Positions 1 through 64,000 of a DNA stretch of 64,000 nucleotides are shown here, one piece after another. The position numbers and the translations under genes were made by a program. The stretch's first letter is position 1. Each line of letters starts with the position of its first letter. The stretch spans positions 17,794,001 through 17,858,000 of the forward strand of contig CM075101.1 in the NCBI GenBank assembly GCA_037576195.1. The letters are read 5' to 3'. This stretch comes from Phytoseiulus persimilis (taxonomy: Eukaryota > Arthropoda > Arachnida > Mesostigmata > Phytoseiidae). The notes under the pieces were generated by a model. It was given only the letters and a program-made list of their open reading frames with translations, was not told where the DNA came from and did not search any database.

Positions 1-478
1 TTCCGAACCCGCTTTTGGTCCATTCACTCGTTCGTGCGTCGAGTGGAGTGGAGCACGCTTGAACGAGAGTGTGCGTTCCGATCCAGGTCGCTCGAATTTC
101 CTCTCAGAATAGGAAACGGAAGAAGGGACGTCTCCCGGTCCCACCATCATCACCACCTTGTTCACGAGCAAGGCCACAAGCGGCGACACCCCTCCCCCAC
201 CCGGACTCACACAATAGGCTCGACGGGAATTCCGTCCCGAGATCGACGTGGAAGACACCGACGGGGGAATGGAGGCTCGGTCGCCTATTTCGGTTGCGTG
301 CCCGCGTGCGTGTCAGCTCGCAAGTCATAGTGTATTGGCCCCTTGAAGCGTCCGCCCTTCGCGAATCCCAAACGCCGGTCGGGAACCTCGCTGAATGGCG
401 AAAGTGGTTTCTGAGCCCCGTCCGATGTGTCCTCGCCGTCGAGTTCAAGGAAGATATTAGGGAATGATGTTGGGAGGA

Positions 479-497
479 GGGGGGGGGGGGGGGGGGG
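479..497 (+). repeat. Poly-G tract (19)
   Basis: Nineteen consecutive Gs, preceded by GGGAGGA. A tract like this is prone to length errors in sequencing. Confidence 0.9.
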
Positions 498-671
498 AGG
501 ATTCGGAGCTCGAAGGAGTGGCGTGTCTTTGTGGGACTGAGATACGACCTGAAGCGTTCGCTGGTCCGTTTGTCGACGGACATTCATTAACCTTAATGAT
601 ATTAGTCGTCCTGCGGAAGTGCGGCGTTCGTTTCCCACTTTCTCGTACGGACTGCCGAACATGATCGAATC

Positions 672-846
672 ATGTCTCCTCTGCTCCATGATCTCCCCCC
701 TGACACGCTTTCGTTTCCGCGCGGTTTCTCTCCGGCGTTTGCACGGCTTCCGGAAAGTCCCAGATCCCCGAGTCCACCGAAATATCCGTCGGAGACCTTC
801 GCAGCGCTCGGGTCCTCCCTTGCCGACGGGACCATCGATTCCGGGT
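672..846 (+). CDS. Candidate 5' coding exon, unidentified
   Basis: An ATG-started frame of 58 codons, rich in Pro and Ser (FSPAFARLPESPRSPSPPKY), ends exactly at the consensus splice donor CCGG|GTAAGT. No homologue is recognised and no partner exon was located downstream. The composition would suit a disordered N-terminus, but open frames are common by chance in this GC-rich stretch. Confidence 0.2.
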
Positions 847-3800
847 AAGTCTGAAGTATTTGTCGTCATCGTTTATCGATTTTGTATTTCATCAGCCCGG
901 TCGCTGCGGGTTCGCTCCGCCATCTCATTCGGTCACATCGCGGAAAATTTGAAGGAACGGAGGAAAAGGATCCGGCCGCACTAATCTTCGGCCCTCGGTC
1001 CCGCCGCTTTCAGTCCGCTGATCTCGATGAGCGTCTGGCCCTTCGATTCGAGATCATGTCGTGATTCGGTCGATGCTTCTAAAAAAGAGGCGGAATTCGA
1101 TGACGGGAATCGAAGGAGAAAGCTGCTCCCGGCTCGAGGGGCCGATTCGACGACCGTCACGGCACCGTCGAGCTGTTGTTCATTGCCATTAGTTTTTGCA
1201 GCAACGAGTGCATCGTCGTTGTCGCGGGAATTGAGGTCTGGGAGAAGCGGCCAACGACGACTCTCCGGCGATTGGTTGCGTCTTCCTCCGTCTCAACCAT
1301 CTTCCTCACCGACGGCCACCGAGCCGAGCTCTCCTGTTGCCCTTCTCTTCCGTTTTCGCTCATATCCACTCGTTCAGCCCACGCTGCACCGAATCCCCCC
1401 GGTGTTCTCCTCCGTCCCCCGAGTCGAACCCCCGCTCCGGAGTCAACAGTCCCGCCAGCTTGCTCTCTCCGTTTCGAAAGCAAAACGGCATTGCTGGAAG
1501 AATGCTCGCCTCCTTTCGCCGCTTGCGTGCTTGGATGACTCGCGCGGCGCCCACAACAGACCCACTGCATGGTAAGGGGCACCCTATTTGGGAAGAGGAC
1601 TCTTTTGAGATTTGCTTTTCTTCTCTCGGTGTCTCTGAAGCTTCTCGCCCAGTCGGATTTCAAGTGAGCGAGGAGTCTCGATACAAAGGAGAACGTCTCC
1701 CCCGTTCCGGTCCCCATCACCGCCAGGCAACGCTTCACGACCGTTCAGAACTTCGTTGGTCGCGCGGGGGAATATCGCTGCGATGTGGAATGTGCTGTTC
1801 CCGCTCGTGCGGCAATGGACAATAATCGGCGGCAAAGCTCCCTCGGCAGTGAACTTCGATGGAGGATTTTCACCGAGCTCGCTCCGTCGGGCGACATGCG
1901 TCGCAGTGTTCTCGGTTGTCGTTTTTCCCTCGCTTAGATAACTCAGATCCTCTTCGCCGCCGCCGAGGACGCCCACAAGCTGAATCGAACTAACACGATT
2001 TCTTTCCTCTCGAACCTCGCTCATGTCAAAGGGAACCCTCTCAATGATCAAGAGTTTGAGCGCGAGCTCGAGAATCGGAACACGGTGGAAGCGAACCCCG
2101 CGTCAATTCTGGGCGCCCTGCTTCGATTTCACTCCGTCGTTCTTGACCTCTGGAGTTTGCTCCGATATTTTTCTCTTAGACCTCAGATTGTTCGCTGCGA
2201 TTCGTCTGCCGAGGTTCTTGAGTCTGTGCGCCAATCTCGTGACATTCTATTTCTTCCCGCTCTTCCCCGTCGGCCGACTGTCAAGCTCCTCAAATTTATT
2301 TTTCTCGAAGTACCCGCTTGTAACCGCTTTCCCTCCTCGCGAATGTCATCTCCGCTCGCGCTTGATCTCGAGATCTCTTCCCCTGGATCCGGACGTCTCA
2401 TTCAAGGAGTCAAGTTGCTGATCTGAAGCGTTTGCCCCCGGCGTTTGCTACGAGCGCGCCCTTGCGTCCGGGTGCCCCGCCGGGCTCTCGACCCACCCCG
2501 CTTGCCGCCGATCGGTTGTTACTTCGAGTTCCTCCGGTCGGCGGAAAGTTCGATCTCTTCACTTGGATGTAAGGCTAAAATCGCAGCAAACTTCATCGGG
2601 CACTAAGAAAGGTAAACACTTTGTAACCGAATGGTCAACAAAGACTGAGAGCAGGCCATGGCGACGCCGCTTCTCGCCCCCCCCCCTTCTTCCCCCGACG
2701 ATGAGGTCGGCGGCGGCAGAAAAGACGGTAAGGCACCAGAGCCGCTCCACTACGCTGTTGGCCATGATGGAAGACTCCAAGTTTCACTCCAGAGCTTTGG
2801 GTTCCAAACGAAGGCCTGAAATGATCCACCCGTTCGCCCAGCTCGTCGCCCCTGATTTGCCCATTCCCTAGAGCGGAGCAGGCAGCCCCGCATCGCCACC
2901 TCGCATGCAGCTATCTGTGAGCTCTCGATCGATTTCTCCAACGAATCGAAGCGGTGTCATCCAGGAAGCTATCATCGTACTCGGACGCGTTCCTCGGGCT
3001 CCTCCGATTATGCGAAGGGAGCCTCGCGATGTTCGATGGAACTCCCTCAAAGCCCGGATCTGAGCGAAGGCGTTCAGAGGAACAAATAAGTGCCAACCGC
3101 TTCGTCCCACTCTCCCAGTTCGTCTTGAGTCAGGAGTTTCCGACCATAAACCCGCTCTCAAAAAGCATTCCAACCTCACTGGTTGCGCCCGTGACAGAAA
3201 CCATCGCGTATGGTTCGAGCGTAGCAGCGAAGTGTGTTCGAGTCGTCTCCTCTGGAAGGGGGGAGGGTGGGAGTCAGCGTCGAGGCGAGCTCCGAATCGT
3301 CCGATCTTGGAGACCCGCTCAAAAAGCTTCCACTCACCCTCCTCCTCGAGAGCTACTGGAAGTTCCTTGTGTACTCTGACTGGACCCAACCGACAGATGT
3401 ACGGCGATCGTAAGTCCTGTATTTGCCTCTCGGAACAGTATCGAGAGCTCGAGGGACGTTGTTGACGGAGAGACATTTCCGCCGACAATGGCTGTCGGGT
3501 CCTTCCCGGACCCGGCTCCACTTTGAAGCTCCGTCGAAATCATCCTGACAGCGAGGTGCGGCTGAATCTCTCAGGTGAGGTTGTGTGAGCTCGGGTCCTT
3601 CGGCGAGACACGAGCACGCAACCGGTCCTCGAAAATCTTCCCCTCAACTCTTGCGCCCCTTCTCGGGGTGCGGTCGAACGCGAGCGCACGAGAGGCCCTA
3701 AAAGAGAAATCACCGGGAGTGACCGTAACAAAAGAGCTTTTGTTTCAAAATGTTCGACAGCATTCGCGGAACCGGTCTGTATGAGCGCGGCGGCCGGCGT

Positions 3801-4571
3801 AGGCGACGACAACGGCAATTACACGGTGTCTAACAAAAGAAGTGAGCTCTCGTGCAAGTCTCCTGAAATGAGGCTCGCCAAAGGCTCGAAAGGATTCCAC
3901 AGGAGCCTCGCTCGTCTGCGCCCTGATGGCGTGATCAACTGTAGGTGGGCGAAACATTTGAACCCGACGGAAAACGTGTTTCCCGAGCTTCCGTGCTCGC
4001 ACTCCAGCGAGGGTTGTTCTCGTGCCATCGCACCTACCCGTTGGCGGACCGTCCATCAGGAAGTTGAACTTTAAATAAAAAGCCGGTTTTGTCGGAGAGG
4101 GCAAACTGCAATGGAGGGTTTCCTAGACATAAGAGAGGCGGAAACGGAGGAAGAGTGGAAGACCGGAGCGGAAAAGCTCTTTCCGAGCTCCTGCCAGCAC
4201 GATTCAGGTTGAATGGCCCAGAAAGCAACGATCGCTCTCTAGTGACGTATAGCTTTTGACAGATATTGTTGTCGTCGCCGCTGCTGCCGCCTTCGTCGTT
4301 GGAAAGCGGCGCCTTGGAGGAATGACGGCGTCTCGGAGGGTAATATTGGATGATGACACTCCGAGATGGTGATTCAACTAGTTTCCATATAATGAAGCGA
4401 GCTGTCCCCTCCTTTCGGGCGACCGTGGCATCGACGGCGACAAAGACTCTCGAGACGACAGCATCACGGTCAGTCAGGCACACATCTGTCGCCGTATCGG
4501 CTTCCTTCCGAATAATTATACATAGTTGTTGATGTCGTGGACCATGATGTGAGGGGCTCTCGGGCTCGAGT

Positions 4572-4590
4572 GGGGGGGGGGGGGGGGGGG
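4572..4590 (+). repeat. Poly-G tract (19)
   Basis: Nineteen consecutive Gs between GCTCGAGT and CTGTTAG. Confidence 0.9.
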
Positions 4591-7088
4591 CTGTTAGAAA
4601 CAATGGCATTCGTCGTCGGTGAAGTGGAGCGGAGGAAAACGCGCATACCCCAGAAATGCACAGAGCGTTCTGAGCGTTATGCGATGGAGGAGTGCGAAGT
4701 ACGAGCAATCGTTAGGCCGATCACGATCATCTTCGCACTCCAAAGAGAACTATCGTGAAGTACCCAATCGGGGGAGAATCGTTTCGTGTCGAAAGTGATT
4801 CCATTTGCCTCCGGCGCGAAAACTCATGATTGCTCCCGCTTGGCTATCGCGACGACGGCCGAACGAGCTAGCTCAACTTCGGAGAGGAACAATGGGCCGA
4901 GATTAATGAAGATCCGCACTGAATGGCTCAGCAGTCCCCTTTAGCTGGAATGTGGGTGCGGCTACTCCGGCCCTGAAGGTTTCCTTCTGCATCTCGCTCC
5001 GGTCCCGGACTGACTCGCTTCAAACCTTTTCTCCCTCCCTCCCTGCTTGTCTGTTTCTCTTGGGTCGTGGCGTCCTCCGAAATAACGAGAAACCTTTGTC
5101 GGATGTTCCTTGAGAGCATGCTCTGATGGCGGAAAACTCTCATTCCCCATGAGTTATTATTGCCGTGCGTTCGGACTGACATCAGATTCGAACTGAATCT
5201 ACGATCAGACGTTCCTGGAGCTGCGAAGTGGCATCGACACATTGGCAGCAGCGGTTCGCACGACGCGCCGTCGCTGAGCTCGTACTTCCCGGGAGACGCG
5301 GCGCGCCTCTTCCTGGATTGGGGTCGTTCAAGCTTGACAAGTTCATCGATGGAGTCGGAAGGCTGGATCCGTCAATTAACTCGTCCATGTCCGAGACAGC
5401 ATCCACCGTTTGGTGGAAATTTCCGCGCAATGGACGGAACAGCGACCGTTCTTTGGCGTGCGGAGACCAACGGGGGTCGGCCACCGCCTGAATTTCGTGC
5501 GAAGGCGCTGCGGTTCCGGCTCCGTCCGCACCGCAGAGCTTCGTCGCCGGTTCCCCTATATGCGGGTAACGGAGGAAAGTGTCGCCCTCGTTGCTCTCCG
5601 AACTCGGTTTCTTGTTCGCTCACATCTTCCCTCCTCTCCGTTCTCCCCACCTTCTCATTCGCCCCGTCTCACTCCGTTCTCCTCGGCTGCTTCCCCGTGG
5701 GTACCTTCCTCCTCCCGGCCTCCCTTACTTAGTCCTCCTTGTTTTTCCACTACTCTTCCGGTTCACCTCTCCGAAGAACTCCTCCATTCGCCGAGAAGAT
5801 TGAAGAATCGTGCGGCTTGTCTTTCTGCGCTGCAGAGTGAGAGGAACTCTTCCGCGCTGTCGAACACCAGGGACTCGACACCAGTCGAAGAACGTTCACT
5901 CGAGGAGGGCCTGCGGAATCAAACCACAAATTGATTCACGAGTGATGCATTGTGACCGCCCTGACAAAACGACATATTTTATTCATCCGTTGAGGTTACT
6001 GTGAATCCTCAAGCCCGCTCACCCGCACTCCCGAGCGGCAGCATTATTAACAACCATGACTCCCTAACAGCCATTCCATCTTCCCCACCTCTGCCATCCA
6101 ACTGCTCCCTCTGCCGAGCAGATGGAAGCATTCCGTTTTGCTGCCCAAAATGTTCGGCTGCGGCTCTTGAAAGAACATCAAACTCCTCCTCGCATAATTG
6201 TCGCAAATTTTCAGATAATTGGCTCCTGCTCGCTCCGAAGACCGAGGAAGGAGCTTGATGATACTCGACATTGATGTCCTGAGCTATCGGGGCCACGGAC
6301 AGATACGGGTCAGAGCACCTTTCTTTGATGGGAGCGCCGCTCTCGCGTGATTCCATAGCGAAACGGCTTCTCGTGGGTATCACATTCTGACCCGGTCAGA
6401 GGTTTTCAGCCCGGGGCGACCGAATCTTCAATTCGGCCGAGTTCGATGGTTTCTCCGATGCGATCCCCGGTGAGAGCACTGATCGCAATCTGGGAGAAGA
6501 AAATTTCGACTCGGCATCTGCGGCTAATTGCCTTGTTTGCAACCTATAGAGTCCTGGAACTGGCTGTCGGTCGCTGGAGTCGTCTCCATTAGTTTTCCAC
6601 ATCTCACAGATCATTACACGTACTGGCGGATCAAATGAGAGTTTCCTCGGAACTGGAATGTGTCTCGTTTTTCTAGAGCCGTGCTCCTTCGATGATTGAT
6701 CCCGACTGAGTTCGCGTCGAGCGCGCTGCGGGCGGGGAGATTTCGGGAGCGAGCGGCAGCCGAAGATTCACTATGACATTCAATGGATGCTCGAGATGAT
6801 TGACTGATCGATTAATGGAATCACCCGATTTGCTGGAGAGCTACTCTAGCTGATCGAATGCCTCACCCCGAAAAAGCTAACAGGAACGAGTGGGAGCACA
6901 CAAAGCAGTTTATTGAAGCCGAGAGGATCTAGAACTAGCGTGTTGGGTCCCGGACAGCTCGGGAAAGTTATCGTCCGAGAAGAATGAAGGCTCAGGCGAT
7001 CGCGTGAAGAAGTGATCCTTTATTGACGGGTATTGCGGACAAGAAGATGATTTATATGCGTCCACGCTATTTACCTGTCCATCGTCCT

Positions 7089-7106
7089 TCGTCGTCGTCG
7101 TCGTCG
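7089..7106 (+). repeat. (TCG)n microsatellite
   Basis: Six TCG triplets, continuing as interrupted GCC/GTC triplets to about 7125. Confidence 0.85.
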
Positions 7107-10100
7107 CCGCCACCGTCGTTGCCGCAACCCCAAGCAACTTCATTTGGGGATGATCGTGTCTTGCGGCGAAGTGTCGTTGGCTCGTCCTGCCTCGTCTACT
7201 CGCCCACCATGATCCACTCCATTCCGGTCCAGTCTCCGGTCTGATATTGGCGAGTCAGTTCCAAGAAGTGGGGCTCATAAAAATCCGTGGCGTCTCCCAG
7301 CAACGCAGCCCCGATCTGGGTCATATCATAACACTGCGCGGATACCCGCCAGCGTGTGCCGGTATCTGAGGGTATCTTCAAAAGTTTGGAGCTACGAACT
7401 CGAAGCGGGTCGGGTTGCGCTGCTAGCGGAACGGACCCCTCGATCCCGCCGGGTCAGGGAGACGAATGCGATCGGGGCCCGCCGACGCCCTCTGTGCGTT
7501 CGCCGGCAAGCCGGTGCTACACTACGTTCTCTCGCACGTGCGTACGTCTGTCTGTCTCTCTACCCACTGTCTCTGCATGTGGTGTGGGATGCCTCCGGGC
7601 AGTGGGCCGTTCGAGCCAATTGGCTCATTGTAATTACAATCCTATGGGCGCTCGCGCAGCGTGAAGGCAACCTCTCGGCTCGAGTTTTGCCTCACCCGTG
7701 AGTGTCCTCGTGCGCGGGGTTTGCGGCATCGTCGGCTTCGTCTCCTCTCCCTCCTCCTGGCGATCGCCGGCGCGGTGAGTCGCGGTGCCATACCACGGAC
7801 GGAGTGAAGGAACCAACGACGACGACAACGATGATGGCGACGAGGATGACGGAGGGCGCAACGAGGAGGACCGCAAACAGGCAGGCACGCAGGCGGAACG
7901 CGCCTTCGTCGGTCCATGCGCTCGCCCGGCTTCAAGTCGTTGGCTCAGCGGTAGGCACATAGACGCTCAAAAGGCCATCAACATATGTTACCACACCGAG
8001 ACCAGATCCATTAAAGCGCAGAAGAAGGGCCAACAGCCGAGGGGCTAAGCTCATGAGTGGCCCATTTATCAGAACCAACACCCACAACAAAAGAAAGCAT
8101 TTAGCTTCGAAGCTTTTTCTGTTCCTGATACACTTCACTAGACGACCGGCGTTACAGCGAACCGGCGGCTTTCACCGCCACTTACTTGTTTCACCTGCGC
8201 TCTCAGCCCCAAGGGGCCGGTGCTGTCGATGTCTGCTGTGTAAAGATGCGATCCTTCCCGCGCCCGAAGTTGCCTCTTGGTCTTCCGAGAAGCGCAAAGG
8301 CACAGCTTCTTGATTACAAAGCCGCGCGGAATCTCCATGAGGCGTGTTAGGAGCAGGTTGTACGTTGTCAAATATTTATATGCCTTCGCTCGCATGCAAA
8401 GCGAACAGCATCTTCTGTTGCTTTCCGAACAATTCGTTCGGAACAGAGGGAATAGCAGCCAGGGTGGGGCAGGGCTGATCTCAGGATTCAAGGCCACCCT
8501 GAAGACGATGCGAGTTGCTGATGCAAGTATCGGAGATGAACCCGGGTTGGATCCAAGCCGTGGTCTGAAGGAGTGAACGGTGAACTCCTCCTGAAGCGAC
8601 GTGATATCCGACGGCTAGATCGAGCCGTAATGATTTCGCGCAGTGGTTTCGTTTTATAGGTCGTACAGGATTTGAAATCGGTCGTTCGTTCCCCGCGGCC
8701 GGTTCCCTTTGCTGTCGTTCCCAGCGGGAGGATGCAGGCGATGCACGAGCGAATCAAAGCTCTCCCGTACAACAAGAAACGGCCTTGCATTCAAAGATAG
8801 CTTTTTTCCGCGTTCTCGTTTGCTTCCCTGTCTGCTTGGGTCCCCGTCGGGCCGAGCATCCCGCTGGCTTGACTTCGGTCTCCTGAGAGACATCCAAGTG
8901 CTTGCTGCTCTCGCACACCAAGATGGATGCGAGCGATCCCGGGCGATGCTCCTCCCGACGCCTCACCGTTCTCCTCATCCTGCTTCCGCGTCGACGTTAT
9001 GCTCTTCATTTTGCTCAGTTCACTCATTCACTGACCTTCGTAAAATGGAGAAGCGAAATGCCCTCCCGTCCGGTCTAGCTCTGGAGGGACGCGGATCCTC
9101 CCCTCTCGATTTCACTCCGAGCGGGATCCTTCCGTCCCGCGGAGCCAACGATGTTAGTCCTAGACGCATACGACCTCGACGGAACGACTGACTGTGTGGC
9201 TTGGAAGGCGGGTGTGAGTGTGTCATAAATACACAGACGATGGAAACGAGCGGCTCCAGCGAACAACGGGTCCTGGTCCGCGGATTAAAAATTTAAATGA
9301 TATTACCGCCATCCTCTCTTCTCCCCGCCCCGTCTCTTCCTGCCGGTCTGTATGTCTCTTTGGTCCGCTCAACCTCTTCCTCTTGTGGCCTTCTGACGAG
9401 ACGAACTGAGTGAGAAATTGAAGGTTCTTTGGAGAGAGAGCGGGAAGAATTTGTCGGAGAGAACGACGATAGGGGCAGCTCGAGAGGCACACGGATGGCA
9501 GAGCAGAGAAGACCTCGGGGATGCAATCTTAGTGTAATATATGCGGCCCTCGCCAAGTTTCACACTCGACCGCCGCTAATTGAGCTCGTTAGGAAGAACC
9601 GGGAAAACAGCGGGGAGATGTCTTCCAACCTAAGCGACATTTTTGCCTCTGAACAACGTCTGAGGACGCTGCGAGCATGGGAATCACATCGCTGACGGCG
9701 TCTCATATCAAGTTCACAAACCGCTGGAAGCTTAATCTCCCGAGGATTCCCGTCTCTCGTCTTTTTTGAATGCTCAACCGAACCGTCTGTTTTCGAAGAA
9801 TCGCTCGCTCTCAAGAAGGAGGAAATGAAACCACCTCAGCGGGAGTGCCCGAGCGAGGAGCTGGGTAGGATATCGAGAATAGTGAGGAATCGGCGGGAGC
9901 ACGGGAGGAGTTGGAGATGAAATCGAACACAACGTTCGAGGACCGTCGACCAAGAACGGCTTCGACCTTGATCTCTATCGGATTTTGCCGTCAGGGCTCG
10001 GCTCTCGTTGTTGCCCACGGTTCGTTCCACGGCTCATCCCTCCAACAGTGACACCCCGAAAGCTATTACAGAAGCGCCGTACGTGACAAATAAGAGTTTA

Positions 10101-10865
10101 GCCTGGAGCTCTCCGACTGGAGACGTGTGGTTGAGAGATGGCCCCGGCCGTCGTGAGATCCAGGTTCACCTCGTCGATACTCGCCCCGACGCAAGCGGCT
10201 TCGACGAGAACGATTTCGATGAGGCCTCTCGAACGACTCTCCCCCGCAAAATAATCACCACCTGTGTCTACGACGGTCGCAGCCGCGTAGTGGAGCTCGC
10301 GCGAAGTTACAAACTCGCGACGAGGCCGCGACAACGGAAGCGGCTTTTCGAAAAGTAGTGGGAGCCGGTTCTCTCGCTGGCTGGCTCAGCGCTAGTTGAA
10401 TAAAAACAGCATTCCAAAAACCTATCGCGCTTGACGACGACACGGCATGGGAGCGGCTCCATTCGGGGCGCGCAAGCTCCGAATCCCGAATAAAAAAACT
10501 GTTGCAAACTCCGCAACACCCGCGGGTGAAGATGCTGTGGAACCGCTGAATTCACCGGGACCGCTTCATCTTGTTGTGGCAAAGTCAACGCAATCGGAAT
10601 TCCGCGGGAGAGACGCAGTGCCGGCGTTCGGCAACGCCAAATGAATCGCGAACGCTCTCAGCCGGAGGACATGGAGGTTACGATCGGAGACACCCGGCGC
10701 GTTCCTGACCGAGGGAAGACATCGGTACGTTATCGATGGAGCCTGGCCGCCGAGGTATCATTCATCATCGATCGTTTTTAACGATTTCTAGATGGTTGCG
10801 AGAGGATTTCGATGAATGACGCCCGAGTGCTCAGGAAGTTTCGAGCATCAAACAGAAATTCATTC

Positions 10866-10920
10866 ATCCATCGACCTGTATGGATGGATGATCACTATCC
10901 GTTCCTATAGGTCGATGGAT
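10866..10920. repeat. Hairpin with 12-bp perfect stem
   Basis: ATCCATCGACCT at 10866-10877 pairs with AGGTCGATGGAT at 10909-10920 around a 31-nt loop that contains further GGATGGATG repeats. No gene or T-tract nearby gives it a role. Confidence 0.6.
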
Positions 10921-13900
10921 CTATAGCGAGGTGATTAACGCTTGACGTTTCACACTGCAGCCATCGATCAGAGCCCTCTCTCTCTCGAGTCGGATGATAA
11001 CACTCGACGGCGCAGCGCGTCAACGTATTTGTGAGTCACACGCTTCTCCATCACCTCATGGGCCCGTTTGCGATTCAGAGCCAGGGGGTTTTTGTCATGC
11101 AAATCTACTGTGATTGAAAATTCAGCGGCAGCCCCCCGCTGATATATTTTTGCGGAGTTAACTTTCGACTCTTGTGCAAGTGTATAATTGCGGTGCATCA
11201 TGTGCGATTCATATACATATTCACGCCGACGGGAATCCCTAATCGATTCGCTGACGATTCCGGCGGACACTCGCGGATCGACGACGGAGAAGGAGGTGAT
11301 CGTGAATTTTGTCGAGAGAATTAAAACTCTCCACTGGAGTCAGCTAGAATCGGGAGCCTAAAAATCCCGTCAGATATGTGACTTCGGCGCATGCCCTAAC
11401 GGCGTGGGTAACGGTTCTCGGAGTGGGAGCGTTAGCAGAAGGGATCGATGTTCCGTATGAGGAGGAGTACCCATGCTCGATCAGAGGAGACGATTCCAAT
11501 CCGCCGGAGCTTCTCACTCGGAGGCGCCCGAGCCGAAAGGAGGAAGTTCTGGGGAGAACCGACCTGGATTGCGCTCCTGTCGCGGTGTTGCTCGGCGGAC
11601 GGAAGCACGCAACAGGAAGACGGAGCAGAGAGAACTTCTGAGCTCATCCCGGAGTTAGCCCTTTTACGCGATTTCGTCAAAGGAACACAGCAGTGCCGCA
11701 ACGGCTCCGAGCTCGGACGCGAACCTCAGGAAGTGCTGAACTGGAAAAGAGTCTGGAAAAGTTAGTGGGCTTGAACAAAACCTGGGGAGCGCCCGTCTCA
11801 AGGACAGGCTCAAGTGGTCAGTGATTGCCGCCGTGCCGCTCGGACTCCGACCACGGAGTCCACCACATCGCGGAGCTTCATCTCGAAAAGCTGAGCGGCT
11901 GCGGGCATTGTGGAAGTGAGTCTCATTTTTGACACAGCGGACATTTCGATTGACCACCTGACTGACTTCAGTTGCAGATGGCGTTTCCCTAGAGACTTGC
12001 GTTCGCTCGATTGATTCCATCGCCGAGTGAACTGAAGGGCCCCCTCCAGGTCCCGTGTGATGGAAACCGACGGTAAATGACCACGCCTCGCTCGGCGGCG
12101 AATTCCAGCTGCGACTCGTTCACTCGAAGTCTCTCGGCGGAGCCCACGGAGCTCGAAGCCAGCGTGGTCGTTATGACTTTTGCACTTGCATCGTTGCGCC
12201 TGTTGCACTTTAACTTTTATTGCTTCTTAGTCTGGCTACGTATTCAAGTGTGAAGGAGTCACGGCTCCTAAGGGCCTCTTCCACTGCGAGCGCCTCTGGC
12301 GCCCTCGACGCTACAGTGCAAGGACACCGCGAGTCGAGAACGTGCGCGAGACGATCCTATTCGACGCCATCATTTCGATCTCACTTTCCAGGGCCAAAAC
12401 TCATTCAGGTCTGCGAACCTCCCTGGTCTCTTCGCACTCCTGTTTCGTTGCCGAAGTTGCTCGGGTTGTGTATGAAATTTTCCTTGATCCCCATTTTTCC
12501 CCTTCGCACGGTTGCTGTCCACGCTGTTGGTCATGACGACGCTGGGTTTCAGGAATCGGACAAAGAAAAGAGTGAAATATGAAAAGCTTTCGCAGCGGAT
12601 TCCCCCGGGACTGTTGGCAGGAACCGCTCAACGCCTCTGAAGAGCACGACTGAGCGCCGCTGCACTCTCGTATCGGTTGCGTAGCAGCTAGCAAGGTCGG
12701 GGCCACCCCAGTTACGTTCGTTGAGTAGAAGAGCGCTCAAAGGATGCGGGCGAGGAACCACTCCCCTATTCGCCACTCAACACAGCTTCGCCTCCCATGC
12801 GTCCAAGTCAGGGCCGTCGGGGTGACAGTCGCCAGAATCTGGTACGAGCACAGGGCGAAGCTCTTGCATGCCGGTTGGCCGCAGCGGAGAAATAACCGTA
12901 ATAAGGGACACTGCTCCGGTCCTATCCCTCTGGTCGCAAGATCGCGAAGTAATAATCACAGCCCGTCCTCGCTGAGGGCGCGGAACGTGGCCCTGATCGT
13001 ATTTTGTCGTCAACGTCGCGATCAAACGCTCATTACCGCGCAGGCGATCATTTGCTGAATCCGACGCGGGCTCCGCCGAATTCGCCCAAGTATCCCGATG
13101 GTGCGCAGTCTGTTTGCGGAATCGATGGAGCGGGGATTGTTGCTCACACATCCGGACACTTCTGCGAAGACAGTGCTGGAGCGAACGCTCATCCATGGGA
13201 TTGCAAATATCGGCTCTACGTCTGTGTCTAATGCGAGCTAACGGAGCATCAGCGGAGTCTCACGGAGCAAGCCTCCAAATAAAATAAGCTGAGCGTCTTA
13301 CTCAGAGAGCATCCAGTTCTTCCACTCGGCGAGCACGCGAGCGGAGGACTAAAATGAAACAACGAGGGAAAAAGCGGACAGGCTTGCACAAAGTAGTCTT
13401 GAAGGACATTCTGATCCCACTCCGCTGCGAGCGCGCCCTCCCCCCGACCGAATACATTCCGAAAGCCCTTCGCGGACGGCGGGCGGGCGGCGTCTGCTGA
13501 GTGAGTGAGGAAGCCCCCTTATCTCGAGCGCGCACGCCCTGTGTCTCTCGCCGTCAGATGCTAGGCTTCCCTGTTTGACTCGAATTCCGGCCGATTCTCC
13601 GCCGTATAATCAAACCGGCTTTCGCAAGCTAATGCCCCGCCGCATCTGAGCGCTCTTCGTAGATCTGCATCCTACGACATACTTTGGCTGGTTGAGCACA
13701 GCTACGTCTGAGTTGTTCGATCGGGGGCGCGATGTTTCGTTTTTCGTTTCGAAGCTTTCCCCGGTCCATCGCGGAGCTCATCAACGTTCTGCGTGGGTTG
13801 CACTCTTGCGCTTTTTGTCTGAAGGTCTCTCCTAGGTATATCCGAGATCAGGGCGAGAATCGACCAGCTCGGCGCCGTGAGCCGATGTCAAACTGCTCAA

Positions 13901-14344
13901 CTAGGAATAGGCAACCGAATCTATCTATGAAGAAGTCGGTACAATCCGAGACCCGAATCTGTGAGTCGCCAATCGAGACAACGTCCACAAAGCAAGTCTG
14001 CACGTGGCGTGCAGGCCTCCTGGACCTCTCGGCTATGTCGCCGGTCACCACGATGGAATCGAACAGCTGGGGGAGCAGCTGAAAGCATCGTGGGCTCAGC
14101 GTCACCCGATCTCCATGCAAAGTAGCGACCTCAACCCCATGCTGCGCGAATCTCTGTCCTCTTTCCTTCGTATCCCCCGGAACAAAACCAATTTCGAGCC
14201 GAAACGCAAACGCAATCCGGGTCTTCAAAGTCTGGTCGGGCAGGTGGTCTGCTCGCCTGCCCTCCCCTCACGCCTTGCCCCTCCCCTCTCAAGCCTCGCT
14301 GCAGGCACTGACAAGCGCGGTGCCAGTATCCGGAGGAGCCAGTG

Positions 14345-14361
14345 AACAACAACAACAACAA
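14345..14361 (+). repeat. (AAC)n microsatellite
   Basis: Five AAC triplets plus AA. Confidence 0.85.
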
Positions 14362-16740
14362 ATCGCACAGCTGGCTGAGCAATATTGTTCATCGACCTGC
14401 AGCGGTGAGCGTACGCGGCTCGAACGTCAAAATCGGCGAGGACCAAGGCACACGGTTAATAGTGTTCCCACCGGAGTCATAAGAGAGACTTCAAACAAGA
14501 AAAATGGAGAAAAGCGGAGCCGGAGCGAGCCAGAGTTGAAAAATTTCTCGTTGTTGTTTTTTCACTTTTACAGCTTGCACAAGTCACCGCAGTCGGGGCG
14601 ATATTGCCTCTGGAGGCGACAGGGCGTGCAGTTTCGGCAGGTGTTCGCTTTCTCCGCGCCGCATCCGAAAAGGCTTCATAAGGCGTGGCAGCCGCCGGCG
14701 ACCAGAAAAACGATGAGGGAAAGAGACGTGAAAGGAGTTATAGTGGCGGTTTTTAGGCTTTCGGGTTAGTGCTCTGTTTCCGAGCTGCAGCAAAGCTCGC
14801 AATCGGTAACGGCGCGGCGCAGCCGGCTCTTGTGATCCCTGAAAGTGACCGGAACGGAGCAGCGCACTCTCGGCAGTTTGTTAATGGGACTCGACGTGCG
14901 GCCCCGGGTTCGCCTCGAATACGACTGTCACGTCCACAACTAATACCAATCTTAGGACTAAAGCTTTCTGCCCGAAGTTTTGGTGGCGAAATGAAGTACG
15001 AGAGCCCGTCCGGGTGTCTCCGTCGGGGCATACGCTCTTCGAACGCTTGGATATTCTCGAGTAGAGTCGCGGACATCCGAGCGATACTTTTTTTTTTTTC
15101 TGCTCTGTCTGCCTTGACTCATTTTCCAACTGAGTATTGGAACGCAATCGACCCTGATACGGAAATCTCGCATTTAACCCGTTGTTCATCCTCCATTGAG
15201 ATATTTACTCGGAACCCGGCTACGATGTTCCCCTCGCTTTTCGTCGCTATAGTCCTCCTGTGTTTTCATTCAGAATCGGCCTTGAAGGAAGGACATCTGA
15301 GATCTTCGATTGCGTAGTTAGTGGAGTTCGAATGAATGACAACTTGCAATAGGGTAGTTGACATAGCGAGTCAGCATCCGGCCCTGGAAGCCCAAGATTT
15401 TTCCGATCTCAAAGACATCCCTTCTTCCTCCCGATTTCGACCCTCTGAATCACGATCTCCACGTGAGAATGATACCTAAACTTGATCCCGAGAACTCGGT
15501 TTTCGGCTCATGGGCTCAACGCAGGCCAGAGAGCAATTTTTCTGGGAAACAGCGATGGTTACGCAGCTGTCGGCGCTAGTTCCCTGGAAGAACTGATGTG
15601 AACCTCTCGGATTATATGGAGGGTGTCCCAGGTGCAATGGGAATATTCGGCCCGTCTCTTTTCGGACTCGGCCATCTCGCAACGGAATTCCGAGAATTCA
15701 AAAGCTTCGGATAGCTCGTAGACAGGGTCTATTTGTTCGCTTTCCGAGCATCGCTTGAGGTTTCCGTTTTGTGTGAGTGATTCAATCCGGACACCCGGTT
15801 TTCGTGTCCCATACATCCTTCACCCGCTGCGGAATCTGAGAGGCGAAACGTTGCCCCTCCTCGAGAGGAACGCCGGTGTTTTCAGCGAGTGCGACGGTTT
15901 GCTGATTTGAATCGATCATGCGTTACCATAAAATGAGGATTTGGGTTATTTCGCTTTTTGGCGTGTAGTTCTGAAACTGCGGATTCGACGAAACAAGAAT
16001 TTCGGCGGAAGTTGTTTAATTTGAGCCCATTCAGTGAAGCAGAAACTTCGCAGAACGACTTCCCGACTTCTCGAAATTCCGACACCGACTGGAGATGTTC
16101 CTCAAACCGATCAGAGCTCGGGAACGATGAGAAATAAACATGAAATTCGATCGAGAAATGCTTGAAGATGTCTCGACTCGTGAGGGTGTACGGGAGCGTG
16201 TGAAGGAAGATTATCGGGAGCGTCTTCTATCGTTTCCTTGAGAGACTCAAAGTCTGGATGGTCATGCGTCGACAGGCGCTCGAAGGCGCTGCAGACGTAT
16301 GAGTTGAGCGGGTTCAGGTCTGGGAGCCCCTGATCTTTCGGTTCGAAATGAAGCTGTCTCACTTACCAGTTCCTCAGCGAGCCACTTTCGAACTGAGCTG
16401 CGCTGGAGCCCAGTTCCACTGGAATAAGTGGGGCCGCGCCCCTCGTTCCGCAGTCTGGTTCGGAAAAGATGCTCTCAGGATGGCCCGTCCGCGCTAACGA
16501 ACGCTGGTCCACACGGCTGGCTTGATCGTCGGGGGCCATTCGGGATGAACGAAACATCTCCTGGTCTGGTAATTGAATCCGCATTACTTCTTGTCGCTGG
16601 GTTCTGATCGGTTTGATCAGCATTTGCAGTCGTTGTCGGTATTTCGAGAAGCAGGAAAGTCGTCGGATCTTCCTCAAAACTGCCTGAATAGGTGAATGAG
16701 CTCAAAATAGGCGGTTTTCGCCCTCATACCTTTCTCGCCA

Positions 16741-16766
16741 GATCCGTGGTTTCAAAACCACAGATC
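16741..16766. repeat. Tight near-perfect palindrome
   Basis: GATCCGTGGTTT then CA then AAACCACAGATC: a 12-bp stem with a single mismatch and a two-base centre. Confidence 0.6.
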
Positions 16767-19700
16767 AAGGCACAAAAGAGGCCGTAACGTCTTCTTCCGG
16801 CGATTCCGGCTTCCTCTCGCATTCCTCCCTAGGGACTCGGACACAAAAGACACATTCAGACTCCTTTAATGATCGTCTCTAAGATTCAGCGGCAAATGGA
16901 ATGTATGGGACGCAAAAAATGATGTTCGGGTAGAATCACCCGCGCGAGCATGACATCTCAACCGATCTCAAGAATGCGGAAAAACAGCTCTCTTCACAAG
17001 ACCTCCGGCACTCTCGAATTTTCGGAAATCTTCGCTGCTCATTTGGCGGAGCTCTGTGTTCCATGCGATGGACCAAGGAACTCCTTTCTCGGTTCGGACA
17101 CCCCGTACTTGGCAACTCCAAACGCCGGGACAAGGTCGCGCAGTTACTCGAAGAACCTGATGTGTGCGCTCGTGTATTTGAAGTGGGCTGTCGAGCTTCG
17201 GATCGGCATTTCTTTCGGGAAAACTTCGTTCTCCAAAGCGAACTGTCATGGGTGAATCCTCCGTGACAGAAGGACACATGACAGCTCCGATTTCGACCCT
17301 GTGACCTACCGAGCTCTAGGACCCGATTTCTTTAGTCTTCAAAAGGATGCTTTCTAGCAACTCTCTGACTGAATTCCAAGGGAGGCCCTCGCTCGATCAT
17401 CTCGTCGGCTCGAGTGGTGGAAAACTCGAGAACGAGAATTCCGAGGTGACGAGTTGCAAGGGAATTGGTAAATGCGGAGTTTTTGAGATGCCATCGAGGG
17501 AATGAGAGTTGAAGCGCTCTGAGGGGTCAGCGTGTGGTTCCGATCTGTGCGACAGAAGAACCGCCTCACCCACTTGTGAAACTTCCGTGTTTGAGACTGA
17601 AATCTTATTCAGCTCCGGTCACACGTCATATTCGGGATGAGGATTCCTTCGTGAGCGAGGTAACGAGTTTTCAAACTCGAATTCGGAACGGAATCATCGG
17701 GGCGATGTTTCCCCTCGAGCCAGAGGTTTCTTTCTCTCATCGCCGTCGGCTGAACTGCGGTTGCTTCCGCCGCTGGGAGGTGCAGCGGGCGGAGTTCTCG
17801 GGGAAGCGAACCGGGTTCCTGGCTGGTCTCTGAAGAGAAGGAATCTCATCAGAAATGCCCGCCGTCCAAACGACCGGCGCAGTCACACAGCCCTTGTTAC
17901 ATTCAGACAACTGACTCGGTCCTGAAAGAGTGGTTCAACTCATTTGAAGAGCTGTGGTCACTCGACGACATGCGGGAAAAGATAGCCGTGGTATATTTGG
18001 CGCTCAGCGAAGGTGTGGAGACTGTTAATTTCACAACCGGATCTTAGAGGATTGTGTTGAAGATTCCATTCATCATCAGCACAGTGAACGCCGGCCATCG
18101 TATTGTGAGCTGCGCGGTGGTGCGAGATTTCCGGGGTCCGCGCCAGAAAGGGACTGATAGCCGAGTATCCGGCTTTGTTAGCGGACCGTGGCAGAGTCGT
18201 ACGCTCCATAACAAGCTGCTCGGGTCGAATTCTGAAAGAATCTCATCCCGCGTATCCGAGCACTGACTCCGCGAACTATCCACTTGTGACCGACAACGGT
18301 ACTCGGGAGTCAAAGTTTCGGATGCATTCCAAACAATCAACAGTGCTATTCCGGTTCGATTTTAATGATCGAATCGATTGTTTCCTTTTTGTTCTGACCG
18401 GAGCTCCGGTTCGCTCCGAGGGACTCTTTCCGAAAAAGGTCCTCTCGAAATCGTAATCGGGCTGTCGAACAACTTCGTCGAGTGCTTTTGTATTCAATCC
18501 CGCTCGGCTGGGATTCTGTTCAGATGTCTGCGAGCGCGTATCAGGAATCCCAGAAGGTTTTATTCAAGACGGTGTCATCATCATGTGAGGGAGGAGACTT
18601 CGTTAGAGGTGGCCTCGGGATGTTTCGCTCGAGAATCCAGCCGGGGAATAAGACGATCCCTGTTAAGGATCGCCGTTCCATACGTGATAGCCTGTTTTCC
18701 ACGAGGAGCCTCGAGCTCCGCTCCACGTAGGCCTGTCTTCAAGTTCGACTCGTTCTGTCTTCTCGAGGGCGCCCGGAACTCCGTCCTGACGAACGATTCT
18801 CTGACAGCAAAGAGTTCTTCATTGGGAACGGGAAGGAGAATTCTCGCGTGTGCGAAGCTCTGGATTTCCACTCCGAAGTCGGTTCAGCTACTGTTTCTCT
18901 GCTTGGGACCGAGTTGTGGATGGAAAATGGGTATAATTCTCTCGGAGGTGCTAAGTTTTCTCTCAAGAGTGATGGTAGTCAATCAGAAGGAGGTCTAGAG
19001 AAGCTGAAGGTGAACTTACCTCACAAGTAAACCTCCTGCTCTCGGGTTGTTTGGACGGAGCTCTGCATGATCTTCGGTCCGGTTCGTCTCTCAGAAAATA
19101 TCAGAAAGACTTCACTATTCCGGCTGGGAGCTTTGGGCACCGTGCTAAAGCTTGCCACTATTCACAACGGAGTGATGAGATTCATTTCTCGCTGCCCTCA
19201 GGATGCTACGACTCCGCTCGGTGAGATTTCGGCAAACTATTTTCCGTTGGCGAGCTGTCAACGAGATAGAACCGTGAATACACTGTTTTCGTTCGCTACA
19301 TACGGAATCAATGTTATACTCCAGACGGTTTCTCTTGGATCTGCAACGAGTTTGCGCGCAGTCAACGTGGATACAAAGCCATATCAGCTTCACTTGAACC
19401 AGGTGTATTATCAGGTACGCCCTGCGTATCTCCATCATGTATACAGGGTGGAATTTTTCAGTCGAGAATTTTCAAGCTTGACTTTATTTCGGCCATAACT
19501 TTGTCAATTCTTGGAATTTCACTAGATTATAGAAAAAGATCGATAGAAAGAATCGGGGCGGTCATTCTCATTTTTCGAAGTGGATATGATGGAAAAGGCG
19601 GTCAGGAGATGTTTCTGGATATGACCCATTTTTTTCGAGGTCTCCTTAAAAATTATCGGGGAAACTTCAAAATTCATCGGAAACGCGCGAAAGGGAGCCG

Positions 19701-20104
19701 GTGATTCTTTAGACAACCGATGGAAGTTGCCTCATTCCTTTGGAAAATGGCAAGCGATCGTATCCACCCCTTTTCCGAGGCCCCGCCAATTGGCCAAGTT
19801 CGTTCTCCTCGCTTCCCCCCACATTTCCTCTGGTCTCTCGAGACGGAACTCAACTAAGCGTAACCGAAGGTATCTCTTTGGTTGGGAATAACTCAGAAAG
19901 GTGCGATTCATCCGAATATTGAGCTGCTGGGTCGATCCGACGCTTCTTGATTCGCACCGGAAATTTAGGCGCCCTCGGTCGCCTAAATCGCTCTTAACAC
20001 TAACGAATTTATTGATAGTTTCGCCCCGGTCTCATCATACACTTCAGCCCAACTCGGCACCCCTGGGTGCCAATGTCGGAAAAGTTCGACGACCTCTGGT
20101 ATAA

Positions 20105-20887
20105 ATGGCTCATCGCGCAAATGCGGTCACAGTTATGTCCAAAACTCTGCAAAAGAAAATAACAACAGCCCAAACGGAGGCGGGGAGGTACGCTCTTGGT
20201 ATCCCCAACAGTAGAGTGGCAAACGAATTCGTCACAGGAGAACTGGGCTGGTCTTCGTTCGAGGCGAGAGAAGCCCAGAGCAAGACAAGATATTTCACCA
20301 GAATTAAGTCCATGCCTGACCATAGATGGCCGAAAGCCATACTGAACATGATGGATCTAACCGGAGTCGAAACAAAAGTATATCGGAGAGAACAGGAGTT
20401 ACGCCGTGTATACAAGTGCGAAGACATCACACTGACGTACACGGAACTAGGTACACCTCTACAGGGGATATTCAACAAAGCGATCAAGGAAAGGATACGC
20501 GAAACTGAAATGGCTAACTGGAGAAGCTCGATGAGATACAAAAGTAGCCTGACCCGTTACCGAACCCACACGACTGGAATGGGACATAGAAACAGTCCAT
20601 ACGACAACAGTCGAGGTTCGGCTCTACTGGCACTGAGCCGAGCAGGTATGCTCAGGACCAGAGAATTCAGACAAAACTCCGAACCGGGATTAGATACCAC
20701 ATGCGTTAGATGTGGAGTATACCCGGAAACCCTGAGCCACGTCATCTGGGAATGCAACGAAATATACCACGAGGAAGAGGAAACACTAAATCGACTGGGG
20801 CTCGACGAAAACCCTTCCTCAGAGATGACAGGCCACACCAAGAGACTCCTACAGCAGTGGGAGAAAGAAACTACAAATATCCGCTGA
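20105..20887 (+). CDS. LINE open frame, C-terminal part downstream of the reverse transcriptase
   Basis: 260 codons from ATG to TGA. The segment GELGWSSFEAREAQSKTRYF and the zinc-knuckle-like motif CVRCGVYPETLSHVIWEC (C-x2-C-x8-H-x4-C) are typical of the region after the RT in non-LTR retrotransposons, including those often annotated as tick transposons. An in-frame TAA lies just before the ATG, and no RT motifs are found upstream, so this is the 3' remnant of a longer polyprotein and not an independent gene. Confidence 0.88.
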   Translation: MAHRANAVTVMSKTLQKKITTAQTEAGRYALGIPNSRVANEFVTGELGWSSFEAREAQSKTRYFTRIKSMPDHRWPKAILNMMDLTGVETKVYRREQELRRVYKCEDITLTYTELGTPLQGIFNKAIKERIRETEMANWRSSMRYKSSLTRYRTHTTGMGHRNSPYDNSRGSALLALSRAGMLRTREFRQNSEPGLDTTCVRCGVYPETLSHVIWECNEIYHEEEETLNRLGLDENPSSEMTGHTKRLLQQWEKETTNIR

Positions 20888-20957
20888 GGCAACTCGCCAC
20901 TGAAACGAAAGTGTCATATATACATGAGGATAAATAAATACCAATACCAATACCAAG
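20105..20957 (+). mobile_element. 3' end of a non-LTR (LINE) retrotransposon with (ATACCA)n tail
   Basis: The LINE frame is followed by about 50 bp of 3' UTR and ends in AATAAATACC followed by repeats of ATACCA up to about 20957. A short tandem repeat in place of poly-A is the usual 3' terminus of several LINE clades. The 5' end is truncated and its exact edge is not visible. Confidence 0.8.
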
Positions 20958-23157
20958 GACTTTATTGTATAAGGGACATTTGGTGTGGAGGACTTGTCAG
21001 AAAGAGGACTTGAACTCATGAAGCCCGGAGCAACGAAAACTTCCGGGAGCACTGGGATTCTGAGATCGGTAGATTATGATTCATCTGCTCACTCTCTCAT
21101 GCGATGGGTACCTTATCTGATGATCCCATACTTCAGGGTGACTAATATAATTGCCGAGCAAGTTGGGTTGAAAATGTTTTCGATAGTGCTTTGCTACCCG
21201 CGCGATTCCCAGCTCACTCACTGAAGTACCCGGCTTCGTTCTGGGATTGCGGGTTCCGCGACAGCGGGTTGCGGGAGCTATAATCATCTCCTTGAGAACT
21301 TGGTTCCGATAACATCGACTGGTGCTCTCAGGACACGAGAACGAACACCAAGACATACACGCACTGAGAAATGAGCGTTCGTCCACTTCATGCATTTCGC
21401 TTTGATCTTGACAAAGATAGTGAATATTGAATGTCAATGCTTCGGAGAGAGAGAAAGTGACCAATCACCTCAAGTAGCGAGCTCGCGCAGATAACTCGAG
21501 TCTAGAGGACTCTCACAATACCAGCGAGGTCATTTGCAGGAGAAGTTCGCAGCGAGTGCCGGAAGGATACAACGCCCGCGAATTATTACCAAGAGTTGTA
21601 CAGATGGCACCATGATACCCGAGAACCTCCTTCACATAGACTTCGTCGCGAAACTTTAACACAACGCTTCATGCCGAGAAAGTTGGAAAATCATGATTAC
21701 ATGCTGTATCTGAGGGATGAATGGAGAGATCGTGCGGAGCTGCATCCCAAGATGCTCAGATGTGGAGGCTCACTTGTGGGATCAGGGTCGATCACCTCCC
21801 CATATGCTAAAACTCATGCCGGGTCATGCCCTCAGCGATCGCAGTCAGAGCGGAACCGCGCCCGGTAATCCTTCCCCCTTCATTCTGATTCTAAGCCGGC
21901 CTCGCCAAACTCTCCGGATTCGATCTTCAAATACGTGCCCTGTGCCTAAAACGACCCAGCTCACCTCGGGACATCGAATATTTGGACGGTTCGACCGAAC
22001 CTCTTCAAACTTCGAGCTTGTTGTCGATCTCTCAGAATGAGAATGCTCTGTAGTATTCCATTTATTACATCTTGTCAGCTAGACTTTTCAATGCTCGGCG
22101 GCTTCGAGCTGTCGCTTCCGGAAGTTACTGACTTCGATTGAGCCACAGCTCTATGCCTGAAATAGTGCTCTCCTCTTCCTCGATTGAGTCCATCATTATT
22201 CTCTCCGCACAGCAGGAAATCTCAGCCGCACGTTATCCGCGTCTTTGCTCATTGTCTCCCGGCGCTGAAAGGAATGTCACGAGTCTTTTTGCGCCAAACC
22301 GATCCAGTGGAAATCTGGTGGTCGCTGAGGGTTCCGCTCTTCGCTGAACCCCGTTCCCGTTCGGACTCGATTGGGACGAACCGACTCCAAGGCTCTGAGT
22401 TGGTCTCACACACATCATGGGCAGTACTGCCCCTCCTGTCTCCGAGTTCTGTTCTCGCAGATACTTGTGGTGCTGCGAGATGGAGGATCTGAACTCCTCG
22501 ATACACTCCCCGTCTGCAATCCATTCTGATCAGAGGAAGCCGACGCCAAACAGGAAGAATTTCGGTGGCCTTCCAAGAATTATCTGGTGGTCGTTTTCGG
22601 GCAGCGGCAAATCTCTCCGAAAGTTCTTCGCTTGTGAAGGTAAGCCGATTTGGAGTGAGCACTACTGAAACCGTAAAAGTACTCAGAAGCTCGAAGAGAA
22701 GAATCCGCGAACGGGGAAGGATTCAAGAGGTCATCATTCGCTTGATCAGCTCAAAAGTAACTCGCTGAGCAGCCAATCACTTCGCAGAAATCCTCTCAGG
22801 AGCGTAATTTTGATCTCATCGTATTCCTTGTCTTTTCGCCATTCATTATCCTCTTTTAGCCTGTTACAGCGGCCTGACATGGGGAATCACTGAGCAGCAA
22901 GCGTCTCACGATTGTTGTATCTAAACACGATGAGAAATCGAGATTTTAGAGATGCACGATCAATTCGAGATCTCTATTTACTCTCATTGTTATCGGCTCC
23001 GATGTATCTCGGAACGTAAGATCTTTGACACTTCCTACGAGAATGGGGCATGCTCGGTGATGACTATTCGTGGCGCTCTAGTTGGATAATTACTTCTGCT
23101 AACTTCAATCATCTTATAATTTCAAAAGTCTTATTGACGATTGTGAAAAATCGATAA
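20958..23157. other. No gene recognised between the two transposons
   Basis: Only short frames with no family signature. No continuation of the LINE fragment seen at 24827-26573 was found on the far side of the TIR element, so the LINE either ended there or lost its 3' part. Confidence 0.5.
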
Positions 23158-23623
23158 CACTGCCCGACAGAAAAAACGTAACAAGCAAGCTGACACCTAG
23201 GATGGGGTGAACCGAGGTCGTAGATTCCGAATCTGTTAACCGTTTCCTCGGATTCGCTCTAGTTTTTTTGTTATTTCGATTTTTCGGATTTTCGTGATTT
23301 TTTCCATGTTGGATTTTTTTATCTCTGCTTCTAAGCGAGCCAGACTCATGGAAATTTGGGAACATGTAGACCAGTAACAGAACTATCTCTGGTGAGAATT
23401 TCGTTCCAATCGCAGCCACGGTCAGTGAGCTAGAAGAGATCAAAAGTCAAATTTCGTCGGTGAGCACCGAAAATTGGCCCCTTCTCCCGCCGAAAACGAA
23501 AAAACTATAGTCCCCACAGCCAACTTCCGAAGAGCTTTTTGATAGAGAATTCTATCGCGAACATTTTGAGACAAACTTGAGCGTGATACGACGAGCCATT
23601 CAGTTTTTATGCAGGAAAAACTA
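23158..23623 (+). repeat. Left terminal inverted repeat
   Basis: Pairs with 24351-24826. Shared landmarks are GAGGTCGTAGATTCCGAAT, CCGTTTCCTCGGATTCGCTC, GAGCCAGACTCATG and TTGAGCGTGAT, each present in reverse complement at the right end. Confidence 0.88.
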
Positions 23624-23626
23624 AAG

Positions 23627-24190
23627 TTATTGAAACTCGTCGGAACCAACAAAACGTCTCGTGAGGGACTGCCTCGAGCGGGGCGTTTGCGGGTCATCCC
23701 GTATAAGGGTCCAACAGTAGTCGGCCATCATGTGCACGTCCCATCTTCCCTGGTACCTCTCTTCCATCGTCGCTAAGTCTTGATGGAACCTTTCTCCTTG
23801 TTCATCACTAACAGCACCCAAATTTTTAGGGAAGCGTCCGAGATGGCTGTCTAGATAGTGCATCTTGATGCTCATCCGACACTCTAGGACTCGAAAGCTC
23901 ACAAGCATGTTCTTGACGAGTTGTACGTAGTTTTCAGCTCTCGTATTCCCAAGGAAATTTTGAGCGAGTAGAACAAATGACCGCCAAGCATTGGCTTCCC
24001 GATGGTTCATTGATTTGATGAAAACAGGGTCGTCGATGAGCTTTCGGATTTGGGGTCCATCTGAAACCCCCGCCTGAAGCTTCTGGATGCTCACAGCGGG
24101 TAGCTTGCCGTCGGAACCAAAGCGTCTCTGAGCACGTTGGACTGCCCGGGTCTCAGAAATCCCCTCGATGGCCAAATCGTTCGAATCCAA
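23627..24190 (-). CDS. Open frame inside the TIR element: conserved multi-copy protein of unknown function, possible transposase fragment
   Basis: 187 codons on the minus strand, ending just inside the left inverted repeat. The segment with IKMHYLDSHLGRFPKNLGA, SDEQGERFHQDL, MEERYQGRW and MMADYCWTLIRD resembles, from memory, a protein repeated many times in arthropod and cnidarian genomes and usually left as hypothetical. The upstream part includes RRFGSDGKLPAVSIQKLQAG. The first codon is TTG with a TGA three codons before it, so the N-terminus is missing or frameshifted. Placement between long inverted repeats suggests that it is this element's transposase or accessory protein, but I see no proven DDE triad. 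Confidence 0.6.
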   Translation of the reverse strand: MDSNDLAIEGISETRAVQRAQRRFGSDGKLPAVSIQKLQAGVSDGPQIRKLIDDPVFIKSMNHREANAWRSFVLLAQNFLGNTRAENYVQLVKNMLVSFRVLECRMSIKMHYLDSHLGRFPKNLGAVSDEQGERFHQDLATMEERYQGRWDVHMMADYCWTLIRDDPQTPRSRQSLTRRFVGSDEFQ

Positions 24191-24350
24191 TGTTCGTCAT
24201 CCGCTCGGCTGTCCCGAAGACACAAGAAGCACGGGAACTTGGTGTAACCGGCTTGGTGGCCCAAAAGAATCGTGGTGCCGGCTCACAGCTCACTTGAAAC
24301 TCGGGGCGGTGCAGCTCTGAGTTTCAGGTGGAGGAGTGCTTTCCTCGAGT

Positions 24351-24826
24351 CCAGTTTTTTGCGGATAAAAACTGAATGGATCACCCGATCACGCTCAACC
24401 TTGTCTCAAAATAATCGTGGATGGAATTGCTAACAAAAAGCTCAACGGAAGTTGGTTGTGGGAACGATACTTTTTTGGTCATCGGCTGAAGAAGAGGAAA
24501 CTTTTCGGTGTCCTCCGATGAAAATTGACGCTCGATCTCTCCCAGCTCAGAGACCCTGGCTCCAAAACGCACGAAATTTTCTACCAGGGATAGTTCTGTT
24601 ACATGTCTGCATGCTCCCAAATTTTCATGAGTCTGGCTCACTCCCGGGCAGAGATAAAAGATCCAACAGAAAAAAAATCACGGAAATCCGAAAAATTGTA
24701 ATAACAGGAAAACTAGAGCGAATCCGAGGAAACGGTTTGGGAATTCGGAATCTACGACCTCGACTTACCTAAACCTAAGTTTCAGCTTCTTTGTTACACG
24801 GAAATTTTTTTTTTTGTCGGGCAGTG
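24351..24826 (-). repeat. Right terminal inverted repeat
   Basis: Reverse-complement partner of 23158-23623. Its outer end TGTCGGGCAGTG is preceded by an 11-base T run where the left copy has six As, so the two arms have diverged in a homopolymer. Confidence 0.88.
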
Positions 24827-25628
24827 CAATTAACAGCATCAAAGGCGGCCTTAAAGTCGAGGAATATAACACAGTACAAGCTGATCCATCATTAAAGCTA
24901 CAGAGCCAGTCGTGGATGGTGGAAACAAGAAGAATATCAGTAGAAGGTTTGGGACGAAAGCCGAACCGGCGTGAGTCGAGGAGTCTGTTGACTTCACAGT
25001 GCCGAAGGATCCTATCTGCCACCATACGCTCTAAAACTTTGCTGGCGACGACCGTGATGGAGATGGATCGATGGTTGCTTGGGCCAGTTCTGGACCCCTT
25101 ATTCTTGAAGATAGGCGTTACGTAGGCACGCTTCCATGCACTGGGAATCTTCCCAGAACGGAGGGAGATGTTGAAGACAAGCTGCAGAGGTTTAGCAAGG
25201 CCTGAAGCTGCACGAGTGAAGAGCAGAGGCGGGAATCCATCCGGAGTCACCGTGAGCTTCGCGTCGAGCGCACGAAGCGCACAGTACACGGAGAATTCAT
25301 CCAGCTCGAAGTCAGGCAGCATGTCGGTCGGTGGTATCAGAGAGCCATCCGGGACATGGGTACCGTCGTCGCGCACAAACATTGAAGAAAAGTGCTCGAC
25401 CAGTAGTCCAGCGATGGTGACAGGCGAAGAGTGAACGCTTCCATCCGGTGTTCTCAAGAAGGAGACCCCCTGCCTCCCGCCCAAGCGACTGCGTGCGTAA
25501 CGGTAGAAATACGCGGAATACGCAACTCCTGCCTCAGCGAGTCTTCTGTCGCGCATGACAAGTCTATCAAGCTCCTCAGTGATAGATGAAGAGATGTCCT
25601 CACTACGAGAGTTGACGAGATCATCCAT
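24827..25628 (-). pseudogene. LINE reverse transcriptase, N-terminal half, interrupted
   Basis: Contains RT blocks 0-2 and reaches the first catalytic block, where a one-base shift breaks the frame. The frame then runs out of LINE sequence into the inverted repeat of the adjacent DNA transposon. Upstream in the same strand it lines up with the endonuclease fragment. Confidence 0.85.
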
Positions 25629-25676
25629 GAGTCGGGAAATATGATCCGTAAGAAGGTGTCGTTTTTCTGACCGTTT

Positions 25677-26573
25677 TTAGAGCGGAACGAATGTATGGCA
25701 AAGCGTACTGAAAACATCAGTGAAATGAACATATAGCTCATCAACATCATCTCCAGCATCTGCCGCAATGGAATGCCAGGGAATTATGAGGAGATGGTCG
25801 ATAATCGAATCATAGTCAGCGTTGATGGGATCACGAGACGGAATAACAACTGTGTCCCCATCAAAATTAATCAGAACGCGAAACGCTACGATAGAGTGGT
25901 CTGTACGAAGAGGTGCCGGAGAAACATCAAGTTGCGTCACGAAGTCAGGCTCATTCGTCAGAACATGATCCAGCAGGTTACCACTCCGATGCGTGGGCTC
26001 TGTAACGAGTTGGGTCATTCCATGCATGGCCAGGAAGTCTAACAGAAGCTCCTCTCTCGAAGAAGACCATAGAAGCGAGGCACGTGAGAACGTTTCATGT
26101 TGTCGAAAGACTGACACCGTCTCGCGCCAGACGCCAGTGATGGATTCCCAGGATGGGTCGTCCCGGACTGGGTCGCTGCAGCTGTTCCTACACTTGGCCA
26201 CACGGATTGTGTGGCGTTCCTTCAAATGGAATTTCCTTGGACTCATGTCCGTGGAGAATCTGTTTTGGAATCGGCTCGCGCCGCTGGAGCAGTCCGATGG
26301 TGAGACAGGGACGACAGACCGTGGGGCTGGCGAGACAGTTAGGGAATTGATTCTAAGTGAGGCCGGGACATGGGGCGCCATGTTCGACAGAGGAGCATGC
26401 AAATCTGCAGAGTGGTCTCCGCCGCTCCTGGGATGAGGAAACATCGCAACCGGGACCCCAACGGGCGTTCCAGGTGGCCTCCGAGACAACCTCGTGGAAG
26501 TACTCACCGAACGGAGAACTATTGGTTTGACGGGATGAGATTGCTCGGAGCTGTGCGGATATCGAGCTGACAC
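25677..26573 (-). pseudogene. LINE endonuclease-domain fragment
   Basis: 298 open codons. Only about the last 130 resemble an endonuclease (from REELLLDFLAMHGM onward, with LLDHVLTN and TDHSIV); the first 170 are Ser/Pro-rich and match nothing I recognise. The domain's metal-binding N-terminal residues are missing, so it cannot be active. The first codon is GTG, not ATG. Confidence 0.75.
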
Positions 26574-29500
26574 TTTAAACGGCTGCAGCTCACACTGCGA
26601 GCGCGCGGCTCAGGCTAACTGGATGTCCATGCAGTAACTTCAATAAAGAGTGGAATTGAGGTCGCGTCTCTGGACACTTCCTTCGAACCCTATTGTGGTG
26701 CTCTGTAGTTTCTTGGGAAATTTCTCCCCATCTCGTCTCATTTCCAAGTAGAGAATCGTTCGCCATATGCGCAAGCCCCTCTTCCTGCCTCTTGGAGCTG
26801 ATAGACACAAGCGGACAATCAGCTTCAGATAGAACGAAACTAAGGCACTGCCAGCTCAAATCTCACCCCGATTGGTCTCCTGTGATGTTTCAAGTTCGGA
26901 TCTAATGAACTCGACGCGGCTTAAGGCTCCCTTATCAGAGTAACACAAGTGCCGAGATGAAATAATTCCCTGGACCAAGCTTGACGATGGGGGAAGAGAT
27001 GGGGTCCTCCGATTCAGGAAGAAGTAGCCTACCTTTGCCTCGGAGAAGGATGAACCTCGTCGAAGGGAAAGCTCTGAAAAGAGAGGGTCCCGAAAAGCTA
27101 CATGAGTCCGACGATGTCTTCCAGGCACTGGGCCCGTAGCTGTCTCTGCTCGATTCTCCGATTCGAGGAGCTTCCTTAAAAGTGAATTGCACCCGAAGCC
27201 GCTCAGTATTCCCAGGGGGTCTATTCAAGAAGACTCAGCTGATAGAATAGCGGGCTTGTGCCGGGATGGGTTGTCTGGCCTGCGCTCAGGGCTAAATGCG
27301 TTTGGGAATCGGACTCCTTGTTCAGTACAGAGATCGCAAGAATCCATATTTAAACGACTCCGCGTGTTCGTCGATTTCGATTCGGCGCGTGAATCACTGA
27401 ATAGGAGCGATTCTCCGCCGTGCCACGTTCATTCAGAGACGCACAACAGAGGGTCGAGACTCCCGCGTTGGATCGGGAATTGAAGTGCACCCGAGACCTG
27501 ATTAGGTTCGCTCCGAACTAACCGAAACAGTTGTGCCAGCAAGTCTATCGAGAACGAGCGGAGGATCGTCTTTGTGATCATGGAAGAACGGAGGGATGAG
27601 AGCAAATAGTAAAACTGCAAGCCGCTCCCGGAAATAGAACACACACATCCGTCTCGAAAACACTCGAGAACGGGAGACTGCATGGTTTCTGAACTGTTTG
27701 AGGGAGAGGGTTCTTTAGCTCGTGCATCCGGGTCCGCGAGCATTGGATACCTTCTCGTAGTTTCATGAATATGTACGCTGTAATCCCGACGACTTCCGTA
27801 TCAGATATTCGGATTCGATTCGACCAAGCAGGCGTGAAACTTCCATACACGGCTGCTGAACGCGAAGAGGAGCTCCCGCCGAACCATTCCAAAGCTCTTG
27901 TTGAAACCTCGGAGAGCATTAATTCAATTCAGGGTGGAAGAAAAACTTCGAACGCCGCTTCATTGTCTGTGTTCAGAGGGCAGACGCTATTTTCAGAAGG
28001 GTCTGGTGGGAGCAAGCGTTGGATCTAGCTCATATTATGATAAATTAAATCAACTTGCGGCGAGAGAACGACCGGGAAGAATCTGCTGGGAAGGTGTTGA
28101 TATGCACGTTGAAGAATAAAAATGGTTCTCCGGAAGACGTGGGACGCAAGGTCGAGCTCGATTCTGTGTTGGGAGGGTGCTTTGATCTCGGGAAAAACGT
28201 TGAGTCGCTCGTCGCGAGCAGAACAGCGGGCGCGGGGCACTTCAGGGGCGCCGTTTTGAGCTTGGTTCTCGATTTGATCGAGTCTCTGCCCTGCTTGCCC
28301 CCCCCCCCCCTGCAGAAACAAACAGAGCCAATCAGCTGGCTCAATCAGGATTCAGCAAACTTTCCTCGCTCCAGGCCAAACTCCAGGCCGGCGCCTCGGC
28401 CCAAGAACCGGGCCTCCTCGAAGCATCCTTGAGACGAATGGTTACCGTGACTGGTCGTTGAGCGTCCTGATGACTTGTTAACCACGTACCCTCATCGTTC
28501 GCAATGCTAACTTGCCTCCAACTCTCAGTCTTATAACCACTTTTATCAACCGCTCGCGTCGACTATTGGTGATGATTATTATCGAGATGCTGAACTACTT
28601 CCCTTGCGTCCCGGGGCCATACTGCTGTTGGGCACCGTTCCACGAACCACACTCCGGGCTCGAGGCACTAATGTGGCCGACCCCTGCCGCAAATCATCCA
28701 ACTGTGGACCCACGCACAACTCATCTGCCCTTAGGCATTTAGTTTGCACTGATCGATATTCGTCTTCGGGAGGTCTAACCATCTTCATCCACGATTCGCA
28801 TCCGTGGAAATACACGATGCTTCCCGTTTCCTACTCGTGGGTGACTCTGATCGCGAAGCCGAGGAATTTTCGAAGATCGCATCTCGAAGCACTCGAGGTG
28901 ATAACGGATTTGGCTCACATGGGAAACGCGTCGTAACGGACTCTCCGTTATAACAAGCGTTTCCTTGTTCAAGGACGTCGACACGGCTTCGATATCGTTC
29001 GGTGAGGAATCCGGGGTCTCACTCATTTCCAATCCCTCCCCCCAACAGCTACCCGAAGGCAGAGACGGATACCCGGTCGAGGTTGTGGTAGCTAGAATCG
29101 CATCCGACAGATCAAAGAATGTTGTCGTAGCATTCCACTCTCCTGACAATGAAAGCTGCGGCCAATCTGCGCCGCCACTATCAACGCTGAAATCGGAAAA
29201 ATTCCGAAGATAAGTCGTCACCGTTCTTTTACGCGAACAGGGAAGCACTCTATGGACTTTTAATTTGACTCCAATCACCTCATGGGGAATCACCGATAAG
29301 TTGGATTGTTCCCCGAATGAGGGATCCCCCTGTCGTCGGTCATGGACTCCCCATGAGCACCAAAGGGATGAAGAATCATAGAAACCAACAAGATAGGTTC
29401 TTTCCGCCGAGAGACGCCCGAGTAATCGATGACATACCGAGCTGACATCAAACTGTTCGCAGATTCAGCCTTGGTTGAAACAGAAAGAGCAACTGAATGA

Positions 29501-31181
29501 ACGAATTGTTTTTCCGGCATGATACGGCTGTCTTCACAGGTTGAGAGCTCAACGATCCGGGAGTCACAATATTACTCAGAGCTCCTTTCACTAGAGCTAC
29601 AGTATTGACTTCCTGTTCCAGAATTCTTGGCCACATTTTGAAAACGCCGTCATACTCGGTTGTGGGTTCGGATTTGGTAGTGTCCCCATGCCTTCCTTGC
29701 GGAACGAGATTGAATGCCTGGGACAGAACAATCGCGAGCTGCAGGGTTTTTCGGAGTGCATCCAATCCTTGGGAATCGATGCTCGAGGTTCAGGAACCGT
29801 TTCGCATTATTGACTTTGAGAAACAGCGTCGGCGCAGAAGCGTCTGCTGCGATCCAGATCCGAAAAGAGAAACTCGGAATGTGCTCCCTCGGCGCCATGA
29901 TAATTCGATCGGAAAGCGACGGCCGGGATGGAGCATCTATGATGTTCAATATACTCGCATGGCTCACAACTCGAGTCATCGATCCGGATTCTCGCGATTA
30001 ATGTCTTCAACAGTCTCGGATCTATGCGGTATCAATATCCGCAATTACTCCTAGGTTCCAACATTGGAATCTTTGAAGCGTCTCAAGGGGCGCAGTTGAG
30101 CAGCCAAGTGAACGAAATTCGAAATCCTCTCTTTGAGTTCCGAGCTCGTTTTGTGATAAGTGGGAGGGCTGCGGGATTGAAAGCAGCCTGTGTTGGCAAG
30201 ATCGCAAACTTGTTCCTGGATCATCAGTGGAACGAGCACGACGGACATATTCAAGGATGGGTGTTCCATGGCTGGGAAGAATGCAAGTCCTAGTTCCTCG
30301 GATGTCCTCCCAGATCTGTTACCAACTTTGTGTTCAGTGTGTTATCGCTCCGACAGGCTTCCCAGGGACTACCTCCGAACTGGGTGATAGATCATTTGTT
30401 TCTCCAGAGCAACTCCGTCGCTCGAAAAGACTTACGGGTCTGCTGCAGGAAGAGGAATGTGTTCCTTAGATTTTCCGCTTTGTAAGGAGTCAAAGAGGTG
30501 TAACTAAGCCTCATTCGAAAGCGCGACGAACGGAGAAGGGAATGGCTTCCTGGGTCCAGCCAGGACTTGTCGACCGTTTATCCTTCATCTGTTCATCGAC
30601 CTTCCATGATATCGAACGTCGGAACTTTCTGATGAACCTTTCGAGGGGCCGATTCTCAGCGATGTATGATTGGTTGCTGACCCTGGAGATGATGAGGTAC
30701 CCCTGAAGATTGATTATCACTTGCCCGATTCTCACCAGCCCTATTCCGGCACTACTCGAGTGAACAGGAAGCAAAAGGAACCTCCATGAACGAAACAGTT
30801 CGCTAGTTCTGCGCGGAATACGAGTGGGGAACTGGGACGGACGCCGATCATGGCCTCGAAGTTGCTGATTTCGAGATGCTCTAGAACAGCGAGGGTAAGT
30901 CGCGCTCGCGTTGGGTTAACGAGAAGACTGTACCCACATAGCTTATTCTATGTTCCCGTCATTTCCCGCAAAGAGTCACTTATCTTTACGAGGGTGCCAT
31001 ATGGGGCTCTGAGTCAGTTTCCCTCGGAATTCTCTCTCTCCCTCGACGAAACTAGAGATCGAGAAATTTTCGCACGACGGGGGTGACTCACAAAATAAGG
31101 TGGAGCTTCATGGGCCAGAAAATGTGGCGCTCTCAATCTCGTAAAAAACTGGTCCGCAAATCAGACCATTCTTCCTGATCA
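26574..31181. other. No gene recognised
   Basis: Open frames up to about 170 codons on both strands (for example 28775-29293 minus), without recognisable domains. A segment near 28750-28830 (plus) reads SSSGGLTIFIHDSHPWK, faintly like a LINE endonuclease, but too little to call. Contains the C13 tract at 28298-28310. Confidence 0.45.
28292..28310 (+). repeat. TGCTTG followed by 13 Cs
   Basis: The identical 19-base word recurs at 57456-57474; the bases on either side differ. Confidence 0.85.
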
Positions 31182-31307
31182 CGATTAGGGGTCGCAAAAA
31201 TCCACGAGTCCAGGCAAGGGCGCAAAATCTCGGTTACGGGTTCGAATCCCAAAGTCTCTGATTTTGGGCTAGTACCATGGGGGAGCCGAAGGCTGACTTT
31301 AGATACC
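31182..31307 (+). repeat. Left outer inverted end of the composite element, with B-box motif
   Basis: Aligns to the reverse complement of 33465-33610. It contains GGTTCGAATCC (31239-31249), a perfect match to the RNA polymerase III B-box consensus GGTTCGANNCC, in a tRNA T-arm-like setting GGGTTCGAATCCC. A convincing A box was not found, so a tRNA-derived SINE origin is possible but unproved. Confidence 0.7.
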
Positions 31308-31501
31308 ATTACTTTTCAACTCTGGAGGGGTAATTCCGAGACCAACCTGACCATACTTTCTCAAGTCTGGAGGGGTGATTCCGGGACCAATCTGACCATT
31401 ACTTTCCAACTCTGGAGGGCCGATTCCGAGACCAATCTGACCATTATTTCGAACTCCTGAGGGGTGATTCCGGGACCAATCTGACCATACTTTTCAAGTC
31501 T
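31308..31501 (+). repeat. 45-bp tandem repeat array, left block (about 4 copies)
   Basis: Units follow the pattern CTGGAGGGG + TGATTCCGAGACC + AATCTGACCATACTTTTTCA with a few substitutions per copy. Same unit and orientation as 32661-33079. Confidence 0.9.
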
Positions 31502-31633
31502 TTGTTTTCCGGCTCAACCTCTCAGCCAGCCCTCAGAAGTGTCCTGGGATCACCCTTCGGTATTGCTTCAGTAACACTCAGAGCTGTGCGCCGTGAGGAT
31601 TCTGACGGCGGCGGCGGCGGACGGAAAAAAAGG

Positions 31634-31654
31634 CGGCGGCGACGATCGCCGCCG
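31634..31654. repeat. GC-rich hairpin next to a (CGG)n stretch
   Basis: A 9-bp perfect stem (CGGCGGCGA with its complement) around loop CGA. It lies just downstream of a run of CGG triplets at 31606-31620. Confidence 0.6.
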
Positions 31655-32381
31655 GCATTTCCGCGGCGGAGGAAACTGGCTCGGCGCGCCGCAGATTCCG
31701 GCTAACTGGCAATGGCTAATGGAATTCAGCCTGTTCGGCGCGAGAAGTGCCTGTACTCAAGCGAGATGATTCACAAAAGTCATGCTTAAATTTCTTCCGT
31801 CCTATCGAGTACTTCAGACTCAACGTGCAATATATCAATTCCAGATTTAAAATTAGGGTCATCTTAATAGGGCGGTCACAAGTTTTATATTATTCCCAAC
31901 AATGAGCGTCAAGTACCTGGTCTACAACTATGAAACCGGATTTTTTTGAAAATGTTGCCAACGTCTCTGTAGTCTAGAAATTGGGCTGGTATCCAGCCTG
32001 AGTTACTATCCCGGTATCAAACCACCTGTTCCATCACCCTCCACTTTTTGCTTCTGATTATTTGAAAGTTGCCGTGGAAAATGGCTGGTACGTGCCAGGA
32101 AATGAGTTCCAGCGAGGAAATCTTCCGTTCTGTTACCAGGTCTGCAACTGTCAAACCGGATTTTTTTCATGAGGGACCCGTTCCCCGAGCTCCAGGATTT
32201 TTTTCCAGCGCTCTCAGACTTTTCGAAATGCATTGGTGAGGAGAGTCTTGAGATGTATCGTGCTGGCAGCAATGACACCGCAACATGCACACAGACGGAG
32301 CCGAATCCTTGGTTCGCTGATCGAAGGTTCTTGTGTTTTTCTAATTGCGTTCCGTTACTGAGACCATGATTCGAGACTCAT

Positions 32382-32463
32382 GGCTAGGGGCCGCAGACTC
32401 GGACTCGTGGATACTTGCGACCAGTCGCAAGTATCCGAGACCGAGAGCCACCCCTATTTGTGG
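32382..32463. repeat. 82-bp palindrome resembling the composite element's ends
   Basis: The left arm contains CTAGGGGCCGCAGACTCGGA and the right arm is its imperfect reverse complement. The centre is a perfect 12-bp stem GGATACTTGCGA with loop CCAG (32409-32436). The arms resemble the outermost bases of the 33.6-kb end (TTAGGGGTCGCAGACTCGGA). Confidence 0.7.
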
Positions 32464-32481
32464 GGCTCAATCACAAGGTCG

Positions 32482-32512
32482 GCCGCCGTGCGCCGCTCGG
32501 GCGCACGGCGGC
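32482..32512. repeat. GC-rich perfect hairpin
   Basis: Stem GCCGCCGTGCGCC pairs perfectly over 13 bp with 32500-32512 around loop GCTCG. An outer AGGTCGG/CCGACCT pairing (about 32476-32532) extends it. Confidence 0.75.
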
Positions 32513-32660
32513 TGCCGGGGCCATCCCGACCTCGGCGGCGCGGCGCACAGCTCTGGTAACACTCCCTATCGCCTCGCAAATCCCGTTGCGGGCGGTGGGC
32601 TTGGTTCTTAAGATGGTTCAGATTTAATTCTGATACAAATTAAATCCTCTTTTCACCTCA

Positions 32661-33079
32661 TTACTTTTTCAAGTCTGGAGGGGTGATTCCGAGACTAATA
32701 TGACCATGACTTTCCAAGTCCGGAGGGTTGATTCCGAGACCAATCTGACCATACTTTTTCAAGTGTTGAGGGGTGATTCCGGGACCAATTTGACCATACT
32801 TTTTCAAGTCTGGAGGGGTAATTCCGAGACCAATCTGACCATGACTTTCCAAGTGTGGAGGGGTGATTCCGAGACCAATCTGACCATACTTTTTCAAGTC
32901 TCGAGGGTTGATTCCGAGACAAATCTGTCCATACTTTTTCAAGTCTGGAGGAGTGATTCCGGGACCAATCTGACCATTACTTTCCAGCTCTGGAGGGCTG
33001 ATTCCGAGACCAATCTGACCATACTTTTTCAAGTGTGGAAGGGTGATTCCGAGACCATTCTGACCATACTTTTTCAAGT
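32661..33079 (+). repeat. 45-bp tandem repeat array, central block (about 9 copies)
   Basis: Nine units in a row, period 45 bp, alternating in whether the accepting sequence reads ACTTTTTCAAG or ACTTTCCAA. The period is a multiple of three, so long open frames arise on both strands without implying a protein. Confidence 0.93.
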
Positions 33080-33136
33080 TTTTTTTTTTCCAGGCGGGGG
33101 GGGGAAATCCGTTTGGATACAAGAGATAGGACTTAC

Positions 33137-33464
33137 GCCCCTCCAGAGTTGGAAAGTAATGGTCAGATTGGTCTCGGAATCACCCCTCAAGAGTTGGAGA
33201 GTAATGGTCAGACTGGTCTCGGAATCACCCCTCCAGAGTTGAAAAAGTATGGTCAGATTGGTCCTGGAATCACTCCTCCAGACTTGAGAAAGTAATTGTC
33301 AGATTGGTCCCGGAATCACTCCTCCAGACTTGAAAAAGTAATTGTCAGATTGGTCTCGGATTCACCCCTCCAGAGTTGGAAAGTAATGGTCAGATTGGTC
33401 TCGGAATCACCCCTCCAGACTTGAAAAAGGAATGGTCAGATTGGTCTCGGAATCACTCCTCCAG
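33137..33464 (-). repeat. 45-bp tandem repeat array, inverted block (about 7-8 copies)
   Basis: The same unit as 32661-33079 but reverse-complemented. The two blocks are separated by a 57-bp spacer with an 11-base T run and a G tract (33080-33136). A transcript crossing both would form a hairpin with arms of more than 300 nt. Confidence 0.93.
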
Positions 33465-33610
33465 TCAGTGATTCTCGACGGAAAGTCAGCCTCAAATTCC
33501 GATCTTACTAGCTCAGAATCAGAGATTTTGGGATTCGAACCCGTAACCGAGATTCTGCGCCCTCACTCGCGAGTCCGAGTCCGAGTCTGCGACCCCTAAT
33601 CACGATTCTC
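33465..33610 (-). repeat. Right outer inverted end of the composite element
   Basis: Reverse-complement counterpart of 31182-31307, carrying the B-box-like motif on the minus strand (33530-33542). It has an extra GACTCG duplication (GACTCGGACTCGGACTCG on the minus strand) relative to the left end. Confidence 0.7.
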
Positions 33611-36600
33611 ATATCAGACCCCAAGCCCGTTGAGTCCCCACAGCCATCACATTCTGAATCAACGTCGCGGCTTGATCTCACGGCCCGACAAGCGAGACAT
33701 CGTGGACGAAGACCTTGGTGGTCGCCTGGAACTGAGCAGTGAGCTGAATCACACTTCGGAGAACACAACACAGCGACTTCCCGGAGCATGGGTACGCGAG
33801 AAAAAAGGAGCCGCTGAGCATGAATTGCGGCTGAATTGAAAGGTCCACTAAGCCATGGACCATTCACAATCTACGACCTCTATGCACCCCAGGGTCTTCG
33901 AAACATTTTTGTTGTCGGGCTGTGTTTCAAGTGATGACGTACGCGGTGAGCGCACAACCTCGCTATTTCTGCCCCCACTCCCCCTACGCGCCTCGCCGTC
34001 TTCGGGTTTGGCAGACGGCTGAATCGGCTCGCCGAAGCGAAGTCCACTATTTTCGAAAATTGGGAAAGCTGTGATTGATGATATCATGATTGAGACTCGA
34101 GAAGATGAGGACGCTTCCAGTGAAGTTCTCGGGAAACAAGAAAGCCTCAACGATATTCTGCGTCGGAAATGCCGTAAACGCAAACCAGACAGTGTCGAAG
34201 GTGAATCCAAAAAGTCTGAAAGTCGGAAAAGGAGCCGTCAGTGGCACGCTTGTAGAAGATCCAAGAAGGAGTGGACATAGGCACAATCAGGTGTGAGCTG
34301 AGTGTGTGAACTGAAAGTCACAAATTGGGTACTGACCAGGTGTGGGCATTTTTTGCACTCGGCATGAGTGCTCATCGATTCCTTGAGTTCCTTCGTGAAG
34401 CGCACAGACGTCCGTATGGCAATTCCGACGAAACTGAAGATATGACGTTCTGTTTTTTCTCCAGGACCGCGAAGGTCACCGAGAATTAGGTGATTTCAAT
34501 ACAGATTCGAGCAGTTCGGCTCGGCGAAGCGGAGATATCGGTCTCGAAAGATCCGCTTATGGTAGTCTTGATTTTGCTGTTGCAGGGGAACAACTGTGCC
34601 GATCTGGCTGGCACGGCGAACAGTCTGGGCCGAGGACCGGGCTACCTTCTCATGGAAATTCGGCAAGACCCATCGGAAGAGTGGCGAGAATTGAGTTTTG
34701 AAAAAGCTCTATTCATCCTATCAAACCACTCGGCCCTGAATGCCACACCGGAAATCTCGTAGTTGCGTTCGCAAGCTTCGAAAACGTTCCATATGATCCA
34801 ACTTCTGACCCTTGACCTATTCCTTCAAAATACGGTTCAAAATCAGGAACTTCGGGCACGCAAATCGAAGCATCTCAGGAGTAGCATGGACAGAGTGATA
34901 GGAATGTCTTCCTTCTCGCGAGACAATGTGTTCGGTTGCTTTGCCGAAGAATTATTCCTGGCTTCTCCAGATCATGTCGCGTTCTTTGATGTTAAGACTA
35001 CCATTATAGAATCATGAAGTGTGCCGTTCTGGAAAAAGTCCAGATTTATTTGAGTGACCTCACAAGCAAGGACTCAAATGTAATCGAGCGTTGGCTGCGA
35101 GGTTAGAAGTTCGAATCAGATCTGGCTTAGAGTTACTCAGAGAGAAATAAGGAGATATCGATCCGGCGAAACAAGTTTCGAAGGGATCAGAGAAAGCTGA
35201 TCCGGAGCCTGATTCTGAATATTCGGAGTTCCGGTTCCAAACTTCGATTTCAAAGAGGGCATTGGATCACGTGGTACAAGCAATTATTTCATGCGTCGTT
35301 CTCAAGTCGATCCGGGAGCGGGCCGACAGACGGTGCATGATTTGGTGGTAGAAAATCCGGATCTCCTTGACGGACTGCGAATGGGTTCAAACTTCAGAGT
35401 GAACGCGGATGAATGTGGCCTCTCAAAAAAGACGAAATCGGCCGCTGCAAGCATCGCCTGCGAAATTCCAGGACTCGTTTTGCGAACGGTGAGCTCAATC
35501 GTGCCGTTTTCATATTCCCGCGAGTTCGCGATCCCCTCGCAACTCACAGGAACTCACCTCAAACCCCGTAAGGTTTCTCATATTGAACAAATCAATGAAT
35601 TGATGAATGTTGTTTGGTGATGACTGCCTTGGCCTCTTAGCTCAACCCATGACCATCGAACGAGGTTTCACGTGTCCCTTCGGACCACCAACTCCCATGG
35701 CTGGGAGCTATGTAGGAGAAAAATCGCTCTCTCGTAAATTCGTTTATTCGGGTTTAAATGGATACTAGTTTTACAATTGATTTCGTCATACTTCTCTGCT
35801 TTATTTTAAAATTCCGATCGGATCTAGCTCATGAAATACGTTTCCCTACAGCAGTCCTAAACACTCCATGACTTTGTTCGCCACGAAAAATTGTCGACGT
35901 TGTAAGGTGCAGTGCGGCGATATATATATTACAATTGTATGTACAGACGACCGCGCACCGTTCCATAGTCTTCAATGAATTCACTTCGCAATCCCTCCGC
36001 GTAGAGTTCCCCGACATTCAAAAGCACCCACTGGCCCGAGTCCTACTGTCTATTCTTGTTCACTCCAGCTCGCTGGCCGACCAACTCGCTCATCATTTAG
36101 TGTTTGTGTCTTCATTTCCAGGTGTTCCCGCTGGAAGACCTTACGCGCTCTCCATGCTCGCTTCCGGTCGTATTACCCAGAACGCAACCGATTATCCACT
36201 GGCAGAGCCAAAGCTCCTGTGAAATCGTTATCGAATTTCATTTGCTCGCGGAACGCTGGTCGAGGTTCTCGTTGACGTTATGATACATGACGTGTCGCTC
36301 CGCTGTCGTGGTGCAGCGCTTCATGGCATGACAGACAAAATTTGAAGCTTGCCCGAGGGTCGCGTTAAAAGTAATTGTACATCAATCCGTGTCGCCTCCG
36401 ACCGCCCACATGAAGGCCCGATTCGTATTTGGTGCTGATCGATTTCTCTAACAAAGGGAGGTCCAGGGCTGGTAAAGCTCCGTCTATAATTTCAGCTTCG
36501 TGTTCAGTCGCCGTCCATTCTGCTTCATGAATATGTTGTCGTCAAACACCAGTGGGGTCGTTGTACTGATGAACTGTGTCCCGACGCTCCGAGAGCTCGG

Positions 36601-36934
36601 ATTCAGTTCTGAGCTTCCCTGAGTCAGATTGTCCAGTGCGCCGAGTCAATTGCAGACAAGTCGGTGACCTACAACCGACCGCTCACAGGAACCGCAAAAT
36701 CTAGCGTTACAATAATGTGTACTTTGTCCCCCTCTCGGATGGAGTGGAATCGGAGAAAGATTTGGGAAATCGCCTTTCAAATTGCGCCTTCATTCGCTGG
36801 TCCAATTCGGTTTGAGCTACACGGCATCAGGCCTGTTGAAAAATCGGTCTTGTGCGTGGCATACGCCTGGCTACGGATTTACTCCGTTTCTTTCTTCTTC
36901 TCTGTTTACGTTTCGAAAACTCAAATCATCGCTT
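33611..36934. other. Region between the composite element and Tao; probable Tao 3' UTR at its right end
   Basis: No recognised protein. The right-hand part is downstream of the Tao stop on the minus strand and may be transcribed as 3' UTR as far as the AATAAA signals near 35.8 kb. Confidence 0.4.
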
Positions 36935-37201
36935 TTATAGCGGCGTGGATTGGTTGCTTTGGGGTGTAGTGGTGCCTTGGCCAAAAGATGTCGTCGAATT
37001 CGAATGTGCCAAGCTTAGAAGGCTCCCAGAGAGTGACTGGGCGCCGGCGAGACCCTCGTCCGAAGCAAGAATTTCCGACAAAGTGAAACCCATCTGGCCG
37101 CTCTCGATGTCAAACTTGTGGATATCAGCCATCTGCCTCTCGGACAGTAGCTGTTGACGTGACATACGCTCTGTTGCGAACTGCTTCCTCTCGTTGTCCA
37201 T
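36935..37201 (-). CDS. Tao: Tao exon 9: C-terminal tail and stop
   Basis: Encodes residues 826-913 and the TAA stop. It contains the end of the coiled coil and the conserved tail [18 protein letters not shown]. The acceptor is TTCAATTTCAG. No AATAAA is seen close behind the stop on the minus strand; the nearest candidates are about 1.1 kb downstream (minus-strand AATAAA at 35743-35748 and 35800-35805), which would imply a long 3' UTR. Confidence 0.95.
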   Translation of the reverse strand: MDNERKQFATERMSRQQLLSERQMADIHKFDIESGQMGFTLSEILASDEGLAGAQSLSGSLLSLAHSNSTTSFGQGTTTPQSNQSTPL

Positions 37202-40200
37202 CTGAAATTGAACTTGATTAGACTCCTGATCATTGGACAACGACCTGGAGCCAAAAATGGGGAACACTCAATAATCGTTCTAAGGGCGAGAAGGGCGCTG
37301 TCCATTTGGAAGAATCGATAGTAATCTCGACGACATGGCGCGATAAAATTCCATGCAGCAAGGCGTAGAGCAGAGAGGAATCGAATACGCGAGAGCGGGT
37401 TTCGCACTGCATTCGTTTCCCGACAACATTCCGTTAGACCCCGACGATCGGGATGGTTTCTCGCTTTGGATAAATCAGTCTCGCGCACGCACCTTGACCT
37501 GAATCGTACGGAGACGATTCTGAATACGTTCCTCGAGCTCTCGGCGCTCTTTGTTCCTCTGACTCTCGAACATAATTTTCTTCTTCGATTGGAACGCGAG
37601 CAAGAGCTCCTGTTCGCTCAGGAGGTCCTGCTTCAACTGGCGGAGTTCTGCTGTCTGGGACTCGTCAAGCCTAATCGATTGTTTCTGCAGCATTTCGGAT
37701 ATGCTCTGTTCGTATTGCTCGCCCAGCAGGGCCAACTTGCGAACCTGCGGAAGGAAAGCAAATCACATCGATGTTAGTTCCCGGCATAGCGGTACTTTAC
37801 CCCGGAAGGTGGTTCCGCGCATGCACAATGTTTGAAGGGAATGACGTCCTGTGCGCACACATGAGGCAGCTCGGTGCGTTGACGGCTCGTCCGTCCAGAA
37901 CTGCTGGCATGGTCGCTCACCTGTTCGTCCTTGAGCTTTTTGATGAGTTCCTTTTGCCGATCTCGTGGTGTGCTAGCCATCAGCTGGCTTTTCCAGGCTT
38001 TGTACTGTCGGGTCTGAATTTTGCAGGCTTCGCGGAATTGTTTCCGAATCTGCACTTCCTTGTGCTTCAGGCTCTTCGGTTGCTGTTTCACCTCGGCCGC
38101 GTGCTTTTTGTGCAACTCGTGCTCTCGCCGTGTACTGTACTGCTTTTGAAGACTCGATTCGGTCTCGTGCTGCCTACGCAGGTGCTCGCCCTTCAATTCG
38201 TGGACAGCCCTCTGCTGGGCCAGTTCAAGATTTTGAGTATCCTCGTGATGTCTCAATAGCATCAGGTGAGCTTTTTCCAGTTGCTGTTGACGTCTATCCA
38301 GTTCTTCCCTGAGTTGCTCTTGCTCCAGCTGGTGGTACTGGACCAGCTTGCGACGTCTGTACCTCCTGAAGTGGAAAGAAACATGCCGCGATCAGCCACG
38401 GCGATAAGAGTTCATCACGAGCAGAAGTATTCTGAAGTCTCCCGGCATTCCGCGCTTCATGTTTACGGAAAACTCCCCCGGGAAGAGTTGAAATGCGGAA
38501 GTTCCTCATCGGCAGAATCCCATCATATCGAGGACTCGACTGCAACCCCGAATATGAATCCGGTTCACTCTCATACACACCTGATTTCACGCCTGAGTGA
38601 GTCGGCTTGGTTGACACCTAGTCTCGTGAGCTCCTGGCTTTGGCTTTCGTGGAGTCCTGCCTTATGAATTTTGAGTTCCTCGCCGTCGTAACGCTGTTTG
38701 TACTTTTCTTTCTCGTTTTTGTACGCGGATTTCTGCAGCTGCTGGAACTTCTTCGTTTCTTCGTCTTGTTTGGCTTGGATTGCTTTAATGAGTCGCTTCT
38801 CGTTTCCCACGTTGCTTTTCACCTTCTTTTCGAGGTCCTGCTGCTGCTTGATCTGGAGCTTTTCCAGCTCCTTGCCGAACGACATCAGGAGAGCTTCGTA
38901 CTCCTTGTCGAGCTTCGCCTTGTGATCGTCCATATCCTGAAGACACTTTGCTTCTAGCACAACCAGAGCTTTGTGGTGTTGGTCCTGCATTCGTTTGTAT
39001 CCGCGCATCTGGAGCTCGTTTTCCTGTTCCTGGTGCTCCTTGATTTGACGGGTGACGATCGAAGTCGTTCGAATGGTAGCGAAGTTGTCGTTGCGGTTGA
39101 CGGTGCCCACAAGGGAACCCTGGCCTTCGAGAGCCCCGACTTCCGTCACACTGTTCAGGCTCGCGGACGAAGAGTTGCTGATGCTTTGTCGATGGATGGA
39201 ATGTCTTCCGGCATTCTGATCGTTGACACAAGAGCCGCTCGAAACATTGCTGCTCTGCGTCGAAGTGAGACTGTTGTTCTTGGAAGCGTCTCCGTCCTCC
39301 TGCAATGGAAGTTGCTAGTTACGGATCTTTTCCGTAGTCAGGGGTGAACAGTATGAAACAAACAAATCGGCATTCTGGAGGGGTATCGGGAACTCACGCT
39401 AACAGCACTGTCTGCGTCATCGTGCACGGATGCACCCTGACCATTGTCACCATTGGTCTCGCTCGTTCCATCAATCATGAGGATTTTCTTCATCTTTCGG
39501 TAGTTGATATTGTCCAACTCACGGACTGCAGATTTCGTCCTGATAATTAAATCCAGCAGAACTCGGCTGGGTCGCGGCCGAACGATGAAAGTGTGCTGGA
39601 AGTACATCGAGCACTTTTTGATAACGAGCCACCAGTGATCGCATATTCAGATAAGTGCATCGCATGAGAAGCCATTCGGAATCCGGAACTGAGCACGGAT
39701 ACCGACGTTTCAGCGGGCGATCGTTACAAGCTTTACAACCTTGAGTAATTGAGCCGCCGTTGGTCTGGTAGACGGATCCTTCTGCAGGCATTCGATCACG
39801 TAGTTCCGAAACTCCTCCGTCCACTCGTAGGTTGCCGACAGCTTGGGACTGTCATTCTGGGCGATATGATAGAGTGCTGACATCGAATGCATGTTGAAGT
39901 AGGGAGGCTTTCGTTCAGCCAACTCGATACAGGTGATTCCGAGACTCCACACGTCGATCTTCCCATCGTATTGACCCTCATCCATGGCTGAAGACAGCAA
40001 GTTTGGAACCCTCAGTTTCGTCTCCCCACAAAAATCATAACCTCGCTGTCAAGCTCATGCAGTGAACAAGCGATGGCTTGTTCTCCAATCGGGAACCATA
40101 ATTCCAAGCCAATACGATCGCGCGGAGGATCCACACTCACCTAGAATCACTTCGGGCGCCATCCAGTACGGCGTCCCCACGAATGAATTCGCGGGGCAGT

Positions 40201-41476
40201 TCATGGAGGCCGATCCGAAATCCGCCAATTTCACTCGACCGGTTTCCGTCAGGAGGATATTCCCCGCTTTCACGTCGCGGTGAATCCTCCCCCCCGAATG
40301 GAGGTAGTCCAAACCGTTGAGAGCGTCTTGACACATGGCCGCGATTTCTTCCTCCTTGAGTGGCTTTTTGTGAACCTCGATGATGTCCGACGCGGAACCT
40401 AGACAATACTCCATCACTAGCCACGCTGTGTGCTCTTTGAGGTAGCATCCTCGGTAGTCGATGGTGTTCTCGTGCTTGAGCTGACAGAGAAACCGCACCT
40501 CCTTCAGGATGTCCTGCCATTTCTGCGGAGGAATTTCATTTTCGCGGGGTTAGGCGACCCTCATAAATCGATGATAGTCAACATTAATGCGATTTTCCTT
40601 TAATCGAGGTTCTGAGTCGAAGACTCGACTGCAGCGAATGCATCATTCGGCGCGAGACGGTCATCTACAGTTACTACGTCGAAACTTGTCCATGTGGATC
40701 CTCGTCGGCGGTCTCGGCGTTTGGGTGAAGTCCCCGAGCAACACTCATTTCAGATCGTCAAGAGATGGGGAATGAACTAAACCACCGAACCTTACAACAA
40801 TTCGAAAGACACTCGCTCTGGGCATAAACAAACAGCCATTCTTCGAAACTCAGCGTCGACGGCTCGGGAACTGCTTTGACTCAGCTCGATGTTCCACAGC
40901 CCGCATTCGGTGGACAATCAGAACGACACCGCTTACAGCCGATTCGCCTCGAATGCCGGCTGTGTTTCAAAGAACACACTCCTGGCAGCGTCCGGGGCCA
41001 ATTTTCAAGTTCGTGGCAACCCCTTCACGAACTTGAGTCACTCCCGCCCGTGTTTTGACTCGGAAGACAATGCTATTTTCGGCATGAAGAATGACTTCTC
41101 ACCTCTGCACTTTGCTTGCCGGAGAACGACATCTTCTTGATTGCGACGACTTCATTGGTGATAGCGTTCCGCGCCTGCACAGAAACTTGTGTTTAGAATG
41201 GATCATGAGATAACAATCGGCAAAGACACTCATGCGTGGATTATGTCATGGTTAGAGTCCTTTATTCGGAAAGGATTGAGCGGCGCAGAGAGCGCGCCCA
41301 TCAGGGTGAGTACTCACATAGTAAACGGCTCCGAAGCTTCCGTGACCGATCTCTCTGAGGTCCACAAATACTTTCTCCGGGTCATCTCTGTCGAATAGTT
41401 CGGCTACCTGAGGGTCTTTGAGGGATCCTGGTTTGCTGCCCCCTATTCCAGGCGGCCCTGACGCCGCAACAGGCAT
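36935..41476 (-). CDS. Tao: Tao / TAOK STE20-family serine-threonine kinase, complete nine-exon gene
   Basis: Nine exons join in frame into 913 codons plus TAA: 41318-41476, 41103-41174, 40141-40522, 39740-39987, 39398-39595, 38581-39299, 37921-38365, 37493-37744 and 36935-37201, all on the minus strand and all with GT-AG introns (98-580 bp). The product has an N-terminal kinase domain (about residues 40-294): glycine loop [10 protein letters not shown], lysine 66 in VAIKK, HRD aspartate 160, DFG aspartate 178, activation segment [13 protein letters not shown] serine-rich linker follows, then a long charged coiled coil (about 430-830) and a tail with [16 protein letters not shown]. This is the Tao/TAOK1-3 architecture; family members are about 900-1040 residues, so this one is complete but compact. 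In the family the kinase activates Hippo/MST and MAPK cascades and controls microtubule stability (established knowledge). The start is the first ATG after an in-frame TAA upstream. Confidence 0.97.
37493..37744 (-). CDS. Tao: Tao exon 8: distal coiled coil
   Basis: Encodes residues 742-825 ([19 protein letters not shown] to RLRTIQVK). The acceptor is CTTCCGCAG. The donor is AAG|GTGCGT, chosen over an upstream GTCAAG because it preserves the conserved junction K|MDNERKQF. Confidence 0.93.
37921..38365 (-). CDS. Tao: Tao exon 7: central coiled coil
   Basis: Completes codon 593 and encodes residues 594-741, nearly all charged helix, with the diagnostic [20 protein letters not shown] block. It lies between acceptor TTTCCACTTCAG and donor CAG|GTGAGC. 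Confidence 0.96.
38581..39299 (-). CDS. Tao: Tao exon 6: serine-rich linker and first coiled coil
   Basis: Encodes residues 354-592 and two bases of codon 593. It opens with a low-complexity Ser/Asn stretch, then [14 protein letters not shown], a well conserved Tao block, and a long Lys/Glu/Gln heptad region. The donor is ATCAG|GTGTGT. Joining to exon 7 restores [10 protein letters not shown], equivalent to the family's EIRKFRRRKL. The stretch before that junction is shorter than in Drosophila Tao. Confidence 0.94.
39398..39595 (-). CDS. Tao: Tao exon 5: end of kinase domain and conserved linker
   Basis: Encodes residues 288-353: [12 protein letters not shown], then the strongly conserved [20 protein letters not shown] segment and an acidic, serine-rich linker. 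The acceptor is TACTTCCAG and the donor AGC|GTGAGT; both ends are phase 0. Confidence 0.95.
39740..39987 (-). CDS. Tao: Tao exon 4: kinase C-lobe
   Basis: Completes Ala205 and encodes residues 206-287 ([27 protein letters not shown], ending TAAQLLK). The acceptor is GTCTTCAG. The donor that keeps the family junction LLK|HTF is AAG|GTTGTA, a weak match. Using GTAAAG three bases further on would add one valine and keep the frame. Confidence 0.93.
40141..40522 (-). CDS. Tao: Tao exon 3: kinase core (alphaC to APE motif)
   Basis: Encodes residues 78-204. It starts at KWQDILKEV after acceptor TCCTCCGCAG and ends at MAPEVIL with donor CTAG|GTGAGT, leaving one base of codon 205. It holds HRDVKAGN (catalytic aspartate 160), DFG (178) and [11 protein letters not shown]. 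Serine 190 lines up with the activation-loop serine known in mammalian TAOK proteins. Confidence 0.97.
41103..41174 (-). CDS. Tao: Tao exon 2: ATP-binding lysine
   Basis: A 72-bp exon encoding residues 54-77, including [15 protein letters not shown] with the ATP-anchoring lysine 66. It lies between acceptor TTTCTGTGCAG and donor GAG|GTGAGA, phase 0 at both ends. It is too short to stand out as an open frame and was found by matching the family sequence between exons 1 and 3. Confidence 0.95.
41318..41476 (-). CDS. Tao: Tao exon 1: start codon and glycine-rich loop
   Basis: Encodes residues 1-53, from MPVAASG to [21 protein letters not shown] and the DPEK segment are the conserved Tao N-terminus. 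It ends in phase 0 at donor TAT|GTGAGT. A plausible acceptor (CTTTGACTTGCAG) lies about 40 bp upstream of the ATG, so the 5' leader may itself be spliced. Confidence 0.95.
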
Positions 41477-41519
41477 CGAGATCTTCGAGCGTCGACGGCG
41501 TCTACATCTCTGCAAGTCA

Positions 41520-44500
41520 AAGAATCCGGATTAATTCGATGGAGTCCGTGCGGCGATGCTGTCGGAGGAGGGAACCCACGGTTCAAACCGGTGCCACCGG
41601 CACAACAATGGGAATATAGCATCTCTGCAGGGGTCCCATGACGAGTTGGGACACAGGGTTTCGGTTCGAAGCTTCTACTGTTGCAGTGTTGTTATTGTCG
41701 TTGTTGTCAACATACCACGCGGAAGCCACGCCACGGCGTCATCGCAGAGGCCGCTCACGGAAGCTATAGTTTCGGAAATCGTTATTTCATGACAGATGGC
41801 AAATCAAACGATCCACGCGGGGCGACGACGTAAGCAAATTATTCTCCGAATGTCTCTGTTCCTCCCCCACCACTTCCCTCGTCCCGATACGTTTACTGAC
41901 AGTGATGCACTCTTCACCGCTTCAGCCCTTGCTCTCGGTCCCTTTCACGTGCGGAAATAGAAATGCGGAAGGATTCCGCAGTTGCCGAGGTTTCTTCATG
42001 GGCATGCGGAGCTTGGAGTCAGAATATTTTTCTATCCATGTCAACTTCACTGGCGGAGCTCCGGTGGACATCAGCTCGACCGCGTTGCCTCCATGGAATC
42101 GGAGCAACAGCTTCGAGAATCGAACTGAGAACGCGATCGACGCGAGCGAGCCCCGTCAGAACCGCGCTTCGAAGTAACGAGCCCATCAGAAGCTCATCCG
42201 CCCTCAGTGGGGATGACGGCCCTTCTCCCGACGGATCCGGCGACGCTGAACGCAGCTCGCGAGCCGAGCAATCGAAAACAATGATACATCAACCGCGGAT
42301 GACACATCCTCCTCCGACAGAGAATCTATTATTTGAATTCATTAACGCGCCAAATCGAATTAACATAAATTCAACCGGTGTTGGCTACGATACGAGCTAT
42401 CGGCAAACACCATCGACTCGGGTATATACTTCACTCGTATTCACCCCACAAGATCTGCAGGGGTGTGGGCGTTTAGTGGAAGCAGCAATCCAAGTTCAGT
42501 TGACGGACGGACCGAGCGAGCGGCCGACCAACTAAGAAAGCATTGGGGATCGTGATCTTAAAGACAGGCGGTCTGGCTGGCTGTCGTCTGTCGTTAATGT
42601 CTCCACGCAGAACGTCGTTGACTGCACCCACATAACGTAGAGCGGACACTCGGGTTCTGTGCGGTCTACTGGAACCTCTCCGGTATCGCAAGGCCGGATT
42701 CCCGGTGCAGTGGAGCGCGAGCGAGCGAACGAACCGGCCGAACAGTCGGAGAGGTAGCGACGATCGGCCGAAATCCGAACCAGCCGATTCAGTTGTTGTG
42801 CTGATGTTTCCTCGAATTGTTGTCGTATACGATAACTAAACGAAGACAGTGGTCGCGTTCTGCGGCTTGGCACCGCCGGACGACGATGCGTCACCCGACT
42901 CAAGATTGTTGCTTGCTGCAGTCACCAGCTCACCGTTCGGATGGCCAAGTCGCTGGTCGAAGAAAGCGGAGAAACGAGTGCTCACTCTTCTATCTTGAGA
43001 GCATCGAGAAGCTTTCGTCGTTCCTCCTCCGTCGGCGACGTGGCCCATCGTTGGACGGCACGAATAACGACAAGAGGGACGCTAAGGCAACGACACTACT
43101 CGGTTCGCTTGAGGCTGCGGACTCCGACAACGCCTCCTCTCCCGAAGGTTCCCGATTTGCGATCGCAAGAAAAAACGGAATGAAGGTCGGTTTCGAATCG
43201 GCTACTCTCTCGGCCTCACTCGCCCCGAATTTCGGGAAGTCTGATGCCGAGACACATCAGTAAGCATGTCGAACCAGATATCTTCGGCTGGAAAGTATCT
43301 CGACTCCAAGAGTGACTTTCATTCATGTTTCGGCTCGATAACGAAACGGCGCTCGGAAAGCTTCTCGCGCCTGTGAGCAGGTCAACCTGATGGCTGTCGG
43401 TGACTCACCTATGGTCTGGTATATGTGCCGGGCTGCCTTCGACCGGGTCTGGAGAAAAAGGCTGCCGCCGCAATGCCGTTCTTCTTTTCCCGAAGAGCTT
43501 CAACAATGGTTATGATAAAACAGTGATGAGGCAGCCCCCTCCAGATGTCTGTCAGTGGTTCACGCGGATGCCACTTTCGCTGTTGACGCTCGCTACATGC
43601 GACACTGATTGCTCCTGATAAACGGATCTGTATTTGCTACTCGAACAGTGGTCGCACACTCTCCTGACCCTTCGAATCCGTGAAAAACGAGCGTTAATCC
43701 AATAACCGCGGCACTGCCGGTTATGAAGTGCGCCTCCGAGACAAAATTATTTCCCTCACGATTGGTCGGAGGCCGCGCACAAAGGTCTCTCACGGTGTAG
43801 GCGTGATGCAGAGCGCTGGAACTTGGTCAAACTTCAATCATAACGCGGATGCAAGGCTCTCGGGGACTGCAAGAAGTCGCCAGAGATTCTCGGGACGACC
43901 CCGTCTCGGCGATTTAGGCGGGAATTCGGGTCGTTCCGGCATCCCGGATGCCTCTACCTTGTACTTTAACGAACCGCCTCGGTCTTTGCACAGGGCATAC
44001 GTAGGGATGCCTCACGAGTGAGTCATCTTGAGCAAACTCTGGTCCACGCAATCGAGAGAAACTTTCGAGTCTGGGGGCTGTCCCGTCGCAGGAGCGACCA
44101 ACTCTCACCCTGGGTCACCACGTGTGAACAGGGAATGCAAGATCGCAAAGCCAGATACTCTGTATGCTCATCATGGATTTGAATAGAAAACTCCGCAAGG
44201 AAGAGGTCAGACTGGTCGAGACAATCTTCCGCTGAGACAACGCTGTCATCCACTCTTCAGAGCAGTTCGAATCGGCAATGATCGTCGTTTGCATAGCTGA
44301 CAAAAGCGGAGAATACAAATGCCGCAGTTAAGACCGCCACGCAGAAATACCGCGAGCTTACCCTGTGCTCATCTGGGCAACCACATAAGAAGAGATCGAA
44401 TCGAGCGAGCCAGGGGAGTGTTTAGTCTGTGTTTGAGTTGCCTCTCGGCTCGAGCGAGTCATTGATTGGCTTCATGTGTCGATGCCATTCATCATGGTTG

Positions 44501-47500
44501 CTGACGTTGACAACAGAGCCAACACGGCCACAAGGCACCAACAGCCCTGAGGAATTGTTTTGAGTTGAGTGGCTGCTGAGCAGAATGGGAGTATCATCCG
44601 ATAATTATAGAATCGGCTCATGATTCACACGATGCCCCCGTGTCCTCCAGAACGAATCCCGCGAACTACTTCGAGAGTGGACGCGTTTCGACGTTTCCGC
44701 TGCCGAAAGCCAATAGTTCTCACTCGGTCTTCATTGTAATTATCCATCGCAGCGACGATGAAATGAATGCGCTTTCAGGGGCGTCACTTCCAACCAAGTC
44801 GGATCGAGAAATCCGCGGTACAATCGAATGCCTGCAGAGATGCGATACACGGGAATCCCGCCATGAGAGGAACCGTGCTCCCAGTTCGATGGCCTTCCAA
44901 AGCCGGAGGTAATCAACAACGCCGTGGTTCTCGATTGGGAGCGATCCATATCTCGATCACCACGTCCACCTATGGTATTGATATTTTCGGAATCTCATCC
45001 GAGCTTATTTCCTTCGTGGTCATTTCCAGGGACCCGGGAGAGAGCACTATCATGAGAGTCCAACAACCAGAGCACAAATGGTGAAAAACTTCCGTGGGTC
45101 GCTCATGTTATCTGACTGAGCTCGTCTGCTTCCTCTTCTCTCGCTGCTCTTTCCTTGAGGAACTGGCCTGCATCTTTGATTGAACTCGTCGATATATGCG
45201 ACCTTTCAGCTGTCACTCCCTTGTGCCTTTCAAGAATGTTTACATCGCTCGGCGTGAGCACTCGGCGGGCCGGTTTCCTCCACACAACATTTGTGGCTAT
45301 GAGCTTGGAGTGGAAGGGTTCTCTCTCTTTCGGAATGTCGCTAGGCTACATCGTCGGCCATGAAAATAACCACATAATGAAGGTGATAATGCGAAGCGAT
45401 CGCACTGATGCCGAGGCTGATGGAGGTGGCACTTCTGGCGAGAACTACGGTCGCTTAGACAGCAGCCTGTTCAGTCAACCAAACTCGAAACAGCTGCAAG
45501 AAGTCCCGTTGCCGATGAAACCGAATCCGTTCGCGCGGAATTTTAGAAGGGCGTTCCCGTTGGACGAGCTCTTCTAATTTGAAATACCAACGAGAGAATA
45601 CAAGGCCAAGTCTCCGGGGTTCCGACGGGGCTCAAAGGTTCAATCTCGAAAACTTCTTGAAGCCATAATCCAATTCGTACCGGAAACGCAGCCAGAGCGG
45701 CGGAAACCGAAGAAAGAGAAACAGGGAAACGAAGGGACGGTGAGGAAGGTCGGAAACGGGTCGAAGCCGCGCTTAATTCCCTCGCATCCGATGTTGTCAG
45801 AGGCTCGTAGCCCACAGGTCCCCACCATGTATCCGGAGGTTTTCGTAACGAACGAACTCCATGTTCGACTCTTGGTTATTGAGTTGGTTCTCCACCTTCC
45901 AACTATGAAGTATGGAGCCTTTCCAGAATTTTCGACCTCTTTTGCACTCATGAAAGTCAGATAGGATCGGGAGAGATGTACTTGAACCGAAAGCGGAACA
46001 AAGCCGTGAGGAAATCATCGCGTGAATGGGAAGAAACGGATGCAAAGATGGGGCAGCTTAACACGGATGCAGACAGCGAGCTCAAATTCGTGTCACGATC
46101 GCTCCTTCAGAAATGAGAAGCGTCCACCATTGTAACAGCGAAAGTTTACGAGGGTTTCTTGGGGAAACCATGCCTCATTGTGGCGACATGGCTGTGGTTG
46201 ATACTCATGTTCAAGTGAATAAGCGTGAACTATTCCGCTTTATAAATTGCGGTGACTGTTTTCCGTACCGTCGCCGGCGGGATGTCAGCAAAGATCGACG
46301 TTTGACTCGATGGAGGTGTTGAACACTCAGCCTTGTACTAATTTCTGTAAAAGCTTTCGGGTACCCTTGCGTGGAAAATGGTCGCTCATAGATCGCTTAT
46401 ATCGCGTGAAATCGAGGACTCTTTGGGTTGGGAAGTTGCTATGGATCGGTTGAGAGATGAGCAAAGCTCACCGCGCCGTCTGGCGATGTAAGAAAAGCCG
46501 ACAGACGCTCTGAGGGATCGACCAACCATCTCGTCGGGTAACTCATGAATCGACCGGGTAGACATCGACTCGAGCATGTGGTCTAAGTGAACTGCGGAGC
46601 AGCCACATCGGAACTGCAATACTGCAACCACCTCAATCTGAATCGGCCTTATTGATCAAGCGTCATAAAGCCATTGACAACAATGTTGAGCGGCTTATTC
46701 CGGACACTCTCCGTTTTTTCGCACTGTAGGATCTTCTGCGTGGGTAAGAACGAACATTTACTCTCCGTTCGACGCAGTGATTTTTGCAGTGCTCGACAAT
46801 TCATCACTTTTTGATTTATGCGCTTCCCGCTTACAGAGCCAGCGTCAGATTTCAATTCTGGAGTTATGTTGTTGTGAACTCCCCCAAACACCACTTTTTT
46901 CCCCTTTAGTGGTCCGTTCCTCATGGGAGACGAGCGACCGAACAGAAGGTGTGCATGATTTTGTAAGTTTCCGTGATCTCCCAATGTCTCAAAGAGCTTA
47001 TCGTTGATCAGAGGTGTAAAGAGCATCTCTTTCTCATCGTTTTTGAACAGCGGAATCGGCCAGAGTGGAGATAGCGTACAAATAGGCTGAAGCCAATAAA
47101 CACCGATTGCTGCCACCGTTCACAGCATGAAGTGAGAGAGATACAAGATTCGTGGTCTCACGCGTGACAGTGGCGATCGCTTCCGTTAGCGTAGTTCTTC
47201 TGTAATCACAATCTCTCGCTCGGCGATGATCTGCGGACGCCGGCCGGAGTTGGGGAAGCCTCGCAAAGTGGATTAGATGGGCACAAGCACCACCCCCGAC
47301 GCAAGCCGATACCAGCTGACCGCAAAGCCCTCAAGGTTTACATGAAGTCTCCTCCTGACCCTAATCATGACCGGAGCGGCTCCAGAGCACATAATTCAGC
47401 GAGTTCGTAAGAAGCGTGTACTTACATTCCTTCATCGGCGAATCAGATGCTCAGCTCCGGTGTGTGAATTCACCAGCGACAGGAATCCAACATCACCACT

Positions 47501-49722
47501 TCGTCACCAACACAACAACCACCACACTGGGAAACAGGTGCTCGAAGCGATCCCAGCGACTCAGCCGCTGATAGGTGATGGCGATCAATTGCCGTCGGAA
47601 TGACTTTCATTCGAGAGACAAGAAATCTGTCCTCACCGACGACACGGACTCTATCCAAAACACAGATCTCACACTACAGACTAGATGACGAAAAGCTTGC
47701 AACACAGAAACGGAAATGTGTCGTTCCGTCTAAAAGGAGAACGTGCTGGGTTTTCCGTCCCAAAAGAACGTTACGGGAGGGATGGCTAGTTAAAACCTCT
47801 AGAAGAACCGAAGACAGAATTCGCGTTTACAGATTGCGAAAATGATGTTGTTGATGATTTCTGCTGACGACGGAGCGCCCCGGGCGACTCACTGCTCTAT
47901 TCCTACGACAAAGCCTGAGGTGGACATTTGAGAAGATTCTTCCTCCGAGAATTCGACTCATACTGGAAATATTCTTGGAAAACATGACCGGAGATGGAAG
48001 CGTGAAGATGTACCGCGATTTGTAGCGTCACGGATTTGAAAAAGCCATAGACCGCCGCATCGGTTCTCCTGGAGGCTGAAAACGGATATGTAGAGGTGCT
48101 ACAGGCTCTATAAACTGTTATTGACGCCCACATCCAAACTTTATGTAACAAGGCTGGACTATCCCAGTTCCACCTCGCCGTTCAGCCATATGGCTTCGAA
48201 TCCTCACTCCCTAGCTTTAGATAGATAGATCCGAAGACACAGGTGGAGCTCTCTCGTATAATGGGTTCGACAAGATCTGGAAAGAGATGATTCTCAAACC
48301 AAAGGCGCTCCCATGCTCGTCGTGCCGGAGAGCTCATCTCAGGGCGTCGGCGCAGTTTGAAGCTTTAAGCATTGGGCTCGTCAGAGAGACGCTGTCAAAA
48401 ATGAAACATCCTCATGAAGTCGGAGAGTAGATGGGACTTCGACGCAAAAGTTTTGGCGCCCTAGGTTGAAGCCTGTTCGGACTGATTCAAAATCCGCCCG
48501 TGACTATAACCGTCGCATACTGGTTGGCTTGGTTGAGCGAGATCTCAGAAACAGGTCGAAACTGATCAGAAGTCTTGTCGGAAACGAGAAGTTTACAAGG
48601 TCATTGTGATGAGCAAGCCCAATGCCAATCCCTCAGAAGAACCGGACCGCTCTGCGAAGAGACTTGGGATAATATAGAGGCGGCATGCATCAACAGCTGA
48701 GTTTCAATTGACGCGATGAAATCATGGGGACAATGAAGACGCGCACTGAATCTTGTGGAGTAATGAACGAGTGAGCGCGTCTTCGAATGAAACGGAATAT
48801 AGCTATCAGTATCGTGATCGATCCGAGGAACTGACTCAATGTGGCTAAAGTCCAGGACAGGACATCTGACTGGCTGACTTGATGGCCGAAATTCTGGTGA
48901 GAGTTTGAGAGTCGGAACAGTTCCCGGCCTGTGTGCACCACACGGTTTGCACGTATCATACATCAAATATTGAGAATGCCGGGAGGAAAGTTTGAGAACA
49001 TTGTGAGGCATGCCTGATAACCAATCTGATTACACCCTTGTCCAGTTTCATTTTTCAAATATGCCGCGCCAGCCTGATAATGAAACCGTCCGGGTCGGGT
49101 ACAGGAAATTTAGGGTCTATATCGGAAGATCTCCAGCCAAGATGGCCGCAGTGCACGGATTCAAGGAGGAGGAGGGAAGGTTAGGAGATTTTCTTCGACC
49201 AAGTCTGAAACCCAGCCTCACTCTACCCAATACCATGCCCTAGCTCCGATCAACCTACCAAAGAACCGTCTGTTGGCTCCACTAAATTGAAATAATGACC
49301 GTTCGCGCGTCCCGTCTACGTTCTCCCCCTCGAATTCGTCTGGAGCCGACATGTTGCCCGGAGGTCTTATGGTTGCATGTTGCATCGCGATTCGCGAAGA
49401 CTTGTACCCATTCGAGTCGGATGGATGCATTATTCAAGGGACCTCCGACCGCTAAGCTGGCGGCGCGTTCGCTGGCCGAGGGGACTGACGTTGCTAGGAC
49501 ACCGCGATAGATTTGAACATGAGCCGGGCGCCAAATAGCTCAGTGAAACAAGAATATTTGGGGCGATGTGTCTCATAATGCAGTGAGGAAATCATTTAGA
49601 TATCATCAGCTTCTGAATAGGACGGATTGAGCAGTCTCGAGTGTTATTCTGTCGGGCATGCTGGGCTCTTAGGGCCTGAGCCATCATCAAGGGCAAAGTG
49701 GAAATAGGGGTACCTTCACAAT
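41520..49722. other. Upstream region of Tao; no further gene recognised
   Basis: The part next to 41520 should contain Tao's 5' UTR and promoter; no core promoter motif stands out. The remainder has scattered short frames, of which only 46649-47116 is listed. Confidence 0.45.
46649..47116 (-). CDS. Unidentified open frame
   Basis: 155 codons on the minus strand in a region of ordinary GC content, so slightly longer than expected by chance. The middle is Lys/Asn-rich (LKGKKVVFGGVHNNITPELK). No domain recognised, no splice signals that clearly bound it, and neighbouring frames are closed. It could be a fragment of an unknown mobile element or chance. Confidence 0.15.
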   Translation of the reverse strand: MAAIGVYWLQPICTLSPLWPIPLFKNDEKEMLFTPLINDKLFETLGDHGNLQNHAHLLFGRSSPMRNGPLKGKKVVFGGVHNNITPELKSDAGSVSGKRINQKVMNCRALQKSLRRTESKCSFLPTQKILQCEKTESVRNKPLNIVVNGFMTLDQ

Positions 49723-50391
49723 CTAATTCCAGGCAATGATGCCCTTGAGACAGGAACTACCGCCGAGAGTGGGGAATCGAGTGGTCGTCAGGAGGCGGGA
49801 AATGACACAAGTCTGACGAGAGATCCAAGGATGGAAAGGCTTCGACCATGCGAGACTAGTCGATGGACCGGGTCCGAATGCGGCCCGATCGATGCATTGA
49901 GCATCCTGGGCTGGCGAAAGTTGAGCATTGTTTTCGCCTTCCGGAAGCAACCGCGGTAGGGTCTGCAAAACAAGGAAGAATGCGTCGTTTTGGCAGGCTC
50001 GGAAGAGGATGGCTGCATTTTAGTCCAGCAGGAATCCCTCTTCCCTGATGATCTCGTTGAGGGCCTCCAGGGATTTCGCAGCTGCCGCATGATCGGGGGA
50101 CGCGCCCTCCTCCTGTATCTTGATCTTACCCCGGCGCTCCTCGAAACGCGTGAACCAACCTGAGCTCGCGGTAAATAACCTGTCTGACTCTTCAGTGAAC
50201 TTTGTTTCCAGAGTCTGAAACCGTGATCGGGCTTTTTCTTGAACCATGCCCTTGCTTAGAGGGACCCGATCGCGGAAAGCTTCCTCCACCCAGAGATAGA
50301 GATGGTCTTCCATTTTATCGTAGATTTTCCCACGTCGCTTCACCACAATGCTGTATTCCGTGACGGGAGCGTCCAGTTTCACATGTTCCAA
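49723..50391 (-). pseudogene. Decayed Tigger/pogo-type transposase with CENP-B-like DNA-binding domain
   Basis: The 50391-50020 part reads DHLYLWVEEAFRDRVPLSKG, VQEKARSRFQTLE and SSGWFTRFEERRGK, the Tc5/CENP-B helix-turn-helix that binds transposon ends in Tigger and Jerky proteins. It stops at LLD followed by TAA, where the family continues into the DDE catalytic core. Past the stop, scattered matches (LPEGENNAQ) in another frame suggest the decayed start of that core. No TIRs were seen. Inactive relic. Confidence 0.6.
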
Positions 50392-52204
50392 GATCCGTTC
50401 TCTGTCAGGGTTGATGGAGCTTCTGAACTTGCTCGTTTACTACAGGCTTGCAAGGTAGAATGTAGACGAACTTTGAACAATCTAACAGGATCCCTCGCTT
50501 ACCAATCAGAAGCAGAAAAGGTTTCTGTTCGGCAACTTCTGCCAGGCTGTCCACCAGAATTAAATAAAAGCTTGTGCGAAGCGGGCAATCGGAGAAATCT
50601 TGGGGCTCCTGTGGTCCGCAGTGCATCGTTTTCTTCTTTCGGATATACAATTCGTGTTCACTAGAGTGCCCCCTTCCCTCGCGTCGAAAGAGCATTTTCC
50701 GGAGAAACGGAATCGGAGAGGAATATCGTCAATCCACCATGGTAGAAACTTAGGGGAACTCTCGGATCCGCATCGCCGGAGCTCGTTGCAGACATGTCCT
50801 CTCGGCGAAAATATCACGAGGAGACGGCAGTCGAGTGTCGTAGTTGAGAGTTTACTTATCTCCCGGAACCGCCCGAAAATTGAGCTCATGAAGTTTTCCT
50901 TTTAAGAACGAGAAACTGGGAAGGCTAACGTTAAACGCGGAAAAAAATGTGGTCGGGTCGACCCGGTAACTCCACCGTCGGGTAGCTTGGACCAATCTCG
51001 GACCTCTTCGCGTTCGAGAATTCATCGAGTGGATACGGGGCGATTCAACCGAGGACGACAATTTGTCGACAGATACGTGGTTTCTGTGATGCTCATGCGG
51101 TCGGTCGCCGTTGGCAGGGGGTCGGCTAACGTAGCTGTTAGAGAGCCCACGGTGCCGTTGGAGTACATATAGGAGGGGGTTCCATCGTCCCGAGCAGGCT
51201 GTTGAGTCTAGCCTCTCGTGACGTGCATATTCAGGGATTTTAAGGAGACCAAGGTTAACGCGTTCGAATAGTCCAAGCCGTTCAACAAAGAAAACTTCGA
51301 ACGCGGATCGGTTCCGGAGAGAGTCGAGTCCAGAGTCAGAACATTTCGGCACGGCCTTGGAGTTAGCTCTGAGCATCTCGGCGCTTCGTTCTCAATTGAA
51401 AGCAACTGCATGATTCTATCGCGACGACATCATACGTTGACAGATGCGGAATCTCATTCCCTAGTCTGGTCTCTCTGCTCTAAGACTGACTCAAATGGCT
51501 CAGGGGTTCAGGATGTATTTCAGTCGAACAGATCCACGGCATATTCTCATATTCTTCATCAATAATTCTTACCATCCCAACCAACTAAGAGCTTGGATCA
51601 CTGCTTCGAGCTCACCTCCTGCGTTCCGTAGTGTTCATTGCGCATTTCACTGAGCTGGACCGGTTTCCCATCACATTTAACACCGATCCGAGCTTCCCAC
51701 TTCTAAATTTGTCGAGCCGACCTGCAGACCCCCCTTTTGACGGAAACCGATCCTGAGGCGTATCCCGGTAATCCTAAGATTCTCGCGAACCAACAATCAG
51801 CGGAATTCTCCGAATGTCCGAAGCGAGCAATTTCAGAGGCAGACCGTAACGATCCATCCTTCGTTCCATACCGAGAGGAGCGAGTTCGCTGTACTCGTGT
51901 TGCTGTTGAAGCTTTTTGATGCTCTGTCTTCTTCTCTGCCTCCCGCATGCGGCGTGGATCGAGCCAAGTGAGGACAGGAATTCCGCTCCTCAAGGAAATT
52001 CGATTTCAGCAATAGGCATCCTGACAGTCGTTCTCGAAGGAAAGAGGCGTTGTCAGAAAGAGACTCTCGTGAGCAACAACATTCGATAACACAGAGAAAT
52101 CACTGGAAAGATACTTGTATGCTGAGTCGGGCATCCATCTGGTTCCAGATCCTGCGGGCTCGGATCCTCTCTTCGCACACAAACCCTGCTATGGGCTCTC
52201 CTAA
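50392..52204. other. No gene recognised between Tigger and Tc1 relics
   Basis: Short frames only; no inverted ends that could belong to either transposon were found. Confidence 0.45.
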
Positions 52205-52898
52205 TCAGACCAAATACTGTGTGGTGAAGCAACCCCACATCATGATATTACCTCCCCCAAACTTTACTGTTGGAGTTGTATACTTGGGATCATAACGTCG
52301 ACTGATCGGTCGCCTGTCATAGCATTTGCCGTCGTCAGACTGAAGGTTGATCTTGCTCTCATCTGACCACAGAATTTTTTTCCCATCTCTCCACGGTCCA
52401 ATCAGCATGTTCTCTCGCGAACCGGAGCCTTATTTTCACGTTTGCTGGAGATATCCACGGTTTCATAGCCGGTAATCGCCCGTAAAGGCCGACCTCGCAC
52501 AATAGGCGTTGTATAGTTCGTGAACTGATGTCGAGATCGAGCTCGTTTCGTATTTCGGGGGCCGATGATTTGGGTTTGAGGGCAGACAAGCGTCGAATGC
52601 GTGAATCCGTCCTAAAGAGGGAGACGAAGCACAGCTCAAACACGAATCCTCCAGGCTGTTGACAAGATACTCTAACTTTTGAGATCATACGAAATGAGAA
52701 AACTCGCCGTTGGTTACTGCAGCGTGGCTTTGCTCCTTTCTTCAACACTGGCGCATGCGAAATTCGCTTCAAGATTTTCGAAATCGTCCCTCTTTTCATG
52801 TCGGGATGAGCAGAAATCTGTCGAAAGCTTAACTTTCTATCAAATCTCACAATCCGTATCAAACACTCAATCTTTCGGTCAATACGAGGTGGGAACAT
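52205..52898 (-). pseudogene. Truncated Tc1-family transposase
   Basis: Minus strand. A paired-type helix-turn-helix N-end (LSFRQISAHPDMKRGTISKI) is followed by [32 protein letters not shown] and, after a one-base shift at a run of seven As (52375-52381 on the plus strand), [11 protein letters not shown] and [14 protein letters not shown] with MMWGCFT. The first catalytic aspartate (WSDES) is present; the second and third acidic residues are absent because the match ends at about 52205. A stretch of about 35 residues after SNQRR does not match the family. No inverted ends were found. Confidence 0.85.
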
Positions 52899-53227
52899 AG
52901 CTCTGATTGGCGATCAAGTCAGTTTTGCAACGAGAGAACCACCGAGACACGGAATTTTGCTTCGTCGTTCTCGTCAACGAGCCCGCGGCTGTTTGTGTTA
53001 GAATCATTGCGGCTGCTGAGCCAGGGTTGCCCATCAATTATCCGATCATTTTTCCATCGATTCCCACCAATTGTTCTCCTCCTCATCTGTGCTTAATCTC
53101 AATGTGAAGCTTCATATACCACGGAGCGCCCCGAGATCGGACCTCCAAAGCAAGCATGCCAGTTCCTTCGGAAACTTCTTCTCTTCGCTATGGAGCGGGT
53201 CCTTCATGGAACGCACCGATGCCGGGT

Positions 53228-53329
53228 AATTTGAGCGGAACGTACATCTGAGCGAACCCACATTTGAGCGGGACGTAAATTTGAGCGGAAACGGACTTCT
53301 GAGTGGAACGGAATTTTGAGCGGGACGGA
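53228..53329 (+). repeat. Short tandem repeats, family A (ATTTGAGCGG), about 6 copies
   Basis: Imperfect units of 15-18 bp with core TTTGAGCGGGACG. The same motif occurs inverted at 55331-55375, so the two sets flank about 2 kb as an inverted pair. Confidence 0.8.
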
Positions 53330-53389
53330 ACAGCGGGAGTGTTCCCGTAGTGATCCCCAGGCTCTCAAATTCTCTGGGTATTCGGTCTA

Positions 53390-53466
53390 GGACATTTTGG
53401 CGCAGACATTTTGGCGCTGGACATTTTGGCACGAACATTTTGGCGCAACGGACATTTCGGCGCAGG
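53390..53466 (+). repeat. Short tandem repeats, family B (GACATTTTGGCGC), 5 copies
   Basis: Five units of 14-17 bp, each GACATTTTGGCGC with small variations (GGCAC, TTCGGCGC). Further direct copies lie at 53955-53984, inverted copies at 54818-54885. Confidence 0.88.
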
Positions 53467-53954
53467 ATATTGTCATGAAGCTCAAGGAAGCCACATTCAG
53501 TCGAGGTACTCCAAAGACGACCGTATCTGGATAGGTAGCCAGAGAGCAGTCAGCGGAGACCACATGTACGCCACATGCAAGCGATTCTGTGCGCAAGACG
53601 TGTAGGGAGCGAGAGTAAGACGAGAGAGGAGAGACTGAATAAAAAAGAGACGACGAGACGAAGACAGTGGAGTCGAATTGTGGACCCTCACGCCCGTCCC
53701 TTTCTTCCACCCCAACAGCCCTAGCTCTAGAGTTGAAGCGCCCCCGCTCCGCTCTGAGAGTAATTGTGCCCTGACCCAACGACCCGTCCTTGCCCTAGCC
53801 AGCGTCCCAAGACCCGTCCGACCTCGCCCTTCCACGCCTCCGAATTGTGTCCGAGTAAGTTGCCTACTTACTCCTGGAGCGACGGCCTATCCATTCCCCA
53901 GGCCGCCAGGACGCCCTGTGAGCGAGCTTCAGCAGATAGCGGAAACCTCGTTAC

Positions 53955-54086
53955 AATATTTTGGCGCAGGACATTTTGGCGCAGTTTCAGATGAAGCAGT
54001 CAGGACTCACCAAAACAGTATTGTTCAGTGGCTATCGATGCTTTCATGTGACGAATATGACCACCGGAGCTTTCATCAATCGTCCC
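53955..54086 (+). repeat. Left arm of an internal inverted repeat, beginning with two family B units
   Basis: Two units (ATTTTGGCGCAGGAC, ATTTTGGCGCAG) lead into TTTCAGATGAAGCAG and then ACAGTATTGTTCAGTGGCTA with TCGATGCTTT. The reverse complement of 54675-54885 has the same order of elements. Confidence 0.75.
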
Positions 54087-54674
54087 GATTCCCACTTGCA
54101 CGAAAAAGTTCGCTCGAATCGCTCACTCGGAGAGTTACTTGCTCTGAAATGCACAGGCGCCGTCGATGCAGACTCGGCAGTGATCCTCGGTTGAAGAACG
54201 CATGTCAGCATGGGCTCCCGATCGGAATGCCGACGTACGCTGGGAGAACACGCTGTGGGACTCGGTCGGAACGAATTTCAAGAGGTCCACAACTATCACT
54301 TGTCTATCTAGGCGAAGGACTCGTGGTCCCACAGCCCACTTCCATTGGTGATCGCCCGAAAGCTGTCCACATCTTATTGACCCCTCATGAAAAGTACTGA
54401 CATCGCTGTCTCTCAAAGTGGCTCGATATCTTCTATGAATAGTTTCAACCGCGAGCGGAAATTGTGGAGCACAATTCAACGACCTTAGACTTCGGTGGAT
54501 GAAATCATGAATCATCAAACATATTTATTAGCTGAGCGTTATTGAATCTGAAGAAATGAGGATGGATGTACATCAGGACGCCGACTGAGTTTACGTCAGA
54601 TCAGAAAACTATGGGTGACGCCTCTAAGAGAAGTCTACGAGGGCCTACGAGACCATCTTCGAGAGTCCACAAGA

Positions 54675-54885
54675 CCGTTTACGATGGAGTATATGGTAGA
54701 TGAAAACTCTGATGATCTTATACATCGTAAAAAAGCATCGATAGCCACAGAACAATACTGTCGCGATTGATTGAATAACTCATGGGAGCTCCACCTGAAT
54801 CTGCACCCAAAGTTCCCGCGCCAAGACGTCCTGCGCCAAAATGTCCGTTGCGCCAAAATGTTCGCGCCAAAATGTCCGTGCCCGT
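54675..54885 (-). repeat. Right arm of the internal inverted repeat, ending in four inverted family B units
   Basis: On the minus strand: family B units, then GATTCAGGTGGAGC, then ACAGTATTGTTCTGTGGCTA with TCGATGCTTT, matching the left arm with one mismatch in the 29-bp core (54733-54761). The arms bracket about 0.6 kb, so 53955-54885 could be a small non-autonomous transposon. Confidence 0.75.
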
Positions 54886-55330
54886 TCGGTACAGCGGATA
54901 ATGAAAACACATCGAACTCTGCGGAATTTTTTATGGAATCACAGCAAAACGTGACATTCAAGAAGCGGGTGAGTAAGAACCGTATGGAGATTCATGAAGC
55001 GGAAGTTGGTTTCCGAAAAGAGATGTTGTGCGCTACGGCCTCTAGAAACGACAGGATGTTGCGATCGTTGTACTCCGAGGTAAGGTCGAAAAGCCTTCTT
55101 TACCGGTCCCGGTATACGCGCTTCGTTGACGAGCCGCCGCCCTGCGCGAGCGAGCTCACTATTGTGAATTCGGTGAGTCCTTGCCCGACTTTCAAGTGCT
55201 CGACAAGTTTGAAAAAAGTGGGCTGTGAACACCCGATTCGGCCGGCGAATGCTGCATGCCAACCCTCTACTTCATTCTTGGTTCGACCGATTCCCGCAAG
55301 GGTGGCTTCGTTGGCGTTCCACCACAGTAC

Positions 55331-55375
55331 GCTCAAATTCACGTCCCGCTCGAATTTACTTTCCGCTCAAAATAC
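55331..55375 (-). repeat. Short tandem repeats, family A, inverted, about 3 copies
   Basis: GCTCAAATTCACGTCCCGCT followed by CGAATTTACTTTCCGCTCAA: reverse complements of the units at 53228-53329, including the same spacing words GACGT and GGAAA. Confidence 0.75.
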
Positions 55376-58300
55376 CGGACCCCGAACGCACCTGCGGTTG
55401 CCAATCAATTGTCCGCCACTGTAGGTATCTCAATTACCACTGCAGGTTGCTGTCCCGATCGAATGCGGCTCCGGCCGCGAGGCCCCTCCCGAACTCCGAT
55501 TGAGGTGTATAATGTCAGTGGTTCACTCCCATTCGCGCTTTCCTCGAGGGATGAATCCAAGGCTTTCAGGGTCTTCACATACAGTCAATCATGAGAACGC
55601 ACAAGACGTCGATTCAAACACAGATACTCAAACACAGATGATGATCTTCAATTTCGAACGACTGCTCTCACAGCCAGCAGAGCTTATCACCATCGTCGGG
55701 AAAATTCGTTAGCGAATGGCCATGTTCGAAACATAAATATCGAGCTAGAAGTCCTTTATGAGCTGCAGAAGCCGACTTCTTCCGACAATAGCATCTCATC
55801 CCCACATGGGACAATTTCCAAGGAATTTTCGAAGCCGTTCTCGCTCAACTTCGAAGTCTTCCTCGTTGATGTCGAGATCTGCAGATTCTATCGTCTGTAG
55901 TATCAACGGTGTGAGCTCCTCTGCGGATTCGCCCTCCACTACAACGGGAGGTCAGACTACGCTAATATGGGATCTATAGATTCCCACGTAACGCGCTATC
56001 TGGCTCAACTGATCGTCATGCGACACGTCGGGCGTGCTGTCGACAACGATTCAGAAATATTTAGCTCCAAGCGAGCTAAGGAGACATCGCGAATAATCCC
56101 GATGAAAGTCTCGCATTTTTCTCCAATCAACCAAAGCTCCTCGATGGAAAAGTCAGAAGTGACAGTGCCGCCCTGAGATGTTCCGCCCGTGTGCGCCGCT
56201 CCCCTTCCCCGCAAGCTACGCTACTCGTGGCTCGGAGTCATAGCCAACTGCTGTCACTGATCGAAGATCTCCGTGAACCACGACGCCTGGAATAGTGAGC
56301 CTGCGAGATGGTAGTTCCGGACGAGATATGAGCCCAGTCCGTGGTCCGGCTTATTGATAGACAAAACGTGGATCGAGAAGTCCCTTTCGAAGGCTCCGCA
56401 GTGGTGGCAGCATCGGATGCCGCGCTGATGCAGGGACTCCGTTGTGTGCCATGTTGCTCGAGGACAGGATACCCTCGATGTGGACAAGACGGTTCTCCAC
56501 GGCGACAGGCCAGGTCTTCTGCGCAGTCTCGGCAGTCATCTATCGGGAGATTCCCCACTCCCTGAATCAGCCACTCCTTTTCGAGTTATGCGAAGCTCCG
56601 CGATTGCTCTTTGAATGTCGCTTGTGGCCGTGGCTTGACATCCGTAGCAACAGACGAGTAAGATTCCAGGCTCGCGCCCTCACCGAGGCGGAGGCTGAGA
56701 AAACTGATCCTCCAAAGTTCGGAAGAGTTGAAGCTTGATCTTTGATTCGACCTCGGGGCCTGACTGTCGCTCGCGACCAGAAACAGCGTGGAGTTGTTTC
56801 TCACGATTGTTGTTGCACGATTGTGTCTTCTCCATTTCCCATGACACACATGCTCTTCACTCCCCGGCTCCACAGAATTCTAGGTTTATTGGAGTGTCCG
56901 CTGGTCACATGTCCCCGTGGATACTACGCGCAGATCGATGTCGTCGAAAGCATGGGGAGCGAGGAGGAACGAGGTGCCCGCTCCTCACAGAACTAGCAAT
57001 TATCTCTGCCTCCAAAAAAATCGATACGACGCAGGCTGCGTCGGGCACTTGCCCTCCGTGAATATCGATCAAGCATCCCGGGGATTTTCATTCATCATGA
57101 GTAGCAATCAGTGTGAAGCTGAATGTTGAGAGTACCTCAAGCGGCCCGGTCGGAGGACACCCGCGCATTGCTGCGCTGTTGCCCCTCCCAGTCGCGATAG
57201 AGAGTCTTTGGAAAATAAACTCGGACGCCCGTTTGCCTCCAGAGGCGATCTCGATTCGGCGTCCCAGGTCCCAGGGGGGCAAGGGGACCATGAAACCTCA
57301 AAACTCTCCGATAATATTGGGAAGAGTGGATTGAATACCACGTCGATGGACGAAATTGTTCCGCAAAGATTCTGTGTTATCAGGAAAATCTCCGCAGGTT
57401 TGAAAACCATGTTGATTGCGTTGATGCGATGATCACCATCATCATCGTCATCACATGCTTGCCCCCCCCCCCCCTAAAAAACTGGGTACGCCCCCGCGTC
57501 GAGAGCCTTCATGGAGGCCGCCATATTCTTCGACGAAGCATTCGGTGGAAGAAAATTGAAACTTCGGAAGAGTAAATCCCCCCACTTGCCGGTTTTTCAG
57601 AACTTGTGGAAGAAGTGGAGAGCTCCTCCACCTCTGAACCGGTATCTCTATCCGACGTACTGCGTTACTCGCTAGCACTCATTGAGATACCTCTGATTGC
57701 TGCAAATAACGCCGCTGCGCTCGATGAATTTGGAAAGCGGAACCCCAACATGACAGAGGCATGAAGTATGCTCTCGAGCGCAAGAGGGCGCTCACGGAAA
57801 ACATCGGTAGCACCTTTGGATGAGTCCAGCTTTCAATATCTCGAGTCCTAGAGGACCGTTGCATTTCGCCGCCCTCGATTTTCCCAGCTCTCAAAAGCAG
57901 ACTCTCGCGAGAATCGCTCTCCAAACTGAGAATATCCAGCTCAATTCAATATATTCATGTTACAGACTAGTCACGGGAACCGTGTTCCGGTCGAGTAGTC
58001 TCTCTAAGATTTCGAGGACTGATCTCGAAGAGAGAAAAATCCAGCCCCAACGCCTGCGTTGGTCTAGCAGGTCTGGAAACCTTTGGAAAGAACGATAAAG
58101 CACCGCCGGCCAGCCTGCCCTGCTGCTACTGATCCCAGGTCGGAGCGCTGTTGGATCTGCCGACGCCATGAAGACAGGTTGGGAGCATGGCCTCTTCCGA
58201 CTCCTTACCTCTCATCTTGTTGATTGTCGGTTTCAAACGTCGAGTCTGAGCCCTACGTTGACGGTCGTGTTCCGATCTCACATCACATCGATGCAGCGTT

Positions 58301-58389
58301 CGGAATACTTCCGAGTCACGAACAATCTCATTCCGATTGATATAAGCTAATTCCGCATCCCGAGCACGATGAACCTGATGCAACACTCA
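55376..58389. other. No gene recognised upstream of the Gypsy fragment
   Basis: Searched for gag, protease or a 5' LTR of the Gypsy element and saw none. Contains the (CAT)n run and the TGCTTG-C13 word near 57.45 kb. Confidence 0.45.
57456..57474 (+). repeat. TGCTTG followed by 13 Cs
   Basis: Second copy of the word at 28292. It is followed by TAAAAAACTGGGTACGCCCC and preceded by a (CAT)n-like run (57433-57453). Confidence 0.85.
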
Positions 58390-58396
58390 TCGAGGT

Positions 58397-60823
58397 TTGT
58401 TTCAGTATAATCGCCTGGTTTTCGGGTTTAAGACAGCCCCGGCCATTTTTCAGCGCGCCATGGATCAAGCTCTCGCAGGTCTGGATGGCACGTTGGTTTA
58501 CCTTGATGACATACTGGTGATGGGAGCGACCGTTGTGGAGCACGATCGTCGTTTGGGCCAGGTTCTGTCAAGGCTCCAAGACTGGGGTTTCCGGTTGGGA
58601 TTGCCCAAGTGTCTTTTCAACTCCCGTGAAGTCAAGTATTTGGGTGTGATCGTCAACGACCAAGGCATTCGAGCAGATCCGCAGAAAATCGCTGCAATCA
58701 AAGACCTCAAACGTCCCACTAACGTGTCGGAAGTTCGATCCCTTTTAGGCTTGATCAACTACTATGGAAAGTTCGTCACCCAGCTGCATCGCTACAAAGC
58801 GCATTTCGAGGCTCTCCTCTCGAAATCATCGCGCTTCGAATGGAGCTCCGTGCTCGACGGAGCGTTCGATGACATCAAGGAAGTTCTCTCGGGCCCGCTC
58901 GCACTGGCACATTATGACCCTCGTCAACAACTGATTATCGCTGCGGACGCCTGTAATACCGGAATCGGCGGTGTCCTGCTCCAACGTTATGCTGACGGCA
59001 CGGAGAAAGCCGTTTTCCACGTGTCCAAATCTCTGTCTCCTGCGCAACGCAATTACGGGCAAATAGAAAAAGAAGCCTTTGCGCTGGTGTACACCGTGGA
59101 ACGTCTGAAGAAGTTTGTTTGGGGTCGCCACTTCACCCTTCAAACGGACCATCGTCCGTTGCTCGCCCTCTTCCGCACTTCGCAGACCAAGGGTTTGGAC
59201 GAACGGACGGCGGCCAGGTTACGCCGCTGGGCTCTGCGCCTCGTCGGGTATGATTTCGATATTGAGTACGTTCGGACATCGGAGTTTGGTCAAGCTGACG
59301 CGCTGTCGAGATTGATTCAGGAAACACGTAGAGACGCAGCAAACTCTGGTATGGACGAAGTAATCGCCTCTTTGGAAGTCGACGAGATCGACATCAAGCA
59401 TCTCGTCAACTCAAAGGTGTTCACACCAACGGGAGTTGAAGTTCAGAAGGCAACGTCCACAGACCCGGTCTTGAGGGTTGTGTTGGAACGTCTCCGTCAC
59501 GGCTGGGAGAGAGCCGACTTCAAAAGCCACACACTTCGCGTGTTCGCTCAACAGGCAGATTCCCTGTGTAGTTCGCAAGGGATTCTCCTCCTACATGATC
59601 GGTTGGTAGTGCCATCTTCTCTCCGGCCCACCGTCTTGAGGAAGCTTCATCGAGCCCATCCAGGTATTGTCCGGATGAAGGCACTGGCGCGCGCGCATTT
59701 CTATTGGCCGGGCATGTCCACGGACGTCGAGACCCTCGTCAAATCGTGTGCGCATTGCGCTCAGCATGTCGCGAGTCCGACGAAAGTTCCCCTCGCCCCG
59801 TGGCCAGATCCGAGGAAGCCGTGGGTCCGTCTTCACATGGATTACGCGGAACCCCAAAAAGGTCATTCGTTCCTCGTCATTGTGGACGCTTTTTCCAAGT
59901 ACGTAGATGCCACGTACATGTATCCGGCATCGTGCGGTACACTCGTCGACTATTTGAGAATGGTTTTTCGCCTGCTTGGTCCCCCGGAGACCCTCGTCAC
60001 CGACAACGGGGGTCAGTTCACCTCCGCTTCGTTTGCGGAACTCTGTCAGGAGTTCTCAATCATCCACCTGCGATCTTCCCCGTACTCTCCAATGAGTAAT
60101 GGCTTGGCCGAGAAAATGGTGCGTACGCTGAAAAATGCCATCGAGAGTACAGGTCCGTTGAGCTTAGACGAGGCCGTATCGGTTTACAATTACACGCCAA
60201 CTGCATCTCTCAACGGGAAAACTCCTTTTGAGACTCTCTTCGGTCGCCCGCGTCGTTCGTTTTTCCCCATTTTCAGGTCCCAGTCTTCCACGATTTCGGA
60301 CAGCAGCAGGAAGTTCAAGCTTGATTTCGACAGGCACCATGGGACGCGTCCACGTCTCTTTCGAAGAGGGGAGAAAGTTGTCGTCGCGTTGGACAAACGG
60401 CGTCGAGTACCCGCGACTTTTGTGGAGCCGGTTGGGGCGGTTTTGGCTCGTCTTGAGGTAGATGGCAGACAAGTCGTCCGGCATCTCAATCAAATCTGGA
60501 AACGGGCTGCTTCATGGACCGACGAAAACGACTTCCCCCTCGAGCTCTTGCCTTCTTCGCCGGTGACCGTAACCGGCGCCGAGCTGGCCGAAGAGTCAGA
60601 GTGCAATGCGGGTCCGTGTCCGAGTCCCTCGCTCCGGGAAAACGAAGAAGGCGGCCTTTCAGCTCCGTCGGTCGAGGATGACAGCGAGGAGAGTATCCGT
60701 CCTATTCCCCCAAAAGAGCTCGTGCAAGCTCAAGGTCCGGCACGATTGCAGCCCGCGCGCGTCGCGAAGAACGTCGAGGATTACGGAGTCCTCGCGGGCG
60801 TCAGGCGCATGTTCGGACGCTAG
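58397..60823 (+). CDS. Ty3/Gypsy retrotransposon pol, 3' part: reverse transcriptase (partial), RNase H, integrase
   Basis: An uninterrupted frame of 808 codons that lacks its N-terminal part. It begins inside the RT domain (FQYNRLVFGFKTAPA); the catalytic box is YLDD at residues 35-38. RNase H follows with AADACNTG (Asp184), QIEKE (about 224), QTDHRP (Asp251) and DALSR (Asp301). The integrase has its zinc-binding His418/His421 and Cys451/Cys454, and DDE residues Asp482, Asp536 and Glu572 with the usual 35-residue D-E spacing. A GPY/F-like region (about 656-705) and an acidic tail complete it. The first codon is TTG and an in-frame stop lies at 58376, so there is no true start: protease, gag and the RT fingers are missing. 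The intact frame suggests a fairly recent copy. Confidence 0.97.
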   Translation: MFQYNRLVFGFKTAPAIFQRAMDQALAGLDGTLVYLDDILVMGATVVEHDRRLGQVLSRLQDWGFRLGLPKCLFNSREVKYLGVIVNDQGIRADPQKIAAIKDLKRPTNVSEVRSLLGLINYYGKFVTQLHRYKAHFEALLSKSSRFEWSSVLDGAFDDIKEVLSGPLALAHYDPRQQLIIAADACNTGIGGVLLQRYADGTEKAVFHVSKSLSPAQRNYGQIEKEAFALVYTVERLKKFVWGRHFTLQTDHRPLLALFRTSQTKGLDERTAARLRRWALRLVGYDFDIEYVRTSEFGQADALSRLIQETRRDAANSGMDEVIASLEVDEIDIKHLVNSKVFTPTGVEVQKATSTDPVLRVVLERLRHGWERADFKSHTLRVFAQQADSLCSSQGILLLHDRLVVPSSLRPTVLRKLHRAHPGIVRMKALARAHFYWPGMSTDVETLVKSCAHCAQHVASPTKVPLAPWPDPRKPWVRLHMDYAEPQKGHSFLVIVDAFSKYVDATYMYPASCGTLVDYLRMVFRLLGPPETLVTDNGGQFTSASFAELCQEFSIIHLRSSPYSPMSNGLAEKMVRTLKNAIESTGPLSLDEAVSVYNYTPTASLNGKTPFETLFGRPRRSFFPIFRSQSSTISDSSRKFKLDFDRHHGTRPRLFRRGEKVVVALDKRRRVPATFVEPVGAVLARLEVDGRQVVRHLNQIWKRAASWTDENDFPLELLPSSPVTVTGAELAEESECNAGPCPSPSLRENEEGGLSAPSVEDDSEESIRPIPPKELVQAQGPARLQPARVAKNVEDYGVLAGVRRMFGR

Positions 60824-60830
60824 CCCGCTG

Positions 60831-60842
60831 AAGAGGGAGGAA
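60831..60842 (+). other. Polypurine tract of the Gypsy element
   Basis: AAGAGGGAGGAA directly precedes TGTTGTG, the expected layout of plus-strand primer then LTR start. It lies eight bases after the pol stop codon. Confidence 0.75.
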
Positions 60843-60978
60843 TGTTGTGTTCGACGATCAACTACAACGAAGCGTTCCCCGCGACGCTATAAAAGGAGCG
60901 GTCTACTTCGAATAAATGCTTGCTTGCCCATTCACTCTTCAAGTCTGAACGTCGTTGTCCTGATCCTATTCTGATACA
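60843..60978 (+). repeat. Probable 3' LTR of the Gypsy element
   Basis: Starts with TG right after the polypurine tract. It contains a TATA box (TATAAAAG at 60888-60895) and AATAAA at 60911-60916, and is closed provisionally at the CA of CTGATACA. At about 136 bp it would be a very short LTR. The right edge is inferred because no second copy exists in the window to align. Confidence 0.55.
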
Positions 60979-63377
60979 CTTCAAAAGTCAAGGATGCAAT
61001 TTGCGCTTCCGGAGGCCAAATTCCTAAGAATGGTGCTGGCTGACATCCCTCCGATCCGTTCCCACCATGCTTGAAAGCAGAAAAGAGCAAAGTTTGTGTA
61101 GAGTCGATGGTTTCTAGGGAAAACGACAGACAGATGCCGCAAGCCGGTCCGAGCCGACTGGGCAAGCGTCTCCTTACGACAAAGGACGCCATTACCGACG
61201 TCGGTTAGCCAGCTGGAAGGACAAGGAAAGAAGTGGGTTCTGTGACGGCAAGCGGCCGGATCAGCTCAACGAGCAACCGGGTGAAAGAGCCTGGTTTGTG
61301 ATGTTGGTGTGAAGGTGTTGCCATAGGAGTGGGGAAGTGTTGTCTAGTATGGGAGCATTCACAGAGCTTGGCTAGACACTGACAACGGGCGAAAATCACC
61401 TCTAATCACATTCTCCACCGCTCTGAGACGAAGCTGTCGAGACCAGAGCGGCAGTTACCACCAAATTTTGATCTCGCGTACCCCTAGAGAGACTTGAGTG
61501 TGTGTGCGTAGCTCCTTCTCGGTAAGGCAACAGTCCAGTTTGGGTAGAAACGACGGCTGCGAATCCACCACAAAATACAGTGATAGGGATCAACGATTTT
61601 GCCGATGGGGATTCGCGATCGTAACCGCGATAGCGGAAAATTCCGGCGTTCATCCACACACGTCCTCGTGGTTGGGGAACACTGATCTAGAAGAACTGCC
61701 ATCCTTGGAAGGTTCACTTCTAGCGGGAGCAATCGAATCGTACCATGCGCCACTCATTGGATCTGCCGTCGAGCGAGATCGACCCGCTGTCTTCTGTTTG
61801 TTGGGGTCAGGCGCGGACGTTTCCTGAATTCGAATGGGGTTTGTCGTGGAAGACTCCACTCACGTTCCGGGCACTAGACCGAACACCGGGGGTATTCGCA
61901 AACAGTCTGGTGGGCAAAGACTGTTCGAGGGGACTCGCAGGAGCGCTCTTTCTGCCTCTCGGTGATTCTACAGTACTAGGTCGTCCCTGGCTCCTTTTCT
62001 TTCCGTGAGATCTTCCGCGAAATTCATGACCTGTTTCGTGCTTTGCCTCACAGTCTCAAAAACTCCACCGACCGCCATTCTTTCGTCCCTCAGACACAGA
62101 ATCACGTTTTCCCAACTTTGATTCAAATATTTGCCCCGACTCACGGCATGAACCGAACGAGCTCAGAAGTTAAGGCAAGGAGGAATCGTTTATGCTATGA
62201 TTTCATTCGCCGGTGGGATTACTTGTACTATTCATGGATCTCCACGAGTGGCACCGACTGTCTCTGATGGTGATAATAGAGAAGAACGGAAGTTAGTGAA
62301 GTAACTTCGAACTGGCGCTCTCACCCATCTTCGATACGGGAACGCCTATCCGGCAAGCAAATGTTGTGCAAGTACGCGCTATGGACAACCCAACTTAACT
62401 CTGTGTCGCAAGCGGAATGAGGTCTCGAATGTGGGTTTCCTGAAGCTCTGTACACCGTGAACCGACCACGGGGGGTCAGAGCGGCAGTTCCTCAGGGAAC
62501 GTCCACAAGTCCCATGGATTGGCTCTATTGTTTGTTCTACGTTTCCCTTTTCTCGCTCCGTGTGGGTTATAGGTTGCGCTGCATCCCGATTCGACCCTGG
62601 AATAACTTCCAGATTTCTCTGTGCGATCTCAGATCACGCCATTAAGCTCTGCTCTTCTCGACCCCCATCGTTCCCGCTTCGTGCCCGTCCTCCTTCCTAT
62701 TCAGTCGATACTCTCTCTGGGGTTCGGGCCTCGAAGTCATCTTTCATTTGAAAATCATTGAGCCGCCGGTCCCCCGTCCCGATGGTTCTACCGCCTCTCT
62801 GAGGAAGAACAATCTCTAAACATGAGGGTCCAGGACGCAGGGTTTTCGAAATACTTCACGGTCCTCTCCGAGCAGAGTCTGGGTGAGTGGTGATGTTTAT
62901 GTCACCATTCTTGTGACATGTGCAGCTCCGAGGCCGGAATATAATATAAGGCAACGAGCACGATGTAATCGAGATAGTGAACGTTTCGCCCATCTTCGTC
63001 GGCGCGACGCCATTCAGAATACTACCGGTCGAGTGGCCGTCGCCTTCCCATCGCCGGCGCCGACGAATGTTGTTTGCTGCTGCTGCTGGTGATTTTGCTG
63101 TTGTCGTCTCCCAATAGCGTAGCGCAGCGGCTGTGTCGAATCTAGCAGACGCTGAGTAACAGCTCTCTCCTTGTTGGCATCTTTGGGTTTGGCACTCAAC
63201 AAAGGCCACCATCAGCAGTTCAGACCCAATTTCATGGATCGACAGTGAACTCGACAATGAGTTAGTTTCTGTGCCGGATAGTTTTCGTGCTCCACCACCG
63301 GAAAAAGTGGACCCAATGCTTCACTACTAGAACAACCAGCAGGAACACGGGGCGTACCCCTCCAACACGGCTCAAAG
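60979..63377. other. Region between the Gypsy LTR and dishevelled, including dsh 5' UTR/promoter
   Basis: No coding sequence recognised. An in-frame TAG at 63279 means that the bases just before the dsh ATG are leader. A GCTGCTGCTG run lies at about 63080. Confidence 0.45.
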
Positions 63378-63553
63378 ATGATGGCCCAGAACGAGAGTGA
63401 GACCAAAATCTACTATTATATCGACGACGAGGAGACACCTTACCTCGTGAAAGTTCCGGTCCCTCTGGCTCAAGTTACTCTTCACGACTTCAAGAGTGCA
63501 CTCCAGCGGACAAACTACAAATTCTTTTTCAAGTCACTCGACGCCGACTTTGG
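63378..63553 (+). CDS. dsh: dishevelled, first coding exon (DIX domain), gene continues past the window
   Basis: Encodes 58 residues plus two bases of the next codon. The stretch [20 protein letters not shown] followed by [12 protein letters not shown] and [13 protein letters not shown] is the N-terminal DIX domain of Dishevelled, where vertebrate Dvl reads similarly up to MDQDFG. The DIX domain polymerises head to tail and recruits Axin in Wnt signalling; the PDZ and DEP domains that follow in the family are not in the window. Two ATGs lie in tandem (63378 and 63381) and an in-frame TAG upstream at 63279-63281 supports this start. The exon ends at consensus donor GG|GTAAGT. No second exon was recognised in the remaining 447 bp. 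Confidence 0.94.
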
Positions 63554-64000
63554 GTAAGTGTGTTCCGCTACGTCTTAACCAGTTGCTTGTTGTGGCTGCG
63601 AGAGTGCCGGAAATAGTTTTCCTCGATCATATGCTGAATCGCTCAGCTGTCTGTCCGTCGCACGTTCCGTTCGAACGCAAATCACTTCGTTTCGATTTCG
63701 ACCTGCGACCAGGAAGTAATCGTCATTCGCCGGATTGGAGGGAAAAAAGCCGTCGTTCACACACGGAAAGCATCGCAATGAAAAGCATGAACATGCAATG
63801 CTGTAAAACGTTCCCATAGCGCACAGCGTAGAACTCATATCCCGAGATTTCCACTTCCTCGGGAACTTGAGGAACTTACTCTCACAGAAGCCGCGTCAAG
63901 TGCCACCGAAATTTCCAATCTCCATATCCGCGACTCCTTCAAGGGGTTTGCGCCCCACCACTCTATGCTCCCATTAAGTCAAACTGCGGGACATAGTCTC
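63554..64000 (+). other. dsh: First part of dishevelled intron
   Basis: Begins with GTAAGT. No sequence encoding the expected continuation of the DIX domain was found before the window ends, so this intron is at least 447 bp. Confidence 0.7.

Follow-up and report, generated by a model that had tools for sequence, protein, structure and literature searches.

Is the block of tandem repeats at the middle of this 64-kb stretch of DNA a mobile element, and if so, of what kind? The stretch (hereafter the window) spans C1:17794001-17858000 of a 181-Mb genome assembled in 127 contigs, four of them 28–55 Mb long. A preliminary description placed the block at 31182-33610, noted inverted outer ends enclosing opposed arrays of a 45-bp unit, and likened it to the Foldback (FB) transposons of Drosophila. 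Both the inverted outer ends and the opposed arrays are present in the sequence. The right block had been chosen, but its termini and 8-bp duplications set the exact bounds at 31186-33598, giving an element of 2,413 bp with later insertions counted in. Likewise, the switch between the arrays had been put in the right place, at 33080-33136, but proved to be a 58-bp spacer ending at 33137. The estimate of about 13 forward and 7–8 reverse units stands, with 13 and 7 found in our unit scan and 4.4 plus 9.3 forward and 7.2 reverse units reported by TRF. No gene lies between the arms of this copy, and its forward array is interrupted at about 31500-32653 by later material, a repeat that we call X with a 977-bp element inside it. 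Our best explanation, held with high confidence, is that the block is a non-autonomous, foldback-shaped copy of a cut-and-paste transposon of the hAT superfamily. Its parts, in window coordinates, are as follows.

31178-31185, no strand: left target-site duplication ATCACGAT, identical to the right copy at 33599-33606
31186-33598, no strand: whole foldback-type hAT element, transposase gene absent
31186-31304, plus strand: outer end, type A, beginning TAGGGGTCGCAAAAATCCACGAG
31305-31501, plus strand: forward 45-bp array, outer part, 4.4 units (TRF)
31500-32653, plus strand: short T-tailed repeat X, a later insertion, its mechanism and exact borders inferred
31571-31578, no strand: left target duplication GTAACACT of the nested hAT-like element
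31579-32555, no strand: nested hAT-like element, 977 bp, with terminal repeats CAGAGCTGTGCGCCG
32556-32563, no strand: right target duplication GTAACACT of the nested hAT-like element
32662-33079, plus strand: forward 45-bp array, inner part, 9.3 units (TRF)
33080-33137, no strand: spacer between the arms, 58 bp, where larger siblings have the transposase gene
33138-33464, minus strand: reverse 45-bp array, 7.2 units (TRF)
33465-33598, minus strand: outer end, type B, beginning TAGGGGTCGCAGACTCGGACTCG
33599-33606, no strand: right target-site duplication ATCACGAT

To place this copy within a family, we searched the genome with the 149-bp A end, which gave at least 46 matched pieces (40 of 139 candidates scored), and extracted 34 loci of 5–9.5 kb, all picked by likeness to the A end of the window. 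Termini were defined as TAGGGGTCGC 10-mers with at most two mismatches, and the 97 pairs that face each other in these loci were examined for matching 8-bp flanks. Such flanks accompany 15 of the 97 pairs, and 14 of the 22 pairs having no more than one mismatch per terminus; in the control, with flanks shifted by 10–59 bases, 3 of 4,850 comparisons matched. Fifteen of the 34 loci therefore hold complete copies with facing termini and matching flanks (14 exact, one with a single mismatch), bearing out the expectation that the same architecture and target-site duplications recur elsewhere. Counting against the transposon explanation, 19 loci show no confirmed end pair despite having been chosen by A-end similarity: 15 have one terminus, three have none, and L016 has two A-type termini without matching flanks. 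The complete copies range from 485 to 6,722 bp and contain 5 to 79 units each, 463 in total.

Across the whole genome we counted 139 A-type and 175 B-type termini with up to three mismatches, and controls gave none, so the proposed refuting case, that no other copy of the ends exists, is excluded. These counts of termini are not counts of whole elements, because at least 10 A termini sit in 42-bp tip-to-tip pairs and because the B count is inflated by copies of the nested hAT-like element that also carry a B-like 23-mer. In the window this 23-mer lies at 32385-32407, inside the nested element, and matches the B terminus of the family with one mismatch; it also occurs in other copies of the nested element. 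The tip-to-tip arrangement, in which an A and a B end face each other over 42 bp in total with nothing between them, was seen in at least 10 places: C1:2869737-2869778, C1:3001462-3001503, C1:3014966-3015007, C2:4790534-4790575, C3:23874973-23875014, and five more on C3 as far as 24000829. Six of these pairs cluster within a 0.13-Mb stretch of C3. Also on C3, at 23712301-23728314, three B termini are spaced 7,996 and 7,995 bp apart, which suggests a tandem or segmental duplication that includes the B end.

The superfamily assignment rests on the target sites, the termini, and the gene carried by larger siblings. hAT elements make 8-bp target-site duplications, as seen here, prefer targets of the form nTnnnnAn, and have termini with A at position 2 and G at position 5. 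Of the 15 duplications, 14 have the T at position 2 and 12 the A at position 7 (L020 being scored from the right-hand copy of its duplication), and the termini TAGGGGTCGC fit the hAT pattern, with terminal substitutions in some copies.

The gap between the arms is 3.15 kb in L023, L025, and L036 and 2.45 kb in L031. In L025 it contains stop-to-stop frames of 423 and 279 codons, separated by 111 bp with GT-AG borders that keep the frame, as in a two-exon gene. In both L023 and L025, exon 1 encodes a BED zinc finger (zf-BED PF02892, E 5.9e-7) and exon 2 a hAT dimerisation domain (Dimer_Tnp_hAT PF05699, E 2.9e-5), each above the Pfam cut-off. BED zinc fingers are common in the hAT superfamily, if not universal. 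No THAP or MULE domain appeared among the Pfam matches. A search of solved structures returned no match for exon 1; the best solved relative of exon 2 was Hermes, a hAT element with short repeats and, to our knowledge, no long arrays, and this similarity is weak (E 0.011). Because siblings carry a gene with BED and hAT-dimerisation domains between their arrays, we regard the element as a hAT-type transposon with foldback architecture, in which long inverted ends made up of tandem repeats flank a centre that varies. The abundance of the ends, the architecture common to other copies, and the target-site duplications all agree with the earlier proposal of a mobile element of foldback form.

In the copies at C3:15.26 Mb (L025) and C4:11.74 Mb (L023), neither exon contains a stop anywhere along its length; the copy at C3:29.10 Mb has one stop in exon 2. 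The exon 1 match of L031 starts only at residue 46, so its BED finger is cut, and the gene of L036 is interrupted in both exons. Among the matches listed, these five are the loci with an exon 1 at least 96% identical to that of L025, and each lies between facing A and B ends. A sixth gene copy, at C3:24.76 Mb, is broken and 93% identical; its B end is 10 kb away, and no facing A end occurs among the matches listed. Exon 2 fragments of at least 85% identity lie at further places, and more distant hAT genes of the genome are about 24–51% identical. Over 3,104 bp, the centre of L025 shares 99.5% identity with that of L023 and 98.6% with that of L036. Judged from these sequences, the family has moved recently, since near-identical centres are flanked by duplications that differ from site to site. 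The enzyme of intact siblings would be expected to cut and paste the window copy in trans.

The later history of the window copy can be read from its nested insertions. Repeat X has a T-rich tail and lies in two pieces, at about 31500-31578 and 32564-32653, split by the 977-bp hAT-like element; sequences resembling the latter occur elsewhere in the genome in pieces of up to 98% identity. Because X sits in the forward array and the hAT-like element sits in X, the order of events is the foldback element first, then X, and then the second hAT-like element; the copy would have lost its centre before X arrived. X is also present in L036, where it is the target of a foldback-family insertion with the duplication GACCCAAG. 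The X of the window has no foldback insert and a single target copy, one base off the 8-bp target of L036, and it thus represents an unoccupied version of that site.

The family has asymmetric ends. In every complete copy (15 of 15) an A end (CGCAAAAATCCACGAG) is paired with a B end (CGCAGACTCGGACTCG); these are distinct outer ends of roughly 120–200 bp, and the 45-bp units follow each of them inward, head to tail. Of the 34 loci, eight keep part of the centre. Relative to the ends, five of them (L023, L025, L031, L030, and L026) carry the gene reading B to A, and three (L036, L034, and L024) carry it A to B; L026, L034, and L024 have only one typed end each. Among the five complete copies that keep part of the centre the orientation is thus four to one, and L036 is the odd one. 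Its centre appears to be inverted between its ends, because L036 has matching duplications and a centre nearly identical to that of L025. Recombination between the arms would produce such an inversion, and an exchange of ends is the alternative; this one complete copy is what we infer it from.

Both outer ends also contain GGTTCGAATCC (window 31240-31260 and 33530-33545), which we take to resemble a tRNA B box. An origin of the ends from tRNA was rejected: ARAGORN (bacterial code setting) predicted no tRNA anywhere in the window, the best Rfam match over 31100-33700 was to an unrelated family with 22 bits against a gathering score of 80, and no tRNA or SINE model matched.

The arms vary widely in length. 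Units occur in both arms of 12 of the 15 complete copies, the window copy included, and in the A arm only of the other three, with up to 76 units in one arm. Two arrays may thus not be required, since those three copies have no recognised B-arm unit. In 11 of the 15 the larger number of units is in the A arm; a one-sided sign test gives about 0.06, and we claim no bias from it. The first forward unit core lies 132–212 bp from the left end in 14 of the 15 copies (1,333 bp in L020). Twelve copies have right-arm units, and in 11 of these the first core is 135–243 bp inside the right end (572 bp in L012). The arms probably grow and shrink by unequal exchange, and they may recombine with each other in a way able to invert the centre. 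There was no clear sign that the two arms of a copy evolve in concert: left units were nearest to their own right arm in three of 10 elements, by nearest and by mean distance, and the mean unit distance was somewhat lower within elements (0.081) than between them (0.108).

Most of the repeat units lie outside the complete copies. The 19-base core of the unit has 25,509 exact matches in the genome (control, 0), which at 45 bp each amount to about 1.15 Mb, or 0.6% of the assembly, from exact matches alone; in the 34 loci the core is exact in 515 of 1,198 units (1,199 were detected, one being left out as incomplete). The 15 complete copies hold 203 core matches, about 13.5 each, so about 140 copies would, by extrapolation, hold under a tenth of the total. 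Core matches start at base 3 of C1, a chromosome-sized contig, and arrays lie at C1:25,787-31,565 and from C1:428,777 to at least 436,009, while the lowest C1 end among the matches listed is at 2,869,737. At C1:54.09-54.146 Mb, dozens of unit matches all lie on the minus strand, with the nearest end among the matches listed about 63 kb away. An exact two-unit consensus has 23 genome copies, so the satellite units are not all identical to the consensus. The preliminary description took arrays and ends occurring independently as the mark of a local satellite. This is true in part, given the long arrays with no nearby end among the matches listed, but complete copies exist as well, and the 15 with matching 8-bp flanks argue for an element plus a satellite, not for a local satellite alone.

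Which came first, element or satellite, is the question on which the strongest rival turns. A hAT element may have captured an existing 45-bp satellite into its ends, leaving the arrays as passengers, and the small share of core matches found in complete copies (203 of 25,509) is in keeping with such an origin. The arrays are opposed, however, and start at a similar distance inside the ends, so multiplication in place fits better than repeated capture; a single ancient capture would be compatible with these positions. We consider a satellite-first origin possible, though clearly the less probable course. On the preferred reading, that the arrays multiplied within a hAT element, some of them would have been released from the ends and expanded into satellite DNA.

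An evenly balanced reading of the 45-bp unit is that it is a multiplied, putative transposase-binding site that arose from subterminal repeats, with Hermes, Herves, and Galileo as the analogues. These precedents, the similar distance of the first unit from the left end in 14 of the 15 complete copies, and conserved columns, the best of which include TGATTCC and CCAATCTGA, all point in this direction. Herves, a hAT element of Anopheles gambiae, is described as having an unusually long left end with three imperfect 100-bp tandem repeats beginning 146 bp in, and its transposase as binding short repeated subterminal motifs, with the two ends bound differently (PMC3143072). As far as that account goes, its tandem repeats are few and described for the left end, and its terminal inverted repeats are 11 bp, whereas 12 of the 15 complete copies here have inverted 45-bp arrays at both ends. 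For Hermes, several BED domains are reported to read left-end subterminal repeats and none the right end (PMC10368747); on that description, a BED finger, a hAT dimerisation domain, and an 8-bp target are common to Hermes and the present family. A motif common to outer end and unit was sought by local alignment, and the best matches were not clearly beyond chance (shuffle p 0.70, 0.70, 0.12, and 0.11). More speculatively, and with a low probability in our estimation, the unit would be the binding site of the BED finger itself, its multiplication would have produced at least 1.1 Mb of transposase-binding satellite acting as a sink for the enzyme, and the family would drive inversions through arm-to-arm recombination.

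As a direct consequence of its inverted arrays, the element is predicted to form a very stable hairpin. Folded as RNA, 32641-33598 reached −582 kcal/mol against −306 ± 8 for shuffled sequences (n = 20), so the hairpin suggested earlier for a read-through transcript holds in silico; as the preliminary description also suggested, it might be a source of siRNA. Conceivably, the arms might serve mainly as a source of long double-stranded RNA, a trigger of host silencing, and be kept for that. The predicted fold is what such a role would call for, but any inverted array would fold likewise, and we regard this explanation as improbable. The arrays also give rise to mock open frames at 32661-33122 (minus strand) and 32700-33242 (plus strand), on both strands, since the unit length of 45 is divisible by three and several frames of the unit contain no stop.

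The comparison with FB raised a further alternative, a foldback element of the Mutator type (FB/Phantom) or of the P type (Galileo), which we judge highly improbable. Drosophila FB elements have inverted ends of tandem repeats, 9-bp duplications, and repeats and an enzyme of their own. The architecture therefore matches, as the preliminary description held, but kinship is not supported: the 8-bp duplications and the hAT-like protein of the siblings differ from the 9-bp duplications and MULE-type transposase of FB and Mutator foldbacks, and a relationship to FB was rejected on duplication length and protein domains. Published work ties the shape chiefly to Mutator, to which most foldback elements seem to belong (PMC4079207); Galileo, a P-superfamily element, is among the exceptions (PMC4079207, PMC3169594). 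An architecture like the present one is described for FB, Tm1, Tetris, and Galileo (PMC4079207, PMC3169594, PMC3573991). Galileo is reported to have long inverted ends that are internally repetitive, their tandem repeats containing additional sites for transposase binding, and to generate inversions (PMC3573991, PMC3688188); as described, it has a THAP transposase and 7-bp duplications, neither of which was found here. Tetris/TIR-220 of Drosophila virilis, a foldback element whose internal tandem repeats multiplied into satellite DNA, provides a precedent for the path from foldback repeat to satellite; its authors report 8–10-bp duplications, found no transposase, and attribute it to Mutator (PMC4079207), whereas the present family has coding, hAT-like siblings. 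Tm1 of root-knot nematodes, a Mutator/Foldback element with composite ends and a variable number of tandem motifs, shares with our family asymmetric terminal motifs and both coding and non-coding copies, yet is described as having 9-bp duplications, a Phantom/Mutator-like transposase, and a motif of about 14 bp (PMC3169594). Against both the Mutator and the P type stand the 8-bp duplications and the BED and hAT dimerisation domains.

Equally improbable is a local, rearranged satellite, an immobile inverted 45-bp block, which the long arrays away from ends among the matches listed and the widely varying array lengths might favour; the termini and duplication of the block in the window refute it there, and it is contradicted by the 15 complete copies with common termini and flanks matching far beyond the control, by siblings with a transposase gene at their centre, and by the unoccupied version of one target site.

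As a transposon the element is ordinary; it is less so in kind, since it belongs to a hAT lineage that combines foldback architecture with protein-coding members, two different ends, an indication that the centre has been inverted, and an extensive satellite of the same unit. In the open-licence literature searched, to the extent that its texts were available, we found no foldback element of hAT type. With its coding members, the family extends the foldback shape to another lineage and supports the published idea that this shape evolves repeatedly as terminal repeats grow. Since a single genome contains coding copies, internally deleted copies, and large arrays of the unit, the path from terminal repeats to satellite could be traced directly here.

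Two neighbouring features of the window may be recorded. On the minus strand at 37774-39305 lie two open frames of coiled-coil type, with a match to Pfam PKK below the cut-off, which we presume to resemble the tail of a TAO-type kinase. Also on the minus strand, at 25677-26573, an open frame that weakly resembles endonuclease-reverse transcriptase (Exo_endo_phos_2, below the cut-off) is perhaps a decayed non-LTR retrotransposon.
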